DNA of 64,000 bases. Source: Lysobacteraceae bacterium (GTDB taxonomy: Bacteria > Bdellovibrionota > UBA1018 > JAGTJX01). Below, in pieces: positions 1 through 64,000 of this stretch. The notes under the pieces were generated by a model. That model was not told the origin of the DNA. It saw only the letters and a list, made by a program, of their open reading frames with translations, and made no database searches. The stretch spans positions 45,090-109,089 of the forward strand of contig JAGTJX010000001.1 of the NCBI GenBank assembly GCA_023657465.1, read 5' to 3'. Each line of letters begins with the position of its first letter. Within the stretch, counting starts at the first letter, position 1. Both the position numbers and the translations under genes were made by a program.

Positions 1-2
1 AC

Positions 3-1190
3 AACGATCTGGTAAAATCCATTGAAGTAAAACAAAGCATTGAACGCGGTCTAAAAACCTATCCCGACGATCATAGAAGTCTTGCAAACCTCATTGATCG
101 TATTGAATGCCCTGACGCAACCCATGTTGATATCATCACAAAAACACCAGCTAAAGACAGCGGGCTTCTTGGAAAACTAACCGAACCCAATTACTCGCTT
201 CTAAAAATAAAGAGTGACGACCAAATTGATTTAAAAATTTCTTCTGGTGCATTTGCTTTGAAATCAATGAATGAAAATGAAGTTGTGTTAGTTCAAAATG
301 CCAACTGGTTTAAATTTTCTCCTGACATGGCTAAGGAAGTTATCATTAGACAGCCACCAATCACTTTCGATTCACAAAAAGGACTCTTGTCAGATCCTTG
401 GGCTAATATGATCGAGACATCCTCTCTAATCGACGCTGATACTCAACGTGCCTATGAAAAATCTAACTATCACATCTGGAAGCGACCGATTGATAAGGTA
501 TTCTTAGTGCGTCTGAGTCCCAAGCTTGAAAATACAGATGGGTTTCAGCTCTTAAGATTTCTACGCGACCGCTTGGATAAAAAGGTGATCTTGAACGGCC
601 TATCAGGAATCTCAGCAGGCGATCAAGTATTTCCTGTTTCCTTCCATCTGCATGACCCAAGCTATGCCGTCAAAACAAAAGAAAAGTCACTGCCAAGCTC
701 TCTAGGTAAAAGACCGCTCGAAGTAATCTATACACCATCACGCGTACCTCAGAATTTAGTCGAGAATTTCAAAAAAGCGATTACAGATGCTTATGGTGTC
801 GCACCCAAGATGATCCCAGTTGGACTAAAAGAGTCTTTCGTTCGCAGAGAAAAGAGCGACTTTGACCTGCACCTTGGAACAATGGGACTTGCTGATCCCG
901 ATCCAGAAGGAATTATGTCATTTTATCTTGAGAACAATCCTCCAGTGATTCCAAAAGGTGATGGAGTATTTTTAACTCGCCTTGATGAGGCTAGAAAAGA
1001 AAAAGACTTCAGCAAACGAGTAAAAATCTTCCGTGGAATTATTACTGATGCAACGCTCGGCGGATATATTCTTCCCGTATTTCATCTTTCCACCGTTGGA
1101 ATCGGTAAGCCTGAACTTGATTTTAGCCAAGTTTCACAAAGTGATGAATCCGTAACTCTATCAAAAGTTCGGTTCAGGAAAGCACAATGA
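3..1190 (+). CDS. hypothetical protein, 5' end outside window
   Basis: The frame of the listed 258..1190 ORF is open back to the window edge (reads NDLVKSIEVKQSIERGLKTYPDDHRSL...), so the TTG at 258 is probably not the start. Confidence 0.75.
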   Translation, partial: NDLVKSIEVKQSIERGLKTYPDDHRSLANLIDRIECPDATHVDIITKTPAKDSGLLGKLTEPNYSLLKIKSDDQIDLKISSGAFALKSMNENEVVLVQNANWFKFSPDMAKEVIIRQPPITFDSQKGLLSDPWANMIETSSLIDADTQRAYEKSNYHIWKRPIDKVFLVRLSPKLENTDGFQLLRFLRDRLDKKVILNGLSGISAGDQVFPVSFHLHDPSYAVKTKEKSLPSSLGKRPLEVIYTPSRVPQNLVENFKKAITDAYGVAPKMIPVGLKESFVRREKSDFDLHLGTMGLADPDPEGIMSFYLENNPPVIPKGDGVFLTRLDEARKEKDFSKRVKIFRGIITDATLGGYILPVFHLSTVGIGKPELDFSQVSQSDESVTLSKVRFRKAQ

Positions 1191-1197
1191 CCAATCT

Positions 1198-2619
1198 ATG
1201 AAGTCGAACATGAGCCTAAAATCATCACTTCACAAGACCACAGTTCGATGGTCGCTCATTGGTCTTGGGCTGAGTCTTTTACTGGGTGGCGGTACATTCA
1301 TTTACCTCACCAAGCAGTCCACCGAGGAGAGTACCAAGCTCCTAGCGCAGTCGCTTATGAGAGCGTTTCGACCCCAAATTCTTGAAGGCAACATTAGGGA
1401 TGCTCAATTTCAAATGAATCGAATTCTAGGTGATCTGAAAGATCAATCACTACGTGTGCTCGATAAGAACCAGCATAGTCTTTACCCACTTCCAGAAGAC
1501 AATGAAGCAAGTTTTTCTTGTCACAGTGACAAAATGTTATGTTGGAATGGCAACTTTCAATTCATCACCATTCTTGAACCAATCTATTTTGATGAAGATG
1601 TTTCAAAAGAGTTATTTGGATATGTTTCGATCAAGACCGCGCCTAAACCTCAGTGGTCAGTCATCGGTACCTTTCTTATATCAACTCTGCTTCTTTTCTG
1701 CGCTCAAGCGTGGGGATTGCTTGGCGCTCTAAAACAGATCACGCGAATGATTTTAGATCCTATTCAGTCATGGAGCAGTGATCTTTCCAAGAATGCCTTG
1801 ATGTCAGATTCAAAACAAATCGCAAAGGCTCCATTTTTAGAATTGGCCTCTATGGAAAGATCCATCCAAGGATTACGGACTGCGATTTCTGATCTTGAAA
1901 AAGAAGCATCAGACCAAGCAAGGAAACAAGCCCAAATTTCCATTGTGAGACAGATCGGACACGATCTTAAAACTCCACTGTCTCAAATCTCAAAGCTGTT
2001 TGATGCTCTCGTGAAAAAGGCACAAACCACACAGGAGGTTGACCCAAGCTGCGTCTATCAAATCGAACGATCTCTGAAACGCATGGGCGATCTCATTCGC
2101 CAGATAAAAGAACTCAACGAAGGTGAGCCAAAAGGTAATGCTCAAACACCAATTGAAGTTGGTAATGAACTTTTTGAGGCCATGGAATCAGCCAAATCCA
2201 TGATCGCAAGCACAGATAAAAATGCGGTTAGAATTGAACTTGCAAGACCAAGTACAGTTGCATTTACATCTGTACCTGAAACTAAATTTTTTCAAATCAT
2301 CGACAATTTACTTCGTAACGCGATTGACGCTGTAGACTCCAGAAATGGAATAGTCTCTGTGAGCTACGCCTCTTCTGATGATTCCATCCAGATCTCTGTC
2401 AAAGATAACGGGACAGGAATTTCAAATGATATTCAAGACAAAATATTTGACCTCGACTTTACTACCAAACAAGGAAAAGGAACGGGTCTTGGTCTTCCTA
2501 TCATCAAAAGAATCTGTAGCAGTTACGGCGGTAAGATCGAACTTCGATCAAAACTAGACGAAGGATCAGAATTTATTGTTCATTTACCAAAATTTCACGA
2601 AAGAGGTGCAAACACATGA
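1198..2619 (+). CDS. membrane sensor histidine kinase
   Basis: N-terminal TM helix, second TM near residue 160, H-box 'RQIGHDLKTPLSQI', N-box 'DNLLRNAIDAV', G-boxes 'DNGTGIS' and 'GKGTGLGLPI'. Confidence 0.93.
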   Translation: MKSNMSLKSSLHKTTVRWSLIGLGLSLLLGGGTFIYLTKQSTEESTKLLAQSLMRAFRPQILEGNIRDAQFQMNRILGDLKDQSLRVLDKNQHSLYPLPEDNEASFSCHSDKMLCWNGNFQFITILEPIYFDEDVSKELFGYVSIKTAPKPQWSVIGTFLISTLLLFCAQAWGLLGALKQITRMILDPIQSWSSDLSKNALMSDSKQIAKAPFLELASMERSIQGLRTAISDLEKEASDQARKQAQISIVRQIGHDLKTPLSQISKLFDALVKKAQTTQEVDPSCVYQIERSLKRMGDLIRQIKELNEGEPKGNAQTPIEVGNELFEAMESAKSMIASTDKNAVRIELARPSTVAFTSVPETKFFQIIDNLLRNAIDAVDSRNGIVSVSYASSDDSIQISVKDNGTGISNDIQDKIFDLDFTTKQGKGTGLGLPIIKRICSSYGGKIELRSKLDEGSEFIVHLPKFHERGANT

Positions 2620-3974
2620 AGTATAGAATTTTAACGATTGACGATGATGTCGAAAATCTTCAAGCCAATAAAATATTTTTGGAAGCCTGCGAATACTCTG
2701 TCGATGTGGCTACAAATGGTCATGATGGGCTGAAACTAATTCAGAACGCGTTCTCTGATTATGCTGCGGTTCTCTTAGACTATCGAATGCCAGGAATGTC
2801 AGGGGCAGAAACGGCGCTCAAGATCAAAGAGATCAACCCCGATCTTCCTATCCTCATGTACTCCTGCGATGATAGCGGAGACACTATCAAACAAAGTTAT
2901 AGATCTGGTATTGAGGATTTTATCGACAAAGATGAGAGTCGAGACAAACTAAAACTTGCACTAGAACTCGCTTGTAAAAAATATGAGGAGATGAAGGTTT
3001 CAAAGCCAGCATCTCCTACCGAGAATCAAAAGCTACTTGAAACTATAGGAATGATCGGTTGCTCTGAGTCCATGGCGGAAGTGGCCAAGTCTGCTTTGAA
3101 ATACGCTACACTTGGCTCTCCTGTTCTACTTACGGGTGAAACAGGTGTAGGCAAAGAGCTTATTGCGCGAGCACTCCACCCAAAATCCATGAATTCTTTT
3201 TATGGTCTGAATTGCGCATCGTTCGCGCAAAATAATCTGATTGAATCAGAACTGTTCGGTTACGAAAAAGGCGCGTTTACTGGTGCTGATAATAGAAAAA
3301 TTGGCATGCTAGAGTCTATCGGAGATGGAACTATTTTTTTAGATGAGATACACCATCTCACTCCTCAAGCTCAGGCCACTTTGCTCCGCGCACTTTGTGA
3401 AAAGAAAATCAGAAGAATAGGGGGTCTACAGGAAATCCCTATCACTTGTAGAATTATTGCTGCAACAAAACCGGAGATCACTTCACTCATTCAAAAAGGA
3501 CAATTCTTGGCGGATTTGTATTACCGCTTAAAAGTTTTAACTATTGAGGTTCCTGCGCTTCGAGATCGCCCTGAAGATATTGAACCGCTTGTTCATCACT
3601 TTTGTCGACTTATTGAAAATGAAACCAAAACAAAAAAAGAGTTTCGATTGAATGTTATCAGAAGTTTTGAGGAATATAGTTGGCCTGGAAACATTCGAGA
3701 GCTTGAGGGAGTTATTAGGCAACTTTTTGCGAGTTCAAAGGATTACTATATTGGAGCCGAAGACCTTAAGGGTAATATCAAAGAAATATTGAATCACAGT
3801 AATAATCGAGTCACAGCGCTTGATACATTTGATCGAAAGCAGCTCAGACAACGACGTGATTATATTTCTACTATCCTGCGCAGCTCGCGCTCGAAGAGGC
3901 AGGCCGCTGATCGCCTTGGAATCAATGAGAGTACGCTCAGAGGACTCATGAATAATCTCGAAATCAGGATATAA
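2616..3974 (+). CDS. sigma-54-dependent response regulator (NtrC family)
   Basis: Receiver domain (TIDDDVEN, LLDYRMPGMSG), Walker A 'GETGVGKE', 'GAFTGA' loop, C-terminal HTH; overlaps the kinase by 4 nt. Confidence 0.95.
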   Translation: MKYRILTIDDDVENLQANKIFLEACEYSVDVATNGHDGLKLIQNAFSDYAAVLLDYRMPGMSGAETALKIKEINPDLPILMYSCDDSGDTIKQSYRSGIEDFIDKDESRDKLKLALELACKKYEEMKVSKPASPTENQKLLETIGMIGCSESMAEVAKSALKYATLGSPVLLTGETGVGKELIARALHPKSMNSFYGLNCASFAQNNLIESELFGYEKGAFTGADNRKIGMLESIGDGTIFLDEIHHLTPQAQATLLRALCEKKIRRIGGLQEIPITCRIIAATKPEITSLIQKGQFLADLYYRLKVLTIEVPALRDRPEDIEPLVHHFCRLIENETKTKKEFRLNVIRSFEEYSWPGNIRELEGVIRQLFASSKDYYIGAEDLKGNIKEILNHSNNRVTALDTFDRKQLRQRRDYISTILRSSRSKRQAADRLGINESTLRGLMNNLEIRI

Positions 3975-3979
3975 AAAAA

Positions 3980-4003
3980 CGGTGGAGGTATTCACCTCCA
4001 CCG
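3980..4003 (-). terminator. rho-independent terminator of the serine recombinase gene
   Basis: Perfect 10-bp stem cggtggaggt/acctccaccg with loop attc; on the minus strand it is followed by GTTTTTTTAT. Confidence 0.85.
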
Positions 4004-4011
4004 CCTTGATT

Positions 4012-4752
4012 TTACCGTATTATTTCTAACTCGATTTTTTCTTCGCCAATCGGGACTTCATACTGATTAAGGCCATCACTACTAGACGTAGGTTTTGGTG
4101 CTTCAGATTTTTTGTCAAAGACAGGTTTGTATGTTCCGTCCTTCTGTTCTTGTTTCATGAGTCTTAATTCAGCCGCTACAGCACCGCTACTCACATTGCA
4201 GACCTTCGAGATTTGTCTATAGGTCATGCCAGTGGCGCGAAGAGCACGGATCATCTCGCTAGGGCGGGTTTTCTTACGGCCAAGGCGGACTCCTTTAGAT
4301 TTAGCATTAGCCAGACCATTCCTTACACGTTCAATTAGAATATCCCTTTCCAATTGACTTACCGCGCCAAGAATAGTGAAGACCGCTGATCCTAGAGGAC
4401 TCGATGTATCTATATTTTCCGTAATTGAGACGAATCCCACCCCAAGGGCTTTGAACTCCTCCAGTGCACGAAGCAAATGTGTAACGCTTCTAGCGTAGCG
4501 ACTGAAAGAATAACAAAGCACCATACTGGCCTCACCATTCCTCACAGCAGCCATCATGGCATCAAGACCCGGACGCGAGTTTTTTGTACCCGACTGGTTT
4601 TCATCCTGATAGATGACCGAGTTCCTGATGCCATGACGTTGGCAGTATTCGTTTAATGCTCTGATCTGGGCTTCAAGCCCAGTGGTTTGATGACCCGTAG
4701 ATACTCTTGCGTAAATCAGACAGCGTTTTTCAACCACGACTCCTCCAAACAA
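4012..4752 (-). CDS. serine recombinase / resolvase family
   Basis: N-terminal 'RCLIYARVSTGHQTTGLEAQIRAL', 'SFSRYARS', 'GAVSQLERDILIERVRNGLANAKSKGVRLGR', C-terminal HTH 'MTYRQISKVCNVSSGAV'. Confidence 0.95.
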   Translation of the reverse strand: MFGGVVVEKRCLIYARVSTGHQTTGLEAQIRALNEYCQRHGIRNSVIYQDENQSGTKNSRPGLDAMMAAVRNGEASMVLCYSFSRYARSVTHLLRALEEFKALGVGFVSITENIDTSSPLGSAVFTILGAVSQLERDILIERVRNGLANAKSKGVRLGRKKTRPSEMIRALRATGMTYRQISKVCNVSSGAVAAELRLMKQEQKDGTYKPVFDKKSEAPKPTSSSDGLNQYEVPIGEEKIELEIIR

Positions 4753-4783
4753 TTGCAGAAGATCAGTATTGATCTCACTGCCA

Positions 4784-4960
4784 CTATTTTTTGGGTTGGC
4801 CTAATAAAGCACGGTTCCACTGACCAATGCTCATCAGTCCGCGCGCGTGAACCCGCGCACTTTCTGATCGAAGTTGGTTTGTCACTTCAACTAAAGTGCC
4901 ACTCCAACCTAAAGCAAGACCAACCCAAAACAATTTTCTGATGAGATTTCCAATATCCAT
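4784..4960 (-). CDS. small hypothetical protein with one hydrophobic segment (58 aa from the internal ATG)
   Basis: ATG at 4960 (MDIGNLIRKLFWVGLALGW...) is preceded on the minus strand by an AAGGAG Shine-Dalgarno. Confidence 0.5.
   Translation of the reverse strand: MDIGNLIRKLFWVGLALGWSGTLVEVTNQLRSESARVHARGLMSIGQWNRALLGQPKK
4841..4860. repeat. GC-rich dyad copy 1: GCGCGCG-N6-CGCGCAC
   Basis: gcgcgcgtgaacccgcgcac; arms are imperfect inverted repeats, and the same arms recur at 5010-5029. Confidence 0.6.
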
Positions 4961-4992
4961 CTTGTGATTCTCCTTTTGTTTGATTCTAAAAA

Positions 4993-5022
4993 AACCTGCG
5001 CGAACTTCCGCGCGCGCAGGTT
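4993..5022 (-). terminator. rho-independent terminator of the 5032-5457 gene
   Basis: Perfect 10-bp stem aacctgcgcg/cgcgcaggtt; on the minus strand it is followed by TTTTTAGAATC. Confidence 0.8.
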
Positions 5023-5029
5023 CGCGCAC
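5010..5029. repeat. GC-rich dyad copy 2: GCGCGCG-N6-CGCGCAC
   Basis: gcgcgcgcaggttcgcgcac; identical 7-nt arms to copy 1 with a different 6-nt spacer. Confidence 0.6.
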
Positions 5030-5031
5030 AT

Positions 5032-5457
5032 TTATTTTTTAATCGTGATTTTGTATTTCCCGAATATCTGGACGTTGACTTCATCCTCGATATTCTTGAG
5101 GTCAGGAGGCAGTTTCTCAGATTTGTCGATCAACTCGACCTCTTTGCACCATTCCCAAAAGAGTCTAAGCGGTATCAGTCTCTTACGACTGTCCCTGATC
5201 CCTCGATAGTGGATTAAAAACTCTAAATACCTTCCGACATAGAATGAGCTAAGGTGCTCAAGCTTTGGATTAGAAATACCAGTTCGACGCACAAACTCGC
5301 TAAAACTGATATCTGTGATGGAAACACCACTAGAGTTCAATAAATCGACCAATAGCTCAGAATAAAGAATGAGCGGCGCTTTTCCATCCTGCACTCTGTA
5401 ATCCACATAGGCTCTCATAATCACTTCTAGCCCTTTGGTTTTTAGTTCTGTTTTCAT
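5032..5457 (-). CDS. hypothetical protein resembling an integrase core-binding (SAM-like) domain without a catalytic domain
   Basis: 'YVGRYLEFLIHYRGIRDSRKRLIPLRLFWEWCKEVELIDKSEKLPPDL' resembles the helical N-terminal domain of tyrosine recombinases; no R..HxxR..Y region follows. Confidence 0.5.
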   Translation of the reverse strand: MKTELKTKGLEVIMRAYVDYRVQDGKAPLILYSELLVDLLNSSGVSITDISFSEFVRRTGISNPKLEHLSSFYVGRYLEFLIHYRGIRDSRKRLIPLRLFWEWCKEVELIDKSEKLPPDLKNIEDEVNVQIFGKYKITIKK

Positions 5458-5477
5458 ACTGTCTGTTGCTCCTATAA

Positions 5478-5493
5478 ATCGCCCGAAGGCGAT
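5478..5493 (-). promoter_or_regulatory. cUUCGg tetraloop hairpin in the 5' UTR of the 5032-5457 gene
   Basis: Minus strand ATCGCC-TTCG-GGCGAT lies directly upstream of a Shine-Dalgarno-like AGGAGC and the ATG. Confidence 0.5.
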
Positions 5494-5569
5494 GGGTTAA
5501 AGGTTCAATGACAACAATTGAAAATGGGTTTGATTCTTGAAAGGCGCTCGCTATTTGATTCAAAACTCA

Positions 5570-5597
5570 GTAGCCAAATGTAGCCACGAAGTAGCCA
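5570..5597 (-). repeat. three direct repeats of TGGCTAC (minus) at 10-11 bp spacing
   Basis: gtagcca at 5570-5576, 5580-5586 and 5591-5597, i.e. about one helical turn apart. Confidence 0.7.
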
Positions 5598-5717
5598 CCA
5601 AATCCTGCAACTGATGATGAATGATTATGATTCTTGTTTTTCAGATCTAAAAAAGTCTCTGAAACCCGTTATAATTTCGCTGGCTTCGGAGCTTCTGATT
5701 TTGGGTTTGTTGAAAAA

Positions 5718-5795
5718 TGGTCGGGACGACTGGATTCGAACCAGCGACCTCTTGCACCCCAAGCAAGCGCGCTAGCCAGGCTGCGCTACGCCCCG
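5718..5795 (-). tRNA. tRNA-Pro(GGG), CCA encoded
   Basis: Minus strand CGGGGCGTAGCGCAGCCTGGCTAGCGCGCTTGCTTGGGGTGCAAGAGGTCGCTGGTTCGAATCCAGTCGTCCCGACCA; acceptor, D, anticodon (CTTGC-TTGGGGT-GCAAG) and T arms fold. Confidence 0.96.
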
Positions 5796-5850
5796 AAACC
5801 ATTAGGTTTTAGGGATAGCCTACCCATGAATTCACCGTCAACTTGAATGT

Positions 5851-6738
5851 TTATTTGCAGCTGATTTCTGTGAGCTTGTACTCGCCTGATTTGACATATC
5901 TCAAATAAGGACGCGGATAGTACAAGTCATTCGGGTTGAACTTAATCGGATGAACGCCACCTGCAAAAAGATCCGCACACAAAAACGCATCCTCATCCGT
6001 CGAGCCCTTCACTGTTGCAATATAAGACTCAAGAGGAATATCCTGACCGTAGTAACTATAGGTTTTCTGATACGGACCCTCAGCACGATGTTTCACAATT
6101 TTATTAAACCCTGCCATTTGACAGATTTTATTCATGAACTTCTTTCTGCGTTCTTGTTTCTTAGAAATGCAATATGGATAGGAGAGGAAGCCCTGACCCT
6201 CTCCGAGATTGACTTGATAATTTGTTGAAACAACAGCTGTACCGTCTGACATTTTTCTGTACGGATGGAAGATCTCTTTGAACCGCTCATTAATTTGGAA
6301 TCCTTGAGCGAGAGCTTGAGTATTTGGACTCACTGTGAATTCCACTCTGAGGTCAAGAATCGTGTCACTCTGCTCTTTCGATAGGATTCTTGTGCTGATG
6401 TTTGAATCTGTGATCTCATTAATCTTCTGAAAATACTTCTCCTGGAACTCTCTTTGTTTACGATTCTTCGTCATTTCCTTCGTATAGGATTCTGTTTCAG
6501 AATGAACACGTGTGAGCGCAAGTCCTGAAACTTGAGCGCGGCCTTCTTTGAGTGCTCTATTCACCAGTTCAGTCTGATCTTCTTGTACGGTCTCAGGTTT
6601 GAGCTTGATCAGAATGTCTTGTGTGTAGACATAAATTTTCTGTGATCCTTGAGGGATCGTCTGAATCAAATCAGGAATAGAATAAGTCGTTTGAGCCTGA
6701 ACATTGGACAACGATAATAGTAGGAATAAAGCATTCAT
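5851..6738 (-). CDS. secreted hypothetical protein
   Basis: 295-aa ORF with signal-peptide-like N-terminus (MNALFLLLSLSNVQAQ). Confidence 0.75.
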   Translation of the reverse strand: MNALFLLLSLSNVQAQTTYSIPDLIQTIPQGSQKIYVYTQDILIKLKPETVQEDQTELVNRALKEGRAQVSGLALTRVHSETESYTKEMTKNRKQREFQEKYFQKINEITDSNISTRILSKEQSDTILDLRVEFTVSPNTQALAQGFQINERFKEIFHPYRKMSDGTAVVSTNYQVNLGEGQGFLSYPYCISKKQERRKKFMNKICQMAGFNKIVKHRAEGPYQKTYSYYGQDIPLESYIATVKGSTDEDAFLCADLFAGGVHPIKFNPNDLYYPRPYLRYVKSGEYKLTEISCK

Positions 6739-6754
6739 ATCGCTGTGCGATATA

Positions 6755-7405
6755 TCAAAGCTCTTCGAGATCGTCTAGGAAAGTCTTCTCAGAGAGTAGT
6801 CTATCGCAGATCTGTTGACCTAAGTTTCGGCCAGCAATCACATCAGATGGATGGTGAACGCCACCTAAGACTCTCAACTCCCCAATACGCTTGCCCCAGG
6901 CCTTGAGCTCCTTCGCCTTCTTAGGGAATACTTCAGCGAGTAAGCAAGCTCCGGCCACTCCCATCACTGAATGTGAGCTCGGATAAGCCTTAGCTCCACC
7001 TGGCTTGGTAATGCAAGGTTTTAGAGTCTGATCCACATTGAAGGGTCTGGGTCTCATGTACTTGGACTTAAAATGTCCAGAAACACGGTCTGCAAAATCA
7101 AACACTTCGCCGAAGAGTTCGCCTGCTTTTTTGATTTCTGCATCTGTGAGTTTGCCATTCTTACCGCCGAAAAGTGCTTTAAGAGTGGGTGCAGACATTG
7201 AATCTGCTAACTTACATTCTTCTTCGGTTCGATTCTTTTGATAATCATGAAGGATTTTGAAGTCTTTTTTCTCTTCGACACTTCCTTCTTCGGGAGGATT
7301 CGCTAGATTGAATTCTTTGGATTTGATTTCAGTCCATTCTGCTGCCCAACCAGAGAGATGGAAAAACGATACAAATAATACAAAAACTGATTTTTTAAAT
7401 TTCAT
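6755..7405 (-). CDS. secreted PAP2/class A acid phosphatase-like protein
   Basis: Signal peptide; KSKYMRPRP, PSSHS and RVLGGVHHPSDVIAG match the three PAP2 phosphatase motifs. Confidence 0.9.
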   Translation of the reverse strand: MKFKKSVFVLFVSFFHLSGWAAEWTEIKSKEFNLANPPEEGSVEEKKDFKILHDYQKNRTEEECKLADSMSAPTLKALFGGKNGKLTDAEIKKAGELFGEVFDFADRVSGHFKSKYMRPRPFNVDQTLKPCITKPGGAKAYPSSHSVMGVAGACLLAEVFPKKAKELKAWGKRIGELRVLGGVHHPSDVIAGRNLGQQICDRLLSEKTFLDDLEEL

Positions 7406-7445
7406 TCAGCCCTCCTGAATACTGGATTATTTAGCCGAACGCAGG

Positions 7446-9113
7446 TTAAAGTTCCATGACTATTGGAAGGACAACTGGCTTTTTGCCAATGTTAGTTTTA
7501 AAGAAACGTCTGAGTTCGACACGCACTTGCTCTTGAAGATCGAAGCTATAATCCCCATCCTGAAGGCTTGACTCATACTGTCTAATCACTTCTTTCACGC
7601 GCACCTTGGCTTCCTCAATCAGAAAACCTTCCAAGCTCTCGTGGACTAAACCTTTAGAAATAATTTCAGGCTCTGAGAGAACCTTGCGATTCTCTTGATC
7701 ACGCACGAGGAGTGCAAACACAATTCCTGTCTCACCCATGAGTCTACGGTCTTTGAGAATGAGCTTTGAGATATCTCCGCCATCACGGCCTTCAACAAAA
7801 ATTCTCTCTTCTTGGAAGTGTTCAACGAATCTCATTTTATCTTTTGTAAACTCGAGAAGATCTCCATTAGTAGAGAGTCTCACTTGTGTGTCTTTCATTC
7901 CGCATTCCTTAGCAAGAGCTGCGTGGAATACGAGGTGTCTATACTCACCGTGAACAGGGATGAAGAACTTGGGTCTCACGGCTTCGATCATTTTCTTAAG
8001 CTCAGGACGAGTCGCATGTCCTGAGACGTGGATCTCTTGCACGGATTCATAGAGTACTTGTGCACCTGATTTGAAAAGTTGATTCACCATGCGAGAGATG
8101 GGTTTCTCATTCCCTGGAATGAACTTAGAACTCAGGACTACTAGATCTTCTGGCTTAAGCTTAATGCTCTTATGATCTCCGTAAGCAATACGGTTAAGAG
8201 CTGCACCGAATTCGCCTTGGCAACCACTCGAGATGACAATGGTGTTCTTGCGATCATAGTTTTCAATAGAATCTGTAGGAATGAGGAGTGACTCTGAACC
8301 CTTGAAGTATTGAGACTCAAACGCGAGTCTCACGTTCTGTTCCACACTACGACCACAGAGTGCAATCTTCTTACCCATCTTGCGTGCGAGATCGAAGATC
8401 TGTCCCATTCTCCCTACATTGGATGAGAATAGTGAAATGATCAGAAGCCCTTTCTGATCATTCATGAGCTGCTCGAACTTCTTCTGGATGATGTTTTCGC
8501 TAGGCTGATGTTCACACTTCTCGACATTTGTAGAATCAGAGAGAAGAAGTAGTACACCTTGATCGCCCGCTTCTTTGAATACGGAGAGATCAAGTTCAGA
8601 TCCGAAGAATGGTGTCGGATCAATTCTAAAATCTCCCGTGTGAATGATCTTACCCATATCTGTTTCAATGATGAGTGCTGCTGCATCGACGATGGAGTGA
8701 TTCACAGAAACTGTTTTGATTTTGAAACTACCCACTTGAATCGTGTCACCGGGGTGGAAAACTTTCAGCTCGGTACGATCGAGAAATCCTGACTCTGTGA
8801 GACGCTCTCGCACCATAAGTGCAGTGAAAGGAGATGCCCAGATCGGAGACTGTAAACCTGCCTTGATGGCAAAAGAGAGAGAGCCAATATGATCTTCATG
8901 TCCGTGAGTGAGCACGAATCCACGGAACTTATCTTTCCTTGCAACAACATACGAGAAGTCAGGAATGATGAAGTCCACACCGAAGTGATCGAGCTCAGAG
9001 AAGAGAAGACCACAATCAACCAAGAACAAATCCTGATCATCTTCGATGACCATGCAATTCATTCCAATTTCGCCAAGGCCACCCAAGGGAAGTACTTTTA
9101 CAGCTCCGCTCAT
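7446..9113 (-). CDS. rnj: ribonuclease J
   Basis: Metallo-beta-lactamase/beta-CASP: 'LPLGGLGEIGMNC', 'LTHGHEDHIG', 'SGHATRPELKKMI', 'PVHGEYRHL'. Confidence 0.96.
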   Translation of the reverse strand: MSGAVKVLPLGGLGEIGMNCMVIEDDQDLFLVDCGLLFSELDHFGVDFIIPDFSYVVARKDKFRGFVLTHGHEDHIGSLSFAIKAGLQSPIWASPFTALMVRERLTESGFLDRTELKVFHPGDTIQVGSFKIKTVSVNHSIVDAAALIIETDMGKIIHTGDFRIDPTPFFGSELDLSVFKEAGDQGVLLLLSDSTNVEKCEHQPSENIIQKKFEQLMNDQKGLLIISLFSSNVGRMGQIFDLARKMGKKIALCGRSVEQNVRLAFESQYFKGSESLLIPTDSIENYDRKNTIVISSGCQGEFGAALNRIAYGDHKSIKLKPEDLVVLSSKFIPGNEKPISRMVNQLFKSGAQVLYESVQEIHVSGHATRPELKKMIEAVRPKFFIPVHGEYRHLVFHAALAKECGMKDTQVRLSTNGDLLEFTKDKMRFVEHFQEERIFVEGRDGGDISKLILKDRRLMGETGIVFALLVRDQENRKVLSEPEIISKGLVHESLEGFLIEEAKVRVKEVIRQYESSLQDGDYSFDLQEQVRVELRRFFKTNIGKKPVVLPIVMEL

Positions 9114-9748
9114 GAGCGTGTTTTTCCGGTATTGAGAACTCGAATGATTTGGGATGCAATCACATCTGCAGCCATGTCGGTTTCTTCACCAACGATGATG
9201 TCTGCATACTTGCGAGTGGGCTCGAGATACATTTGATACATTGGTCTCACCGTATCGTAATACTGCCTGATGATCTGATCGAGCGATCGGCCACGCTCAC
9301 GGACATCTCGATGCAGTCTTCTAATAAACCTAATGTCTGACTCCACATGGAGATAAACCTTGAGATCGAACATCGATCTGATCTCTTCATTCCAAAGAGT
9401 GAAAATTCCTTCGACCAGAAGTACATCACAAGGTCCAATCCATTCTACTTCTGCCTTACGGCTTGAAATTTTGTAGTCGTAAGTAGGGACAGGGACTTTG
9501 TTCCCAGCCTTGATCCTTGCAAGATGGTCTTTGAGTAATGGCCAATCGAATGCTTCTGGATGATCGAAGTTAGACTCACCATGAATCCTAAGGCTCGCTG
9601 GAGGAGATGGCAAATAGTAAGAATCTTGGCTGAGGACAGCAACTCGGGGACTACCGACTAGTTTGGTGATTTTTTCGGTAAAGGTTGTTTTGCCTGAACC
9701 CGAACCACCTGCGATTCCAACGATGTACATGGGATTTTTTGATAGCAC
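9110..9748 (-). CDS. udk: uridine kinase
   Basis: P-loop 'GIAGGSGSGKTTF', 'LSQDSYY', 'NFDHPEAFDW', 'VPTYDYK'. Confidence 0.94.
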   Translation of the reverse strand: MLSKNPMYIVGIAGGSGSGKTTFTEKITKLVGSPRVAVLSQDSYYLPSPPASLRIHGESNFDHPEAFDWPLLKDHLARIKAGNKVPVPTYDYKISSRKAEVEWIGPCDVLLVEGIFTLWNEEIRSMFDLKVYLHVESDIRFIRRLHRDVRERGRSLDQIIRQYYDTVRPMYQMYLEPTRKYADIIVGEETDMAADVIASQIIRVLNTGKTRS

Positions 9749-9778
9749 ATCCAGTCACGTCCCGCTAGAGTAGACTGA

Positions 9779-10537
9779 GTGAGCACCCCTAGGCGATTCC
9801 TAGTCGATAAGATCCCCACTGAACGCATGGCGATTACGCTGAGTTCGGAGGAATCCCACCATGCCATTAAAGTATTAAGACTAACTGAAGGCGACTCAGT
9901 ATTCGCTGTTGATGGCAAAGGCTCGGGTGTTCTTGGGGTTATCCAAATTCATAAAGGATCTAAGTCCGAAGTAAAAATAGCTGCCACGGCTGCGGCAACC
10001 AAAGAATCTCCTGGATCTGTTATTCCTGTTCACATCACGATGGCCATCCTTAAGGGAGATGCCATGGATTTTGCGATCGAAAAATGCGTTGAGCTTGGGA
10101 TCGAATCCATCACTCCAGTCGTAACTGATCATACCGTCGTACAGATTAAGAAAAAAGGAAGCGAGAGCTTCCAATCCCGGTTTCAAAACATTTCTGATCA
10201 ATCCCTCAAGCAATGTGAAAGGCTCACTCGTATGGTGGTTCACCCGCCTATGAGTTTGGAAGAACAACTCTCCAAGCTCAGCGACGTGACTGTCTTCTGG
10301 TTATCAGAACGCGCTGAAAACGGAAAAACTCTCTCAAAAACAGTGTTGGAAACTTCTCTTCCCTTACACATACTCTCTGGCCCTGAAGGCGGATGGAGTA
10401 AACTAGAACAGGAGCTTCTCATCCGCTCCAAAAACATTATTCCTGTAAGTCTCAGTCCTCTCATTCTCAGAGGAGAAACATCCGTGATCGCTGCTGCAGC
10501 AATCGCTGGAGAAACTCTCAGATCTAAGTTAAGGTAA
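9779..10537 (+). CDS. rsmE: 16S rRNA (uracil1498-N3)-methyltransferase RsmE
   Basis: SPOUT-family motifs 'SEESHHAIKVLRL', 'EKCVELGIESITPV', 'LSGPEGGWSKLE', 'LSPLILRGETSVIAA'. Confidence 0.94.
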   Translation: MSTPRRFLVDKIPTERMAITLSSEESHHAIKVLRLTEGDSVFAVDGKGSGVLGVIQIHKGSKSEVKIAATAAATKESPGSVIPVHITMAILKGDAMDFAIEKCVELGIESITPVVTDHTVVQIKKKGSESFQSRFQNISDQSLKQCERLTRMVVHPPMSLEEQLSKLSDVTVFWLSERAENGKTLSKTVLETSLPLHILSGPEGGWSKLEQELLIRSKNIIPVSLSPLILRGETSVIAAAAIAGETLRSKLR

Positions 10538-10544
10538 AACTCAA

Positions 10545-11189
10545 ATGCAAGAAAACGAAACCTTAAAATTCAAACCCATCAATGACGGCCTAGGTTTTCA
10601 TCCATTTTCAGACGGCCTACCTTACGCACCTCACACAAAAGGAACACCATCGAAGGTCACCCCTACGCTCCCGAAACCACAAGCTCCATTCATCTCACTA
10701 CCCAAGTTAGAGAATCGCCAGTCTACTCTCAGAAAAATTGAACCACCTGCATTTCAAAAGAAGTGGATTGAAGAAAAAATCTTAGGTGATCCTACAGCCT
10801 TTTACGCTATGAAACGCATCACTGCTTTTACCGTTGATACGTTATTGAGCCTCTGCCTTGTATCGCTAGGTTTTGCAGGAATCACTGAGATGACCGGCAT
10901 TGGATTAGATGGATCAGAACCACAGATGTTTTTCTTAATTGCGACTTCACTCTTTTTTGGACTCAACCACATACTCATCACTCTTCAAGATTTATTATTC
11001 GGAACAAGCTTCGGCAAGCACTTCGTAGGACTTGAGTTCAACGCCAGCTCTGGAAAAGTATTCTTAAGAGCTGTTCTTTTCCCACTGAGCTTACTACCAG
11101 TGGGACTTGGAATTCTTTATATGTTTTTTGATTCCAAGAAGCGCATGCTCCACGACGTCCTTTCAGGAGCTCAACCCGTTGAAAAGTAA
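10545..11189 (+). CDS. RDD family membrane protein
   Basis: '[20 protein letters not shown]' and '[12 protein letters not shown]...RMLHDVLSG', typical of RDD proteins. Confidence 0.8.
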
Positions 11190-11655
11190 GGTTTTGTCAC
11201 CCGAGAAGCTCAAGTCAGTGCTTGCTAAACTTCGCTCTAAGAAAAAAAAAATCGTGTTCACTAATGGCTGCTTCGACATCCTTCACGTAGGGCACGTGAC
11301 TTATCTCCAACAAGCCAAAGATTGTGGAGATGTATTGGTAGTGGCCCTGAACTCAGATGGGTCAGTACGGAAACTCAAAGGCTCAACGCGTCCTGTTAAT
11401 ACTTTAAAAGACCGCATCGCTGTGATTTCTGCCCTTGAATCAGTCGACTACGTGACTTTCTTCTCTGATGAAACCCCTAAGAAACTGATTGAAACCCTTT
11501 CGCCTAACGTCTTGGTCAAAGGAGGAGATTGGAACCCTGCTCAGATCGTAGGTTCAGAGCATGTGCTGAAGCAAGGCGGGAGAGTCAAATCACTCCCCTT
11601 CGTTAAAGGCAAGAGCACCTCTAATCTCATTCAGAAAATTATCGAAACCACCTAG
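11179..11655 (+). CDS. heptose 1-phosphate nucleotidyltransferase (HldE C-domain / RfaE2 type)
   Basis: '[22 protein letters not shown]', '[12 protein letters not shown]', 'VKGGDW'. TTG at 11179 is a plausible start; the listed 11107 start lies inside the RDD gene. Confidence 0.9.
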
Positions 11656-11687
11656 CTTTTATTTATTTAATATGTAATTAAGCACTC

Positions 11688-12092
11688 ATGGGAAAAACAA
11701 TACTACTATCTATAGTCTTACTCTTACAAACCACTTCATCTTTTGCGTTTCACTCAACGCTCACTTGCAAAGCGATCAACGACTATTCAAACAACATGAC
11801 ACTCAGAGTGACTAACAAAATCTTAAAGCGCATTGATCGAAACACAAGTGCGGTAGATGCTCCTGTAATGTACTTCGATCGCCATAATGATGACAAAACT
11901 CATATGGTCTACGTCACTGAATCAAAAATGGGACACGACATTGCTCTCCCCACACGTGACTGGGAGCCAAGAGATGAATACATACTCGGAGTAGAAATGG
12001 TCATTGGCGAGCGAGAAGTTGTGAATCGCATCCCTGAGAAGAAAGTAACGAAGTACAAATGCATTACAGCACCTACACTTACGGGTTTTTAA
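11688..12092 (+). CDS. secreted hypothetical protein, tandem paralog A
   Basis: Signal peptide; shares 'TLxCK..ND', 'FDRxNDDxTxMVY' and 'IALPTxxWEP' with the next gene. Confidence 0.8.
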   Translation: MGKTILLSIVLLLQTTSSFAFHSTLTCKAINDYSNNMTLRVTNKILKRIDRNTSAVDAPVMYFDRHNDDKTHMVYVTESKMGHDIALPTRDWEPRDEYILGVEMVIGEREVVNRIPEKKVTKYKCITAPTLTGF

Positions 12093-12478
12093 TCTTACTT
12101 TTCTGCTCTATACATGCCACCGCTCTAGCGGATTTCTCAACGCTTGAGTGCAAAGGGGTGAACGATGCAGAGAACAGACTTACGTTGCATGTACAAAACA
12201 AACGCATGAAGCGTATGCGCCAACTCAAGAGGACTCTTGAGTTATCCTTCGATAGATTCAATGACGATCAAACCTTCATGGTCTATGCCACTCAAGCCAC
12301 AGATGTAGGAATGGAGATCGCGCTCCCTACTTTAAACTGGGAGCCTTTTCATGAACCTAAACGCTTTATGAATATGAATTTAGAAATGGGCGAACGCTTC
12401 GTCATGAACGATGTTCCACAGAAAAAAGTAGTTAAATATAATTGCAGATTAGTACCAAGCTTAAGTCCGCACTTCTGA
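12059..12478 (+). CDS. secreted hypothetical protein, tandem paralog B
   Basis: Signal peptide; clear paralog of 11688-12092; 34-nt overlap in a different frame. Confidence 0.8.
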   Translation: MHYSTYTYGFLILLFCSIHATALADFSTLECKGVNDAENRLTLHVQNKRMKRMRQLKRTLELSFDRFNDDQTFMVYATQATDVGMEIALPTLNWEPFHEPKRFMNMNLEMGERFVMNDVPQKKVVKYNCRLVPSLSPHF

Positions 12479-12482
12479 AAGA

Positions 12483-12992
12483 TTACCATTTGAGCAAACG
12501 ATGAAAAATCGCAATTGAAGTGAACGATACACCCCAAGCAACGCAGACAAAAAAAGCAGGTCCTCTAGGAATTGCTGCAACATAAATATCTCTGAAAGAC
12601 TGGAGATAGAGATTGATCCAGAAAATCCAAGTGAAGATTCCCCAAGTAGCTCCAACACCTAAGAGTGGGAAAAACTTATTAGTGCCAGTGAAGTGACCGA
12701 ATAGGATTCCCCAGAAAACTGAGAAGAGTTCGATCGAGATAATGCCTGGAAAAATTCCAGCAACTGAATTGATCTCAAGGGCTTTTGAACCGATAAATGG
12801 AAGCGCTGCTACCTTGACCGGATACCACATGTCCATGCCGGAAGTTTTACAGAGAATCATTCCGAAGAGGATCATCACGACACTTGCAACTACACCCGCT
12901 AATGCTCCCGCCATCCAACGAGAGGGATCCCTACGTAACCAAATAGCGACGATATCGAGGTCTTTTTCAACTGCTTCAGAGTTCATGTTCAT
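12483..12992 (-). CDS. multi-pass membrane protein
   Basis: 169-aa ORF with several hydrophobic segments. Confidence 0.7.
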   Translation of the reverse strand: MNMNSEAVEKDLDIVAIWLRRDPSRWMAGALAGVVASVVMILFGMILCKTSGMDMWYPVKVAALPFIGSKALEINSVAGIFPGIISIELFSVFWGILFGHFTGTNKFFPLLGVGATWGIFTWIFWINLYLQSFRDIYVAAIPRGPAFFVCVAWGVSFTSIAIFHRLLKW

Positions 12993-13010
12993 AGAAAGCT
13001 AGGATAACAC

Positions 13011-13427
13011 CTAGATTTTTCGGGTGGAAGCATGTTTTCGTTTTTGACGCGCCCATACAATTCTATCTTGAATGGGTCCAAAAACAATTGCAGCAAAAGC
13101 TCCACTGAAGAATAAAGGCAACCAGAGGATCAAAGTTGTTTTGACGTCGCGCATCCAAGGACAAAAAATCAAGCTTGCCCCATGAAACATCGTCCAAAAT
13201 AGAAGCCACATTCTTGGAGTCGACTTAAAAATACTCTTAAAACCACTCTTCTGCTCAGCCGAAAGTAAGGTCATGAGGACAGCAAGGTTAGTGATATTTG
13301 AACACAGAATAGAAAGAAGGATTTGCTCTAGAGTCAAATCTGTAAAAGTCTGATTGACAATCACTGTAAGGATCGAAAAAAACGTACCCATAACAAATGC
13401 GCTCATGAAGGTAGTGTCGCCTTTCAA
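13011..13427 (-). CDS. multi-pass membrane protein
   Basis: 138-aa ORF with about four hydrophobic segments. Confidence 0.65.
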   Translation of the reverse strand: MKGDTTFMSAFVMGTFFSILTVIVNQTFTDLTLEQILLSILCSNITNLAVLMTLLSAEQKSGFKSIFKSTPRMWLLFWTMFHGASLIFCPWMRDVKTTLILWLPLFFSGAFAAIVFGPIQDRIVWARQKRKHASTRKI

Positions 13428-13460
13428 CCCTTACGTTGCAATGGTAAAAGACTCACCGTC

Positions 13461-14417
13461 ATGATCATCGACTCACACACACATGTTTTTCCTGACCCAC
13501 TTCGTGAGTATTACGAAGAAGGAAGAAACACCGTAAAAACTTTTCTTCCGCTTCCGAATTGGTCTGAACTGAGACAACTCGGACGCACACTTCTCACAGG
13601 ATATTCGGAATCACTCCAGAAGTCTCAGCCCATGATGCGCTACTTGCCAGAAGCGTTGCGATCGACACTCGACGTAGTGGGCTCCTTGGGCTCAATCCCC
13701 TCCCTCTTTGTTGAGTCTTCGGTCACTGATCTCAAACAAAAAATGGAAAAGCATCACATCGCAAAATCAATCGTGATTCCTCATCCGCCTTTTGCAACGA
13801 ATGAATTCGTATTAAGCGTATGCAAAGACGACCCTTCCCTGATTCCTGTCGCTTACATTGTACCTGAAACACTGAAACCATCTCAGACACTGAGAAGACT
13901 AGTCGACGAAGAAAACGTGAAGGCACTCAAGCTTCATCCCGCATCAGACGGAGACCTCCCTTCATCGCCGAGATACCGAGCACTCATTAAAACTGCGGGT
14001 GATCTTGGAATCCCCATCATCCTTCACACAGGTTGCGTGCATGTCGGTCCACTTTATAAGAATCCAGACCTTGGGCGTGTAGAGCATTTCGTTCCCTGGT
14101 TTAAGAATTTTCCAGAGCAGAAGTTCTTGCTTGCACACATGAACTTCCACGAACCCGAGCGAGCTCTAGAGCTCTGTCAGGAGTTCCCGAATCTTTTTGT
14201 GGATACATCCTGGCAGCCAGCAGAGATCATCGGTGAAGCAGTGAAGAAAATCGGCAGTGATAGAATTCTCTTTGCATCCAATTGGCCACTGATGGGTAGA
14301 AGCATCGATGTGTCTATCCGTCGAATTGATGACGCTGTTACTAGCGGCTTTATATCGAAGTCCGACTCTGAGCTCATTTTGGGGTTAAACGCAGTGAAGT
14401 TTTTAAATATTAAATGA
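13461..14417 (+). CDS. amidohydrolase-family metal-dependent hydrolase
   Basis: 'MIIDSHTHVFPD', 'ALKLHP', 'PIILHTG', 'FLLAHMN', 'RILFASNWPL'. Confidence 0.88.
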   Translation: MIIDSHTHVFPDPLREYYEEGRNTVKTFLPLPNWSELRQLGRTLLTGYSESLQKSQPMMRYLPEALRSTLDVVGSLGSIPSLFVESSVTDLKQKMEKHHIAKSIVIPHPPFATNEFVLSVCKDDPSLIPVAYIVPETLKPSQTLRRLVDEENVKALKLHPASDGDLPSSPRYRALIKTAGDLGIPIILHTGCVHVGPLYKNPDLGRVEHFVPWFKNFPEQKFLLAHMNFHEPERALELCQEFPNLFVDTSWQPAEIIGEAVKKIGSDRILFASNWPLMGRSIDVSIRRIDDAVTSGFISKSDSELILGLNAVKFLNIK

Positions 14418-14429
14418 TAAACTGAAAAC

Positions 14430-15209
14430 GTGAGACATTACTCGTTTTTAATCTTGCTCTTCTTTTGGTTTTCTCCCTCATTTGCAGAAATGCCTCGGGG
14501 TGCTTTCAAAGACCTTCAGAAACTCACTCTTCGAATATTTTCGAACTTCCCTCCTAAAAACTATTGTTACATTGGAATCGGCGCATCGCCGACTCCAATG
14601 ATCGCATTATTTCAAGAGCTAGGCGTATCTGCCGCAAACTTCCCATTCTCAAGATCTTCTCTGCACAGTACTAGTGTACAAAGGGAAAAAAGAGATTCTC
14701 TAATAGGAAGTAGAATCATAAGACACTTCATTCACTTTACACCCAGCCAGACACTTCCAAGCTCTGTCTGTTATAACAAAAAAATTATTTTTATAGATTT
14801 TACAGCAACAGGCGAATCGCTTTCTAAGTTTGAGAGCGCATTGTTTTTCGTAAAAAAACACCACTCAGAACTTTACGAGCATGAGCCTTTTCTCCTAGCG
14901 CTTACCGGAAGGGAACTTCCTTTTCAAATGTTGGAATCTAACAACATTAACTATATGGAAGTTGGCACTGATCTTTTTAAGGAATTGAACTATAGCTCTT
15001 ATGACAAATTAAGAGAGTTTGACGTCTGGTTGGCTACTATGGAGAAGTACTCTTATGCATCAAAGGATGCCTATCGCTCTTTTAGAAAATCAATTAAAAG
15101 ACAACTTGAAGCCGATGAGAAGTTTTGTACCCGGTTACGGACAGCTCTTGAAACAGGAGAAATAAAATTTAATTTTTGTGAAAAACTTCTTTATACATTT
15201 GGTTACTAG
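14430..15209 (+). CDS. secreted hypothetical protein with a possible phosphoribosyltransferase-like fold
   Basis: Signal peptide MRHYSFLILLFFWFSPSFA; 'CYIGIGASPTPMIAL' and 'IIFIDFTATGESLSKF' resemble PRTase loops. Confidence 0.7.
   Translation: MRHYSFLILLFFWFSPSFAEMPRGAFKDLQKLTLRIFSNFPPKNYCYIGIGASPTPMIALFQELGVSAANFPFSRSSLHSTSVQREKRDSLIGSRIIRHFIHFTPSQTLPSSVCYNKKIIFIDFTATGESLSKFESALFFVKKHHSELYEHEPFLLALTGRELPFQMLESNNINYMEVGTDLFKELNYSSYDKLREFDVWLATMEKYSYASKDAYRSFRKSIKRQLEADEKFCTRLRTALETGEIKFNFCEKLLYTFGY
14571..14599 (+). other. intragenic 13-bp stem (one mismatch), 3-nt loop
   Basis: attggaatcggcg-cat-cgccgactccaat. Confidence 0.6.
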
Positions 15210-16526
15210 ATTGATCTGAGCGGCTTAGAGATTCTCTTACGAAACGACCAGCTCATATAGTAAGTCCACACACAGCTGACCACTCCTACAATAGACAAAA
15301 CGATAAACACTTGAGCTCACCTGAGTTTGTCTGACATGACTCCCGCTCCCCATGCAGCAAATGCACCACCAAAGTAGCCCACTCCATCGATGATCCCCGT
15401 ACAATTTCCCGCACCTTTAGTCCCTGCAATATCTAAGCTTAAGCAGCCTGCTGACATCGAGTAAGGACTATAGAGGAAGAATCCACCGAGTACTAAGAAC
15501 GTCACGATCCACTATTGATATTCGAGACTATAAGGAATAAGTGCTGCAATTACAGCGAGGGAAACCACTAAGCCCACAAGCATGAGAGCCATCATTCGCG
15601 CACAATCTCCATTCTTGGCATGATGATCCGTATACCAAACTATAAAGATAGTTCCCAAGCATCCTAGTAGTGGAAACACCGCTGATATCATTGCAGCGTT
15701 AGCATTCCCCATTCCGATATCGACTAAGAATTTAAAAGTCCAAAATAGAAAAATACTTCTGAGTAAGTGTGCAAGGAAACTAAACACCACTACTTGTCTG
15801 AAGAGAGGAACCTTAAACAACCCAACCAAGATCTCCATCGTTTCGGGATGATGATCGGGATCTTGATTGAATGCCGCAAAAAGACTTCTTCGTGCTAGAG
15901 TTTTTACCAAACTTCACACTCTTCACTACATCCCGAGGTGATTCCTGCGATGAATACATCGATACGATGGCGATGAAAGTAACTACGATAGCAGGAATGA
16001 AGAACAAACCCTTCCATCCAATTCCAAGAGCAATAAGACTTGCTCAGAACATCGAAGCCGCGACACTTCCAAATTGAAAGTTAATACTGATGAGCCCCAT
16101 GATCATACCGTTACGTTCAGGCTCGTACCATTCGCCAATAACCTTAATAATCCCACCCCAACCCATGGAGAGGAAGTAGCGACAGAAGCACCAAATCAGT
16201 GTGAACCATAGAATCGACTGATAAAGGGGGAAGAGAAGATTAAACAGAATTCCACCCACATTCCTACAATGAAAATTTTCTTGCCACCGATTTTGTCAGC
16301 TAAAGGTCCTGTAGTGAATTTACAGAGTAAATTCCAATTCTGAAAAAGTCATGACGATACCAAATTGAGAGTTAGTAAAATGGAATGTATCGTTGAGCAG
16401 AGGAATAGTGACCACAAGGTTTCCTCTGATGAGGTAATAACCCTCATAACCTACCAGCTTCACCCAAAACGTAGATGTTCTCCACCTACCCAGTCGAATC
16501 AGCTCTTGCGTTGTAGGTGTTTTCAT
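15206..16526 (-). pseudogene. degraded MFS organophosphate transporter (GlpT/PgtP-like)
   Basis: Fragments read in order as one protein: 'RTSTFWVKLVGYEGYYLIRGNLVVTIPLL', 'GKFTTGPLADKIGGKKIFIVGMWV', 'GILFNLLFPL', 'ALGIGWKGLFFIPA', 'KVPLFRQVVVFSFLAHLLR', 'SAGCLSLDIAGTKGAGNCTGIIDGVGYFGGAFAAWGAG'. In-frame stops at 16044-16046, 15512-15514 and 15317-15319, plus at least three frameshifts. Confidence 0.93.
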
Positions 16527-16542
16527 ATGTAAACAGTATTAC

Positions 16543-17151
16543 ATGAAGTCTTATGATTCTATTATTTTTGACTTCGGCGGAGTCATCCTACCGATTAATT
16601 TCCAGCGTACAATTAACGCATTCAAAGTTCTAGGTATGGAATTGGATTCAAATTTTGGTTTCTTGAGCCAATCACCCATCTTTGATCAGTGGGATAAGGG
16701 ACTAGTCGACACTCAACAAATCCTGAGATTTTTTAGATCTAAACTTTCTGGTAATGAGCGCAATAAAACTTCAGACGCTGCTTTGGTTTCAGCTTGGAAT
16801 GCAATACTAGGACAGATCCCACTTCATCGAGTTGAATGGCTTGAAAAACTATCCGCGAAGCTTCCACTCTTTCTGTTTTCAAATACCAACCACATTCACA
16901 TTGATCGACTAAGAGAAGTCGATCCACTGATGCCTAGGTTTGAGAAGGTTTTTAAGAAGGCGTACTACTCATACGAAATGCGAATGAGGAAGCCTGATGC
17001 CGATGGATTTCTTAAGATCGCAAGTGAGCAGGGATTAAAAATCGAACATACTCTTTTTGTGGATGATCATCCCAAGAATATTGAAGCCGCTAGTAAGTTA
17101 GGATTTCAAACGCTACATTGTACAGGCGAAATCACCCAGTTATTAGATTGA
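16543..17151 (+). CDS. HAD-family hydrolase
   Basis: 'IIFDFGGVILPI', 'LFLFSNTNHIH', 'MRKPDADGF', 'TLFVDDHPKNIEAA'. Confidence 0.9.
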   Translation: MKSYDSIIFDFGGVILPINFQRTINAFKVLGMELDSNFGFLSQSPIFDQWDKGLVDTQQILRFFRSKLSGNERNKTSDAALVSAWNAILGQIPLHRVEWLEKLSAKLPLFLFSNTNHIHIDRLREVDPLMPRFEKVFKKAYYSYEMRMRKPDADGFLKIASEQGLKIEHTLFVDDHPKNIEAASKLGFQTLHCTGEITQLLD

Positions 17152-18308
17152 TCTTTGTCTGATTTTTTAATTCCAGTTTTGATTTGCTCTAACTTTTTCG
17201 AGCAATGATTAAGAATTTGTGTTCCCATATCCTTAATTTGATTTTTGTTAATTCGAGCAAGGTTAATTAAGCCCGCAGCTCCTAAAGTACTTAAGACAAT
17301 ATATCCAGGTTCGTACCCCAAAATTTGCATTTTAAATGTTGTCGCAACAGTCCCCATCACAGCAAGGACTGAGCCCGCTAACGCGAGATATTGAGTACGC
17401 TTCTGTACTTGTTTTGCACTTTCACCTTCAGCAATCAGTTTTTTTCGATCCTGCATGATCGACGTTTCCCAAGTTCCTTGAGAAAGTGCACCCAAACCCG
17501 TTGCTAAAATTATTTGAGCAATCTCGGGACCAAGCTCACCATAAGAGGTAATTCCCATGGCAATAAATCCAACCTTAATAAGAGAAAGGAATACAAGTTC
17601 AACTTTTCCCCAGTTAAATAGATTTTCTAACCAGGCAGATACATTGTAAACACTGCCCTTGTTTTTGAATAAAAAATTACTGAGTTTAGGCTCTCCTACA
17701 ATTTTGTCTGCAATAAAATCAAAAAACCATGCTGTCGATGCCGATAAACTTCCGATGAGTACTCCTCCTGCGATTGCAGCTGTTACTGCAACTGGATCAT
17801 CACCCACAACTATAGCAAACGCATTCACAGCTGAATTAAAAACAAACCTTAAAACTGTGGCATTGATTCTAGCTTTATTTTCTTCAAAAAAAGCTCCGTG
17901 TTCAGAGCGCCATCTTTTTGACCAAAAACTAGGAGACAACATTCCGTGCTTAATTGGAGCTTTGTTTTTAGAAACTTCTTCAGCAAATTTTCTGACTCTT
18001 TTCTTTCCTGAAGTTTTTTTAGACTGAGGCTCTCGCCCTTCAGTTTCAATTGTTTCAAAATGAGTGAGAAGATTAGGATTTTTTTTAAGATCAGCTTCAA
18101 ACTTATTTGAGAAAAACTTAATCCAAGCATCATCGTCATTTTCATCAATAATTGCTGTAGTTACTTCGATTTGTAATCCGTTAGCAAACTTGTGAGTCTG
18201 TGAGAATGATATAGACTCGGGTAGATCTACAGCCATTGCTGTATGTGACATTAAGTAAGTGATAAGTAATGCTAGTTTTTTTTTCATAATCTGCTCACAT
18301 GAGAACAA
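17106..18308 (-). CDS. membrane protein of unknown function with signal peptide
   Basis: 400-aa ORF with N-terminal signal and several hydrophobic segments. Confidence 0.75.
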   Translation of the reverse strand: MFSCEQIMKKKLALLITYLMSHTAMAVDLPESISFSQTHKFANGLQIEVTTAIIDENDDDAWIKFFSNKFEADLKKNPNLLTHFETIETEGREPQSKKTSGKKRVRKFAEEVSKNKAPIKHGMLSPSFWSKRWRSEHGAFFEENKARINATVLRFVFNSAVNAFAIVVGDDPVAVTAAIAGGVLIGSLSASTAWFFDFIADKIVGEPKLSNFLFKNKGSVYNVSAWLENLFNWGKVELVFLSLIKVGFIAMGITSYGELGPEIAQIILATGLGALSQGTWETSIMQDRKKLIAEGESAKQVQKRTQYLALAGSVLAVMGTVATTFKMQILGYEPGYIVLSTLGAAGLINLARINKNQIKDMGTQILNHCSKKLEQIKTGIKKSDKDQSNNWVISPVQCSV

Positions 18309-19581
18309 GATATTTCTCCTCAGCTTGTTTTCTTAATCTTAAACCTTTGTCTGCTGCTGCAAAATACGCAGCTGCTTCCTTTGACTTCAATTCTTCTTCA
18401 CCACTGATTCTTCGTTTCCACTCTGCTTCGGCCTGAGTCAGTGTCGTTTTAGGAGAAAACCCCAATGATGCTACGGCAGTTAACCCCATTCTGAAAGCCA
18501 CTAGGTTCATGAGATATTTTATGTCCATTTGAGTAGGATCTAAACTAAATTTTACAGTTCCTTTGTAATTAGGTGAAATCATCTGAAACTCTGAAAGTGA
18601 ATTAAAGAGAGTACCAGGGGATCCGAATGGTGATTCCTTAAGTTCATTGAGTGTCCTACCTGTCCACTTCTTATCAGTTGGTCCAGGAAGTGGCATCCTC
18701 ATCACAGCAGCAAACCATTCATCTAGATTCCACTCACTGATTCTTGGGAAACCAGCAAGCGGTGAAAACTTATGGGGAGCAAGCATTCCATTCCATCTTT
18801 TTCTAAGTACTTCTTGTAGATCTCCCGCATTCCAAAGATTCTTCCTCGGTAAGATCAGTGACTGAATCTTGGGTTCAATTAAGTAGAGTCTCTGAATAAT
18901 CTCAGGTTGTTTAAACCAATTGATCCCACCAATGACTGTCTTACTTGATGCAATGACTGCTGGATAATTAATCGTCTCTGAATCAAGAGCTTCATTGCCT
19001 CTGAGGAAGAGTTTGGTTCTAAAGTTTCTCATGTCTGAGTAATAAGGAATCTCACTTGTAACAGACTTAGAGAATGAGGGTATTCCCAATAAAGGTTGAT
19101 TGAAAACTTTCAAACCTAGCTTTGTCGCAGCAGAATCAAGCAATTCGAACATTTTTTCTAGCTTCACTCTCAGCTCATGAAGGTCAGTATAGTTTGAAGT
19201 CACTAACTCAAAATGATGTGGATGATGCTTATATCTAAGAGAAGTCATTTTCTCGTTTTCTTTTTTGTGAGAAATTCTCCAAGTCAGTTTAGTCATGTCG
19301 TTAAACGAAAAACTTTCGGCCGAACTCCACCCCTTAAGAGTTGAAATATATTTTAAAAATTCTTGTGAAGTCTCTGGAGATACTGGCTTATTCTCAATAT
19401 TGACCAAGAAAAATTCATGTTCAATGCCCACTGTAAGTGAGTTCACGTTTTGATTTACGAGTGGAATAGATGACATCTTCTCATCAAGAAAAGAAAACAT
19501 CTCTGTTTTCAGTTTAGACTGAGAATCAGATTCATTACCCTGATCATTAAAATTTTGATTAACAGCAAGCCCAGATACCAT
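18295..19581 (-). CDS. carboxylate-amine ligase / glutamate-cysteine ligase family 2-like protein
   Basis: 'LTVGIEHEFFLVN', 'HHPHHFELVTSNYTDLHELRVKLEKM' and 'PYYSDMRNFRTKLF' resemble the GCS2/YbdK fold. Confidence 0.6.
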   Translation of the reverse strand: MVSGLAVNQNFNDQGNESDSQSKLKTEMFSFLDEKMSSIPLVNQNVNSLTVGIEHEFFLVNIENKPVSPETSQEFLKYISTLKGWSSAESFSFNDMTKLTWRISHKKENEKMTSLRYKHHPHHFELVTSNYTDLHELRVKLEKMFELLDSAATKLGLKVFNQPLLGIPSFSKSVTSEIPYYSDMRNFRTKLFLRGNEALDSETINYPAVIASSKTVIGGINWFKQPEIIQRLYLIEPKIQSLILPRKNLWNAGDLQEVLRKRWNGMLAPHKFSPLAGFPRISEWNLDEWFAAVMRMPLPGPTDKKWTGRTLNELKESPFGSPGTLFNSLSEFQMISPNYKGTVKFSLDPTQMDIKYLMNLVAFRMGLTAVASLGFSPKTTLTQAEAEWKRRISGEEELKSKEAAAYFAAADKGLRLRKQAEEKYLVLM

Positions 19582-19648
19582 ATTGATTCCTTATCGACTG
19601 ATGGCGTTGAGTTTATAAGCGGTAATATTTTGACGAATCTAAACCAAT

Positions 19649-21142
19649 TTAAGCTAACCAGGACTCGAGTTTTTTAAGATCCCCACTCGGTGAGCGGTCC
19701 TTAGCATAAAACGGAACGAGTTTTCTTATTTCTTTCCGTATCTTTTCGATTGGCTGTGAAGACTTCAGGGGCCTGATAAGATCTAATCCCTGACATGCAC
19801 AGAGTAGCTCCATTGCGATAACTCTACGGACATTACTGACAATCATCATCGCTTTTCTGGCAGACCAAGCCCCCATACTGACGTGGTCTTCTTTGTCTGC
19901 AGAAGTAGGAATTGAATCCACACTCGCGGGATGAGCTAGTGTCTTGTTCTCAGATACAATACTCGCTGCTGCATACTGAACAATCATCATTCCGGAATTC
20001 AGGCCACCCTTTTTAGTGAGGAACGCTGGAAGCCCAGAGAAGGTAGGATTAACTAACTTCTCAATTCTCTGCTCTGCCATGCTGCCAAGCTCACATACAG
20101 CAATCGAGAGCACATCCATCGCAGTAGATACATACTGACCGTGAAAGTTACCGCCGCTCAGAATTTTTCCAGCTGCCGGGAAAATCAGTGGGTTATCGGT
20201 TACAGCGCCGATTTCTGTTTCGATGATTCTTCTCACCCACTTCAGTGAATCTCTCACCACACCATGAACTTGGGGAATACACCTGAAGCTGTAAGGATCT
20301 TGAACTTTTCCGCAGTTCTCATGGCTACGTGAAATCTTGCTTCCACGTCCACCAGGAGTGAGCAACTCACGCATGTGTTTGGCTACTAAAATCTGACCAG
20401 GATGAGGACGTACAGCCTGAATCTCAGGCTCGAATGCGCTCACGGTTCCTCTGATTGCTTCGAGAGAGAGTGCGCCTGCTTGATCAGCATAACGAGCTAG
20501 CCTCTCGGCTTGAATGAGCGCTAGAGATCCAATAGCAGTCATGAACTGAGTTCCATTGATGAGCGCGAGACCTTCTTTAGATTGAAGCTCAAGCGGGGCA
20601 ATTTTTAGTTTTTTAAGCAAGTCTCCCGCCTCGTATTTCACACCCTTATGGATCACTTCTCCCTCGCCCATGAGAGGTAATCCTAAATGTGCAAGGGGAG
20701 CCAAATCGCCACTTGCTCCTACACTACCCTGAGCTGGAATGACAGGAATAATATCTAGATTTAGAAATTTAATGATTTGCTCAACAAGTTCAATTCTCAC
20801 TCCTGAGAATCCCTGGACGAGATTTACTGCACGGAGGAATAGCATCGCTCGAGCTTGTTCAATGGGTAAATCATCTCCTACTCCGGTTGCATGTGACCTG
20901 AGTAAGTTGACTTGCAACTCCTTCAAATCATCATCTTTGATTCTGACTTGCGAGAGTGGGCCAAATCCAGTGTTCACTCCATAGATCGTGTCGTGAGACT
21001 TAAGTTCCTTCTCTAAAAACTTGCGAGAGCGAAGGATCTTCTTACGAGCAGCTGAGGATAGACGAAATTTATACAAACCTTTAGAGGCCGTCTCTACACT
21101 CTCAACTGTGATTTTTGTTTTTCCAAACTCAAAGAGTGGCAT
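19649..21142 (-). CDS. hutH: histidine ammonia-lyase
   Basis: 'YGVNTGFGPLSQV', MIO motif 'GSVGASGDLAPLAHL', 'QDPYSFRCIPQVHG'. Start taken at MPLFEFGKTKI (21142), not 21205. Confidence 0.95.
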   Translation of the reverse strand: MPLFEFGKTKITVESVETASKGLYKFRLSSAARKKILRSRKFLEKELKSHDTIYGVNTGFGPLSQVRIKDDDLKELQVNLLRSHATGVGDDLPIEQARAMLFLRAVNLVQGFSGVRIELVEQIIKFLNLDIIPVIPAQGSVGASGDLAPLAHLGLPLMGEGEVIHKGVKYEAGDLLKKLKIAPLELQSKEGLALINGTQFMTAIGSLALIQAERLARYADQAGALSLEAIRGTVSAFEPEIQAVRPHPGQILVAKHMRELLTPGGRGSKISRSHENCGKVQDPYSFRCIPQVHGVVRDSLKWVRRIIETEIGAVTDNPLIFPAAGKILSGGNFHGQYVSTAMDVLSIAVCELGSMAEQRIEKLVNPTFSGLPAFLTKKGGLNSGMMIVQYAAASIVSENKTLAHPASVDSIPTSADKEDHVSMGAWSARKAMMIVSNVRRVIAMELLCACQGLDLIRPLKSSQPIEKIRKEIRKLVPFYAKDRSPSGDLKKLESWLA

Positions 21143-21788
21143 TACGCAGACCCTCAATTGCTTTTTTTCTGTCTTTATTTTCAAATACTGCAGAACCTGC
21201 GACAAAAATATCCGCGCCTACGTTTCTTAACTCGCCGATGTTCTTCTCATTCACACCGCCATCGACTTCGATTAAGAATTTATGTTCCCCTCGCATTTCG
21301 CGAAGGTTTGCGATTTTTTCTAAACTTTTTTCAATGAACTTTTGACCACCGAATCCTGGGTTGACACTCATGACCAGTACAAGATCCACAGCATCCAGTA
21401 CTTCTTCTAGTACTGAGAGAGAAGTAGCTGGATTCACAGACACTCCTACTTTGCATCCTGAAGATTTAATTTGTGAGATCAATCGATCGAGATGTGCAGT
21501 AGCTTCAGCGTGAACGGTAATAACGGATGCTCCTGCTTGAGCGAAGCTTTCGATCCAATCTTCAGGCTTAGAAACCATGAGATGACAATCTAGCGGCATC
21601 TTGGTTATTTTTTTAAGTGATTCAACAACCACAGGGCCGATAGTGATATTCGGAACGAAGTGGCCGTCCATGACGTCGACGTGAATCCAATCAGCTCCAG
21701 CCTTCTCAACGGATTCAATTTCTTCGCCGAGCTTAGTAAAATCTGCAGAGAGAATAGAAGGAGCAATGAGGATATTAGACTTTCGCAT
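21129..21788 (-). CDS. rpe: ribulose-phosphate 3-epimerase
   Basis: 'APSILSADFTKLGEEI', 'DWIHVDVMDGHFVPN', 'MSVNPGFGGQKFI', 'EVDGGVNEKN'. Confidence 0.97.
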   Translation of the reverse strand: MRKSNILIAPSILSADFTKLGEEIESVEKAGADWIHVDVMDGHFVPNITIGPVVVESLKKITKMPLDCHLMVSKPEDWIESFAQAGASVITVHAEATAHLDRLISQIKSSGCKVGVSVNPATSLSVLEEVLDAVDLVLVMSVNPGFGGQKFIEKSLEKIANLREMRGEHKFLIEVDGGVNEKNIGELRNVGADIFVAGSAVFENKDRKKAIEGLRNATL

Positions 21789-21800
21789 TTGAGCTTCAGT

Positions 21801-22739
21801 CTAACTGATTTTTACTTTGAGCGGCAAGTGCTTCCCTTGGCCTTTGAGACCATTTATGAATGAAGAGGCTTGCATTGCCTTCTTACCTTCAAGTTGAACC
21901 TCAAGGAGTTCGACACAACCCGTCTTACAACCGAGAACAACCTGATCACCTGACACATTAACTTCTGAAGTCTGAGATTGAACTCCTCTCGCGATGCGGG
22001 CTTTCTTCACTTTAATTCTCTCTCCGGACACTAATATCAAACTTGTTCCAGGCCATGGATTAAGTGCGCGAATTTGGCAATCAATAAGCTTGGCATCGAG
22101 CTCAGGATTGATGACTTCCATTTCCTTCGTGAGTTTGTGTGCATAAGTCACAAGAGACTCATCTTGGACTTGGGACTTAAGTGCACCAGACTCAAGAGCA
22201 CGTACCGTTTCAATGATGAGTTCTGATCCAATCACACTCAAGCGGTCATGCATAGTCTCTGCAGTATCCATGTCATTGATGGGAGTTTTCTTCTGTAGAT
22301 AAATATCTCCCGCGTCTAACTTCTCAGCCATCTTCATTGTTGTGATTCCCGTTTCATGATCACCGGACATAATCGCCCATTGAATCGGAGCCGCTCCACG
22401 CCAACGAGGGAGAAGAGACGAGTGAATATTTACGCAGCCTAAACGGGGGAGTTCTAAAACATTTTTTTTCAGGATTTGTCCATAAGCTGCAACGACTATG
22501 ATATCGGCGCCAATCGCCTGTAGTTTTTCGAACTCACCAGCTTCGGTAAGTTTCTTGGGCTGAAAAACAGGGATTCCCAGAGTCTGCGCTACTCTCTTCA
22601 CTGGAGATGCTTTGACTTCTAATCCTCGACCTACTGGCTTATCGGGTTGTGTATAGACTGCAATGACTTCGAACTCATCATGGAGTTTTTGAAGTGCAGA
22701 GACAGAGAACTCAGGCGTCCCCATGAAGACTATTTTCAT
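21801..22739 (-). CDS. fmt: methionyl-tRNA formyltransferase
   Basis: 'MKIVFMGTPEFSV', 'VNIHSSLLPRWRGAAPIQWAI', 'KLDAGDI'. Confidence 0.97.
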   Translation of the reverse strand: MKIVFMGTPEFSVSALQKLHDEFEVIAVYTQPDKPVGRGLEVKASPVKRVAQTLGIPVFQPKKLTEAGEFEKLQAIGADIIVVAAYGQILKKNVLELPRLGCVNIHSSLLPRWRGAAPIQWAIMSGDHETGITTMKMAEKLDAGDIYLQKKTPINDMDTAETMHDRLSVIGSELIIETVRALESGALKSQVQDESLVTYAHKLTKEMEVINPELDAKLIDCQIRALNPWPGTSLILVSGERIKVKKARIARGVQSQTSEVNVSGDQVVLGCKTGCVELLEVQLEGKKAMQASSFINGLKGQGKHLPLKVKIS

Positions 22740-23314
22740 TCTTCTTCTTTTTCTCTTCTTGCGACAAGTAGTTTCTTCTTCACTGAATCTTTTTTGAGTG
22801 GGCTCAAACGATCGATGAAGAGTCGTCCTTCCAAGTGATCCATCTCGTGTTGAATGCAGACAGCAAGCAGATCTTCTGCTGAAAGAATCTTAGTGAGACC
22901 ATCGATGTCTTGATATTGAAGTTTAATCTTCTGAGATCGCTCTACTTCAGAAGTGAACTCTGGAACGGAGAGGCAACCCTCTTCAATTGCCGTCTTCCCT
23001 TCACGATGGATGATCTCAGGGTTGATGACAATGATCGGCTTACGATTAGTAATGATTTTTCCACCAACAACTTCTGAACCTTCAGCGTGAAGCTCACCAC
23101 TCTCCACATCTGTCATGTCATACTCGGTATCGATGACAAGAATGCGCTCTAATATTCCTACTTGATTAGCGGCGAGACCAATTCCAGGCGCTCCATACAT
23201 GGTCTCAAGCATGTCATCAGCTAACTTGTGATAAGTTTTCTCCACGTGTGAGATTGGTTTTGCTTTTTGAGCCAAAACACCGTCTGGAAACGTATAAATT
23301 TTTAATCGCGCCAT
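22736..23314 (-). CDS. def: peptide deformylase
   Basis: 'GIGLAANQVG', 'EEGCLSVPE', 'QHEMDHLEGRLF'. Start at MARLKIYTFPDG (23314); the track's 23425 start intrudes into the permease gene. Confidence 0.96.
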   Translation of the reverse strand: MARLKIYTFPDGVLAQKAKPISHVEKTYHKLADDMLETMYGAPGIGLAANQVGILERILVIDTEYDMTDVESGELHAEGSEVVGGKIITNRKPIIVINPEIIHREGKTAIEEGCLSVPEFTSEVERSQKIKLQYQDIDGLTKILSAEDLLAVCIQHEMDHLEGRLFIDRLSPLKKDSVKKKLLVARREKEEE

Positions 23315-24372
23315 AATAGATAACCTGCTAGCCCCATAAATAATATACTTGGTAACCAGGCTGCCAGCAATGGGGGCACTGCGCCATTTGAACCTAGAGA
23401 TAGTCCTATTGAATATAAAAGCCAATAGAAAAAAGTAACCACAAATCCAATCGCCAAATCTCTACCCGCTCCTCCCTGTCTACGTTGTCTTGTAGAGAAC
23501 GGAACAGCCAAAATACACATCACAAGTGGAATCAAACTCATACTGATCTTAGAATGATACTTCACTTCGTAAGTCTTACTATCCACTCCTGAATCTTTGA
23601 TCTTAGCGATGTAGGAATAAAGCTCCTTCAGCCTGAGAGCATCTACCTCTTTTTCGATTTGCTCGAAGTCTTGAGGTGTTTCTCTAATGACGAGTTCCTT
23701 TTCTGCAAATTTCACCGTCACTGGAAAGTCTTTGTGATTTTTAAAAGTAGTCTCAGATCCAGCAAACAACTTCCAGCCACGATCTGTATAAATCGCTTCT
23801 TTTGCTTCTAAAACATGTTGCAAATGAAAATCATCATCGAATTGATAAACGCTCATGCCCTTGATCTTCTGCGTTTGTGGATCAAATGTTTTTAAATTAT
23901 AAATCAAGTTTTTTGAGCGGTACCAGACTTTGTTATGGCTAATATCAAAACTAAAATCTTTTCTTCCTCTCATTTCCTTCCAATAATAAATGGTCTTCTT
24001 CTTGAAGAGGATAGGGAGCACACGGTCTTGAACAATAAGCGAGAAACAACACATGATGAGCACAATAGCGACAATGATCGACATCACTTGCCTGAGACCT
24101 ACTCCTATGGAATAGATTGCAACGAGTTCATTTGTACGATTGAACCCAGAGAGTGTGAGAATCGTTCCCAACATCACTGATGGAGGCAACATTTGAATCA
24201 TCATTTCAGGAATCTGGAGTGAATGGTGGTAGAGAATTTGCGGAATCGTGTGAACTGCTTCGACGAGTTGACCTAGAATCGACTGCAGCACTTGTATGGA
24301 ACCCAGTGCCAACAATGCAATTGCCACATTTCCAATAAATGCGACGCTAATGTACCGCGCTAGAATTCTCAT
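23302..24372 (-). CDS. LptF/LptG (YjgP/YjgQ) family LPS export permease
   Basis: N-terminal 'RILARYISVAFIGNVAIALLAL', 'MLPPSVMLGTILTLSGFNRTNELVAIYSIGVGLRQVM', C-terminal TM block. Confidence 0.9.
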   Translation of the reverse strand: MRILARYISVAFIGNVAIALLALGSIQVLQSILGQLVEAVHTIPQILYHHSLQIPEMMIQMLPPSVMLGTILTLSGFNRTNELVAIYSIGVGLRQVMSIIVAIVLIMCCFSLIVQDRVLPILFKKKTIYYWKEMRGRKDFSFDISHNKVWYRSKNLIYNLKTFDPQTQKIKGMSVYQFDDDFHLQHVLEAKEAIYTDRGWKLFAGSETTFKNHKDFPVTVKFAEKELVIRETPQDFEQIEKEVDALRLKELYSYIAKIKDSGVDSKTYEVKYHSKISMSLIPLVMCILAVPFSTRQRRQGGAGRDLAIGFVVTFFYWLLYSIGLSLGSNGAVPPLLAAWLPSILFMGLAGYLLWRD

Positions 24373-24407
24373 GGATTTCCTTTCTAGGTTAGCATATCTT
24401 TATCTAC

Positions 24408-25166
24408 ATGTCGGGAAATAAAGGAAAAAAAGCCTCTCAGAAAAAATACTTCATTGAACAAGCAGTCTCACTGGGCTTCGCTCTTTTGCTTGTTTTTGCA
24501 ATCAGATCAAGCATCGTAGAGGCATTCAAGATCCCTTCTGGATCTATGATTCCTACCCTCCTCATTGGTGATCATATTTTCGTAAATAAGTTTGCGTACG
24601 GATTCAAAGTTCCATTCTCAGATTTGGTATTCGAAGATCCCATCACTCTGGTGAAGCGTGATCAACCTAAATCAGGTGACATCGTCGTGTTCAAATACCC
24701 AGGTGATGAGAGTCTTTATTATATTAAGCGTGTAGTCGGTGTTCCCGGCGATACTGTTGAAGTGAAGAACAAGGTTCTCTTCATCAACGGAAAAGAAATC
24801 TCACGCAAAAAAGCAGACACAGCAGATCTCACTAAAACATTTGAGTACCTCAAGGAATCGCCTCAGTACCGCGAATCAGCCATCGAAGTATTTAGAGAAA
24901 AGTTAGGATCTACTAATCACCTCATGATGACTGATCGTCAGCAGCTCTTCACAGAGCATTTCGGACCTAAGGTTGTTCCACCTGAATCCTTCTTCGTGAT
25001 GGGTGATAACCGCGACTACTCTAATGACAGTCGTTTCTGGGGATTCGTTCCTATGAGAAACATCAAGGGACGAGCGATGGTCATCTGGCTATCGATATGG
25101 TTGAGCTTTTCAGACTCCAGTCTGAATTCTTGGAAGCCGCATAGAATCGGCACAGTGCTGAACTAA
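24408..25166 (+). CDS. lepB: signal peptidase I
   Basis: 'FKIPSGSMIPTLLIGDHIFVNKF' (Ser), 'YYIKRVVGVPGD' (Lys), 'FVMGDNRDYSNDSRFWGFV'. Confidence 0.96.
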   Translation: MSGNKGKKASQKKYFIEQAVSLGFALLLVFAIRSSIVEAFKIPSGSMIPTLLIGDHIFVNKFAYGFKVPFSDLVFEDPITLVKRDQPKSGDIVVFKYPGDESLYYIKRVVGVPGDTVEVKNKVLFINGKEISRKKADTADLTKTFEYLKESPQYRESAIEVFREKLGSTNHLMMTDRQQLFTEHFGPKVVPPESFFVMGDNRDYSNDSRFWGFVPMRNIKGRAMVIWLSIWLSFSDSSLNSWKPHRIGTVLN

Positions 25167-25210
25167 AATGTAGTCCCATACTTCGCGTAGCGAGGGAAAT
25201 AGGATCTCAG

Positions 25211-25909
25211 CTAAAGTTTTTTTGCGATCAAATCTAAAAACCTAGCTACTCCTGCACGGAAAAAATTTGGCATTTGATCCAGAGACCAAGCTACTCCAGG
25301 ACCGACACTGTAATAAACTTTGATAAACAAACGTCCTAAAGATGACTGACTTAAAGACTCATCTCTAAAGCCTCTCATTGCATCTAGAGTTTCAAAATCC
25401 ACATGATCTAAAAGAGAAGTTACAACGAAACAATCTGTTCCACCTAATCGCTTAAACGCATTTTTGAATTCTGCTTTATGTATCGGTTTATTGGCCATCA
25501 TGTACTTACGAATCGTATCTAGTGCGATTCCACCGTGCTTTGTGCCGCGTGAGAAGATGATGTACTGCTCAAGGTATCGTTTAAAGTCTTTAGTAGCTTG
25601 AGGACCTTTGGATCTATCGTAAACTTTTACTAAGTCCCAATAAATTCCAGTGAGCAGAAGAAGCTCGGACTTATCCTTCTCTAAGTGAAAGTGGTCAGGC
25701 CTTAACCCACCTTCTGGAACTTGCTTCCACTCTTCAATAATTTTTATATACGTTTGGTAGTTCTGAACTGCCTCGAGGACATGATGATCTCTAAAAAGTT
25801 TGAATCCTTTTTTGGCATACTCGAGACGCTTTTCATGTAGTTCTGTGCGATAGCGCTCCCAAGCACCTCCAATTTGTTCCTGTAATCGAGTTGATTTGGG
25901 ATTAGCCAC
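25211..25909 (-). CDS. protein with a CFI-box-like C-terminal domain
   Basis: C-terminal 'CFVVTSLLDHVDFETLDAMRGFRDESLSQSSLGRLFIKVYYSVGPGVAWSL' matches the CFIATA..LR.FRD..L..s..Gr..v..YY..sP..A pattern. Confidence 0.65.
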   Translation of the reverse strand: MANPKSTRLQEQIGGAWERYRTELHEKRLEYAKKGFKLFRDHHVLEAVQNYQTYIKIIEEWKQVPEGGLRPDHFHLEKDKSELLLLTGIYWDLVKVYDRSKGPQATKDFKRYLEQYIIFSRGTKHGGIALDTIRKYMMANKPIHKAEFKNAFKRLGGTDCFVVTSLLDHVDFETLDAMRGFRDESLSQSSLGRLFIKVYYSVGPGVAWSLDQMPNFFRAGVARFLDLIAKKL

Positions 25910-25915
25910 CTCATA

Positions 25916-27931
25916 CTAGGATACTCCGTAAGGATCAACATCGACAAGCAGTGTACTTTTAAAATTTGATGTCATCTTTTTGGCAACTTTTACAGCTCGG
26001 TGAATCCACTGGATTTGGCTACTTTTGATCAAAATATCCATTCTATGTTCACCACGAACGCGCTCAATCATGGGTGTGGAAGGACCTAAGATCTCGATGT
26101 CTGTTTTCTCGGGATCAATGGTGATCATTTGCACGATTTGGTCTGCCTCCTTCTTGACTACGGACTCGGTATCATGAGTCAAACGAAGTCGAAGGAGTCT
26201 TCCATAAGGAGGATAATGAAGAAGTGAGCGAAGCTCTTGTTCTGACTTATAAAAATCTTCGCGAGAAATCCTACCCAGAATGACAGACAAAACTGGATGA
26301 TCGATATCAAAAGTTTGAATCCAAACTTCTCCTGGTTTCTCTCCTCGACCAGCACGCCCTGCCACTTGAGTGAGAGTTTGATATGCACGTTCATTGGATC
26401 TAAAGTCGGGCCAGCGGAAAAGTCCGTCTGCTAGTACGACTACAACAAGAGTAACTTCAGAGAAATCATGGCCCTTCACTACCATCTGAGTTCCCATGAG
26501 GGTGTTGTACTGATCTGAAGAGAAGTCTGAGAGAATTTTTTTCAACCTTGTTTGGCTTGTCACTTGATCACGATCGAGTCTGAGTGCTTTCATCTCAGGA
26601 ATGAGAGCAGGCAACTCGTCTTCAAGACTCTCTGTTCCTGCTCCAATAGGATGAAGATCTACACCTTTACATCCCTTGCAATGATCTGGAATTTCAGAAT
26701 GGAAGTCGCAAGTGTGGCAGACAAGTTTCTTTTTACGTTTATGATACGTGAGCGAGAGAGAACATCTCGGACATTCAGACACCTCTCCACAGTCCAAGCA
26801 AACCAAATATGATGCGAATCCTCTTCGATTCAAATAAATGAGAACTTTCTCACCTTTCTGTAAGGTGAGTTTAATTTTTTCAATTGTTCTTTCAGAGAAC
26901 GGTGCCTGGATTCCTGCAATAAGAGGTTCATCAGTCAAATTCACAAGCTCTACTTTAGGCATAGAACGATTGATGATTCGTTTTTCTAATTTTAGATATC
27001 CAATTTTCTCTTCTCGAACTCTTTCAAGAGTCTCAAGACTAGGAGTTGCTGATCCAAACAAGATCTGAGCTTTTTCTTTCTTAGCCCGGACGAACGCTAG
27101 ATCACGCGCTTGATAGCGTGCACGCTCTTCTTGTTTGTAGGAAGCATCGTGCTCCTCATCGACGACGATGAGCCCACAAGATTTCATAGGAGCGAACAAC
27201 GCTGATCTAGCTCCAACCACAACTCTCAGTTCACCCGACTTCAACTTTAACCAGTAGTCACGGCGCTGACCATCAGAGAGAGCGGAATGAAGAACTGCGA
27301 TAGGAACACCCAGTCCTTCCCTCACTCGAGATTCAAGTTGTGGAGTGAGTGCGATCTCTGGAACTAGGATGATAACGCCTTTTTCTTGAGCAAGAACTTT
27401 TTTGGCTCTTTCAATGTAGATTTCTGTCTTACCACTTCCTGTGACTCCATCGATGAGAAATGCTTTTTCGGGTTCTGCTGTGATTGCACTGAGCACTGAT
27501 CGTTGCTCATCATTGAGTACAAGACCTGAGCGCGAGTTTGATATTTCGGGTTGTGGAAGTTGAGTTCTCACATTTACGCCACTACTGAGAGCACTCAGAG
27601 GTGCGGCCATTGAAAGAAGCTCCCCTAGAGGACTTTGATAGTAATCAGACGCCCATTGGCAAAGCTTAAATACAAGGGAAGGAATCTGATCTGAAACTTC
27701 ACCCACTTTGATTACTTTTTTAAGTACTTGAGTGAAGCCCAAAGACTTCACATCATCAATTTTTTTTGGTGCGCGAACGATGACACCGACGGCACTCATC
27801 CTCCCGAAAGGTACTTTAACCCAACAACCCGGAAGAGCAAGCTCCGCTTGATCCTCCTGTATTTCATAAGTAAAAAACTGATCAATGGGTCTAGGAAGGG
27901 CTACTTCTACCACCCAAACAGGAGAATTCAT
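25916..27931 (-). CDS. priA: primosomal replication protein N' (PriA helicase)
   Basis: 'DGVTGSGKTEIY', 'VVDEEHDASYKQEE', zinc-binding cysteines 'CLDCGEVSECPRCSLSLTYHKRKKKLVCHTCDF', 'QVAGRAGRG'. Start taken at MNSPVWVVEV. Confidence 0.95.
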   Translation of the reverse strand: MNSPVWVVEVALPRPIDQFFTYEIQEDQAELALPGCWVKVPFGRMSAVGVIVRAPKKIDDVKSLGFTQVLKKVIKVGEVSDQIPSLVFKLCQWASDYYQSPLGELLSMAAPLSALSSGVNVRTQLPQPEISNSRSGLVLNDEQRSVLSAITAEPEKAFLIDGVTGSGKTEIYIERAKKVLAQEKGVIILVPEIALTPQLESRVREGLGVPIAVLHSALSDGQRRDYWLKLKSGELRVVVGARSALFAPMKSCGLIVVDEEHDASYKQEERARYQARDLAFVRAKKEKAQILFGSATPSLETLERVREEKIGYLKLEKRIINRSMPKVELVNLTDEPLIAGIQAPFSERTIEKIKLTLQKGEKVLIYLNRRGFASYLVCLDCGEVSECPRCSLSLTYHKRKKKLVCHTCDFHSEIPDHCKGCKGVDLHPIGAGTESLEDELPALIPEMKALRLDRDQVTSQTRLKKILSDFSSDQYNTLMGTQMVVKGHDFSEVTLVVVVLADGLFRWPDFRSNERAYQTLTQVAGRAGRGEKPGEVWIQTFDIDHPVLSVILGRISREDFYKSEQELRSLLHYPPYGRLLRLRLTHDTESVVKKEADQIVQMITIDPEKTDIEILGPSTPMIERVRGEHRMDILIKSSQIQWIHRAVKVAKKMTSNFKSTLLVDVDPYGVS

Positions 27932-27935
27932 GGGA

Positions 27936-28661
27936 CTACCGGATGTGGGTGTAATAACGCTCAATGAGTTCCTTCATCACAGGCGAAGAAGATTCTCCAT
28001 CTGTACTCCAGCCTGATTCGCCACTCTCAGTAATCGCTTTTCTGTCGTTTGCGATGATTTGTTTTAAATCAGCTACAAAAAGTGTCTGCCCACGAGTCGA
28101 CACCGTAATGGTCTGAGGAACTTGAATGATTTCTTTATGATTTTTGTAATTTGAAAACTGAATTTCGATAGGATTTCCTTTTTCTCGCTTTGAATTCGGA
28201 TGAGACCATCTAAACGGAATAAATTCATCTTTTTCAAACCAGAGCTGAATATTCTGTCCGTAAGACCATGCTACTGTAGGTGGCATTCGGTCGAGCTTAG
28301 AGCGATCGACTTTGAATCCCATTTTGTTGAGTGATCGCTGAATACGCTCAGAGCTTGAATCAAACTGAAGGAGAGTTGCTAATGCTGTTGCATCATCAGA
28401 AATCTTCTTTTTCTCTGTAAAGAGGACTTTCTGCTGGTCATCTCTTGCTTCACTCATCCACATATCCTTGGAGAGATCGAATAGAAAAGATTCCTTAAAC
28501 TGTACAGAAGTAGGCCGTTGATCTTGAAATGCAGTCACTTGATAAGTCAGTTCGAGGAACTTCACTTTATTTTTCTTATCCGCCGACTTATCTAAAACAT
28601 AAGTAAACGGAGGAACAAAAGCGTGAGCCGAAATGGAAAGAAATACGCTAACTAGAATCAT
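27936..28661 (-). CDS. secreted hypothetical protein
   Basis: 241-aa ORF with signal peptide MILVSVFLSISAHAF. Confidence 0.7.
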   Translation of the reverse strand: MILVSVFLSISAHAFVPPFTYVLDKSADKKNKVKFLELTYQVTAFQDQRPTSVQFKESFLFDLSKDMWMSEARDDQQKVLFTEKKKISDDATALATLLQFDSSSERIQRSLNKMGFKVDRSKLDRMPPTVAWSYGQNIQLWFEKDEFIPFRWSHPNSKREKGNPIEIQFSNYKNHKEIIQVPQTITVSTRGQTLFVADLKQIIANDRKAITESGESGWSTDGESSSPVMKELIERYYTHIR

Positions 28662-29536
28662 TAATTTTTCTCCAGGTATTTTTTCATTAATAAAATGGTG
28701 TCTTCACGAAGATCTGGCCTCTTGAGTGCAAACGCTAGTGTCGCATCAATATAACCGAGACGATCTCCCGTATCGTAACGAATGCCTTCGAAGGTGTGAG
28801 CCAGTAGCCCTTGATTCTGCGCAAGCAGAACAAGTCCATCTGTGAGCTGAATCTCTCCACTGGTACCTGGTTTCACTTTTTTCAAGTGATCAAAAATTTC
28901 TGGAATGAGAACATAGCGACCTGGAATTGCCATCCTTGATGGAGCTTGAGAGACTTTAGGCTTTTCAACAACATCTGTAACAGTCCAAAATCCTTCTTTG
29001 GATTTTGTTCCAGCGATGATTCCGTACTTCGAAATTTCCTTCTCTGGAACTTCCATCACGGCCACACAAGACTTGCCCATCTCATCAAAGAGATCCATGA
29101 GCTGCTTCGTAGCTTGTTTCTTTTCAGAAATAATCAAGTCATCTCCCAAGAGAACAGCAAAAGGCTCATTCCCCACTACTGGCTCAGCCATAAGAACAGC
29201 ATGACCGAGTCCCATTGGGTTTTTTTGTCTGACTGAAATAATATTTGCAAACCTTGCAACGGATTTTGAAATCTCTGCGAGTTCTTTTTTTCCTTTTTCT
29301 TCCAAAGTTTTTTCAACTTCGTAGGAGTAATCAAAATGATTCTCTATTGATTCTTTATGTCTTGCAGTTACAAGTACGATCGTTTCGATACCAGAGCGAA
29401 CCGCTTCTTCGACGATGACTTGAATCATCGGAGTATCAATGATGGGAATCATTTCTTTTGGCATGGCCTTTGTTGCTGGCAAAAACCTTGTGCCTAAACC
29501 TGCTGCGGGAATGACTGCTTTTTTAATCTTACTCAT
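28661..29536 (-). CDS. galU: UTP-glucose-1-phosphate uridylyltransferase
   Basis: 'KKAVIPAAGLGTRFLPATKAMPKEMIPI', 'QKNPMGLGHAVLMA', 'VVEKP', 'GEIQLTDGL'. Confidence 0.97.
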   Translation of the reverse strand: MSKIKKAVIPAAGLGTRFLPATKAMPKEMIPIIDTPMIQVIVEEAVRSGIETIVLVTARHKESIENHFDYSYEVEKTLEEKGKKELAEISKSVARFANIISVRQKNPMGLGHAVLMAEPVVGNEPFAVLLGDDLIISEKKQATKQLMDLFDEMGKSCVAVMEVPEKEISKYGIIAGTKSKEGFWTVTDVVEKPKVSQAPSRMAIPGRYVLIPEIFDHLKKVKPGTSGEIQLTDGLVLLAQNQGLLAHTFEGIRYDTGDRLGYIDATLAFALKRPDLREDTILLMKKYLEKN

Positions 29537-29570
29537 CTGTCCGATCAATCTACCAAGGCTTGCTTAAGAA

Positions 29571-30407
29571 TTGAATCTAGAAGATGATGCCCTGATGCGA
29601 GCCATGTTCATCCTCACGCTTTTGATTGGTTTTTCTGCATACTCTTCAGATTATCACTCACCCCGCACTGCATCTTTGGGCGGAGCAGGCCATGCCACAG
29701 CCCTTGGAAATGACTCGGTATACCTAAATCCTGCATATACCCCATTTATCTCTGCAACTAGCGTCGGTCTCTATTGGACAAACTGGAATTCAAACTTTGG
29801 AGCTTACGGAAGGAATTACTCCGTAAGCATTCAAGACGGAAGGTCGGATATATTCCAAGCTGCTCTTTCTCATACTCAACGCGATGACGGGAGATTCATA
29901 CATGTGGGTGCATCTAAAAGTTTAATTGAGAAAACGGGTTTAGGAATTGGAGGGAAAATTTATTTTCCCAATAATCAAAATTGGACAGCTTCCGACATGA
30001 CTATTGCAATGACTGCTGTCCCAATTGCCTGGTTTCAACTCGCAATTGTCGTCGATAACGTTTTTGAATCGGCATACGGCCGTACCATTAACCTCACAAG
30101 AGAATGGATTTTCGGAACTCGAACTTCAGTACTTGGAATTCTCACTTTATATATTGATCCCATTTTTCTACCTTCACTTAACCAAACTTGGGGATTTGAA
30201 AGCGGAGCTGAATTCCATGTCATGACCGATCTTAATCTGAGATTAGGGCTTTTCAACAACGCCATGATACCCATGCTTGCTAGACGTGATCAAGGATGGA
30301 GCTTAGGAGCAGGTTGGACAGGACCAAGAATCTCTCTCGATTACGCTTATCTTCAAACACAAACCGGTGCTAATTCCCATAACTTCGGTGCTACGCTTTA
30401 TTTCTAA
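29571..30407 (+). CDS. putative outer-membrane beta-barrel protein
   Basis: Signal peptide then 'SPRTASLGGAGHATALGNDSVYLNPAYTPF'; alternating beta pattern and terminal aromatic F ('GATLYF'). Confidence 0.65.
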   Translation: MNLEDDALMRAMFILTLLIGFSAYSSDYHSPRTASLGGAGHATALGNDSVYLNPAYTPFISATSVGLYWTNWNSNFGAYGRNYSVSIQDGRSDIFQAALSHTQRDDGRFIHVGASKSLIEKTGLGIGGKIYFPNNQNWTASDMTIAMTAVPIAWFQLAIVVDNVFESAYGRTINLTREWIFGTRTSVLGILTLYIDPIFLPSLNQTWGFESGAEFHVMTDLNLRLGLFNNAMIPMLARRDQGWSLGAGWTGPRISLDYAYLQTQTGANSHNFGATLYF

Positions 30408-30409
30408 AA

Positions 30410-30733
30410 TTATTTCCGATGAGGGGTCATTACAAAAACATGACTTCCTTTGGACTCAACATCAAATTCACCAGTTAAACCTGCAGTCCAACTAATCGTA
30501 ACTTTTGTTTTTTTTACTGGTTTTGAAGTTGTGTACTTTTCGAACAACTCATTTGTTTTCTTAGAAACAAAAATCAGGCAATCTGCAAGACTGTCTACTT
30601 TCAAAATACTTAAATTGGGCTTCTGTTCAGTAACTGCAATAGTGACTGTGCAACTAGGCATAGCTTGAGCCTGAGTACCTATGATCATTCCAAATACGAT
30701 TAAAACGTGCTTCATAGCCAACCTCTCAATCAT
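30410..30733 (-). CDS. small secreted hypothetical protein
   Basis: 107-aa ORF with signal peptide. Confidence 0.55.
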   Translation of the reverse strand: MIERLAMKHVLIVFGMIIGTQAQAMPSCTVTIAVTEQKPNLSILKVDSLADCLIFVSKKTNELFEKYTTSKPVKKTKVTISWTAGLTGEFDVESKGSHVFVMTPHRK

Positions 30734-30773
30734 TTATCGGCAATATATTTGATTTCATTGATTATTTTATACA

Positions 30774-30802
30774 TTGCGTTAAAACATGAATATTGTTATA
30801 GA
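30774..30802 (+). promoter_or_regulatory. candidate sigma-70-type promoter for the yajQ-rimO-queG run
   Basis: TTGCGT - 17 bp - TATAGA upstream of ATG 30811. Confidence 0.4.
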
Positions 30803-30810
30803 TTCGCCCT

Positions 30811-31308
30811 ATGCCTTCGTTCGACATTTCATCTGATATTGATTGGCAAGAGCTCGATAACGCCATTAACCAAGCCACAAAAGAACTCGGGAGCCGCTTT
30901 GATTTCAAAAGTGTAAAAACTGAAGTCAAACTCGACAAGAAACTCAAGACCATCACCCTGTGGTGCGCGCTTGAAGCAAAGCTGGATGCACTCAAAGACG
31001 TCCTCATCAACAAGGCTATCAAGCGTGGAATCTCCACGCTCGCCTTTGACTATGATCCCCTCGAACAAGCATTCGGCGGAAGCGTGAGACAAGTCGTAAA
31101 AATTCAAGCTGGAGTCTCAAAAGAAAAGGGCAAAGAAATCATTGGCGCTCTCAAAGAAACTCAACTCAAAGTCCAAGGTCAAATCCAGGATGAAAAAGTG
31201 AGAGTCACAGGCAAGAGCAGAGACGACTTACAAGCAGCAATGGCTCAACTCAGAACCATGCAGGATAAACTCAAAATCCCCCTGCAGTTTGGAAACTTCA
31301 GAGAATAA
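30811..31308 (+). CDS. yajQ: YajQ family nucleotide-binding protein
   Basis: 'MPSFDISSDIDWQELDNAINQATKELGSRFDFK', 'VTGKSRDDLQAAMAQLR'. Confidence 0.96.
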   Translation: MPSFDISSDIDWQELDNAINQATKELGSRFDFKSVKTEVKLDKKLKTITLWCALEAKLDALKDVLINKAIKRGISTLAFDYDPLEQAFGGSVRQVVKIQAGVSKEKGKEIIGALKETQLKVQGQIQDEKVRVTGKSRDDLQAAMAQLRTMQDKLKIPLQFGNFRE

Positions 31309-31310
31309 TT

Positions 31311-32747
31311 ATGGAAACTAAATCTGTTTATTTTGTAAGTCTTGGCTGCCCAAAAAACTTAGTGGATTCGCAAGTGATGTTGGGATCTCTTAAAAACGAC
31401 AATTACACTATTGCTCAAAATCCATCTGAAGCAGAAGTCATTATTGTGAACACCTGCTCCTTCATTCAAGCTTCAAAAGAAGAATCTGTCGATACCATCT
31501 TAGAGATGGCTGATCAGAAAATCAACGGTAACTGCAAAATCCTAGTCGCATCTGGTTGCATGCCTCAGCGTTACTCGAAGGAAATGCAGAAGGAAATGCC
31601 TGAAATTGATCTTCTCATTGGTACTGGCCAATATCACAAAATCACTGAAGCACTTGCGGAACTTAAAAAAGATCGCGCTCTCGGTGACCCAATTCCCTCT
31701 CGAGTTTATGTGGATCAACCTGCATTCATTCACACTGAAAACGACGCTAGAATTCACACAGGACCTAAATATAGCGGCTACTTAAAGCTCTCTGAAGGCT
31801 GTAACCGTAGATGCGCGTTCTGTATCATTCCTAAGCTGCGAGGCAATGTCCGCTCACGCACTGTTGCTTCGCTAGTCGAAGAAGCTTCAATGATGGCAGC
31901 TCAAGGGGTACGCGAACTCAATCTCGTCGCTCAAGATCTCACCGAGTACGGCATGGAATGGAAATACAAAGAGCGGCTGGAGACTCTCCTTCCTGAACTT
32001 GCAAAGATTGAAGGTATTGAATGGATCCGCCTTCATTATGTTTATCCTGATCAATTCTCTGATGAGCTTGTAGACATCATCGCTCGTGAACCAAAAATCG
32101 TGAAGTACCTCGACATGCCGATTCAACATACGAATGACCTGGTTCTGAAGAATATGAATCGTAGACTTACCAAGGTGAAACTCTTCGATCTCATCACTAA
32201 GTTACGCGCTAAGATTCCAAACATTGTATTCAGAACTTCAATCATCGTAGGTTTCCCACGCGAAACTGAATCTGACTTCGGAGAGCTCTGCAAAGATCTT
32301 GATATGCTCAAACTCGATCACGTCGGTGTATTCAGATACTCTAAGGAAGAGGGTACTAAGGCTGCTGAAATGAGTGAACAAGTTCACCCTTCAGTTAAGC
32401 GTAGAAGGTATAAGACTCTCACCTCTATCTTAGAGAAGAATCAATCTGAAATGTTGACATCCTACCTAGGTCGTACTGTCGAAGCCATGATCGAAGGAAC
32501 ATCTGAAGAGACCGATCTCCTCATCAAAGCACGCATGACTACACAGGCTCAAGACATCGACGGTCATATTCTGATCAACGATTTAGGTGACTTCGAAAAC
32601 ATTACACCAGGTGATATCATTCAAGTTGAGCTCACCGATGTCGTAGGGACAGAACTCATGGGTAGAATTGTAGGAATGGTCAAACCTTTCGAAGGTGAAT
32701 CCAGGGAATATTCATATGAATCCTCAGTGGTTCAACCCACTCTTTGA
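31311..32747 (+). CDS. rimO: ribosomal protein S12 methylthiotransferase RimO
   Basis: 'SLGCPKNLVDSQVMLG', radical SAM 'CNRRCAFCIIP', 'LVAQDLTEYG', TRAM domain. Confidence 0.96.
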   Translation: METKSVYFVSLGCPKNLVDSQVMLGSLKNDNYTIAQNPSEAEVIIVNTCSFIQASKEESVDTILEMADQKINGNCKILVASGCMPQRYSKEMQKEMPEIDLLIGTGQYHKITEALAELKKDRALGDPIPSRVYVDQPAFIHTENDARIHTGPKYSGYLKLSEGCNRRCAFCIIPKLRGNVRSRTVASLVEEASMMAAQGVRELNLVAQDLTEYGMEWKYKERLETLLPELAKIEGIEWIRLHYVYPDQFSDELVDIIAREPKIVKYLDMPIQHTNDLVLKNMNRRLTKVKLFDLITKLRAKIPNIVFRTSIIVGFPRETESDFGELCKDLDMLKLDHVGVFRYSKEEGTKAAEMSEQVHPSVKRRRYKTLTSILEKNQSEMLTSYLGRTVEAMIEGTSEETDLLIKARMTTQAQDIDGHILINDLGDFENITPGDIIQVELTDVVGTELMGRIVGMVKPFEGESREYSYESSVVQPTL

Positions 32748-33678
32748 TGAGATCAAAAAAGAAGGCTTCCCCCTCTACGGCATAGTTGACATTGATGCCG
32801 CACAATCCCTCTACTCAGAACATTTTCATCATTATCAAAAATGGATTGAAAAAGGTCATGCTGGTGAAATGAGATATTTGCTTCGCGGATTAGAGCGAAG
32901 AAAAGATCCCAGAAATGTTTTTGGAAATGCTCAGTCAGTTCTCAGCGTCGCTCTGCCCTACTCCAAAACACCACACGGTGAAGATTCAGTTGAGTCTGGT
33001 GTCAAATATGCTCGCTATCTACGCGGTCGTGACTACCATGACGAAATGCCCGAAAGACTCGAACGCGCACTTCAAAAGTTTCTAGAAACTCAGAACGAAG
33101 AGTTCCGTGCACGTTTTGAATACAAAATTTGTGTGGATACGAGCGCAATCTTAGAACGAACCTGGGCATCACTCTCTGGCCTGGGATGGATCGGTAAGAA
33201 CACTCTCCTCATTCATCCCAAGTATGGAAGTTACCTTCTCTTGGGAGAAATACTTATTAGTGAAAAATCTGGAGAGGCTCCAAAGCTTCACTCAAATTTC
33301 TGTGGTTCATGCACTCGGTGTCTCACGGCTTGTCCAACAAGTGCGCTTCAGGAGCGCGAACTCAACTCCACTCGCTGTATCTCTTATTGGACTTTAGAGA
33401 AGCGAGGAGAATTAAACTTAAGCGAATCTGATCGATCACTCATAGGGAATTGGGTTGCGGGCTGTGACATCTGCCAAGAAGTCTGTCCGTTTAACAATAA
33501 AGCTAAGGAACTTGTGAGCTCTGATCAGCCTGCAGAATGGTCCGTTCTTGAGAGAGAAACAATTGAAGAATACAAACTCAGAACCAGTGAATCTGCACTG
33601 AATCGTGTGAAACCAGAGCAATTCAAAAGAAATTTAGCGTTAATAAAGAGTGCTCAACTAAAAAATCTAAAACCATAA
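32716..33678 (+). CDS. queG: epoxyqueuosine reductase
   Basis: 'VDTSAILERTWASLSGLGWIGKNTLLIHPKYGSYLLLGEIL', ferredoxin motifs 'CGSCTRCLTACPT' and 'CDICQEVCPFN'. Confidence 0.95.
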   Translation: MNPQWFNPLFDEIKKEGFPLYGIVDIDAAQSLYSEHFHHYQKWIEKGHAGEMRYLLRGLERRKDPRNVFGNAQSVLSVALPYSKTPHGEDSVESGVKYARYLRGRDYHDEMPERLERALQKFLETQNEEFRARFEYKICVDTSAILERTWASLSGLGWIGKNTLLIHPKYGSYLLLGEILISEKSGEAPKLHSNFCGSCTRCLTACPTSALQERELNSTRCISYWTLEKRGELNLSESDRSLIGNWVAGCDICQEVCPFNNKAKELVSSDQPAEWSVLERETIEEYKLRTSESALNRVKPEQFKRNLALIKSAQLKNLKP

Positions 33679-34661
33679 ATTGCGATAGGTTTGTTTCCAG
33701 CAAGCGGAATCTTCATGGTCACAGTATCGTGACGTCCTTGAACTAAATTCTTTAAAACTATGAATGAGCCAGGCTGTTTAAATGTACAGATTGCGTTTTG
33801 AACTTCATCGTATCTTGCCTCAGATCCAAGCATAGAGTCAGTGGGCGCTGTTCCATTCACTTCTAAGATGAACGCAGCTCCAAGTGACTTAGGATCGATT
33901 GGTTCAGCACAAATCATAAGCCCTAGTGGAGTGGAATTTTTAGGAATATTGAAGGTGATGCTTGCTGTAGAATCTTGGGTCGTAATTCTATTGGCTTCAA
34001 TATTCCATTTTCCTGATAGATTCAAACCCATTGCTTTGACTTTTTCAGTTTCAGAAATATCAATGGATGAAACTGTAGTTTTGAAGAACGCGGGATCTTC
34101 TGGCTCAAAAACAAAAGGAAGAGAAAGACCTGGGTCAGTGAGGCGTAAAGACTTTTGTAACTCGCGTTCTACCGCTTGCATCTCACTGAGCTCGACTTTT
34201 CCAATAGGAATTGTTTTAATGATCGCACCTTTTTGAACAATATTAATATGCGCGCCCAGCTTAGCACCCGTTAACCTTGCAAAACCTAACTCATGATCGA
34301 TCACTGTTGGAATACGTGTACTGAAATGATCGAGGATCTCTTCAATGGTTTTTGCTTTCAAATAATATTCAAACCTAGGATGAATGATTAGAAGTACAGA
34401 GCAAGGAAACATCGAATACCTTCGATGCCACTCAAGTGCGATTTCAAAAAGCTTACGAGAAGAAGGGTCTGACAGATCTACTCTAACAAAAAGCCAAGTC
34501 TTCTCTAAGAACTTAGGATCTAAAGAGAACAAACTTCCCGCTGGACCCACTCCAACTGGAGCTACAGTAGGCGATGTGTAAACCCAATAGGGAGCATGCT
34601 CTTTCTTAGCGAGTTGGATGAGTTCGTCATGAGTGAGGATGATCTGTTTTTTCTTTGCCAC
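33654..34661 (-). CDS. hypothetical protein with a possible thioredoxin-like domain lacking CxxC
   Basis: 'CSVLLIIHPRFEYYLKAKTIEEILDHFSTRIPTVIDHELGFARLTGAKLGAHINIVQKGAIIKTIPIG' resembles a TlpA-like core. Confidence 0.55.
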   Translation of the reverse strand: MAKKKQIILTHDELIQLAKKEHAPYWVYTSPTVAPVGVGPAGSLFSLDPKFLEKTWLFVRVDLSDPSSRKLFEIALEWHRRYSMFPCSVLLIIHPRFEYYLKAKTIEEILDHFSTRIPTVIDHELGFARLTGAKLGAHINIVQKGAIIKTIPIGKVELSEMQAVERELQKSLRLTDPGLSLPFVFEPEDPAFFKTTVSSIDISETEKVKAMGLNLSGKWNIEANRITTQDSTASITFNIPKNSTPLGLMICAEPIDPKSLGAAFILEVNGTAPTDSMLGSEARYDEVQNAICTFKQPGSFIVLKNLVQGRHDTVTMKIPLAGNKPIAIYGFRFFS

Positions 34662-34674
34662 TTACATTCCTAGT

Positions 34675-36072
34675 TTAACGCGATTTATGAGTAATTTGTC
34701 CAATTTTTCCGAAGGTAGCCATTAATGCACACAGAGCGATGAGTCCTGACATAAAATGAGTCAAATGAAGTGCTTCTAGAAAATTATTAGTAGTCTGATA
34801 CTTGAGTAGGAAAATATCTGTTGAAAATCCCGCACCTGTTACTAAACCCAAATTCCTGACGGTAGCAATAGTAGCAGCTGCAGAGCCCAACTTCTCAATG
34901 GGAACACTCATCATAATTGAAGTGTTATTCGGAGGTTGAAAAAGAGCTGTTGCCAGCCCAATTGACCCAAGAGCAATCACGATTCCAGGCTGTGTAATGC
35001 TGTTTTGAATTCCATCTCCCCAAACATATCCAGACATCATGAGTAAGCCCGTAGCTCCAATGAGTGTACCCAAGAAGCTGAGCCCAAACGCACCATAGCG
35101 ATCTGAGAGTCTGCCACTGATTGGAGCGATTACAAATACGGTAAGAGGAATCGCTGTCATGAGTAATCCTACGACTGAGGATTCAAAATGAAGAACCTCT
35201 TCTAAGTAGAAGGGCATCAAAACTGAAATAGATGAGAAGGCTACGAAAATAAAAAACGCCGCAAGATTCCCAGTCCAGAAAGATTTGATTTTGAGAAGTG
35301 ATAGATCAACGAGAGGGTGTGATGACTTGCTCTCAAAAACTATGAAAAGAACTAAGCAAAGTATAGAAATAAAAGCAAGGCTGATTCTCACAGGACTGAG
35401 AATATCAAAACCTTGCGAAGGAAGGATTTGAGGGTCAAACACGGTTAAAAAAGTATTGATCCCGATAAACTGCAGAATTGCACCAATCCAGTCAAACTTG
35501 ATTCTGTGATTGGGAATGGGGTCTTTGTTTACATATTTTAATACCAAATATATTCCAGCAATTCCCACTGGAAGATTTAATATGAAAATCATTCTCCAGC
35601 CAATATGCTGAACGAGCATTCCACCGATAGAAGGACCTGAGATGAGTCCTGCGCTCGTGACCATTGCCATCGTTCCAAGCGCCTTACCTAGTTCTGATCT
35701 AGGGAATGCCGCAGTGATCAGAGCAGGTCCGTTGGACATGAGCATCGCAGCTCCCACTCCTTGAAGAATTCTTGAGATAATCAGCGACCAAAGTCTCGGT
35801 GACAATCCACAGAGAACACTTGAGAAAATGAATAATCCAAACCCTAGTGTGAAGACTCGTTTTCTACCGTAAAGATCAGAGATTCTTCCCATCGGTAATA
35901 AGAAACAAGTAATGGTGAGAAGATGGGAAACGACTACCCACTTCACATGTACAAGGTCTGTACTAAATTCTTTTGTTAAAGTAGGCAAAGCGATGGTGAC
36001 AATACTTGAGTCGAGCGTTGCCATGAACGTTCCACACGCCACAGCCGTTAGAACCCACCACTTGATTGCCAT
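34675..36072 (-). CDS. MFS transporter, DHA2 (EmrB/QacA) drug efflux family
   Basis: 'FMATLDSSIVTIALPTL', 'GRISDLYGRKRVF', 'LISRILQGVGAAMLMSNGPALI', many TM helices. Confidence 0.92.
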   Translation of the reverse strand: MAIKWWVLTAVACGTFMATLDSSIVTIALPTLTKEFSTDLVHVKWVVVSHLLTITCFLLPMGRISDLYGRKRVFTLGFGLFIFSSVLCGLSPRLWSLIISRILQGVGAAMLMSNGPALITAAFPRSELGKALGTMAMVTSAGLISGPSIGGMLVQHIGWRMIFILNLPVGIAGIYLVLKYVNKDPIPNHRIKFDWIGAILQFIGINTFLTVFDPQILPSQGFDILSPVRISLAFISILCLVLFIVFESKSSHPLVDLSLLKIKSFWTGNLAAFFIFVAFSSISVLMPFYLEEVLHFESSVVGLLMTAIPLTVFVIAPISGRLSDRYGAFGLSFLGTLIGATGLLMMSGYVWGDGIQNSITQPGIVIALGSIGLATALFQPPNNTSIMMSVPIEKLGSAAATIATVRNLGLVTGAGFSTDIFLLKYQTTNNFLEALHLTHFMSGLIALCALMATFGKIGQITHKSR

Positions 36073-36099
36073 GACTACATTTTAACTCATTCTTTTCAT

Positions 36100-37824
36100 T
36101 TAAACAGGGTGTTGTTGCTGATTGAGCCTGTAATACTCACCTCTACGAGCGACGAGTTCTTCATGCCTACCCTGTTCAATGATTTGACCCTCTTTTAAGA
36201 CATAGATTTGGTCGGCCTTCTGCACTGTAGAGAGTCTATGGGCAATCATGATTGTGGTTTTACCCACCATGAGTTCGTAAATTGTGTCCTGGATAGCGCG
36301 TTCACTAGCTGTATCCAGGCTCGAGGTCGCTTCATCCAAGATCAGGAGTGGAGCATCTCTTAAAAATGCACGTGCAATGGAAAGCCTCTGCCTCTCACCA
36401 CCCGAGAGTCTTAAACCGCGTTCACCGATAATCGTCTTGAAACCTTGCGATGCTCTCATGATAAAATCATATGCGTGCGCCTTTTTAGCAGCTGTTTCGA
36501 TCTCTTCTGCTGTGGCTGTAGGTTTACCCATACGAATGTTTTCTTCAATCGTATCATTAAAAAGAAACACATCTTGAGAAACGACCGCGATTTGGGATCT
36601 AAGTGAACTCAGAGTGAATTGACCTATGGGAGTCCCATCCATTAATATTTCTCCAGAGGATGGATCATAGAGACGAGGGAGAAGACTCACTAGTGAACTC
36701 TTACCTGCACCGCTTGCTCCCACAAGGGCTACTGTCTCACCTGCTGTAACATTGAAACTAATTCCTCTCAAAACTTCTCTGCTACCACTCTCTGGATAAG
36801 AGAACTTCACTTGTCTGAGCTCTAAAGATTTTTTAAATTCCTTCAATTCCTTCGCTTTTGGAAGCTCCGTAATATTAGACTGCCAAGAGAAAATCTCGAA
36901 TATTCTTTTTGTAGCTGCTGTTGCTTGACTAAACTTCACACTCACTTCGTTTAAGTTTCGAAGAGGTTGAATCATGAGTGCAAACGCACCAAAAAAAGAA
37001 GTGATATCACCCACAGTCATCTGATTATCGATGACTTGGCGTCCACCGTAATAAATCATCGCAGAAATCGCTACTGCAGTGAAAACTTCTGCTAGTGGAT
37101 GAGATGCCTCTTCCACCATTGCAGATTTAAGAAAAACTTTTGCAAATCTCTCAGTGAGTGCCTCATATTTCTCCCGCATGAGATTGCTGATTCCAAATGT
37201 TTGAATGGTGCGAATCCCCACAAAACTTTCTTGAAGTGACGAAAATACCTTTGCGTTTTCTTGAGCCATTTTTGAAATATAGCGCTTCAAATGATGCCCA
37301 CTAAAATAGAAGAGCCATCCTAATAGCGGAAACGTGATCAAAACAAAAAGCGTGAGTCTCCAGTTTAGATAGAGTGCAAATGAAAACAAACCAATGAACT
37401 TGAGTGGCTCACGCACAACTGTGTTTAAATTATAGAGCGCACCATCAATAAACTGAGTATCATTAGTCACTCTTGAGATGAGTTCTCCTGAGCTCTTCTC
37501 CGAGAAGAAGTCTACTGAGAGCTTCATCAGATGTGAATAGAGTGCATCCTTAAGGTCACGATTGGTTTTCACAATCACCACTCGCATGAAATAAAAGTGA
37601 CAAAATCTCACAAAAAAATTGATAACGAAGATTCCAATAATTAAAAACACGATGATGTTCAGTCGATCAGCTTTATGACCGACGAAAACTTCGTCGATGG
37701 CTTGTTTCAGAATGAATGCTTGGTAGGTAGTGACTGCAGAAAGAGGAATCGCCAAAAAAAGCGCTCCAAAAAGAGTGAGTCGATAAGGCTTGATGAATGG
37801 CCAAAGTTTTTTTAGAAAACCCAT
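36100..37824 (-). CDS. MsbA-like ABC exporter (TM-NBD fusion)
   Basis: ABC TM domain plus Walker A 'GASGAGKSSL', signature 'LSGGERQRLSIARA', Walker B 'LLILDEATSSLD'. Confidence 0.94.
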   Translation of the reverse strand: MGFLKKLWPFIKPYRLTLFGALFLAIPLSAVTTYQAFILKQAIDEVFVGHKADRLNIIVFLIIGIFVINFFVRFCHFYFMRVVIVKTNRDLKDALYSHLMKLSVDFFSEKSSGELISRVTNDTQFIDGALYNLNTVVREPLKFIGLFSFALYLNWRLTLFVLITFPLLGWLFYFSGHHLKRYISKMAQENAKVFSSLQESFVGIRTIQTFGISNLMREKYEALTERFAKVFLKSAMVEEASHPLAEVFTAVAISAMIYYGGRQVIDNQMTVGDITSFFGAFALMIQPLRNLNEVSVKFSQATAATKRIFEIFSWQSNITELPKAKELKEFKKSLELRQVKFSYPESGSREVLRGISFNVTAGETVALVGASGAGKSSLVSLLPRLYDPSSGEILMDGTPIGQFTLSSLRSQIAVVSQDVFLFNDTIEENIRMGKPTATAEEIETAAKKAHAYDFIMRASQGFKTIIGERGLRLSGGERQRLSIARAFLRDAPLLILDEATSSLDTASERAIQDTIYELMVGKTTIMIAHRLSTVQKADQIYVLKEGQIIEQGRHEELVARRGEYYRLNQQQHPV

Positions 37825-37889
37825 AAATTTTCAGTCATCATACTGGGTTTAGATTGACGAGTCTAATGGGTTTATGTAGTTTATGACGC

Positions 37890-38432
37890 ATGCATTCAAA
37901 CCGAGCTGTTTTCCTAGACCGAGATGGAACTTTGAATGCAGATCCCGGCTATATCTCTAATCCTGATCAAATTACTGACCTACTACCAGGTGCTATTGAA
38001 GGCCTAAAGAAATTTAAGCAACAAGGTTTCCTTCTTGTCGTAGTATCTAACCAATCAGGTGTAGGGCGAGGACTCATCAAGCCCGAAACTCTCCCGCTCG
38101 TGAACGCAAAAATCAATCAAATCTTAGCTCCACAAGGAATACAAATCGACCGATTCGAAATGTGCACTCATAAACCTGATGAAAACTGCATTTGTAGAAA
38201 ACCACATCCAGGACTCATCCACAGCGCAGCAAAAGCGTTGTCTATTGATGTTTCTCAGTCCGTGATGATCGGCGATCGACTAACGGATCTAGAGTGTGGA
38301 ATCAATGCAGGTTGCAAAACCATTATTCTCATTCGCTCAGGTGATGGCAAAAAAACTGAAGCAAACCTAATCAACGAATTTAAAGTAGATTTTGTTGTCG
38401 ATGATTTGGTAGAAGCCGCTAAACATACTTAA
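37890..38432 (+). CDS. gmhB: D-glycero-beta-D-manno-heptose 1,7-bisphosphate 7-phosphatase
   Basis: 'AVFLDRDGTLNADPGYI', 'VVVSNQSGVGRGLI', 'CTHKPDENCICRKPHPGL', 'MIGDRLTDLECG'. Confidence 0.92.
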   Translation: MHSNRAVFLDRDGTLNADPGYISNPDQITDLLPGAIEGLKKFKQQGFLLVVVSNQSGVGRGLIKPETLPLVNAKINQILAPQGIQIDRFEMCTHKPDENCICRKPHPGLIHSAAKALSIDVSQSVMIGDRLTDLECGINAGCKTIILIRSGDGKKTEANLINEFKVDFVVDDLVEAAKHT

Positions 38433-38970
38433 TTTTTATTACTTCAAACTCAACTTCACCCTTGGGAAGTTGAATCGTAACAGCGTCTCCAACCTTCGAA
38501 TTGAGTAGAGACTTCCCAATCGGTGAACTCCAAGAAATATCTCCACGAGACACATCAACTTCATCCATACCTACAAGGCGATAAGTTTTTACGACATCTT
38601 CTTCATTACGAATCGTAACTGTTGCACCAAATAGTACTCTATCGCTCTTCTGTGTGGATGGATCAACTATCTCTGCGGCATCAAGACGTTTGTTAAGGAA
38701 CCTTACTCTACGATCAATCTCGCGGAGCTTACGTTTACCATAAATATAATCCCCGTTTTCAGAACGATCTCCATTACCCGCCGCCCAATGAATCACTGCT
38801 ACTATTTTGGGACGCTCATCATAAAGGAGTGCTTTAACTTCTTCTTTGAGTTTCTCGTAACATTGAGGAGTCATGTAGTTCTTAAAACCTTGTGGAAGTG
38901 CGCCCTCTTCCCCAGAATCGACCGAATCATCGTCCCCGCCGTCGTCATCTTTTTTGAATGCCTTACTCAT
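38419..38970 (-). CDS. greB: GreA/GreB-type transcription elongation factor
   Basis: 'AAGNGDRSENGDYIYGKRKLREIDRRVRFLNKRLDAAEIVDP', 'ISWSSPIGKSLLNSKVGDAV'. Confidence 0.93.
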   Translation of the reverse strand: MSKAFKKDDDGGDDDSVDSGEEGALPQGFKNYMTPQCYEKLKEEVKALLYDERPKIVAVIHWAAGNGDRSENGDYIYGKRKLREIDRRVRFLNKRLDAAEIVDPSTQKSDRVLFGATVTIRNEEDVVKTYRLVGMDEVDVSRGDISWSSPIGKSLLNSKVGDAVTIQLPKGEVEFEVIKIKYV

Positions 38971-39731
38971 TGAATGAATCTCAAACTCTGAAGTTGATTC
39001 ACGTCTAAACCGGGTAAGTGATAGCAGAGTGACCTCAGTAAAAAATGAAACCCACTCTTCAGTGACTCAAGATCAGACTTAATAATCACCAGTGAATTTT
39101 TAATCGGTTGCGCAGATGCAAAATCCATTTCGAAAACAAAAAGTGGAGACCCTGTAAGTCCAATCGGATCTGAACACTCAGGACATACCCAGCAGACGCG
39201 ATTAAAATCGAGAGTGACTTTTGCCCCCAAGATTCCTTGAATGCTCTGATCGCAAGCCATGCAGGTTTTGAAATTGGGTTTATGTCCTGACCAACCTAAA
39301 ATTTTAGTGAGTACGATACACACTACTGCAAGTACAATCTCTGGAGTTTTGGCTTGATCGAGCTCGTGTAGTGCATTGACATAGAGCTTGAAAAGCTCTG
39401 GAGCTGGAACTCCTGGCTGAGCAATCTTGAGAAAAATTTCGTTTAAGAACGAGCCGTAGCTGAGTTTTTCAAAGTCTCCGGAAATACCACTGAATGTTTT
39501 CTGAACTTCAGCCTCACTGAGATGTCCCCACTCTCCATTTTCAGTTTGAGTAAAACCCATTTTAGAAGCAACGAAGAGCCCTAACGCTGATCCGAATCGC
39601 TTGGACTGCACGGAGTTCTTTGCCATAGCTGATACTAGACCGTAATTCTCAGTCAGCGCGGTTACAATTTTGTGACGATCTTCATAGGCAATGACTTTGA
39701 GCGGAATACCTCGATCGAACTGCTTTACCAT
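38967..39731 (-). CDS. recO: DNA repair protein RecO
   Basis: OB-fold N-terminus 'VIAYEDRHKIVTALTENYGLVSAMAKN' and CxxC 'KTCMACDQ...CWVCPEC'. Confidence 0.85.
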   Translation of the reverse strand: MVKQFDRGIPLKVIAYEDRHKIVTALTENYGLVSAMAKNSVQSKRFGSALGLFVASKMGFTQTENGEWGHLSEAEVQKTFSGISGDFEKLSYGSFLNEIFLKIAQPGVPAPELFKLYVNALHELDQAKTPEIVLAVVCIVLTKILGWSGHKPNFKTCMACDQSIQGILGAKVTLDFNRVCWVCPECSDPIGLTGSPLFVFEMDFASAQPIKNSLVIIKSDLESLKSGFHFLLRSLCYHLPGLDVNQLQSLRFIQ

Positions 39732-42390
39732 TTATTTTAGCTCCACTGATTTTAAAATATATGGATCATAATATTTTTTACGGATTTTGGATATCCGTGG
39801 ACCTAAGATGCTGATCGCCTTTTGATAGACGAGCGGAACGAGAACAATTTCATTTCTCGTAAGTTCCTCATCACATTTTTTAAACCAACTTTCACGTTCT
39901 TTCTCCGACTGTGAGCTTTTTGCAAACATCAATGCGTCGTCATAGGAGGTGGATTGCCACTTCTTCCCATATCTCGCTCCTGTTCCGTAGGGCTCATAAT
40001 AATATGCAGGATCAAAAAACGAACCACTAAAGTCTCTGATCAGGATATGCCAATCTTTTGTATCTCTCATGAGAGCATAGCGCTTCTGATCGGGCTCAAG
40101 TTTGAGTCTCAAATCGATACCGATAGACTTCTTCAGTTCCTTCTTAAGAAACTGCGCAAGCCTTATATTATCTTCTCGTGCTGCATCAAAACAAGGTACA
40201 AGAACATCGAGAGTGACTGTATTAAGTGAGAACATTTCTCTGATAGCTTTTTTAGCAATGACTGGATCGTAAGCTACTCCGCCTTTTGCATCATAAGACA
40301 TAAACCCGGAAGGAACATAACTGCCAGCGGGCACGAATCGTTTTCCCATTTCTTTGGCAAGAGCATCTCTAGGTATCGCTTGAGCGATTGCTTTTCTGAA
40401 TTTTTGTAGACCTGTAGGATATTTGACAAAATTAAACTCTAATCGTTTTGTGAGTTGTGGTGCGTGATAACTCAGAAGTGCGTTCTTAGGAAGCTTAGTC
40501 AGAGACTCAACAGGTGCATGGAACACCATATCTACTTTGTCATTCTTGAGTAATATCAATCCTTCTTCTAAGGCTCCAATCACAAACTCCAATCGATCAA
40601 ATTGAGGTCGAGCAGAGAAGTAGCTTGGATTTCGCTTCAAAGTAAAAGATTGATTTTCGTTATGTTCCGCGAGAGTGAAAGGTCCAAGCGTAATCATCGC
40701 ACCTGGCTTCGTCCAAAGATTAGGACTCTTTGTTACGAGTGACTGTCTAATGGGAAAAAAATTAGGAGAAGCTGTTCTGAGGTACCAATTAAAATTTTGA
40801 GTTTTTAGTTTTACCTCAAGTTCAGAAGTAGAGAGAGCCGTAACTTCTTCAATATCGGCCATCATGTAACTTGTAGAGAATCCATTAGCAGGATTCATCA
40901 CACGCTTCCAGCTCGACACGAAGTCATCAGCACTCAGAGGCTTATCATCGGACCAAAGAATATTTTTATTCAGAGTAAAATTAAACTTTCTACCGTCCTT
41001 TGAAACTCTCCAAGACTGAGCAATGAGGGGATGAACTTTTCCTAGCTCATCAATTTCGATAAGCCCTTCTTGAAGATTAAGAATCACAGGAAAGTCTGCT
41101 GCGCTTGCAGTTTGATTCCAATCCAGAGTCACGACATCTTGCGGAAGAAAAACCCTGAGTGCCTTCTCTCTAAATGCAGCCTGGGCACTATTCACACCCA
41201 GTGAAAATCCTCCGATATATGGACGACCTACGTTGGGTAACACTCCTCCCAACATCAGTAAGATGCTAGAGGCAAAGTAAATACTCATGAATCTTGAGGA
41301 CTTCATAAACTGAGGAAACCGATTCCACCGCATGATAATAGGATAAATCGAAATAGGAAAAAGTGCCCAAAAAGTATGTGCAGAAGGTCCTTTTATTGAG
41401 AATAGAAACATAAAACCTGTGGCTAGCGGCAGAAGCACGACCCAGAGGTCTAGTCGTGATTGTGGTTTCTTAAAATAAAACCTCAAGAGCGTCATAACTA
41501 CAATTAAAACGCTCACTGTCATAGAAATGATAAATACAGGCGTAAGCCAAAGATGATTTCCTACAGTCTCTAGAGCTTGTTGGAATCCCCTTCCCCTCCC
41601 CATAAATCGTGTGATTTCAGCAGTTGGAAAAGTCAGGAAGCGTCCGAACATTTTGAAGAGGTCGCCCACCTTCTCAAAACTAAACACAATATTGGACTCC
41701 AATTGGTCGACATGCCCGACAGAATTCTTCACTCGGTCAATGATGTAAGGAATGAGAGTAATCGTACCTAAGAAACTACCGAGAATGATTTGTATTAGAG
41801 GTTTTTTTTTGCATTGACTTCTCATCAAGGAGCAAGAGTACGAATGCACCGAATCCAAGAATCACAAACGAAAGATGAAGTTGAAATCCTAAAACAAAAG
41901 ACAATCCTAATAAAACATATTGCTTCCTGCTTCTCACTCCAGAAAAAATTTGAGTTGCTGAATAAAACCAAATCGTAGCTGGTAGAAGCATGAGGCTTGA
42001 GTTCAAAGCATCTGAGAATAAAATAGGCCAAGGTGAGAGGAATACAAATGCTGCAAGCATGTCTTGAGACATCTTCAAATCAAGGGTGCGATAAGCCTTA
42101 AAAATAATCCATGCTGAAATCCAAGAGTAAGCGGCACCAGCAAAAGCAAATCCCCAAAGAGCACCACGGGAAATAAAAAGCGGAATTCCTGTCATGAGAT
42201 CAAGTAGTGATCCTGGAATTGAAGTGCCTGAGTAAACCACACGAGCGCCAACTACGCCGAGAACTCCGGTTTGATAAAACTTAAGGGCTGACAAGTATAC
42301 TGCTTCTGCATCCGTAGAGAATTCACCAAATATTGCAAAAACAAATCTCAATGCCAGTCCCAAACCTGCAATGAGATAGATATTTTTCAT
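39732..42390 (-). CDS. GT-C-like polytopic membrane domain fused to an OppA/SBP_bac_5 domain; frame interrupted at A9
   Basis: Track ORFs 41776..42390 and 39732..41858 join as ...LLLLDEKSMQKK|PLIQIILGSFLG... if one A of the A9 (41802-41810) is skipped. The C-terminal half has 'LQEGLIEIDELGKVHPLIAQSWRVSKDGRKFNFTLNKNILWSDDKPLSADDFVSSWKRVMNP'. Confidence 0.8.
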
Positions 42391-43091
42391 GTAAGATGTG
42401 CGATGAGAATTGAAGCAGCTGTTGCAACGTTGAGTGAAGTCACTGCTCCTTGATTCGGAATTGTACAGGTAACGTCGCAGTTTTCTTCCGTAAGCCTTCG
42501 CATTCCTTTTTCTTCATTACCAAGAACCAGGAGCCAGTTACGGTCTTTCTCAATCGTTCGATATGAAGCTTTTGCGTGTTCAGATGAACCCAGAATCCAA
42601 AGACCCTTGTCCTTAGCGAGTTGAAACGCTTGCTGAAGATTGGGTTGGATGCAAAACGGAACGGACTCCAAACCACCAGAAGCAATGTCATATGCGACTG
42701 ATGAGAGGGGAGCAGACCTCTCTTGTGTGAGGATAATTCCATTCAAGCCGAAGAACGAAGCCGTTCTGAAGATCGAACCAATATTTTGAGGATCTTGTAA
42801 ACAATCTAGAGCAAGCCACAAACCCTTACCCTGAAGGAGTTTCTCTAGATTCAATGACTCTCTCTCCTTCACTACTGCTTCAGAACTGGATTCTCTTCCT
42901 GCTTGATCACCGCGCTGTTGTGGAGACTTCCTCTTCCCATCGTGATTGATGGGAATTCTGTGAGAGCGCGCAAGCTCTTCAACTTGAATCCATGCAGCAG
43001 AAGGATGAGTGCTTAAATTTATTTCTGTAACATCTTTAGGTCTTTTTTGAAGTGTTGCTAATACGCTATGAGGGTTTTTAAGAAATAACAT
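42387..43091 (-). CDS. SpoU/TrmH-family RNA methyltransferase (RlmB-like)
   Basis: 'WLALDCLQDPQNIGSIFRTASFFGLNGIIL', 'LVLGNEEKGMRRL', 'IPNQGAVTSLNVATAASILI'. Confidence 0.93.
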   Translation of the reverse strand: MLFLKNPHSVLATLQKRPKDVTEINLSTHPSAAWIQVEELARSHRIPINHDGKRKSPQQRGDQAGRESSSEAVVKERESLNLEKLLQGKGLWLALDCLQDPQNIGSIFRTASFFGLNGIILTQERSAPLSSVAYDIASGGLESVPFCIQPNLQQAFQLAKDKGLWILGSSEHAKASYRTIEKDRNWLLVLGNEEKGMRRLTEENCDVTCTIPNQGAVTSLNVATAASILIAHLT

Positions 43092-43997
43092 TTAGAGATC
43101 TTCTCCTTTAATAACCGCAAGCATTGTATTTCCGACTGCTTGAAGCGTGGATTCAGAAATTTTATCAACTGTATCTTGATGAGTGTGCCAGTGTTCATAA
43201 AATCCACCTGATGATCTCAATTGAATGACATCCATCATGGGAATCTTAAGTGCTTTCATAATATAGAAATGATCATCTGTGATGTAGCTGCCCTGTCTTC
43301 GTTCGAAGTAAGCACTAGTTCCAGCAGTCGACGCTGCAGCCAATACCTTTTCAACTGCCAGTTTTCCCATTTGAAGTGAATATCCCTCAATTGGAAAACG
43401 CGCTCCGGCCGCACCCACCATATCGAGATTCACACCGAATTTTGCAGAGTAGTTTTTTACATGTGGATTCTTAGTCCAATACTGAGAACCCAAGCAATAA
43501 GAGTCTTCCTTATCTGACGTTCCTAAATCTTCAGCATCCCAGAAAATAAGATCGACACCGATCTTAGGCTGAGAAAGGCTTAGGTTTCTTGCCATTTCCA
43601 GAAGCACCGCTACTCCGCTGCCGCCATCATTAGCACCTGGTCCAGGTTTATCTTTATTTTCAGTGTCTTGGTCAGCCCAAGGTCTTGTGTCCCAATGTGC
43701 AGTGAAGAGGATTCTGTTTTTATTTTCAGGATTAATCGATCCGATAATATTTCTGTATTCGCTTTGCTCCACGACTTGAAACTTGAACTGTTTCAGAAGC
43801 CCTACAATCAGATCTCCTGTTTGTTGGTGAGCTTTAGATTTCAAAACTCTAGGACCTGCTTTAGTCTGCATCTCAACTAGTTTTTTAGCAAATGAGCCAT
43901 CAAATCCTAAGGAAGTTGGAATTTTCATTGGAGTGTCGAGACATCCACTAAGCAGCAACATCACTACATTAAGGGTTGCACACCTAAGCACTTTCAC
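43092..43997 (-). CDS. M28-family lipoprotein (glutaminyl cyclase-like / aminopeptidase)
   Basis: Lipobox 'LLLSGC'; 'FTAHWDTRPWAD', 'GANDGGSGVAVLLEMAR', 'DLIFWDAEDLG', 'LDMVGA'. Confidence 0.88.
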   Translation of the reverse strand: MKVLRCATLNVVMLLLSGCLDTPMKIPTSLGFDGSFAKKLVEMQTKAGPRVLKSKAHQQTGDLIVGLLKQFKFQVVEQSEYRNIIGSINPENKNRILFTAHWDTRPWADQDTENKDKPGPGANDGGSGVAVLLEMARNLSLSQPKIGVDLIFWDAEDLGTSDKEDSYCLGSQYWTKNPHVKNYSAKFGVNLDMVGAAGARFPIEGYSLQMGKLAVEKVLAAASTAGTSAYFERRQGSYITDDHFYIMKALKIPMMDVIQLRSSGGFYEHWHTHQDTVDKISESTLQAVGNTMLAVIKGEDL

Positions 43998-44719
43998 TTC
44001 AGTTCCGCTCTAATGTTTTGAATGACTACGTTTGGATCTTTGACTTCAGTGATGGGTCTACCGATCACTAGGATATTCGCTCCTGCTCGCTTCGCTTCTC
44101 CAGGAGTCATGACACGAGACTGGTCATTTGCATCGCTACCTGTAGGTCTAATCCCAGGCGTCACAGTGAGTAAACTTGGATGCGATTGTCGAATCAGAGT
44201 AAGTTCGAGTGGAGAACAAACAACACCGTCTACTTTTGCACGTACACCCAGATCTACTAAACCTAGAACTGACGAAGAAACGCTCTTCGCACCCATTGAG
44301 ACAGCTCCAACCGTATCTCTCCACGAACCTTCGCTAAACGAAGTCAGAACACTCACCCCAAGAATCTTAGGTTTATTTGCGCCATACTTCTCAAGACCGT
44401 TACGAGTCATCTCAATCATTCTCTCTCCCCCCGCTAGATGGAGGGTGAAATACTGAACACCGAGGTCTGCAATTTTTTGTGCGGACTTTTCTACCGTATT
44501 TGGAATGTCATGAAGCTTCAGATCTAAGAAAACTTCGAATCCTTTTTTTACCATTTTCCGGACAAGCTCAGGCCCTGAGAGAGTGAAGAGTTCAAGCCCC
44601 ACTTTTAATACGAGGTTTTTGTCTGATAGAGAATCTACAAACGTTAAAACTTTTGTCTCATCACTAAAATCTAATGCGACACAGATCTTAGTAGGATCTT
44701 GCAAAGATGGCTTTGACAT
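43994..44719 (-). CDS. pyrF: orotidine 5'-phosphate decarboxylase
   Basis: 'ICVALDFSD', '[14 protein letters not shown]', 'VTPGIRP', '[12 protein letters not shown]'. Confidence 0.96.
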
Positions 44720-46157
44720 TCCCGCCCTTTTTCCCTGTCATGAAACAAGGCTCATCTGTTTTTTGAATCTCTCCAGAACTATCAAACGGAAGACAGCGAA
44801 TAGTCGCTTTGGTTTCTTGCTTAATTTTCTCTTCAAGCTCTCGATCCCCACACCAATTCGCGATGAAAAAACCACCCTCTTCGATTCTCGATTTGAATTC
44901 GTCATAAGTCTTCACTTCGAATGTATTCGCATCACGAAATGTACTAGCTTTTTCTAAAAGTTCTTTCTGCATCAACGGTAAGAGTTTAACGATCGTTTCA
45001 GGAATCGAAGCTAGTGGAAGAAATTTTTTTTTCGAGAGATCCCTGCGAGTGACTACTGCTTGACCCTTATCTAAGTCACGTGGGCCAAGCTCAATTCTGA
45101 TTGGAATTCCGATGAGTTCATATTCAAAGAACTTCCATCCCGCTTGCTTTGTTTCATCCAGATCTACATGAACTTTCACTACCCAAGGAAGCTTTCTCAC
45201 ACCTGGGTCATTCATGATTTGTGCTGCAAGCTTTTCTGCTTCGGCAAGAACACGTGCCTTATCAGCATCCCCTTTGTAGATCGGAACAATGACTACATGG
45301 GTTTGAGAGAGTGCAGGTGGGAGGACTAAACCCTTATCATCTGAATGGGTCATAATCATTCCACCTACGAGACGAGTGGACACTCCCCAACTGGTTTGGA
45401 AAACGTGTTTTTGCTTACCATCTTTATCTAAGAATTTCGTTTCAAAAGCCTTAGCAAAATTAGAGCTAAGATTATGAGAAGTTCCTGCCTGTAGAGCCTT
45501 CTTATCTTGCATCATGGCTTCAATAGAATAAGTTCTGAGAGCTCCAGCAAATTTTTCGCTTTCGGTTTTTTGTCCGTGGACCACAGGCATAGCTAAAACA
45601 TTTTCAGAGAACTCACGGTAAACATCGAGCATGGTACGCGTGAATGTTTCTGCTTCTTCCAACGAACTGTGACAGGTGTGACCTTCTTGCCAGAGAAACT
45701 CTGTCGTACGCAGGAACAATCTCGTACGCATCTCCCATCGCACGACATTCGCCCACTGATTGATGAGGAGAGGAAGATCTCTATAACTCTGAATCCATTT
45801 TGCGAACATTGAGTTAATGATGGTCTCTGAAGTAGGACGTAATACTAGCTTCTCTTCTAGTTCCTTGCCGCCTGCGATGGTGACGACAGCAAGCTGAGGA
45901 GCAAAACCTTCAACGTGCTCCGCTTCTTTTTTCAAAAAACTTTCTGGAATGAGCATTGGAAAATAAGCATTGTTCACGCCTTTGGATTTGAACCGCTGAT
46001 CGAGTTCGCGCTGAATGCGTTCCCAAACCGCGTAACCGTTCGGGCGAATGACCATGCAACCTTTGACAGGTGAATAATCTGCTAGTTTCGCTTGGAGGAC
46101 GATGTCCTGATACCATTGTGAAAAATCTGTTTGTCTGGGTGTTATTTTCTCTGCCAT
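44688..46157 (-). CDS. proS: prolyl-tRNA synthetase, archaeal/eukaryotic-like type
   Basis: '[36 protein letters not shown]', '[17 protein letters not shown]', '[21 protein letters not shown]'; ends in C-terminal tyrosine. Confidence 0.95.
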
Positions 46158-46185
46158 AGGTGGTGACAAGCTACCACATTAACGC

Positions 46186-46620
46186 TTAGCGTCTCAAGCG
46201 TTTCAAGGCGCGATTCACTATCGGCGGAAGATCTGAGAAAAAATCACCTTTCCTGAAGTTCACTTCGACAACTTCACCTGAATTTTCCATTTTTTGGAAT
46301 TCTTTTTTGAGTCTAATAATCGGTCCTACGAGCTTGTCTGATAACCAAATCGTTACGACCAAATTCACAATGATGCCAGCAACAACAGGCCAGAGTGCAG
46401 AACTCAAAATCAGCGTCTTCTGCACAGAGAGGAAATGAAAGAAACCATGCCCAGGAGCCAGTCCCGATGTAACGGCTGATTTCTCCAAAACATCAAATGA
46501 CCTCATCAAAACCATACCCAAAGGTATGAGCGAGCACCCCAAGACCAGAAGCTGTACACCCACCATGACTAACTGAAACTTTGGATAGACTAGAAACTGA
46601 TAACGTTTTTTATTACTCAT
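46186..46620 (-). CDS. small two-TM protein with HAMP-like segment
   Basis: Two hydrophobic helices, then 'LVGPIIRLKKEFQKMENSGEVVEVNFRKGD'; ATG at 46620 overlaps the upstream stop. Confidence 0.7.
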   Translation of the reverse strand: MSNKKRYQFLVYPKFQLVMVGVQLLVLGCSLIPLGMVLMRSFDVLEKSAVTSGLAPGHGFFHFLSVQKTLILSSALWPVVAGIIVNLVVTIWLSDKLVGPIIRLKKEFQKMENSGEVVEVNFRKGDFFSDLPPIVNRALKRLRR

Positions 46621-47245
46621 GATTGCTCTCCTGACGGTTTTGTCTTTCTTGATCTCTGATACTGTTAACTTTAGCTTCAAAAACTGTTTTTAATCTTTCA
46701 ATTTCCACCGAGTATTCTCTGCGTAAATCAGGTGAGATATTTGTATCGATTTCAATAACAGCCTGATAGGCCTCAAGAGGCTGAGCTTCAAAAAGCTCCC
46801 AATCCCGGTTCATCACAGCACCTTGATTGCGAACAAGACCAACATTTTTGGTTATTAAAATAGTTCGTCTCAACGCCGCATACAAATGTGCGGGTTGCTT
46901 TCCTTCAAAAAGGGCATTGAATTCTGGTTCTGTTCTCAGGTCAGCAATTTGTGCTTCCGCGTCTTCAATATTTTCTTTAATCGGGTCTCTATCGCCGTTA
47001 TCGACTGGAGACTCTGGAGCTACCGCTGTCGTAGTGACTACAACCAGTTTTTCAACTGGAGAGATTGCCTCCACTTGCTTTGCTACCGCTTCAAACGAAC
47101 GACTCATTTCTTGAGGCTTGTTTTTCCTCTGCTCATCCAAAACTTGAGCAAGCTCCCTTGCTGCATCGTCCTGCAACTGGACTGCTTTGAGGTACGCGCT
47201 CGTCACAACTGCAAGCAAAGCGAGTGCGTAGAAAAGTTGCTTCAT
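46613..47245 (-). CDS. hypothetical protein with N-terminal signal or anchor
   Basis: 212-aa ORF; 'MKQLFYALALLAVVTSAYLKA'. Confidence 0.7.
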   Translation of the reverse strand: MKQLFYALALLAVVTSAYLKAVQLQDDAARELAQVLDEQRKNKPQEMSRSFEAVAKQVEAISPVEKLVVVTTTAVAPESPVDNGDRDPIKENIEDAEAQIADLRTEPEFNALFEGKQPAHLYAALRRTILITKNVGLVRNQGAVMNRDWELFEAQPLEAYQAVIEIDTNISPDLRREYSVEIERLKTVFEAKVNSIRDQERQNRQESNHE

Positions 47246-47308
47246 GAGCACCCATTGTCCCCCAAAAAAGCCTTGATTTCATGAAAAAAATGTTCGACGC
47301 TGCAGATC

Positions 47309-49579
47309 ATGGCCGCAGCCAGGACTAAAACATCACTTGACCCGAGAGAGTCCAAAAAACGTCAACGAGAACGCTGGGCGATTGCGGTCTTATCTCTCAT
47401 CTTCATAGGACTCACTGTCTTAGAATTCAGACTCACGAGCGTTTCAAGTCAACTCCCGTTTGTTAACTCCATCTTCTTCTTCGGACTACTGAATCTCAAC
47501 ATCATCATTCTCATTGCTCTGACCTGGTTAGTGTTCAGAAACATTGGAAAGCTCTTCTTAGAACGGAGAAGTAGGATCTTAGGAGCCAGGCTCAAATCTA
47601 AACTTGTTGTAGCGTTCATCACATTTGCGATTGTCCCTACCCTTGCACTTTTCATCATCTCAACGATGTACATCAACTCAAGCTTCGATAAGTGGTTCTC
47701 GCTCAAGGTTCAGAATACTCTACAAGCCTCTATAGAGATCACCAATACTTATTACAAGAATGCTGACGAGACGGGGCTTCACTTCGCGGCTCACATCGCA
47801 AAACTCATCGCTAAAAACGTTGAGAATAATCCAAAGTTCATACCTTTGGATCCTACGAACCCCCATATCAAGGAATTCCTAGAAGCTCAGCGCGAACTCT
47901 TGGCTCTTCATTCAGTGGAGTTTTATACAGAAGTGCTCGACGAGAGGATTCATACTTACCAGAAGCACGACGCCAATCAGGCGCTCTTCTATCCACGTCT
48001 CAGCCTCGATCTCCTCCAGAAAGGCTTCCGAGGAGAGAAGGAATCGATCGTCGAAAACGTAGGCAGCGGCGATTTAGTTCGATCAATCGTACTCGTAAAA
48101 TCTCTTGAAGATGGCCATGCTCTAGGAGTACTCGTTGTCAACACTTACGTACCAGTCAGTCTCGTGAGTAAGAAAGACGAGATCTCAAGTGTCTTCTTAG
48201 ATTACCAAGAAACAAACCCTCTGAAGTATCCGATCAAGACTACTTACCTCGTCATATTAGTCACAATCACTCTCGTCATCGTGTTCGTAGCAATCTGGAT
48301 GGGACTCTACCTTGCACGAGAGCTCACTGTTCCTGTCGAGCGCCTGGTCCATGGAGCACAAGCTGTCGGTGCCGGTAACCTCGATGTTCAAATCGAAGCA
48401 TCTGGAAAAGATGAAATCGCCGTTCTCATTCAATCATTCAACAAGATGATCAGAGATCTGAAAGACAGTCGCGTGGGACTAACCGAGCGAAGAATCCAGC
48501 TAGAGACTGTATTAGCAAACGTGGGTACTGGCGTGCTTGTGACGGATGCCAAAGGAATGATCACGACATTCAACCGCGCAGCCGCAGGACTTCTAGAAAG
48601 AGATTCAAAAGATCTCTTAGGCATTCATTATTCAAAAGTCCTCACAGGTGAGTCAGCACCACTCATAGAACTCATTTCAACTTGTCTTACAGAGTCTGAA
48701 AACAATGGAGAGAACGAAGTCACTCAATGGAATTATCAAGGCGGCAAAGAAGCAAAAACTCTTGCAGCAGTTGGCACTCCTCTTCATGATAACAACGCCA
48801 ACTGGGGTGTGGTCGTTGTCATCGATGACTTAACCATGCTCATGAAAGGTCAAAGAGAAATGGCCTGGAGAGAAGTAGCTAGAAGAATTGCTCACGAAAT
48901 TAAGAATCCACTCACTCCCATTAAACTTTCAGCTCAAAGACTTCAAAGAAGGTTAGTTAATCTTACAGGCAAGGATGGACAACTCCTTCAAGAGTGTACC
49001 GCTACGATCATCAAGCACACTGACGAATTAAAAGAAATGGTGAATGAATTCTCTAGTTTTGCACGCTTCCCTGAAGTGCATCTTGCACCTCATTCACTGA
49101 ATGAAGCTTTAACTGAAGTCGTACAACTCTACTCGGCTGCTCATCCAGGAGTAGAGTTCGCTTATAAACCTGAAACAAGAATCCCTGTTTTTCCGTTTGA
49201 CCGAGACCAGATTAAGCGAGTGATCATTAACCTCATCGATAATGCTGTGTCTGCAATCCAAAACTCAGGAATCCCTCACCATCGCGGAATTCTCAAAATC
49301 GAATCCCATTATAATGAAAAACTTCAAATCGCTGCCATCATGGTCGAGGATAATGGCCTGGGCATGACAGAAGAAGTGAGATCACGAGTATTTGAGCCTT
49401 ACTTCTCTACCAAACAAGAAGGCACAGGCCTTGGACTTGCAATAGCTAAGAGGATTGTGAATGATCATAATGGATTTATTCGTGTACAATCTTCTGAAGG
49501 CAAAGGAACTGTGTTTATTATTGAATTACCAACTGCAGAAAAAAACCAAAGTGAGAGCTCATGGCTAAGAATGTCCTAA
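47309..49579 (+). CDS. NtrY-like sensor histidine kinase (TM, HAMP, PAS, HisKA, HATPase)
   Basis: NtrY-type N-terminal TM region, HAMP 'RELTVPVERLVHGAQAVGAGNLDVQI', 'EVARRIAHEIKNPLTPIKLSAQRL', 'GTGLGLAIAKRIV'. Confidence 0.94.
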   Translation: MAAARTKTSLDPRESKKRQRERWAIAVLSLIFIGLTVLEFRLTSVSSQLPFVNSIFFFGLLNLNIIILIALTWLVFRNIGKLFLERRSRILGARLKSKLVVAFITFAIVPTLALFIISTMYINSSFDKWFSLKVQNTLQASIEITNTYYKNADETGLHFAAHIAKLIAKNVENNPKFIPLDPTNPHIKEFLEAQRELLALHSVEFYTEVLDERIHTYQKHDANQALFYPRLSLDLLQKGFRGEKESIVENVGSGDLVRSIVLVKSLEDGHALGVLVVNTYVPVSLVSKKDEISSVFLDYQETNPLKYPIKTTYLVILVTITLVIVFVAIWMGLYLARELTVPVERLVHGAQAVGAGNLDVQIEASGKDEIAVLIQSFNKMIRDLKDSRVGLTERRIQLETVLANVGTGVLVTDAKGMITTFNRAAAGLLERDSKDLLGIHYSKVLTGESAPLIELISTCLTESENNGENEVTQWNYQGGKEAKTLAAVGTPLHDNNANWGVVVVIDDLTMLMKGQREMAWREVARRIAHEIKNPLTPIKLSAQRLQRRLVNLTGKDGQLLQECTATIIKHTDELKEMVNEFSSFARFPEVHLAPHSLNEALTEVVQLYSAAHPGVEFAYKPETRIPVFPFDRDQIKRVIINLIDNAVSAIQNSGIPHHRGILKIESHYNEKLQIAAIMVEDNGLGMTEEVRSRVFEPYFSTKQEGTGLGLAIAKRIVNDHNGFIRVQSSEGKGTVFIIELPTAEKNQSESSWLRMS

Positions 49580-50943
49580 TCGTCGACGACGAATCATCGA
49601 TCAGACAGACACTCACTGCCGCACTTCAAGACGAAGGCTACCAAGTACAATCTGCACAGAACGGCGCTGAAGCACTCGCAATCACTGAGAAGTCAGGTCC
49701 TGATTTAGTACTCCTCGATATCTGGATGCCAGGAGTAGATGGTATTGAAGTTTTAAAACGCATCAAGGAATTGAGAACAGACACAGTTGTCATCATGATG
49801 TCTGGACATGGAACGATTGAGACTGCTGTGCGCGCGACTAAGCTCGGAGCGTTTGATTTTATTGAGAAGCCACTCAGTCTCGAACGACTCTTGGTACTAC
49901 TTCAAAATGCGAGGAGCACTCAAGATCTTGCGCGCGAGAACACAGCACTTCGTAGGCAACTTCAGAAAGAGCGAACACTCATAGGTGACAGCTCAGTCAT
50001 GCAGCAGGCTCGCGATATCATTAAACGAGTAGCCCCTACCACTGGTTCTGTTCTCATCACAGGAGAAAACGGCACAGGTAAGGAACTCATCGCTCATGCC
50101 ATTCATACTCACTCGCCGAGATTCAATAAGCCATTCATTGAAGTGAATTGCGCTGCGATCCCAGAGGAACTCATTGAGAGCGAACTCTTCGGACATGAGA
50201 AGGGCTCATTCACAGGAGCCACTGGACAGAAAAAAGGAAAATTCGATTTAGCGAATGGAGGTACTCTCTTCTTAGACGAAATCGGAGACATGTCATTCAA
50301 AACGCAAGCCAAGATTCTTCGTATCCTTCAAGAGCAGAAGTTCGAACGCGTGGGTGGGAATCAAACGATTCAAACCGATGTGAGAGTGCTTGCAGCTACA
50401 AACAAAGATCTGAAACAAGCGATCAAAAACGGATCATTCCGTGAAGATCTCTATCACCGCTTGAACGTCATCCCGTTTTACTTACAACCATTAAGAGATC
50501 GTAAGGGCGACACTGAACAACTGGCTCTTCACTTCTTAAAAGAATTTTCCAACACTCACGGTAAGCCAGTAAGACCACTCACCAAGGAAGCACTCGCTGC
50601 ACTCAATTCCTATTCCTGGCCAGGCAATGTGAGAGAACTCAGAAACATGATTGAACGAATCGTGATTTTGACTCCTGAAGCGGATTTCAATAATTCAGTA
50701 CTCGCATCAGAAGTTCTTCAGTTCCTCACTGATCAGTTCATGACTGAGTCTTCAGAGGCGACCACTCCTCCAGGATTCTCGACTGATCTGAAAACATTGA
50801 GAGACGCTCGTGATGCGTTTGAAAAAGTATTTATTCAGAAGTCTCTTGAAGAGAACTCATGGAATGTTTCCAAGACTGCACAAACTCTTGGTATTGAGCG
50901 TTCTCACTTACACAAGAAGATCAAAGCTTACGGACTAGAGTAA
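49561..50943 (+). CDS. NtrX/NtrC-like sigma-54 response regulator
   Basis: Receiver 'VLIVDDESSIR', 'GENGTGKEL', 'GSFTGATGQKKG', 'NSYSWPGNVRELRN', Fis-type HTH. Confidence 0.95.
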   Translation: MAKNVLIVDDESSIRQTLTAALQDEGYQVQSAQNGAEALAITEKSGPDLVLLDIWMPGVDGIEVLKRIKELRTDTVVIMMSGHGTIETAVRATKLGAFDFIEKPLSLERLLVLLQNARSTQDLARENTALRRQLQKERTLIGDSSVMQQARDIIKRVAPTTGSVLITGENGTGKELIAHAIHTHSPRFNKPFIEVNCAAIPEELIESELFGHEKGSFTGATGQKKGKFDLANGGTLFLDEIGDMSFKTQAKILRILQEQKFERVGGNQTIQTDVRVLAATNKDLKQAIKNGSFREDLYHRLNVIPFYLQPLRDRKGDTEQLALHFLKEFSNTHGKPVRPLTKEALAALNSYSWPGNVRELRNMIERIVILTPEADFNNSVLASEVLQFLTDQFMTESSEATTPPGFSTDLKTLRDARDAFEKVFIQKSLEENSWNVSKTAQTLGIERSHLHKKIKAYGLE

Positions 50944-52197
50944 ACGAGGAATCACTTCGATAGGATTCGTTTCTTCGATCTCAACTTGGGTCGGAGCGCT
51001 GTCCAAATCCTTAAACTTACGAGCAGTGACAAGCACTCGAGACTCGATCGTAGCTAGAGTCTTGTTGTAGCTCTCGACTGCGCCTGTGAGCCCCTTACCT
51101 AATCGAGTCAGGTGATCTGTCATATCAGCAAGACGCTTATAGAGCTCCTTACCTAGATCGCTAATTGCCTGAGCGTTCTGAGCCAGAGACTCTTGTCTCC
51201 AGCCGTAAGATACCGCACGAAGGAGAGCGATCAGTGTTGTAGGTGTCGAAAGAATCACTCGTTGATCCACACCAACTTCAATCAGTGCTGGATCTTGTTC
51301 TAGAGCTGCGCTGAAGAATGTTTCGCCAGGGAGGAAGAGTAAGACGAACTCTGGAGTGGGATTGAATTGATCCCAATAAGACTTACGACTGAGAGCTGTC
51401 ATGTGAGCACGGATATGCATCGCGTGTTCTTTCATTTTGAGAACTCTTGTAGCGTCATCTTGAGCTTCGATTGCTTCGAGATAACCCATGAGAGGTGCCT
51501 TTGCATCGACGATGATGTTTTTACCGCCAGGCAGTTTTACGATGAGATCAGGTCTGATTTTTCCATCGGATGTATTGGCGGATTCTTGCTCGAAGAAGTC
51601 ACAATGATCGAGCATACCCGCCATCTCAACTACTCGCTTCAACTGAATCTCGCCCCAGCGTCCGCGTACGATCGGAGATCTCAGTGCCTTAACTAAGTTT
51701 CCTGTTTCAGCACGGAGGCCTGCTTGAGAATCCATGAGGCTTTTTACTTGTTGAGTCAGTGATTCGTAAGCACCTACACGCGTTTTCTCAAGTTCACCAA
51801 TTTTCAAATCTACTTTTTCAAGCGATTCACGAACAGGTTTAATCACGTTTTCGATTTGAGTTTGCTTCTGATCGAGTTCTTTTTTTGCTGACTCTTGAAG
51901 TTTAGAGAAAGTGGATTGAGCGAGATCCATGAACATCTGATTGTTGTTCTGAAGTGCTTGCTTAGAAACAGAGTCAAATGAATCTTTCCAACGTTTCTCA
52001 GCATCACTGAATGCTTCTAATTTAGTGCGAAGCTCAGTTTCTTTGGTGCGAAACTCCATCAGGCTATTCTGAAGAGTAACGATGGTAGAATCTTTTTGTT
52101 TCTCAAGTGATCTGTAGAAAAAATAAGAGCCCGCTCCACCCAAAATAATTCCTAACAACACTCCAATGACGAGTAACAACATAGTTGACAGCAACAT
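50935..52197 (-). CDS. rmuC: DNA recombination protein RmuC
   Basis: N-terminal TM plus coiled coil; 'SPIVRGRWGEIQLKRVVEMAGMLDHCDFFEQ', 'RPDLIVKLPGGKNIIVDAKAPL', 'LSTPTTLIALLRAVSYGWRQE'. Confidence 0.96.
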   Translation of the reverse strand: MLLSTMLLLVIGVLLGIILGGAGSYFFYRSLEKQKDSTIVTLQNSLMEFRTKETELRTKLEAFSDAEKRWKDSFDSVSKQALQNNNQMFMDLAQSTFSKLQESAKKELDQKQTQIENVIKPVRESLEKVDLKIGELEKTRVGAYESLTQQVKSLMDSQAGLRAETGNLVKALRSPIVRGRWGEIQLKRVVEMAGMLDHCDFFEQESANTSDGKIRPDLIVKLPGGKNIIVDAKAPLMGYLEAIEAQDDATRVLKMKEHAMHIRAHMTALSRKSYWDQFNPTPEFVLLFLPGETFFSAALEQDPALIEVGVDQRVILSTPTTLIALLRAVSYGWRQESLAQNAQAISDLGKELYKRLADMTDHLTRLGKGLTGAVESYNKTLATIESRVLVTARKFKDLDSAPTQVEIEETNPIEVIPRLL

Positions 52198-52223
52198 ATC
52201 GATAAAAGACTATCGTTGCAATC

Positions 52224-52736
52224 ATGAATAAAATCTTATGGGTGCTAGTTCTGCTTTGCGTTAGTCACATCGCTCAAGCTTCGCCTAACAGGGATTTCTC
52301 ATTTAAATACGGAGTGATCTCGGACAATGGCCCTATCTTCGCATTTGCCCCAACTAAATTTTTCGCAGTCGCAGCAAGAGATGACCTCTGGGTTTTTACC
52401 CAGCAATTGGAGTTGGGTTTCATCTCTGATCCCAGCACACCTGGAATGGCTAGCCCCGCATTCGTTTCGCATGCGATAGGATTCGAAACTAAGACTGAAA
52501 CTTTTTTTGGCTACTACTTACTTGGACCCGCACTCATCAGCGGAACAGACAGCAAACTCTCGTCAATCCTTCAATTCACACATGATCTTGGAGCAGGATT
52601 CAAAGACAAGCGCGGAATTGCGGTCGACATCTCATACAGACATTTTAGCAATGCAGGATTATGGCCACCCAACAACGGTAGAAACTTCATCGTATTAAGA
52701 CTGAGTATGCCTTGGAGTACGCTTTTCGGGACTTAA
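52224..52736 (+). CDS. PagL-like lipid A 3-O-deacylase / acyloxyacyl hydrolase family
   Basis: Signal peptide and C-terminal 'VDISYRHFSNAGLWPPNNGRNFIVLRLSMPW' (PagL His-Ser and NxGxN motif). Confidence 0.82.
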   Translation: MNKILWVLVLLCVSHIAQASPNRDFSFKYGVISDNGPIFAFAPTKFFAVAARDDLWVFTQQLELGFISDPSTPGMASPAFVSHAIGFETKTETFFGYYLLGPALISGTDSKLSSILQFTHDLGAGFKDKRGIAVDISYRHFSNAGLWPPNNGRNFIVLRLSMPWSTLFGT

Positions 52737-53329
52737 AGCTTCTTTAGCATCTTGCCTGAAGTATCCATCTCATAGATCACGGGTACTCCAGTTTCAAGAT
52801 TGAGCTCGAGCACTTCTTCCTTTGATAATCCTTCAAGCCTCATTACGATAGAACGATTAGAATTCCCGTGAGCAACAACGAGCACGTTTTTGCCCTGTCG
52901 TATATCACCTAAAATACATCTCTCAAGAAACGGAACGGTACGTGCAGCTGTGTCCTTGAGCGCTTCACCATTGGGTGGAGGTACATCAAAACTCCTGCGC
53001 CAAATTTTGACTTGCTCATCTCCGTATTGCTTACGAAGATCATCCTTGTTGAGTCCTGAGAGATCCCCATAGTGCCGCTCATTGAGTGCTTGATCTTTGA
53101 TGACTGGAATCTTCCATCTGTTAGTTTCTAGAATAATTTGTAACGTGTTCTGAGCTCTAGTGAGTGCACTCGTATAGGCAACATCAATCGTGTAGGATTT
53201 AATTTTTTCTGCTGCTGCACGTGCTTCATCTGTACCTTGCTTCGTGAGAGGTACATCAACCCAACCTGTAAAACGATTTTCTAAATTCCAGAGGCTCTGG
53301 CCATGTCTGATGAGAATGAGTTTTGGCAT
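52733..53329 (-). CDS. gpmA: 2,3-bisphosphoglycerate-dependent phosphoglycerate mutase
   Basis: 'LILIRHGQSLWNLENRFTGWVDVPLT', 'ALNERHYGDLSGLNK', 'VLVVAHGNSNRSIVM'. Confidence 0.95.
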   Translation of the reverse strand: MPKLILIRHGQSLWNLENRFTGWVDVPLTKQGTDEARAAAEKIKSYTIDVAYTSALTRAQNTLQIILETNRWKIPVIKDQALNERHYGDLSGLNKDDLRKQYGDEQVKIWRRSFDVPPPNGEALKDTAARTVPFLERCILGDIRQGKNVLVVAHGNSNRSIVMRLEGLSKEEVLELNLETGVPVIYEMDTSGKMLKKL

Positions 53330-53344
53330 CTGTCAAAACTACAC

Positions 53345-54871
53345 TTAATTAGGGGAAAGTTCAATCGAAGGGAGAATCACTGGATTCTCTGGCTCTACTT
53401 TTTCAACTCTCTTGATGCCTGACTTATCCATCACAACTCGTGCGCGGAAGAAATACTGCTCCAGCGTACGTTTGCCTGCATCTAGCACTCTGTGTCTGAT
53501 TACGACATTGACGTGGTAAACTTTAGGGAGCGCAACTGCTACGGTCTTAAGGCTACGATTAAAAAACCGATCCACACGCACAGAGTCACTGAGTTTCGAG
53601 ATGAAAGGTTGCAAATCATAATGAAGTACATCCATCAGAGAATGTGTGTTTTTATAAAGATTACGTAATGCCTCAGTTTTGATTTTCATCCTGCGGCCGT
53701 AATGCACGATTTCTTCTGTGTTACCGAATCTGAGTAAATCATCTTCATGTGCGTTTCTAAGCTCAGCCACATCTTGGTCTATAGTTTTGATCGACCTATA
53801 CTGGAAGTTTTCTTGGCAGCGGCCGATCTTCATTCCGTTAGGATTAACAATACTGAAACTATAGTCCGCAACCCAAGACTTAAACTTCTTGATGAACACA
53901 TCTCTTAAGTAATCCTTTGCTCGGTCTTGGAACACATACATGAGCACCACTACGCCAATCATGAGTGAGAGGGAGTTTGAGAACTGCTGAGCCACCCAGT
54001 GCATCGAACTATTAGCACTTGTTGGGTTGAGAATAGCGTTCAAGCAAGCAGCGATTGCCGCACCCAGTGCTGCGGACATATGAGTCGCAGCCTTGTCCTT
54101 ACGAACTCTGTCGACTTCGAGATAGAGTACTTCGAATACGTATTTTTTTAATCTACCCATGCGATAGAGATACATCTCTCTATGGCCTTCTTTAGGAACT
54201 TCGTTATCGCCTTCAGTCAAGACTTGGAGATACCCCATCTTCTCTCTACGCGCGAACTCATCAGGGAGTACAGTCTCCACTCCGCTTCCACGAGACACAA
54301 GTTGAGCTACAGTTTCTTCTAAGCGATTCGAAATAAATTCATCAATATAGAGCAGCCCCTTACGCACGTCTTCACCCAGAGGTTCTCCAGGAAGTGAAAC
54401 ACACTCGTCCATCACTCTACGAAAAGTGCGAACCATATTCACGACGTGCATAAAACGAAGTTCAGACTTCTGAAGGTTTTGTCCTGCGACGACTTTCTTG
54501 AGCTGATCATTAACGTAGGTTCCAAAGAGTCTCACTTCTGTGACCACATCTTGAGCGTGAGTGATCACGTGCTTGTCTAGTGACTCAGTCCAGAATGTAG
54601 GCATGATGAGATCAATGAGGGCTTGCTCACGCTCCTCAGCTTCTAGAAACTTGGGTGTCTTCAAACGAATGAAGTGGGTCAGGGACCTGAAGAACTCATC
54701 CTTAGGATAAGACTCTTTATCGAGTCCGAAGCTATTAGGAATGAAGACAAACATGTCTTGTTGGAAATGAGCTGCTTGCTTATTCTTGAGGATATTCGGG
54801 ACTTTGAACTGAGTCCTGATTTCGATCTGAGATTGATCGTGGAAAATAATGTCTACTGGGGAAGATTTCAT
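53345..54871 (-). CDS. hypothetical protein with two central TM helices
   Basis: 508-aa ORF with hydrophobic stretches near 'AALGAAIAACLNAIL' and 'LSLMIGVVVLMYVF'. Confidence 0.75.
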   Translation of the reverse strand: MKSSPVDIIFHDQSQIEIRTQFKVPNILKNKQAAHFQQDMFVFIPNSFGLDKESYPKDEFFRSLTHFIRLKTPKFLEAEEREQALIDLIMPTFWTESLDKHVITHAQDVVTEVRLFGTYVNDQLKKVVAGQNLQKSELRFMHVVNMVRTFRRVMDECVSLPGEPLGEDVRKGLLYIDEFISNRLEETVAQLVSRGSGVETVLPDEFARREKMGYLQVLTEGDNEVPKEGHREMYLYRMGRLKKYVFEVLYLEVDRVRKDKAATHMSAALGAAIAACLNAILNPTSANSSMHWVAQQFSNSLSLMIGVVVLMYVFQDRAKDYLRDVFIKKFKSWVADYSFSIVNPNGMKIGRCQENFQYRSIKTIDQDVAELRNAHEDDLLRFGNTEEIVHYGRRMKIKTEALRNLYKNTHSLMDVLHYDLQPFISKLSDSVRVDRFFNRSLKTVAVALPKVYHVNVVIRHRVLDAGKRTLEQYFFRARVVMDKSGIKRVEKVEPENPVILPSIELSPN

Positions 54872-55021
54872 ATCAGGACTGCACTGCAGCCAAACAATAA
54901 TCTAACTTCTTTAAAATCAAACTTCACTAAAGAAACTTACACCCATATAACTCATTGCATCAATCTTTATTTAGTTCTTGTTTAAATTGACCATAGAGCA
55001 CATCTCGTATATCTGTAACCC

Positions 55022-56920
55022 ATGTTTAAGAGTTCGAATTTATTAGCTTTTTTGCTATTGAACGCCAGCCTTGTTTTTACCCATGGCTGTTCCATGGAAC
55101 GGGCTGACCCCGGAGTGATGAGCATTAAGTTTCAAAACCAACTCCGATCTGACTGCTCAAAACTCGATCTCTCAAAGAAGGACATCTCAGCCACTCAAAT
55201 CAAGGCGCTCAGTCGATGCCTAAATTCACATGGAGATCTAGGATCAATTGATGAATCTCTACAAAACGCAGCAGACTCTACCCTCGCACCACTTGCAGAA
55301 TGGATGAACAAGGAGCTTCTTCAGAAGCCTCAACGACTAAGAGAACTCGAAGTTGTTTTTGATGAACTCGTGAAGAGACAAATCATTGATCAAGAACTAA
55401 ATGCAATGGGTTCTCTATTAAGGGAGCAACCCGTTACTGACCTCTTTATAAAATATCTTGGTCCTACGCATAAACTAGACTTCATCAATGCGAAGAATAT
55501 TCAATTCTTCTCAAAAGTTGCAGCGCAACTCTTCTCTTCTGATGATTTCGCGCAGTTGCAAGCTCCACTAGCTAGAATTACAAGAAGACAAGAATTCGAT
55601 CTCTTATTTAGCCATCAAAGTCTGTGGGGAGCGCTCTTTAGTTCAGTGTACGAAGCTTCATCCATCAGTGAGCAATCGCCATTCTCAGAACTTCTTATAT
55701 CAGCTGAGATCATCTCACCACTCCTGCTTGATTTAAAAAACGAACCAAAACTCCGAAATCACATCGCTGTGATTTCGGAGCTCATTACAAATGGAAAACT
55801 AAAAACTATATTGCACACTATTCTCAAAGCCTTTCACACACAGGCTGATGCGAAGATCACTCTCTTACCCACCGCAAAACTAGAAAAATTAATTTTGGGC
55901 AGTACAATCGAGACGAATGTATATTTTGATTCTAAAATAGTTTTAGAATTGAAAAATAAATTAAAACAAATTTTCAAAGTCATCAAAAAGAACCCTAGCT
56001 CTACTTTCGCGATTCTGAACTGGATCTCACACTTCCAGGGTATTGAATCTCCTCTTTCAGAATGGCTCGTCAAAAGCTCGACCTCGAAGAAGAACTATGA
56101 ATTCGGTGATCTATCGACGTTAGGAAGAATTGAAAAATTGGTTGTAAGCGCTGATATTGATACACTTTTGTTCCCCAACCCAGCGATTAAGTTCATGGAT
56201 GATGTTTCACAGTCCTGGGGTGAAGTGCAGGAAGACAGATGGCCTGAATCGATCAAACTCAAATTCAAGATTAAGCGTCCACCTACTCTAGAAGAAACCT
56301 ACTTGGATATTTCAAAGCAAATCGATAGTTACAATAATACTCTTAACTCTGGACTTCTAAAAATGATCATTCCTCATTCCATTAAAGAAAAAATAATAAC
56401 AGGAAATATTCTTATTCCTGTAATCGAGGAGAATATCAGTACGATAGGAATGTCGACTTTCAGAGATCTGTTCTTACAGCTACGCGACTCTAAAACTTCA
56501 AGTAAAGATCCTCTGAGAATCGCAACTCATCTTTGTCACTCAGGTTTTCTTACTGGAATCTCTGGAGCAACTGAGAAACTCAATGGAGATACTTATTATT
56601 TAGAAAATATGTTGAAAGCACTATCTCTTCTCGCGAAAGAAGAAAAAACTAATAAACTAGTGGATTGGATAGTGAAAGAAAAAGACCAAACTCGGTTTTT
56701 TCATACATTTGATTGGATCTCTGGAAATATTGAAAAGTCCGTTCGACTGGGCTCTAATATTTCAAAGGTTCTTTATCTTGTCGGACTAAGCGAATCACAG
56801 ACAGTGGTTTCAGCTCTTTCGGAAATTTTCAGCAAGATTCCTGAGCTCAGCGACGAGGAACTAGATGTAGCCCTAGAGCTACTGAGCCATCCGTTATTAT
56901 ATTCCGTTACTGCAATCTAA
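55022..56920 (+). CDS. hypothetical lipoprotein
   Basis: 632-aa ORF, N-terminal signal with lipobox-like 'FTHGC'. Confidence 0.75.
   Translation: MFKSSNLLAFLLLNASLVFTHGCSMERADPGVMSIKFQNQLRSDCSKLDLSKKDISATQIKALSRCLNSHGDLGSIDESLQNAADSTLAPLAEWMNKELLQKPQRLRELEVVFDELVKRQIIDQELNAMGSLLREQPVTDLFIKYLGPTHKLDFINAKNIQFFSKVAAQLFSSDDFAQLQAPLARITRRQEFDLLFSHQSLWGALFSSVYEASSISEQSPFSELLISAEIISPLLLDLKNEPKLRNHIAVISELITNGKLKTILHTILKAFHTQADAKITLLPTAKLEKLILGSTIETNVYFDSKIVLELKNKLKQIFKVIKKNPSSTFAILNWISHFQGIESPLSEWLVKSSTSKKNYEFGDLSTLGRIEKLVVSADIDTLLFPNPAIKFMDDVSQSWGEVQEDRWPESIKLKFKIKRPPTLEETYLDISKQIDSYNNTLNSGLLKMIIPHSIKEKIITGNILIPVIEENISTIGMSTFRDLFLQLRDSKTSSKDPLRIATHLCHSGFLTGISGATEKLNGDTYYLENMLKALSLLAKEEKTNKLVDWIVKEKDQTRFFHTFDWISGNIEKSVRLGSNISKVLYLVGLSESQTVVSALSEIFSKIPELSDEELDVALELLSHPLLYSVTAI
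55751..55780 (+). other. perfect 13-bp intragenic hairpin, 4-nt loop
   Basis: ctccgaaatcaca-tcgc-tgtgatttcggag inside the 55022-56920 CDS. Confidence 0.85.
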
Positions 56921-58348
56921 CTTAGCCAAGCTTAATGCATATTCAACTTGTTTCTTACCAATATCAACTGGGCTCAAAGACGACGAGACATTAGCGGCGT
57001 TAATTTTGTCTTTTGCAGCTGAGATGTATTTAGCGCATGCATTATCATAGCCCGTACACACTATGTTTGCAGGGAAGTTTGCTAAATGTGTTTCGAAAAA
57101 CGGCACAACTTTACAACTACTCAGACTTTCATTTGTTTTACTAGAAGGAGAGCCTTCCTCTAAAATTACGACTGTCATGCCGCCACCTACACCCGTACAT
57201 CCGATTCTTCTTCCATCTGTAATCTGATCGAAGAAATCTATTGACTTACCCGGTTTACAAAGCTCTGTAATTTTACCATCTTCGATATTAGAAGTTCCTA
57301 CACACTCGTATCCCAATCTTGGATTACCGGTGTATTCAAAGTAATAGTCTCTTCCGACGTAGAGTTTCTTTCCAGTTTTTCTGTCTTTTGGTCCAGGATC
57401 AAACTTGCCCTGCTCACAATCAAACTTTTTCTTAAAATCAGGTGTAGGCGCACCTCTTTGCCTCTTATATGAATCTGTTTCAATTCTGGTGGCACCTACA
57501 TACTCTTCTACTACTTCATCTTTTTTTTTTACCGGTAGAGGTTTTCCATCCGGACCTAATTCAAGCAGCTTCCCAGTTAGCTCCTGTTCCAGATTTTTAC
57601 TATTTTGAATTTTATCATTGTTTTCGTCAATTTTATCACCTACAGGAGTAACTCCTTGATTCTTCTTATCGTTGTTAACAGGCCTAGGATCGAAGTTTCC
57701 AGTGGTTTTCCTATACTTACCAAGTGTGTAAGCTGCTGTCTTTTTCCTATCTTGCATTCCTGGCTCTGTTTTTACAGTTCCATTCTTAATCCTGCGTTCA
57801 TATTTGTCATAATCATAGGCAACTATTCTTACTTGGCGACCATCTTTGAATAAAGTAACTCTGCATCCAACGGCTTCTTTGTCACAAGGATGCTGAAAAT
57901 CTAAAGTAACAGATTTATATTTGTCTTCATCGAGACTCAGATCCCACGCTCTCCAGATATAATTACAATTATCCGTGGAGCCACTTGCCATTTCACTTTG
58001 AATATTCTTGGGCTTGACCAAGTAAGTCCAATTCGTCGCTTCACGAGTATCTCCGTACTGTCTTCCTCGAAAGAAGTAGCAACCATACTCTCCGGTTTCT
58101 TTTTCAAGTTTTGGATTACACTGATCTCTTGCGCACCAATTGAGAGCTTCAATAAAACCTTTTCTTCTCTCTGTACCAAGCTCCTTGGTCTTCGGAAATG
58201 CATTCCCAATCAAAGTGGTATTATCCCAAAAGCCCACAAATTCTGGGCAAATTTTCTGACCGCAAGTGACCGTCTCAGGTGGAACCCTGTGTCTGGCCTG
58301 TGCATATTGAGAAATAAACAAGAGTAAGAAAAGTACATAAAACTTCAT
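56897..58348 (-). CDS. secreted Cys-containing hypothetical protein
   Basis: 483-aa ORF with signal peptide MKFYVLFLLLFISQYAQA and numerous cysteines. Confidence 0.75.
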   Translation of the reverse strand: MKFYVLFLLLFISQYAQARHRVPPETVTCGQKICPEFVGFWDNTTLIGNAFPKTKELGTERRKGFIEALNWCARDQCNPKLEKETGEYGCYFFRGRQYGDTREATNWTYLVKPKNIQSEMASGSTDNCNYIWRAWDLSLDEDKYKSVTLDFQHPCDKEAVGCRVTLFKDGRQVRIVAYDYDKYERRIKNGTVKTEPGMQDRKKTAAYTLGKYRKTTGNFDPRPVNNDKKNQGVTPVGDKIDENNDKIQNSKNLEQELTGKLLELGPDGKPLPVKKKDEVVEEYVGATRIETDSYKRQRGAPTPDFKKKFDCEQGKFDPGPKDRKTGKKLYVGRDYYFEYTGNPRLGYECVGTSNIEDGKITELCKPGKSIDFFDQITDGRRIGCTGVGGGMTVVILEEGSPSSKTNESLSSCKVVPFFETHLANFPANIVCTGYDNACAKYISAAKDKINAANVSSSLSPVDIGKKQVEYALSLAKLDCSNGI

Positions 58349-58379
58349 AGCAAGAGAGCTCCCTCTTAACTATGTTGAC

Positions 58380-59750
58380 TTACTCTGTGGGTGACTTCAA
58401 TGATGGCTGTTTGACGCCAAGAATGGCTGCCAATTTATTGTCATCGAGCTCGAATCCATTGTCTTGAATGATCTGTTTAAAGGTTATTGCGCTTTTACGT
58501 GGTGTTCGAACCTGAGTTTTGAAGTCATTCTCATAGAGTCCGAATTTAGGATCATACCCCTCACTCCACTCGAAGTTATCGTAGATCGTCCAATGAATGT
58601 AGCCTACGACAGGAAGCCCCTTCTTGATCGCACGACTCAGCCAAAACAAGTGCTGCTTGATGAATGATTCTCTCTTCGAATCGTAGCGATCTGCAACTCC
58701 ATTCTCTGTGATCCAGATCGGCTTACCAGGCGTAGCTCTCTTACTTGATTGCTTGATGAGCTTATAGATCCCTCGCGGATAGATCTCCCAACCCAAATCA
58801 GTCAGTGGTCTATCTTGCCTGAACGATACATGGAACCAAAACGGATGCTTGAATCCAAACTGGACATGATCACGCGAATAATAATTGATTCCGATAAAAT
58901 CTTGAGTACCCTTCGCATTGGCCAGTTGTCGCTTCACATTTACATGTCTGGGAACTTTGAAAAATAAATTGCCAGTTTCTACAGCATCGAAGAAGCTCCA
59001 ATTAAATGCTCTTGAGATTCCATGTGCTGTGATCCAGTCTAACAAATTCCATTTACGCTTGGGCTGAAACACTCTGAGATGATGTGCAATTCCAATCTGA
59101 GGATTGATCCATCCTAGCTCTTTGCTCATTTTCTTGCACTCATGATAGACAAGAGCATGTCCACGGATCATTCCATCCATGGCTTCTATCATCATGCCTA
59201 GGCCTCCACTCCCTGGAGGTCCATGTCCTGAGAGATATCCAAGAACAAGAACCACCATCGGCTCATTGATCGTGATCCAATACTCGACCTTGCTTCCAAG
59301 CTCTTCATAGATTCGTTTTGAGAATTTGAGAAACTTTTCCGGAGCGCCTTCCGCTGCCCATCCACCTTGGTGTGCAAGCCAGAGAGGGATCGAGAAATGT
59401 TGTAGGGTGATCATGGGAATGATTCCCGCTTTTAAGAGAAGATCTAATTCGTTTTTGTAATGAAGGATTACGGATTCATCCCAAGAGTCTTCAGTCGGTT
59501 GAATCTTAGCCCACTCCACACCGAATCTATAAACTTGAGCTCCTGCATCCTTGAGTAGCTGAGTATCTTCTTCAACGCGATTCCAGTGATCGCAGGCGGC
59601 TCCTGATTTTTCACCTTTTTTGATTTTTCCAGGCTGCTCTTCATAGAGCCACCAGTCACTGTTGCTATTGTATCCTTCGATTTGGTGTGCGGAAGAGCCT
59701 ACACCCCAAAGAAACTTATCAGGAAATCCTATCCATTTTTTTTGGCTCAT
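58380..59750 (-). CDS. GH1 family beta-glucosidase-like glycoside hydrolase
   Basis: 'FLWGVGSSAHQIEG', 'WITINEPMVV' (acid/base), 'IWITENGVADRYD' (nucleophile), 'DNFEWSEGYDPKFGLY'. Confidence 0.95.
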   Translation of the reverse strand: MSQKKWIGFPDKFLWGVGSSAHQIEGYNSNSDWWLYEEQPGKIKKGEKSGAACDHWNRVEEDTQLLKDAGAQVYRFGVEWAKIQPTEDSWDESVILHYKNELDLLLKAGIIPMITLQHFSIPLWLAHQGGWAAEGAPEKFLKFSKRIYEELGSKVEYWITINEPMVVLVLGYLSGHGPPGSGGLGMMIEAMDGMIRGHALVYHECKKMSKELGWINPQIGIAHHLRVFQPKRKWNLLDWITAHGISRAFNWSFFDAVETGNLFFKVPRHVNVKRQLANAKGTQDFIGINYYSRDHVQFGFKHPFWFHVSFRQDRPLTDLGWEIYPRGIYKLIKQSSKRATPGKPIWITENGVADRYDSKRESFIKQHLFWLSRAIKKGLPVVGYIHWTIYDNFEWSEGYDPKFGLYENDFKTQVRTPRKSAITFKQIIQDNGFELDDNKLAAILGVKQPSLKSPTE

Positions 59751-59793
59751 AATTAACCTTGGATCTTTAGTGTACGGCGCTTATGGATAAAAA

Positions 59794-59823
59794 AAAGCAC
59801 AGCCTTTTTACGGGCTGTGCTTT
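59794..59823 (-). terminator. rho-independent terminator of the 59859-60245 gene
   Basis: Perfect 11-bp stem aaagcacagcc/ggctgtgcttt; on the minus strand it runs into TTTTTTTATCC. Confidence 0.88.
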
Positions 59824-59858
59824 GTTTCGCAAAGCTCAGATTCTGAGCGTTGAAAATC

Positions 59859-60245
59859 TTAGTGGTGAGCTTCTTCTTTGTGCTCTTCTTCGTGAGCTTT
59901 AGCTGCTTCATTTGCAACTTTCTTTTTCTCTTTACGTGAAAGCTTTTTAGTTGGAGCTTTTGCTTCAGCAGCTGCCACGTCTGTTTTAACTGCTTCAACT
60001 TTAGGAGCTAGCTCAGCAATTTTAGCTTTAAGTTCAGTGATTTTTACTTCATCTTTATGCTCAGCTGATTCAAGTTTTGCTAATTCAGCTTCTGCTTCTT
60101 TTAGTTCAGTTGCAGCTTTATCAATTTTACCTTTTTTGAGTTTCTTCTCAGCTTTCTTTGCGTGTTTCATGCCTTCATGATGTGAAGCCATTGATACTGA
60201 TGTGAATCCGAATACAACTGCTAATGCTAAAATTAAGTTTTTCAT
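59859..60245 (-). CDS. secreted Lys/Glu/Ala-rich coiled-coil protein with His-rich ends
   Basis: Signal peptide MKNLILALAVVFGFTSVSMA then 'SHHEGMKHAKKAEKKLKKGKIDKAATELKEAEAELAKLES...'; GGAGAT Shine-Dalgarno and a strong terminator. Confidence 0.85.
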   Translation of the reverse strand: MKNLILALAVVFGFTSVSMASHHEGMKHAKKAEKKLKKGKIDKAATELKEAEAELAKLESAEHKDEVKITELKAKIAELAPKVEAVKTDVAAAEAKAPTKKLSRKEKKKVANEAAKAHEEEHKEEAHH

Positions 60246-60373
60246 TCTATCTCCATTGATCTAATTTTAATTTTGCGGAACCTGAAAAACACCATGTCCT
60301 TCAGACGCCGCTCACAATACTTTCGGTCTGTTTCATAAAAAAATCTAGCGAAATCAGCCGATTTTTACTGCCG

Positions 60374-61171
60374 CTACGCGTCTTCGCGAACTTCTCTTTG
60401 TTCAATATCACTTTTCAAAAATGCATTCATGTATTCACGTTTCATGATCGCAATCGAGTCGAGTGAAATATCTTTCGGGCATGCAGCTCTGCATTCGCCA
60501 ATATTCGTACAACTTCCAAAACCCTCTTGATCCATTCGATCAACCATACTCACCACTCTTCTCTCACGCTCTGCTTGTCCTTGAGGCGTCATCATCAGAT
60601 GAGTGATCTTCGCACCTGTGAAGAGTGATGCTGAAGCGTTAGGACATGCTGCCACACAAGCACCACAACCAATGCATGCTGCTGCATCGAAGGCACGATC
60701 AGCGATTGGCTTAGGTATTAACATTGCGTTTCCGTCAGGATGCGGCCCAGTCTTCGCAGAAGTGTAACCACCAGAAGCAATGATACGATCAAAACTAGAT
60801 CGATCAACTACGAGATCTTTTAGCACCGGAAAAGCCTTCGCTCTCCATGGCTCAAGAATCACCGTGTCTCCGTCATTAAACGCTCGCATGTGAAGCTGAC
60901 ATGTTGTTGTAGCTTTCCAAGGTCCGTGAGCCTGTCCGTTGATCACGATTCCACAAGTACCGCAGATTCCTTCACGGCAATCGCTATCAAACTCAATGGG
61001 TTCTTTGCCTAATTTAATCAGATCTTCGTTTACGACATCCAGCATCTCTAAGAAGGACATCTCTTTGATAATGTTTTTAGCCGTCACCATTTCAAAATGA
61101 CCTGAGTCCTTCGGACCTTTTTGTTTCCAGACCTTCAAATTCAGAGTCATTGATTGTTCATGAGTCGACAT
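60374..61171 (-). CDS. sdhB: succinate dehydrogenase/fumarate reductase iron-sulfur subunit
   Basis: '[15 protein letters not shown]', '[15 protein letters not shown]', '[15 protein letters not shown]'. Confidence 0.96.
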
Positions 61172-61182
61172 AGTTCATTCCC

Positions 61183-63108
61183 TCACTTGTAACTTCGTGT
61201 TGCGATTTTGATGTTCTCATAGATGAGTGGCTCTTTGTGGAGTACGGGTTCTTTATCGACACCTTTGAACTCCCAGGCAGAAACAAATGAATAATTAGCA
61301 TCATCCCTCAGCGCTTCTCCATCAGGTGATTGACTCTCCTCACGGAAGTGCCCCCCGCAAGACTCTTTACGCATGAGAGCGTCTCTCGCCATCAACTCTC
61401 CTAACTCTAAAAAGTCAGCCACTTTGCTTGCGAGTTCAAGATTCTTATTCACTTCAGAAGAAGTTGATCCAATTTTAAGATTCTCCCAGAATTCATTGCG
61501 CAGATTCTGGATTTTGGTTATCGCTTGCTTTAATCCAGTTTCATTCCTAGACATTCCAACATGATCCCAAATCGTAAGTCCAAGCTCTCTGAAATATTCC
61601 GTAGTTGTCTTGGTAGCCTTGGAATTGTTCTTAAGTAAGGCGCCTATTTTTGCGTTAACGAACTCTTCAGAAGCCTTGAACTCTGGATGATTCGTGTCGA
61701 CTTTCTCAAAACTCTGAGAAGCGAGGTAATCCCCAATCGTATAAGGGATAACGAAGTATCCATCACACAAGCCTTGCATGAGAGCGGAAGCTCCCAAACG
61801 GTTTGCGCCGTGGTCAGAGAAGTTCGCCTCTCCTAAAACATGGAGTCCCGGGATATTGCTCATGAGATTGTAATCAACCCACAGACCACCCATCGTATAG
61901 TGAACCGCAGGGTAAATTTTCATCGGTGATTGGTAAGGATTCTCATCCACAATCTTAGAATACATGTCGAAGAGGTTTCCGTACTTGTCGGCAACAGTCT
62001 TCTCTCCATCACGTTTAATCGCATCACGGAAGTCGAGGTATACTGCGCGTCCTGTACCCACACCTAGACCCGCATCGCATGCTTCTTTAGCAGCGCGAGA
62101 GGCAATGTCGCGAGGGACAAGGTTTCCGAAGCTTGGATACTTCCGCTCAAGATAGTAATCTCGATCTTCTTCTTTGATTGTAGAAGGGTCTTTTTTGATA
62201 TCTTCTTTACGTTTCGGAGTCCAAACACGGCCATCATTACGCAAGCTTTCACTCATGAGAGTGAGTTTGGATTGATGATCACCTGAGACTGGAATACAAG
62301 TCGGGTGAATCTGAGTGAAGCAAGGATTACTAAACGCAGCTCCTCGCTTGTGCGCTTGCCAGATCGCAGTGCAATTTGAATTCCATGCATTTGTTGAGAG
62401 ATAAAAAATTCTGCCATAACCGCCAGTAGCAAGAATCACTGTATGGGCAGCATGCCTAGTGATCTCTCCTGTAGTTAAGTCACGAGTGATGATTCCACGG
62501 GCTTTGCCATTCACTAGCACTAAATCTAGCATCTCAGTACGCGCATGAAGCTTCACTCGACCCAACTCTACTTGCCTCATCATGGCTTGATAAGCTCCGA
62601 TGAGGAGCTGTTGACCGGTCTGCCCTCTTGCATAGAAGGTACGAGAAACTTGAGTTCCACCGAAGGATCTATTCGCTAATTCACCGCTATACTCACGCGC
62701 AAAAGGAACCCCTTGAGCAACACATTGATCAATAATTCCAGCGGAGCATTCAGCCAATCGATGAACATTAGCCTCGCGAGATCTGTAGTCTCCACCTTTG
62801 ATTGTATCGTAGAATAGACGATAAACACTGTCTCCATCGTTCATGTAGTTTTTAGCGGCATTGATCCCACCTTGTGCTGCAATCGAATGGGCGCGTCTAG
62901 GAGAATCCTGCACACAGAATGTTTTGACGTTGTAACCCAGTTCTGCAAGAGATGCAGATGCCGATGCACCAGCAAGTCCGGTACCGACAACAATGACATC
63001 GTACTTACGTTTGTTTGCAGGATTCACAACTTTGATATTTGATTTATGGCTCGACCACTTTTGGGCTAGGGGTCCGGATGGAATTTTTGAATCGAGTATG
63101 ATGCTCAT
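61183..63108 (-). CDS. sdhA: succinate dehydrogenase/fumarate reductase flavoprotein subunit
   Basis: '[22 protein letters not shown]', '[17 protein letters not shown]', '[12 protein letters not shown]', '[15 protein letters not shown]'. Confidence 0.97.
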
Positions 63109-63812
63109 AGTGTTTTAACTCCTGGGAGAATGAAATGGATATAGAGTGGAATACCTAAAAAACCTGCAGCCATCAGCACAGCAATGAAGACACCCACAGC
63201 AGAAATCAGTTTAGAAAATCTCGGACGAATGAGCCCTAATGATTGAAACGCGCTCCAGAATCCATGTCTCAAGTGTAAACCCAAGAAAATCATCACACCA
63301 ACATAAAGCCATACTTGTATTGGATCTTTAAAAGTTTCAAATACTAACCTATAGAGATCGCGATCAAGAGTACCCTTCACTTCAGTCACATAGCCTTGTG
63401 CAATACTGGGTCCAAACTTCATTGATTTAATATGCCAAATTAAAAATGCACCCATTACGAGTCCAGAAATCGCCATATTCACAGAGGCAATATTCCACCT
63501 CGATGGACCGCCTTTGCTCTTCAGTCCTGCATACTTGCTTCCGCGCGCAGAGAGGTTATCTAACTTGAGTCTGATCGCAATTACTGAATGAAATACAAAC
63601 AGAAACGCTAATCCGAATTCTGCTACATACAAAAGCATCCCCAAGCTTTCTAGTTTTTGAGCATACTCATTAAACAGAGCCCCACCGGGAATAAAGAGCA
63701 GTAAATTTCCTGCTAAATGAGTGATGAGGAATCCAAGGAGTGCTAAACCACTAGCACCCATAATAAATTTCCTGCCTACAGAGGATTTTAAAACCGATTT
63801 GATAGGTATCAT
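63105..63812 (-). CDS. sdhC: succinate dehydrogenase cytochrome b subunit (single-anchor type)
   Basis: Five hydrophobic segments with histidines ([45 protein letters not shown]); operon with sdhAB. Confidence 0.9.
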
Positions 63813-63901
63813 CTTTCTATATTAGCTCTTGGCTTCATGCGCGCTCAATAAAAAACTTGGACTAGTAATCCCGACCAAAACCGATTAAAACCAGAATCTG
63901 C

Positions 63902-64000
63902 ATGCAGCCGCACATTCGACTAGATCAAGATTCCCGATATTCACGAGTTCTCTCTTGCGGATCTCCCGAACGAGCAGAGAAAATCGCCGGAAAGTTGACG
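63902..64000 (+). CDS. N-terminus of a probable nucleoside phosphorylase, cut by window edge
   Basis: ATG at 63902 reads MQPHIRLDQDSRYSRVLSCGSPERAEKIAGKLT, resembling the PNP/UDP phosphorylase 'GDPERAEKIA' start; absent from the ORF track. Confidence 0.55.
   Translation, partial: MQPHIRLDQDSRYSRVLSCGSPERAEKIAGKLT

Follow-up and report, generated by a model that had tools for sequence, protein, structure and literature searches.

Can a membrane enzyme of the GT-C glycosyltransferase class and a complete solute-binding protein (SBP) be parts of a single polypeptide? This question is raised by a locus on the minus strand of a contig from an uncultured Bdellovibrionota bacterium (positions 39732-42390 of the window, that is, of the whole 64,000-nucleotide stretch of DNA that was analysed), for which the original prediction envisaged about 440 residues of polytopic membrane sequence running in frame into an SBP_bac_5 domain. 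The explanation favored here, tentatively and with a probability of roughly 0.47, is a lineage-specific chimeric GT-C/SBP gene in which the frame is interrupted by a recent or spurious break and from which the full-length protein is made now or was made until recently.

Organization of the locus

As indicated by the ORF list and the translations, the locus consists of two open reading frames (ORFs) in different frames that overlap by 83 nt. ORF2 is listed with a TTG start, and its first ATG is located at position 41825. The features of the locus are the following:

41776-42390, minus strand: ORF1, 204 aa; GT-C-like N-terminal half with TM1, external loop 1 (EL1) containing the candidate catalytic Asp, and TM2-TM6
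39732-41858, minus strand: ORF2, 708 aa from TTG; C-terminal GT-C half in frame with SBP_bac_5
42310-42312, minus strand: codon of Asp27 in 'EFSTDAEAVY', a candidate for the catalytic residue in external loop 1 of GT-C enzymes; the same residue is found in all 25 aligned family members
41802-41810, minus strand: A9 run (T9 on the plus strand), where the frame of ORF1 gives way to that of ORF2
41235-41804, minus strand: GT-C part of ORF2, TM7-TM11; a conserved motif, 'FSIKGPSAHTFW', is found between helices TM9 and TM10
41235-41291, minus strand: last TM helix, ORF2 residues 190-208, from hydropathy, charges and alignment to the last helix of the relatives
41178-41234, minus strand: junction of ~19 residues, 'NVGRPYIGGFSLGVNSAQA', from the last TM helix to the SBP; open in the ORF2 frame, with stops in the other two
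39735-41177, minus strand: SBP_bac_5 (Opp/Dpp/MppA-type) domain, ORF2 residues 228-708, from profile, PDB-relative and fold matches
40020-40022, minus strand: codon of Ser613; all 13 aligned SBP relatives have Asp in this column, as do the DppE and MppA chains

The two ORFs belong to a minus-strand gene string that consists of proS, pyrF, an M28-type peptidase, a TrmH-type methyltransferase, ORF1, ORF2, recO and a GreA/B-type factor (the neighbor names were assigned by reading the translations). ORF1 shares the 4 nt at its start with the end of the TrmH-like gene that precedes it, the recO start codon directly abuts the ORF2 stop codon, and recO overlaps the GreA/B-type gene by 4 nt. In the recO neighborhoods of 29 relatives, neither a GT-C nor an SBP gene adjoins recO. 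No permease ORF adjoins ORF2 within the window; matches to PF00528 (permease) and further SBP_bac_5 proteins are encoded elsewhere in the same genome. At positions 258-3974 of the window (plus strand), an ORF resembling the C-terminal part of a solute-binding protein lies directly ahead of genes for a sensor histidine kinase and a sigma-54-type response regulator; a Pfam search of this SBP-like ORF gave no match, and the locus is a possible binding-protein-linked two-component system.

The frame break at the A9 tract

ORF1 and ORF2 cross where the minus strand reads GATGAGAAGTCAATGC-AAAAAAAAA-CCTCTAATAC, and a tract with one A fewer (A8) or two more (A11) would yield a single frame of 885 aa. 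In alignments with homologs, no gap opens where ORF1 (...DEKSMQKK) passes into ORF2 (PLIQIILG...). A codon-usage model trained on 96,000 codons of the same genome, applied over the whole length, scores frame 0 best up to the A9 run and frame 1 best beyond it, with weak values (0 to 0.1) in places within the C-terminal GT-C part. Given the two ORFs, the gapless homologs and the switch of codon frame at A9, the 440 in-frame residues originally proposed amount to a read-through of a one-base frameshift: the in-frame connection is genuine for ORF2 residues ~17-208, the second membrane half, which continue into the SBP (228-708), but the first membrane half lies in ORF1, in another frame. As a result of the break, only ORF1 and ORF2 can be made from the locus as assembled, and the TM1-7 core is not contained in one continuous chain. 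A -1 ribosomal frameshift, considered as a route from ORF1 into ORF2, leads into the wrong frame.

The break interrupts the K-rich loop that connects TM6 with TM7 and is predicted to be cytoplasmic, and the GT-C part contains no second lesion over ~1.1 kb, with Asp27, QLHLS and FSIKGPSAHTFW all kept. Because both halves retain the coding signal and the conserved motifs and there is no second lesion, the break is most likely recent or spurious; it may be an assembly miscall, a fresh replication slip or a tolerated A9. Runs of nine A are prone to slippage in many bacteria, and genes frameshifted from A8 to A9 stay productive via transcriptional slippage as 'pseudo pseudogenes' (Baranov et al. 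2005, PMC1088944).

The homopolymer statistics, which cover 464 kb of the genome, include 19 runs of at least nine A or T, of which 7, including one in proS, are deep inside intact ORFs. With at least seven long tracts in intact ORFs, such runs cannot all be assembly miscalls. Two further tracts, A10 at L049:5024 and A9 at L122:1501, are found at apparent frame breaks where the family matches are below the cut-off. At the A10 run, an N-terminus that is SH3-like and secreted meets a C-terminus that resembles a beta-barrel, the two being encoded in different frames (L049:4714-5612, also G000:C4, plus strand); this may be another gene of the genome that is subject to slippage or phase variation. 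The A9 run interrupts the frame of a DUF6036-like nucleotidyltransferase gene (L122:1295-1835; G000:C2 near 85778). An MFS-like transporter gene within the window (15206-16543, minus strand) is split across frames by several indels and stops, none of them at homopolymers, and looks like a genuine pseudogene, indicating that real gene decay occurs in this lineage.

The GT-C membrane part

The membrane part is all but invisible to Pfam: ORF1 matches PMT_2 at E=0.1 only, the four nearest GT-C relatives gave nothing useful, and among 25 family members just three match PMT_2 at E<=0.1, the strongest of them at 4.9e-6. When PDB sequences were searched with a profile of the family, only weak CydC matches came up, so that a fold search was needed; it was run on a relative, G003 (486 aa), rather than on the window protein. 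The AlphaFold model of G003 (mean pLDDT 80.9, pTM 0.82) contains ~11 TM helices. Its top Foldseek match is ArnT (E=5.9e-5 and 1.1e-4); human OST-A (E=5.5e-4), ALG12, an Archaeoglobus OST, ALG9 and AftB are also matched, all of these with a probability of 1.00, whereas MFS-type matches remain below 0.55. The TM-scores are moderate (~0.36-0.47 by query), so this is evidence of fold class and not of orthology. Judging from this model, the membrane part has the GT-C fold, in agreement with the original prediction. Modelled by itself, the GT-C half of ORF2 gave a poor structure.

The proposal that 'FSTDAEAVY' carries the catalytic Asp likewise held up as far as conservation goes. Asp27 of ORF1 corresponds to D46 of G003, which is invariant in the 25 sequences and is located at the start of the EL1 helix (H45-60) in the model; in GT-CA enzymes, an essential Asp occupies the tip of the EL1 helix (PMC12041299). 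In the family alignment, a QxHxS motif is conserved besides this Asp. Neither ORF1 nor ORF2 contains the WWD motif in translation, which in STT3/PglB is the acceptor-recognition motif of the C-terminal domain.

With the N-terminus inside and ~11 TM helices, the C-terminus would be periplasmic, and the K/R-rich loops before the last helix agree with this topology. One such loop (MRWNRFPQFMKSSR) precedes the helix of ORF2 residues 190-208, which, by its flanking charges, probably runs from the cytoplasm to the periplasm. The TM count and these loops also place the SBP on the predicted periplasmic side, as had been proposed.

The junction and the solute-binding domain

ORF2 residues 274-630 match positions 1-366 of the 368 in the SBP_bac_5 profile (213.2 bits against a cut-off of 32.4, E=8e-63). 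In the structural model, the pLDDT blocks of the SBP part are mostly 84-96 and mostly above 80, and the fold matches OppA, DppE, MppA, YliB and others with TM-scores of 0.73-0.88 by target length; the nearest solved relatives are DppE, AapF, MppA and OppA. At the junction, there is no hidden stop, start or signal peptide, and the other two frames are full of stops; hence the in-frame fusion of the second membrane half is real in this assembly. A signal peptide or lost start codon concealed in another frame of the junction is ruled out by the same stops. The domain has neither a cleavable signal peptide nor a lipobox of its own and follows the last GT-C helix in frame, which bears out the earlier description of a complete SBP_bac_5 domain without a separate signal peptide.

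In OppA, Asp419 binds the N-terminus of the peptide, and the column of Ser613 is the position of this OppA-type anchoring Asp. The replacement of Asp by Ser in this column, together with the absence of ~11-15 residues near ORF2 residue 336 compared with the aligned relatives, suggests an SBP other than a standard peptide binder.

Relatives and distribution

ORF1 has homologs in other genomes at E=7.5e-31 and the membrane part of ORF2 at E=3.3e-21, so that both pieces have relatives well beyond chance. Five other genomes of the order, which GTDB lists under titles of Bdellovibrionales and related MAGs, encode GT-C relatives that match both halves with 30-43% identity; all five are stand-alone genes of 383-486 aa. 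One of these (L039:4152-5507, G048) is interrupted by a single TGA between its halves. In a profile search, the family or its distant kin was detected in 48 of the 369 genomes of the phylum, in frames that are nearly all ~350-525 aa. The family, with its invariant D, Q and H residues, is hardly detected by curated Pfam models and was brought out by this analysis.

Two weak matches in frames of 675 and 692 aa aside, none of the 368 further genomes compared within the phylum showed the fusion, and no relative was found with the fusion as the query across 85,462 species genomes; with the GT-C alignment as the query, the five stand-alone relatives already described came back and no others. In 75 genomes, SBP relatives at E<=1e-40 are encoded in frames of 389-609 aa, and only the frame in the window reaches 709. 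Two other arrangements were considered and rejected: GT-C and SBP genes kept side by side, as no SBP is encoded near any GT-C relative examined, and a fused state behind the long SBP frames of two relatives (G016 and G018), which are devoid of a recognisable GT-C part. The original prediction had staked itself on the relatives not all having two separate genes; as far as tested, every other GT-C and SBP homolog found is a separate gene. On the sequences compared, the fusion is private to this genome and is not a conserved system. The nearest compared genomes belong to other families.

Alternative explanations

The main rival to the chimeric enzyme, which we consider somewhat unlikely, is a GT-C part that is decaying or already a pseudogene, with only the SBP kept by selection; the SBP would be translated from an internal start (e.g., ATG 41304-41306, MKSSRFMSIYFASSILLMLGG...) and use the old last TM helix as a signal anchor. 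The A9 frameshift and the decayed MFS gene in the same window fit this scenario, and the hydrophobic segment, with K/R ahead and an AQA-A site behind, does resemble a signal peptide or anchor. However, the internal ATGs lack a good ribosome-binding site, the codon signal persists in the GT-C part, and a decaying gene is hard to reconcile with ~1.1 kb of sequence that retains Asp27, QLHLS and FSIKGPSAHTFW without a second lesion. It is quite unlikely that the locus encodes a split or switchable enzyme, in which ORF1 and ORF2 would be made as two chains by translational coupling, or slippage during replication or transcription would give the full-length protein in some of the cells or transcripts. 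The position of the break in the cytoplasmic K-rich loop between TM6 and TM7, the overlapping ORFs with an ATG at 41825, the slippage-prone nature of A9 in many bacteria (PMC1088944) and the A10 and A9 tracts at two other apparent frame breaks are all compatible with such an arrangement; yet no close relative is available to show conservation of A9, at least seven other tracts of at least nine A or T lie inside intact ORFs, and a -1 ribosomal frameshift would miss the frame of ORF2.

Joining of two separate genes by misassembly is very unlikely: the fusion is indeed known from a single genome and the genes are separate in every relative, but the join is in frame, coincides with a helix-to-domain boundary and sits among closely packed genes of a contig of 909 kb, and a misassembly would rarely leave 708 open codons. 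Equally improbable is the model of the original prediction, an oligosaccharyltransferase-like enzyme that captures a peptide via the SBP and glycosylates it. The GT-C fold and an SBP_bac_5 domain on the predicted periplasmic side speak for this model; nevertheless, the enzymes of the relatives have no SBP, the peptide-anchoring Asp is replaced by Ser in contrast to 13 of 13 SBP relatives, the WWD motif of STT3/PglB is absent from both ORFs, and the gene is frameshifted. Peptide capture for glycosylation is thus unsupported, and the Ser613 column weakens it.

A tentative model of the chimeric enzyme

In favor of the chimeric gene count the ~190 residues of GT-C sequence that ORF2 joins to the SBP, the junction free of hidden signals, the gapless relatives and the codon-frame switch at A9, the fold matches of both parts, the conserved Asp27 and QxHxS, the published precedent for slippage, and tight packing with the trmH-like gene and recO. 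Against it count the occurrence in a single genome that lacks close relatives on which selection could be tested, the assembled frameshift, the MFS-like pseudogene in the window and the weak codon score, as well as Ser613, the deletion near residue 336 and the poor model of the GT-C half of ORF2. If the chimeric gene is nevertheless what the locus represents, the gene of a stand-alone GT-C enzyme would have gained at its 3' end, in frame, the sequence of an Opp/Dpp-type solute-binding protein, whose discarded signal peptide was replaced by the last TM helix. For the GT-C part, the donor on the periplasmic side would be a polyprenyl-phosphate-linked sugar, and the SBP would be tethered in the periplasm beside the catalytic face of the enzyme, where it would bind an acceptor or a regulating ligand. 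ArnT, AftB, Emb and PglB carry other C-terminal domains at that periplasmic position. A full-length product would require transcriptional slippage (to 8 or 11 A), a change of the tract at the DNA level, or an A9 that is an assembly miscall.

It appears rather unlikely that the locus encodes a working GT-C enzyme with the SBP as a periplasmic specificity or sensing domain, gated by A9 slippage or operating as two chains; with the joined gene broken, the fusion may be a curiosity rather than a functional enzyme. A full-length protein, should one be produced, would on the searches made here be the first GT-C enzyme with an ABC-type binding protein (literature searches for a described GT-C/SBP fusion returned nothing) and a natural design that couples the capture of a ligand to the transfer of a sugar; with a real and fixed frameshift, this is merely a private decaying gene.

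Comparison with known systems

The A9 break resembles those of the 'pseudo pseudogenes' (PMC1088944) in that nine A interrupt a frame that eight would restore, although slippage at this locus is hypothetical. The membrane part is similar to the GT-C (GT-CA) enzymes, namely ArnT, AftB/Emb, ALG12/ALG9 and STT3/PglB, in its predicted TM fold, the invariant EL1 Asp and the predicted periplasmic C-terminus; AftB, for example, combines 11 TM with a C-terminal periplasmic domain (PMC12041299). The locus differs from these enzymes in that the C-terminal addition is a complete SBP_bac_5 domain, the gene is frameshifted between TM6 and TM7, and its nearest relatives have no reliable Pfam match. The locus also resembles the uncharacterised stand-alone GT-C-like family of Bdellovibrionota (e.g., MAG SJ854, JADZFF010000057), with 30-43% identity per half and the conserved residues in common; in that family, a single gene of 383-486 aa is neither fused to an SBP nor adjoined by one. 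With the Opp/Dpp/MppA-type SBPs, among which DppE, AapF and MppA are the best PDB matches, the C-terminal part shares the full-length domain and the predicted fold, but here there is no adjoining permease gene, the peptide-anchoring column has changed from Asp to Ser, and a GT-C helix serves as the anchor in place of a signal peptide of its own.
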